Shown: piece by piece, positions 1 through 9,013 of the stretch
How the letters are laid out: the number at the start of each line of letters is the position of its first letter
Position numbering within the stretch: the stretch's first letter is position 1
Origin: Burkholderiales bacterium
GTDB taxonomy: Bacteria; Pseudomonadota; Gammaproteobacteria; Burkholderiales; Burkholderiaceae
NCBI GenBank assembly: GCA_903643055.1
Contig: CAHJWV010000720.1
Coordinates: forward strand, 1 to 9,013
DNA length: 9,013 nucleotides
Reading direction: 5' to 3'
The notes under the pieces: generated by a model
What the model was told of the DNA's origin: nothing
The model's database searches: none
What the model saw: only the letters and a program-made list of their open reading frames with translations
Position numbers and translations under genes: made by a program

Positions 1-55
1 GACGGCATACGAGATAAGCTAGTGACTGGAGTTCAGACGTGTGCTCTTCCGATCT
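1..55 (+). other. Illumina P7 / index / read-2 adapter (synthetic contamination)
   Basis: This is not biological sequence. Bases 1-15 match the 3' part of the P7 flow-cell primer (its first nine bases are missing), 16-21 (AAGCTA) sit where the six-base index lies, and 22-55 match the 34-base TruSeq read-2 adapter ending in GCTCTTCCGATCT. Read on the other strand the index is TAGCTT, which I recall as TruSeq index 10. Translated, the adapter yields the well-known artefact peptides MTGVQTCALPI (from 22, fused in frame to the aminotransferase) and MCSSDL on the + strand, and the tail DRKSTRLNSSH on the - strand. An ATG at 22 must therefore not be taken as a start codon. Confidence 0.99.
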
Positions 56-819
56 GCACCTACCCGTATTACGACGCAGCCACTGGCGGCATCCGCTTCG
101 AAGAAATGCTGGCCGCGCTCGATCAGCTGCCGCCGAAGAGCATCGTGCTGCTGCATGCCTGCTGCCACAACCCGACCGGCGTCGACCTGAGTGCCGAGCA
201 ATGGGCGCGGCTGATTCCGTTGATCCGCAAGCGCGAGCTGCTGCCTTATGTCGACATCGCCTATCAGGGCTTTGGTGACGGCATCGAGGAAGACGCCTTC
301 GCGGTGCGTGCGCTGGCCGATGCCGGCATCAGCTTCTTCTGTGCCAGTTCGTTCTCGAAGAGCTTTTCGCTGTACGGCGAGCGCTGCGGCGGCCTGAGTG
401 TGGTCTGCCCGACAGCCGCCGAAGCCGAGCTGGTGCTGGGCCAGATGAAGAGCACGATCCGCAAGAACTACTCGAGCCCGCCCACCCACGGCGGCCAGAT
501 CGTTGCCCGCGTGCTGCAAAGCCCTGAGTTGCGCGCGCAGTGGGCCGCCGAGCTGGACGCGATGCGCGTGCGCATCCGCCAGATGCGCGAGCAGCTCCAC
601 GCCGTGCTCAGCGCGAAGCTGCCGGGCCGCGACTTCGGCTACTTCCTGAGCCAGCGCGGCATGTTCAGCTACACCGGCCTGAGCGCCGCGCAGGTCGATC
701 GCCTGCGCGAAGAACATGCGGTCTATCTCGTGCGCTCCGGCCGCATGTGCGTGGCCGGGCTGAACACCGGCAATGTCGAGGCCACGGCTGTCGCAATGGC
801 GGCTGTCTTAGCGGGATGA
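56..819 (+). CDS. Class I amino acid aminotransferase (aspartate/aromatic type), 5'-truncated by adapter
   Basis: C-terminal part of a PLP-dependent fold-type I transaminase of the AspC/TyrB family, which moves the amino group between aspartate or aromatic amino acids and 2-oxoglutarate in the cytoplasm. The first whole genomic codon is 58-60 (Thr of TYPYYD). Visible family landmarks, by codon position: Asn of CCHNPTG (169-171), Asp and Tyr of the VDIAYQGF stretch (253-255 and 262-264), the Schiff-base Lys in SSFSKSFSLYGER (358-360), the phosphate-binding Arg (382-384) and the substrate-carboxylate Arg of SGRMCVAG (742-744). About 253 genuine residues remain of a usual ~397, so roughly 145 N-terminal residues are missing beyond the contig edge. 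The apparent ATG at 22 is adapter. The stop TGA (817-819) overlaps the start of the helicase. Sequence alone does not separate AspC from TyrB specificity, so no symbol is given. The family assignment is firm. Confidence 0.95.
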
Positions 820-3800
820 AGGACCTCGCCGCCTATCTCGCGCTGACCGCCGAAGAACACGATCTGCTCGGCGCCGCGGCGCTGGGCGGCCCGATGCGCA
901 CACGGACCTGGCTCCTCGCGATGCTGGCCCAGCTCGGCGCCAAAAATGCGCAAGGCAAGCGTTACACGGCAGAAGACGTGCGTCAGCTCACGCTGCAGCT
1001 GGCCGCATCGGGCTGGCTGATCGAAGACCATTTGCGCCCCGGCTACTGGCAGGTGGCGGCCGATGCCTTCAGCACGGTCTACCTGCACTGGCTCGACACG
1101 CATGACGCGGCCGAGCTGCGCACCCACCTGGCCGCTGCGATGGGCTACCGCGAGCATGCCTACTACGGCTTCGCCGATCTGTTCAGCGCCGTGGCGATCG
1201 TGCGGCTCGAGATCTATACCGGCGTGCCGTTCGAGGAAGTCGAACGGCTGAAAGCGGCCTGCCATTTCGGGCAGTCATGGGATGACGTGCTGCGGCGCGC
1301 AGTCACTGACTTGCTCGACGAAGCGCTGTTCAATCGCCTACCGGCGCCTCTGCAACGCGACTTGCTGTTCGAGGGCCATTCGCTGCTGCTGATGGACCTT
1401 GACGCGCCGACGATCCCGCTGTTCCCGCTGACCGAACGCTACCTCGCGCAACACCGCGGCGACACCGGCTTTGCGCTGCGCGCGGTCACCTGCGAGCACC
1501 TGCTGTGGGCCGGCCGCGCAGCGGAGATCGACGCGGTTTTGAAGCCGATGCGCAAGGGGCCGAAGACCGACGCGTACTGGCAGGCGATTGCGCAGGCGAT
1601 CGACGCAGCCCGGCTGATGCAGCAAGGCCAGTGGGCCGAAGCCGAAGCCGGCTTTGACAGCGCGCTCACCCCACTGAAAGAGCACTCGGGCAAGCGCAAA
1701 AAACTGCTGCCGCTGACGCTGGTCACGGCTTATGTGCTGAGCCTGCTGGCGCAGCCGAGCGCGGACCATTTGAAGAAGGCGCTGAAGTTCTGCCTGGCCG
1801 AAGGTGGCAAGCGAACGCCGGACGACAACCACTGGAGCGGCATCGTGGCCCGCGCGATCCAGATGCGCATCGGCGACGAAGCCCGCGATCTGAAGGCCTT
1901 CAAGCCGAAGACCCACGCGCCCAGCATCGACCCCTTCGATGCCTGGCGCTGGCTGATGGCCGCCTGGCTTCAGCGCGGCGATGAAACCGGCCCGTTGAGC
2001 GCTGCGCAGCAAGCCCCGCTCAACGCGCTGCGCGAGCGCGTTGCGGCACGCGGCTTGACTGCCTGGCTCGGCCAGATCGACAACGCGGCGCGCGTGCTGC
2101 AAGGCGAAGCGCCGCCGGCCGATTTCTTTGTGCCGCCGGCAGAGGCGTCATGGCGCTCGGCGCTGGCCTCGCTGCTGGCGATCGCGCCATCACAAGGCAG
2201 CAGTTCAACGGAAACCCATGGCGACACCCGCCTCGTGTGGATGCTGGACGTCACCCGCAACGGCGCCTTGGTCGACATCGAGCCGCACGAACAAAAGCGC
2301 GGCCCGCGCGGCTGGGGCAAGGCCAAGCCGGTATCGCTGGCCCGTCTTGCGAAGGCCGAAAAGCTGCAGCCGGCCGATGCGCTCGTTGCGCGCGCCGTGC
2401 GGCCGATGCCTGCCGAGCGCACCGTGCGCCTGGACCTGGCCGCGGCGATCGCCGCGCTGGTCGGCCATCCGCACGTCGAGTTCTCCGATGCACCCGGCAT
2501 CACGGTCGCGCTGAGCGAAGCCGGGCCGGAGATCGACGTCGTCGCGGTGGGCACTCAGCGCCGCGTGCGCATGCTGCCGACGCTGCACGCGCCACGCCCG
2601 CAAATGCACCGCTACCCCGCCATCGGCGCGGCAGAGCAAAAGGAGCTCGAAGCGCTGCAGGCCGTCAGCATCTTGCGTGATTCACCCCAGCGGGCCCGCC
2701 TGATCCGGCTGAGCGCGGCGCACCGCCGCGTGGCCCAGTTGCTCGGCGATGGTCTGCTGGTGCCGGCCGATGGCTCGGCCCAGCTGCAAGACGTGCTGCA
2801 AGGCCTGGGCGCGCATTTCCAGATCCATGCCGACGAAGTGCAGGCCGCACGCGAGGTGGAGCCCGATGCGCGGCTGCGTGCCGAGCTGGCACCGCAGCGC
2901 GATGGCGTGTCGCTGCGGCTGGTGGTGGCGCCACTCGGCGTCGACGGTCCGCGGCTGCCGCCCGGCAGCGGCCGCGCCCGGCTGGTGTCGGCGATCGGTG
3001 GAGAAACCGTCGGCGCACAACGCGACCTGGCGCAAGAGCGCGCGAACCTCGATGCCGTGCTCGACGCCTGCCCGATGCTGGAAACCGGCCAGGCGGCCAC
3101 GTCGAGCGAATGGCAGATCGACAGTGCCGACCACGCGCTGGAACTGGTCGAGCGGCTGCATGCGCTGACCGCGCCGGGCGGCGCGGTGGCCGAACTCGAC
3201 TGGCCGGCCGGCAAGGCCTTGCGGGTCGACACCGCCACCCTGGGTCAGCTGCAGGTGAACGTGCGCACCGCCACCGACTGGCTCGCCTTGCAAGGCGGCG
3301 TGAAGATCGACGAGCACCTGGTGTTCAGCCTGAGCCAGTTGATCGAATGGAGCCGCAAGGGCGGGGGCCGCTTTGTGCCGTTGGGCGAAGGCCGTTACCT
3401 GGCGCTGACACAGGAGCTGCGCGCGCGCCTCGATGAAATGGCCACGGTGGTCGAAGTGCAGCGCGGCGAAGCCCAGCTGCCGGGGGTGGCGGCCAACTGG
3501 CTGAGCGCGGTGACCGATGGCGCGCAGCTCGATGCCGACCCCGCCTTCCATCGGCGCATCGAGCAGCTGCTGGCCGCGCAAGACAAGGCCATCACGCTGC
3601 CGCCCGGCCTGCAAGCCGAGCTGCGGCCTTATCAGGAAGAAGGCTACCGATGGGCGATGCGCCTGGCCCATGCCGGGCTCGGCGCCTGCCTCGCCGATGA
3701 CATGGGCCTGGGCAAGACGCTGCAGTCGCTGGCGGTGCTGCTGGCGCGCTCCGCCGGTGGCCCAGCACTGCTGATCGCGCCGACCTCGTTGATGGGCAAC

Positions 3801-4997
3801 TGGCAGGCCGAGGCCCGCCGCTTCGCGCCAACGCTGCAGTTCCATGTGTTTGCCGATGTCGAACGCGCGGGCTCGTTCGATCACCTCGGCCCTCACGACG
3901 TGATGATGGTGTCTTACCAGCTGCATCAGCAGAACGTGGCCGCCTTCGCAGCGCGCGAATGGCACACGCTGGTGCTCGATGAAGCCCAGGCCATCAAGAA
4001 CGCAGCCGCCAAGCGATCGCAGGCCGTGCATGACATGCGCGCCGACTTCCGGCTCGCCTTGTCGGGCACACCGATCGAGAACCGGCTGTCCGAGCTGTGG
4101 TCGGTGATGCGGGTGTGCAACCCCGGCCTGCTGGGCAGCCTCGCGCGCTTCAATGAGCGCTTTGCCGGCCCGATCGAGCGCGACCGCAACCGCCAGGCCC
4201 AGCGCAGCCTGCGCCGGCTGATCTCGCCGTTCATCCTGCGTCGCACCAAGGCCCAGGTGCTGGACGACCTGCCGCCGCGCACCGAGCTGACGCTGACGGT
4301 GCAGGCCGATGGCGCCGAGCGCGCGCACTATGAAGCGCTGCGCCGCGAAGCGCTGGAAGCGGCCCAGCAATCGCTGGCCGGCAGCCCGGCCGGCCAGGCG
4401 CAAATGAACATCCTTGCCCAGCTGACCAAGCTGCGCCGCGCCGCCTGCGACCCGCGGCTGGTCAGCCCGCAACTCGGGCTGACCGGCGCCAAGGTGCAGG
4501 CCTTCGGCGAGCTGGCCGCCGAGCTGTCGGCCAACGGCCACAAGGCGCTCGTATTCAGCCAGTTCGTCGACTTCCTGGCGCTGCTGCGCGAACCGCTCGA
4601 TGCCGCCGGCATCCGCTATCAATACCTGGACGGCGCCACACCTACCGCGGAACGTACACGCCGTGTCGCCGCCTTCCAGGCCGGCGAAGGCGACCTGTTC
4701 CTGATCAGCCTGAAGGCCGGCGGCTTCGGCTTGAACCTGACGATGGCCGACTATGTGGTGATCGCCGACCCGTGGTGGAACCCCGCTGCCGAAGACCAGG
4801 CCAGCGGCCGCGCCCACCGCATCGGCCAGCAGCGGCCGGTGACGGTGTACCGGCTGGTGAACGGCGGCACGCTGGAGGAGCGCATCGTCGCGCTGCACCA
4901 GAGCAAGCGCGAGTTGGCCGACAGCGTGCTCGAAGGCGGCGACATCGGCGGCGTGCTGAAGGCCGACGAACTGGTGGCCTTGATGCAGGGCGATTGA
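816..4997 (+). CDS. SNF2/Swi2-family DEAD/DEAH-box helicase-like ATPase with long N-terminal extension
   Basis: A 1393-residue SF2 ATPase of the bacterial SNF2 class, expected to use ATP to translocate on double-stranded DNA or remodel nucleoprotein. The C-terminal engine is intact: motif I DDMGLGKT (961-968, Lys967), Ia LIAPTSLMGNW shortly after, motif II DEAQ (1055-1058), motif III LSGTPIEN (1082-1089), FILRRTKAQV (from 1139), motif IV KALVFSQF (1243-1250), DPWWNP (1318-1323) and motif VI QASGRAHRIGQ (1328-1338). Before it lies a SNF2-associated segment (about 834-872, with RFVPLGEGRYLAL), a stretch around 470-510 containing GWGKAKPVSL that recurs in bacterial SNF2 proteins, and about 450 N-terminal residues that look winged-helix-like then helical/TPR-like. 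No CxC...CxH SWIM zinc finger is visible. The start at 816 is chosen because ATGA overlaps the upstream stop and no better SD-led start exists; the frame stays open to 540 only by chance over the aminotransferase. The overlap suggests translational coupling. The cellular role (repair, transcription recycling, defence) cannot be read from the sequence. Confidence 0.93.
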   Translation: MKDLAAYLALTAEEHDLLGAAALGGPMRTRTWLLAMLAQLGAKNAQGKRYTAEDVRQLTLQLAASGWLIEDHLRPGYWQVAADAFSTVYLHWLDTHDAAELRTHLAAAMGYREHAYYGFADLFSAVAIVRLEIYTGVPFEEVERLKAACHFGQSWDDVLRRAVTDLLDEALFNRLPAPLQRDLLFEGHSLLLMDLDAPTIPLFPLTERYLAQHRGDTGFALRAVTCEHLLWAGRAAEIDAVLKPMRKGPKTDAYWQAIAQAIDAARLMQQGQWAEAEAGFDSALTPLKEHSGKRKKLLPLTLVTAYVLSLLAQPSADHLKKALKFCLAEGGKRTPDDNHWSGIVARAIQMRIGDEARDLKAFKPKTHAPSIDPFDAWRWLMAAWLQRGDETGPLSAAQQAPLNALRERVAARGLTAWLGQIDNAARVLQGEAPPADFFVPPAEASWRSALASLLAIAPSQGSSSTETHGDTRLVWMLDVTRNGALVDIEPHEQKRGPRGWGKAKPVSLARLAKAEKLQPADALVARAVRPMPAERTVRLDLAAAIAALVGHPHVEFSDAPGITVALSEAGPEIDVVAVGTQRRVRMLPTLHAPRPQMHRYPAIGAAEQKELEALQAVSILRDSPQRARLIRLSAAHRRVAQLLGDGLLVPADGSAQLQDVLQGLGAHFQIHADEVQAAREVEPDARLRAELAPQRDGVSLRLVVAPLGVDGPRLPPGSGRARLVSAIGGETVGAQRDLAQERANLDAVLDACPMLETGQAATSSEWQIDSADHALELVERLHALTAPGGAVAELDWPAGKALRVDTATLGQLQVNVRTATDWLALQGGVKIDEHLVFSLSQLIEWSRKGGGRFVPLGEGRYLALTQELRARLDEMATVVEVQRGEAQLPGVAANWLSAVTDGAQLDADPAFHRRIEQLLAAQDKAITLPPGLQAELRPYQEEGYRWAMRLAHAGLGACLADDMGLGKTLQSLAVLLARSAGGPALLIAPTSLMGNWQAEARRFAPTLQFHVFADVERAGSFDHLGPHDVMMVSYQLHQQNVAAFAAREWHTLVLDEAQAIKNAAAKRSQAVHDMRADFRLALSGTPIENRLSELWSVMRVCNPGLLGSLARFNERFAGPIERDRNRQAQRSLRRLISPFILRRTKAQVLDDLPPRTELTLTVQADGAERAHYEALRREALEAAQQSLAGSPAGQAQMNILAQLTKLRRAACDPRLVSPQLGLTGAKVQAFGELAAELSANGHKALVFSQFVDFLALLREPLDAAGIRYQYLDGATPTAERTRRVAAFQAGEGDLFLISLKAGGFGLNLTMADYVVIADPWWNPAAEDQASGRAHRIGQQRPVTVYRLVNGGTLEERIVALHQSKRELADSVLEGGDIGGVLKADELVALMQGD

Positions 4998-4998
4998 G

Positions 4999-5020
4999 CG
5001 CCAGGGCACGGCGATTTTTT
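4999..5020 (+). terminator. Weak intrinsic terminator after the helicase gene
   Basis: Immediately after the helicase stop, CGCC (4999-5002) can pair with GGCG (5010-5013) across a seven-base loop. One A and six T follow (5015-5020). The T-run is convincing but the stem is only four G/C pairs, so termination is probably partial. Confidence 0.4.
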
Positions 5021-5031
5021 GCATTTCGTCA

Positions 5032-5057
5032 TGTAAGAACGCTTGGAATCGATCGAC
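5032..5057 (+). promoter_or_regulatory. Possible ECF-sigma-type promoter of the buf operon
   Basis: In the 139-base gap before bufA, GTAAGA (5033-5038) followed after 15 bases by CGAC (5054-5057) resembles the GTAAC-type -35 and CGA-type -10 elements of several ECF sigma factors. Bufferin operons in other proteobacteria are commonly under ECF sigma control, which is why this reading is favoured; no good sigma-70 pair is seen in the gap. The implied leader is about 75 bases. No sigma factor or anti-sigma gene lies in the window, so the regulator would have to be elsewhere. The call rests on a short, degenerate match. Confidence 0.3.
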
Positions 5058-5136
5058 AGAGAAAGGCAAGCGCGGTGCATCGTTCCAACCGAACCCGCGC
5101 CTTGTTAGTCATCCACTCGAATCAAGGACAACCATC

Positions 5137-5394
5137 ATGCTGAACATCAAATCCGGCCTCGCCCTCGCCACCACCGCTGCCGCCCTCTTCTCGATGGGCA
5201 TGGTCGCCACGCCCGCCCACGCCGCGGACGACGGCCACGTCAAATGCTCCGGCGCCAATACCTGCAAAGGTTCCTCGGAATGCAAGACCGCCAAGAGCGA
5301 GTGCAAGGGCCAGAACACCTGCAAGGGTCAGGGCTGGGTCAGCAAGAAGACGGCCGAAGAGTGCACCAAGGCCGGCGGCAGCGTCGCGAAATAA
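5137..5394 (+). CDS. bufA: BufA: Cys-rich secreted bufferin precursor (BufA2-like RiPP metallophore)
   Basis: An 85-residue precursor with a classical Sec signal peptide: short Lys-containing N-terminus, hydrophobic core (about 7-24) and a TPAHA|ADD cleavage site after Ala29. The predicted mature peptide (30-85, 56 residues) has six cysteines at 37, 43, 49, 56, 62 and 76 and many lysines. Two modules match closely, CSGANTCKG (37-45) and CKGQNTCKG (56-64); the second runs into a GQGW motif, and Cys76 lies in a SKKTAEECTKAGG tail. From family knowledge, such peptides are modified on selected cysteines by the MNIO enzyme encoded next door, then exported to the periplasm, where they bind excess metal (copper in Caulobacter). 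The start is supported by AAGGA (5124-5128) eight bases upstream of ATG. It lacks the classical DUF2282 pattern and fits the BufA2-type family better. Which cysteines are modified and which metal is bound are inferences that the sequence does not settle. Confidence 0.88.
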   Translation: MLNIKSGLALATTAAALFSMGMVATPAHAADDGHVKCSGANTCKGSSECKTAKSECKGQNTCKGQGWVSKKTAEECTKAGGSVAK

Positions 5395-5396
5395 AT

Positions 5397-5411
5397 CCGC
5401 GTTCGCGGTTT
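5397..5411 (+). other. Small hairpin directly after the bufA stop
   Basis: Three bases after the TAA of bufA, CCGC (5397-5400) pairs with GCGG (5405-5408) around a GTTC loop, followed by only three T. It is too weak for a strong terminator but may protect the 3' end of a bufA-only transcript. Confidence 0.35.
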
Positions 5412-5416
5412 GGGCA

Positions 5417-5457
5417 GGTGCCCATTCGTCGTCATGTCAGATGACGAGTTAGGCACC
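5417..5457 (+). promoter_or_regulatory. Two-tier hairpin in the bufA-bufB gap (attenuator or mRNA-stability element)
   Basis: An inner perfect stem TCGTCAT (5429-5435) / ATGACGA (5441-5447) with a five-base loop is enclosed by an outer stem GGTGCC (5417-5422) / GGCACC (5452-5457), separated by unpaired bases of six and four nucleotides. No T-run follows, so it is not a standard intrinsic terminator. Its place between a small abundant peptide gene and the enzyme gene suits partial transcription attenuation or a barrier to 3' exonucleases, giving more bufA than bufBC mRNA. That role is inferred; the pairing itself is directly visible. Confidence 0.55.
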
Positions 5458-5504
5458 CGATTGAATGCCAACCAGGAGCCCGGCGTGCGAGGCAATCTGC
5501 CCGC

Positions 5505-6401
5505 ATGCCGGCTTTCGCGATGAACACATCAAGCAGCTCGCCGCTGAATGGCTTCGGCCTGGGCCTGCGCCCCGAGCACTACGCCGAATTCGGCCCCGGC
5601 CCGTCGGGTGTCGACTGGCTGGAAGTGATCTCCGAGAACTTCATGGTCGCGGGCGGCAAGCCGCTGCACCACCTGGACCGCCTGCGCCGCGATCACCCGA
5701 TGGTGATGCACGGCGTGTCGATGTCCATCGGCAGCACCGACCCGCTGGACCTCGGTTATCTGCGCGAGCTGAAGGCGCTGGCCGCGCGCATCGAGCCCGC
5801 CTGGCTGTCAGACCACCTCTGCTGGACCGGCGTCGACCACCACAACCTGCACGACCTGCTGCCGCTGCCCTACACCGAGGCTGCGCTGCGCCATGTGGCC
5901 GATCGCGTGCGGCAGGTGCAAGACGTTCTCGGCCGCCGCCTGCTGCTGGAGAACGTGTCGAGCTACGTCAGCTTCGAAGGCGACGAGATGAGCGAATGGG
6001 AGTTCATCACCGAACTGCTGCAGCGCGCCGATTGCGAGCTGCTGCTCGACGTCAACAACGTTTACGTCAGCAGCGTCAACCACGGCTTCGACCCGCGGCA
6101 GTTCATCGACGCAATGCCGCGCGAGCGTGTGCGCCAGATCCACCTCGCCGGCCATGAAGATCACGGCAGCTACCTGATCGACACCCACGGCCACCCGGTG
6201 TGCGACGCGGTCTGGTCGCTCTACCGCCACACGGTGGGCCGCTTCGGCGCAGTGCCCACGATGATCGAACGCGACGACCACATTCCACCGCTGGCCGACC
6301 TGCTCGCCGAGCTGGGCCAGGCGCGGCAGATTCAGGCCGAGGCGCTGGCGGAACCGCCGGCCGGCGCGCGCACCGAAGCCTCCAGCTTGCAGACTGCATG
6401 A
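5505..6401 (+). CDS. bufB: BufB: DUF692/MNIO-family multinuclear iron oxidase
   Basis: A 298-residue TIM-barrel enzyme of the DUF692 (MNIO) family, related to MbnB and TglH, which use two or three iron ions and O2 to oxidise cysteine in peptide substrates. The N-terminus carries the family signature [11 protein letters not shown] (16-26) and LEVISENFM (39-47). The metal-ligand pattern is complete: His69 (MHGVSMS), His104 (SDHLCW), Glu149 (LLLENV), Asp182 and Asn185 (LDVNNVY), His213 and His217 (IHLAGHE), Asp226 and His228 (DTHGH) and Glu255 (MIERDD). Length is normal for the family; the last ~35 residues are a degenerate tail. ATG 5505 is preceded by a weak GAGG at 5489-5492; ATG 5520, giving MNTSSS, is an equally possible start. 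It sits 110 bases downstream of bufA and overlaps bufC by ATGA, so BufB and BufC are probably made as a coupled pair that acts on BufA in the cytoplasm before export. Confidence 0.93.
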
Positions 6402-7243
6402 GCGTCATTGCCGGGCGCTTTTCTTCCCTCCCTTCACCCGCCCACGCCATGCACACCCTGGCCGAACAGCAAACCCGCTTGCGCAAAGCCATCGTCTCGC
6501 CGGCTTCCACGGTGGCAGCCGATCTGCTGCGGCAAACTGAAGGCCGCGAACCGCTGCTTTGCATCTACCAGCACGCCTACGCGGCGCGGCTGACCGCCGC
6601 ACTGCGCGACAACCACGGCGTGTTGCCCCGTGCAATGGGCGACGAAGCCTTCGATGCATTGGCTGAGGCCTACCTTCAAGCCCATCCGTCTCAGCATCCA
6701 TCGATCCGCTGGTTCGGCCACCGCCTGGCCGACTTCATGGCCGAGCAGCCCGAACTCGTGCCGCATCCGGCGTTCATCGACCTGGCCCGCATGGAATGGG
6801 CACTGCGCGATGCCTTCGATGCGGCCGACGCCACACCCTTGACGATGGCCGAGGTGATGCAATTTCGGCCCACCGAGCAATGGCCCGATTGGGTCCTGAG
6901 CTTTCATCCCAGCCTGCGCCGAGTCCATCTGCAATGGCGCATCGAGCCGGCCTGGCGTGCGCTGCAACAGGGCGACAGCGATGGCGATGCTGACGGCCAA
7001 GTCGAACTTCCCGAGCCGCAAGCCGACGTGCACTGGCTGCTGGTCTGGCGCCCGGCGCTGGAGACCCGCTGGCGTTCGGCTGCCAGCGCGCTGGAAACCC
7101 AACTGCTCGACGCCGCCCTGCGCGGCCAGCCTTTTGCCGCACTGTGCATCGTGGCCGCCCGAGAGGTCGGCGACGACGCGGCGGCTGCAGCAGTCGTCAG
7201 CTCGCTTCAACAGTGGATCGGTGAGGGCCTGTTGATCGGATGA
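6398..7243 (+). CDS. bufC: BufC: DUF2063-family partner of the MNIO enzyme
   Basis: A 281-residue protein recognised by its N-terminal DUF2063-type domain: [12 protein letters not shown], then YQHAYAARL (57-65), the [18 protein letters not shown] and [17 protein letters not shown] stretches, and [17 protein letters not shown]. The C-terminal half (about 150-281) is a less conserved domain with a Trp-rich core and an acidic linker containing SDGDADGQ. In known bufferin and gig operons this protein accompanies the DUF692 enzyme and is thought to present the precursor peptide to it, by analogy with MbnC and other MNIO partners. No signal peptide or membrane segment is convincing. ATG 6398 overlaps the bufB stop (ATGA), implying coupling; a shorter start at 6449 (MHTLAEQQ) would suit family alignments and give 264 residues, leaving the first 17 residues doubtful. 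Confidence 0.88.
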
Positions 7244-7299
7244 ACCCGGCTCGGCACAGCTCACTCCCGTGGCTGCGCACACGCGATGGACAGCCTGTC

Positions 7300-7328
7300 G
7301 CGACACGCTACCGCCCAAGCCCGATAAT
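7300..7328 (+). promoter_or_regulatory. Candidate sigma-70 promoter for prfC
   Basis: GCGACA (7300-7305, four of six consensus bases) and GATAAT (7323-7328, five of six) are separated by exactly 17 bases, placing transcription start near 7335, about 40 bases before the prfC ATG. The -35 box is half of a perfect ten-base palindrome TGTCGCGACA (7296-7305), which could be an operator or chance. The -10 lies inside the loop of the terminator hairpin described separately. Confidence 0.5.
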
Positions 7329-7338
7329 CTCGGGTTTT
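7317..7338 (+). terminator. Intrinsic terminator candidate closing the buf operon
   Basis: AAGCCCGA (7317-7324) pairs with TCGGGTTT (7330-7337), including one G-T wobble, around a five-base TAATC loop, with the T-run 7335-7338 forming the end. It lies 74 bases after the bufC stop. The G/C core is five pairs and the T-run is four, so strength is moderate. The same bases also look like the -10 region of a promoter, and both readings may hold. Confidence 0.5.
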
Positions 7339-7375
7339 CACGAGGCGGCGCGTTTTGTTTGCGCTGCGCCCAAGC

Positions 7376-8971
7376 ATGTCCACCGAGCTGACCTCGCAGG
7401 TGCGCCGCCGCCGCACCTTTGCCATCATTTCCCACCCTGACGCGGGCAAGACCACGCTGACGGAAAAGCTGCTGCTGTTCTCCGGTGCGATCCAGATCGC
7501 CGGCTCGGTGAAGGCGCGCAAGGCATCGCGCCATGCCACCTCCGACTGGATGGAGATCGAAAAGCAGCGCGGCATCTCGGTGGCCAGCTCGGTCATGCAG
7601 ATGGAATACCGTGACTGTGTCATCAACCTGCTCGACACCCCCGGCCACCAGGACTTCTCCGAAGACACCTACCGCGTGCTGACTGCCGTTGACGCCGCGC
7701 TGATGGTGATCGACGCGGCCAACGGCGTGGAGCCGCAGACGCGGCGCCTGCTGCAGGTCTGCCGCGCGCGCAACACGCCGATCCTCACCTTCGTCAACAA
7801 GATGGACCGCGAGGTGCAGGAACCGATGGCGCTGATGGACGAGATCGAGCGCGAGCTCGGCATGGAGGTCGTGCCCTTCACTTGGCCGGTCGGCATGGGC
7901 AAGGCCTTTCATGGCGTGATGGACCTGCGCGAGAAGCAGATGCGCGTCTTCAGCCCCGGCGAAGACCGCGACCACCACGACGATGAAATTCTTCTGGGCC
8001 TGGACAACCCCGCCTATGCCGAACGCTTCGGCATGCAATACGAACAGGCCCAAGGCGAGATCGAACTGCTGAGCGATGCTGCGCCGCCCTTCGACCGCGA
8101 AGCCTTTCTCGGCGGCAAGCAGACGCCGATGTTCTTCGGCTCGGCGGTCAACAACTTCGGCGTGCGCGAAGTGCTCGATGCGCTGGTCGATCTGGCGCCG
8201 CCCCCCGGCCCGCGCCAGGCGGTGCAGCGCGAGGTCCAACCCGATGAGAAGAAGTTCAGCGGCGTGGTCTTCAAGATCCAGGCCAACATGGACCCGGCCC
8301 ACCGCGACCGCATCGCCTTCGTGCGCGTGGCGTCGGGCCACTTCCAACGCGGCATGCGCTTGAAGGTGGGGCGATCGGGCAAGGAGCTGCGGCCGAACAC
8401 CGTCGTGAGCTTTCTGTCGCAGCGGCGCGAGCTGCTCGACGAAGCCTTTGCCGGCGACATCATCGGCATCCCGAACCACGGCGTGCTGCAACTCGGCGAT
8501 ACCTTGAGCGAAGGCGAATCGCTGCTGTACACCGGCCTGCCGTTCTTCGCGCCGGAAATGTTCCGCACCGTCGAAGTGGCCGACCCGCTGCGCACCAAGC
8601 AACTGCGCGCCGGGCTGACGCAGCTCGGCGAAGAAGGCGCGATCCAGGTGTTTCGCCCGGTGGCCGGCTCGATGCTGCTGCTCGGCGCGGTCGGCCAGCT
8701 GCAGTTCGAAGTCGTCGCGCACCGGCTGGAGCATGAATATGGTGTCAAGGCGCGCATCATGCCGAGCCGTTTCCAGGTCGCGCGCTGGGTGACTTGCGAT
8801 GAGGCCGATGGCGGCGAGCGCGAGCTGAAGCGTTTCATCGATGGCAACTCGCACCGCGTGGCGCACGACGCCGTTGACGCGCCCACCGTGCTGGTCGAAT
8901 ACGCGCCCGAGCTGCGCGCGATCGAAGCCAACTGGCCGAAGATCAAGTTCCACGCGTTGCGCGAGCACGCA
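7376..8971 (+). CDS. prfC: Peptide chain release factor 3 (RF3), 3' end cut by adapter
   Basis: Class II release factor: a translational GTPase that helps remove RF1/RF2 from the ribosome after peptide release. All GTPase motifs are present: G1 HPDAGKTT (20-27), the switch region with KQRGISVASSV (63-73), G3 DTPGH (87-91), G4 NKMD (141-144) and a G5-like GSAVNNFGV further on. SDWMEIEKQRGIS and YRVLTAVDAALMVIDAA are RF3-specific surroundings that separate it from EF-G and TypA. There are 532 genomic codons before the adapter; E. coli RF3 has 529 residues and related proteins end just after the FHALREHA stretch seen here, so only a handful of codons and the stop are lost. Past 8971 the frame reads into adapter as RSEERRVGKECRSR, which is not protein. 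ATG 7376 has no clear SD; an in-frame TTG at 7355 with GAGG nine bases upstream would add seven residues but is less likely from family N-termini. No link to the buf genes is implied. Confidence 0.97.
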
Positions 8972-9013
8972 AGATCGGAAGAGCGTCGTGTAGGGAAAGA
9001 GTGTAGATCTCGG
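8972..9013 (+). other. Illumina P5 / read-1 adapter, reverse complement (synthetic contamination)
   Basis: From AGATCGGAAGAGCGTCGTG onward, the 42 bases match the reverse complement of the TruSeq universal (P5/read-1) adapter, lacking its last 16 bases. The boundary is set at 8972, where the adapter match begins; the A there may come from A-tailing. Read in the prfC frame it gives the known artefact tail RSEERRVGKECRSR. Confidence 0.99.

Follow-up and report, generated by a model that had tools for sequence, protein, structure and literature searches.

A minimal Buf2-type bufferin operon, with a candidate stem-loop behind its precursor gene, in a contig of probable Burkholderiales origin

Gene content and surroundings

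Based on the ORF list and Pfam searches, three genes in the order bufABC lie in the window (the whole 9,013-nucleotide stretch of DNA analysed here) and form a minimal Buf2-type bufferin operon, consisting of a Cys-rich peptide, a DUF692/MNIO enzyme and a DUF2063 partner. The features recognized are listed below.

5137..5394, + strand: bufA, BufA2-family bufferin precursor (85 aa; NF050166 at 91.6 bits, six Cys)
5417..5457, + strand: stem-loop in the bufA-bufB gap, a lead (folding compared with shuffles; located by pattern)
5505..6401, + strand: bufB, MNIO (DUF692) bufferin maturase (298 aa; PF05114, NF050167)
6398..7243, + strand: bufC, DUF2063 partner, PME type 1 (281 aa; PF09836, structure model)

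In the ORF list, bufA runs from an ATG at 5137 to a stop ending at 5394. The bufB gene starts at 5505, or at the in-frame ATG at 5520, and ends at 6401; the bufC ATG at 6398 overlaps the bufB stop as ATGA, and the bufC stop ends at 7243. The mechanical ORF list starts bufC at an upstream GTG (6200), a position within bufB. The reading frames of bufB and bufC are both open, and each matches its Pfam family. A preliminary description of this DNA had claimed a secreted Cys-rich peptide followed by an MNIO enzyme and its DUF2063 partner; the three genes are confirmed, and their reading as a bufferin operon is supported by NF050166, NF050167, PF09836 and the structure model of BufC. The stretch carries a typical three-gene set, which probably yields a small exported copper-buffering peptide.

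Upstream, the contig end truncates an aromatic amino acid transaminase gene (374.2 bits; cut-off, 377), and between this and bufA lies a gene for a Snf2-type helicase (816-4997, 1393 aa), whose best model reached 426.5 bits, under the cut-off of 1200. The gene downstream of bufC is prfC (817.7 bits; cut-off, 473). No tblastn match to the helicase was found in 36 loci of BufA relatives, with flanks of at most 4 kb, and in three of these loci (L003, L007 and L022) a transaminase relative ends no more than about 250 nt from bufA. Both contig ends, positions 1-55 and 8972-9013 of the window, we take to be sequencing adapter (an Illumina index primer and the universal adapter) rather than genomic sequence; these ends create false coding ends, for example TGVQTCALPIC and SEERRVGKECRSR.

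The precursor is a BufA2 bufferin

Residues 8-83 of BufA scored 91.6 bits (cut-off, 60) against NF050166, the NCBIfam equivalog named 'BufA2 family periplasmic bufferin-type metallophore'. The N-terminus (residues 1-29) resembles a Sec signal peptide, with an AHA-A site after Ala29 by inspection, and the mature part (residues 30-85) holds all six Cys, at 37, 43, 49, 56, 62 and 76. Four of these (Cys43, 49, 56 and 62) form Cys-Lys sites between Cys37 and Cys76, neither of which is followed by Lys in the window. The six Cys in the mature part had been correctly described earlier, but the Cys49 then called isolated is one of the four Cys-Lys sites.

A search for BufA homologues found 397, and the residue counts refer to the 120 among the matches listed. 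All six Cys columns are kept in all 120 of these listed matches, which is beyond chance, and after residue 20 there are six Cys in 119 of them and seven in one. Among the same 120 listed matches, Lys follows Cys43, 49, 56 and 62 in 120, 114, 120 and 119, respectively, precedes Cys37 in 101 (a Lys-Cys context) and follows Cys76 in 13. A search of solved structures by sequence found no real relative of BufA (best E-value = 0.74). Of the 120 listed homologues, 28 went into a structure model of BufA; its confidence (pLDDT 49.2) is too low for judging a disulphide, and the model was set aside.

The Pfam search with BufA was without any match, and in the Pfam copy used PF10048 (DUF2282) gave no match at E-values up to 10 for the window BufA, its mature part or five homologues. 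The precursor can therefore be called non-DUF2282, as was done in the preliminary description, with respect to that copy, yet 33 of the 120 BufA2 homologues among the matches listed carry a precomputed PF10048.16 (DUF2282) label; four of these 33 were rescanned and gave no match.

According to Antoine et al. 2025 (PMC12452194), Buf1 has DUF2282 and four conserved Cys; of the Buf2 members, 90% have six conserved Cys and the others twelve. The window operon shares gene order and enzyme families with Buf1, but has six Cys and no PF10048 match in the Pfam copy used. With Buf2/BufA2, as defined by NF050166 and in PMC12452194, it shares a six-Cys precursor (with a putative Sec signal peptide in the window) without DUF2282, an MNIO, a DUF2063 partner and the order bufABC; only normal sequence variation was found relative to that system, and no DoxX gene was seen alongside the window operon. 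The earlier suggestion that the six-Cys, non-DUF2282 precursor might be new is not supported, since this is the Buf2 architecture described in that paper; a new architecture was rejected in view of the NF050166 match, the published description and the Cys conservation in the listed homologues. In short, BufA is an ordinary further BufA2 bufferin, and its arrangement of six Cys is the one that typifies an already known family.

The maturase and its partner

BufB scored 386.2 bits against PF05114 (Pfam) and 392.3 bits against the NCBIfam equivalog NF050167, 'MNIO family bufferin maturase' (cut-off, 310). Comparison with bufferin family models, the check proposed at the outset, thus places BufA in the BufA2 equivalog and BufB in the bufferin-maturase equivalog. 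Assignment of BufB as an HvfB-type (oxazolin) enzyme was rejected (NF003818, 296 bits, under the cut-off of 360), and the NCBIfam models of ApyH, the methanobactin enzyme MbnB and ChrH were all under their cut-offs.

The solved structures nearest to BufB by sequence are 3bww, next the DUF692 protein of 8hci and next MbnB. BufB reads ERDD where 3bww reads ERDF, so that Asp258 stands after the presumed catalytic base, Asp257. This column has Asp in 29 of 31 relatives, with one Ala and one Glu; Arg22 is invariant among the 31, none of which has Arg at position 23. Judging from motifs and not from an alignment with FonB, the columns of Asp258, Arg22 and position 23 would correspond to FonB 250, 15 and 16. 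Cys-Lys MNIOs carry Asp at the site of FonB Phe250 (PMC12668002), and BufB likewise has Asp in place of Phe after the catalytic Asp, as found in the Cys-Lys group (BufB2-like). The Lys-Cys captophorins (oxazolin, fontiphorin and gonophorin, of HvfABC, FonABC and NgoABC), which are associated with 5-thiooxazole chemistry, also combine an MNIO with a PME type 1 partner. However, they have EGKCG repeats where the window BufA has Cys-Lys sites, and Phe at FonB 250 where BufB, by the motif-based matching of columns, has Asp.

BufC matched PF09836 (DUF2063) at 67 bits (cut-off, 27.2) and reached only 31.9 bits with the NCBIfam HvfC model, under the cut-off of 142. By sequence, no real relative was found among solved structures (best E-value = 0.8). 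A structure model built with 21 of 28 BufC relatives (pLDDT 87.8) gave three Foldseek matches at E-values up to 0.001, namely TglI (8hci, 8hi7) and NGO1945 (3dee), all with probability 1.00; the TM-scores to 8hci_A, 8hi7_A and 3dee are moderate (0.53-0.58 by query length), and most of the BufC length is covered. Since NGO1945 consists of DUF2063 and an RRE-type domain according to Antoine et al. (PMC12452194), and the BufC model resembles it, BufC is a PME type 1 partner, in which DUF2063 is followed by an RRE-like domain.

Relatives and their loci

For genomic comparison, 36 loci of BufA relatives (L001-L036) were used. The best BufA genome matches are records of Rhizobacter, Caldimonas, Methylibium and Paucibacter/Roseateles, which we take to be Burkholderiales, and the host of the window is therefore probably a Burkholderiales bacterium. 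The matched stretch contains at least six Cys in all 36 loci, and the full Cys spacing pattern in 33, the exceptions being L032, L035 and L036. Within 600 nt downstream of bufA, 31 of the 36 have a bufB gene and, by the same rule, 28 a bufC gene; tblastn added bufC in two further loci (L024 and L033). No bufB was found within 600 nt in the remaining five (L001, L002, L010, L026 and L034), and these still carry the six-Cys pattern. In the peptide comparison the nearest genome relatives are L001 (80%) and L002 (79%), both without nearby bufB. A sizeable share of precursors stand alone, according to Antoine et al. (PMC12452194). At L020 (4001-4339) the precursor reads longer, 144 aa by script, and its matched stretch contains seven Cys.

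A stem-loop after bufA

The 110-nt gap between bufA and bufB folds at -50 kcal/mol, compared with -37.5 (sd 3.86) in 200 shuffles, one of which was as low. In the window and the 36 loci (n = 37), the best single hairpin in the 80 nt after bufA had a median of -29.2 kcal/mol, versus -21.8 in 222 stretches drawn at random from these sequences and -21.4 in 111 shuffles of single bases; the loci are related and GC-rich, and for L003, L014, L022 and L035 a short gap brings part of bufB into the stretch. Hairpins of -20 kcal/mol or lower were found after bufA in 35 of 37 cases, in 137 of the 222 random stretches and in 72 of the 111 shuffles, and those of -25 kcal/mol or lower in 27, 71 and 33, respectively. 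The weak ones are L014 (-7.6 kcal/mol) and L033 (-14.8 kcal/mol). Whole-gap folding relative to dinucleotide shuffles varies, and L001 (z = +1.15), L032 (-0.50) and L033 (-0.42) show no excess.

The five loci without adjacent bufB also have hairpins (-20.5 to -37.2 kcal/mol), so that the hairpin does not depend on the presence of the enzyme genes. Its stems differ in sequence among relatives, and a repeated element was rejected, as the window holds a single copy of its own. A promoter/terminator scan of 4980-7420 gave one promoter-like site (7300-7328, ahead of prfC), none before bufA and no terminator-like site; this last result argues against the hairpin being a classical terminator. The words hairpin, terminator and stem-loop do not occur in the available text of PMC12452194, the one paper searched for them. 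The stable stem-loop after bufA in the window and many relatives is regarded here as a lead. We suggest tentatively, with rather more doubt than belief, that a Buf2 stem-loop after the precursor gene, of which the shape is kept while the sequence changes, allows many precursors to be made per enzyme, either by partial termination or by shielding of the bufA message.

Proposed maturation and the modified cysteines

The model that we favour, with modest confidence in it as a whole, is that of a Buf2-type operon producing an exported, Cu(I)-buffering peptide with four 5-thiooxazoles and a Cys37-Cys76 disulphide. BufB and BufC would bind precursor BufA while it is in the cytoplasm, BufC by means of its RRE-like part, and the iron centre of BufB would oxidise each Cys that precedes Lys by four electrons, so that Cys43, 49, 56 and 62 would become 5-thiooxazoles. 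Sec would then export BufA, the signal peptide being cut after Ala29; Cys37 and Cys76 would pair as a disulphide, and the mature peptide would hold Cu(I) in the periplasm and buffer excess copper. The sequence analysis itself shows the gene content and order, the families of BufA and BufB, the conservation of the six Cys and of Asp258, and the fold of the BufC model; we infer the chemistry, the export and the copper role of BufA from studied relatives.

The most likely product is therefore a Cu(I)-binding exported peptide with rings at Cys43, 49, 56 and 62 and a disulphide between Cys37 and Cys76. The choice of modified Cys and the disulphide are the most conjectural part of the model. They are favoured because of the four Cys-Lys sites and because of the precedent of Buf1, in which, according to PMC12452194, modification falls on the central Cys and a disulphide joins the outer pair. 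The same paper gives preliminary data for the Buf2 of C. vibrioides: Buf1-like function, an equal mass loss per Cys and a 305 nm maximum.

With the same family and enzymes, modification might instead extend to every one of the six Cys, or to a different subset such as Cys37 plus others, and no Cys37-Cys76 disulphide would then form. We regard this as rather unlikely. All six Cys are equally conserved among the matches listed, and the outer two may also be sites, because Lys precedes Cys37 in most of these matches and follows Cys76 in some; FonB and HvfB modify Lys-Cys motifs, and MmrA has all six of its Cys modified according to PMC12538549. In the discussion of PMC12452194, moreover, the Buf2 modification is described as not identified, which also makes fair the earlier caution against simply transferring the count and sites of modification from studied cases. 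Against modification of the outer Cys stands that of Buf1 at the central Cys only, as given in that paper. Furthermore, the Lys-Cys enzyme FonBC did not process those tested substrates in which a charged residue follows Cys (PMC12668002); this limit, together with the difference of Cys-Lys MNIOs at the matching site, makes a preference by motif likely. As 4 Da are lost per modified Cys, four rings and a disulphide would amount to about 18 Da and six rings to about 24 Da.

Copper and the meaning of the operon

A bufABC relative on a plasmid of Pseudomonas mandelii, with matches to both BufA and BufB, adjoins genes for a heavy-metal P-type ATPase, a MerR regulator, TolC and an RND adaptor. In the window, no metal gene (including copper), sigma-factor gene or DoxX gene was seen. 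A bufferin whose main cellular task concerns another soft metal or a stress, and not copper, is improbable: it would agree with the lack of a visible copper gene in the window, with the MerC-Buf2 fusions that are interpreted in PMC12452194 as pointing to other metals, and with the Legionella GIG operon (DUF692, DUF2063, DoxX and a precursor labelled DUF2282), which is responsive to both gold and copper, but published 5-thiooxazole peptides, as far as the available texts go, generally bind copper, and the C. vibrioides Buf2 is reported in PMC12452194 as acting like Buf1. A related Microbulbifer cluster was not expressed under copper, according to PMC12538549, which speaks against a general copper rule.

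In the favoured copper-buffering model, the operon is a compact and complete instance of a widespread family of copper-handling peptides, and it bears on the question of which of the six Cys in Buf2 are converted.
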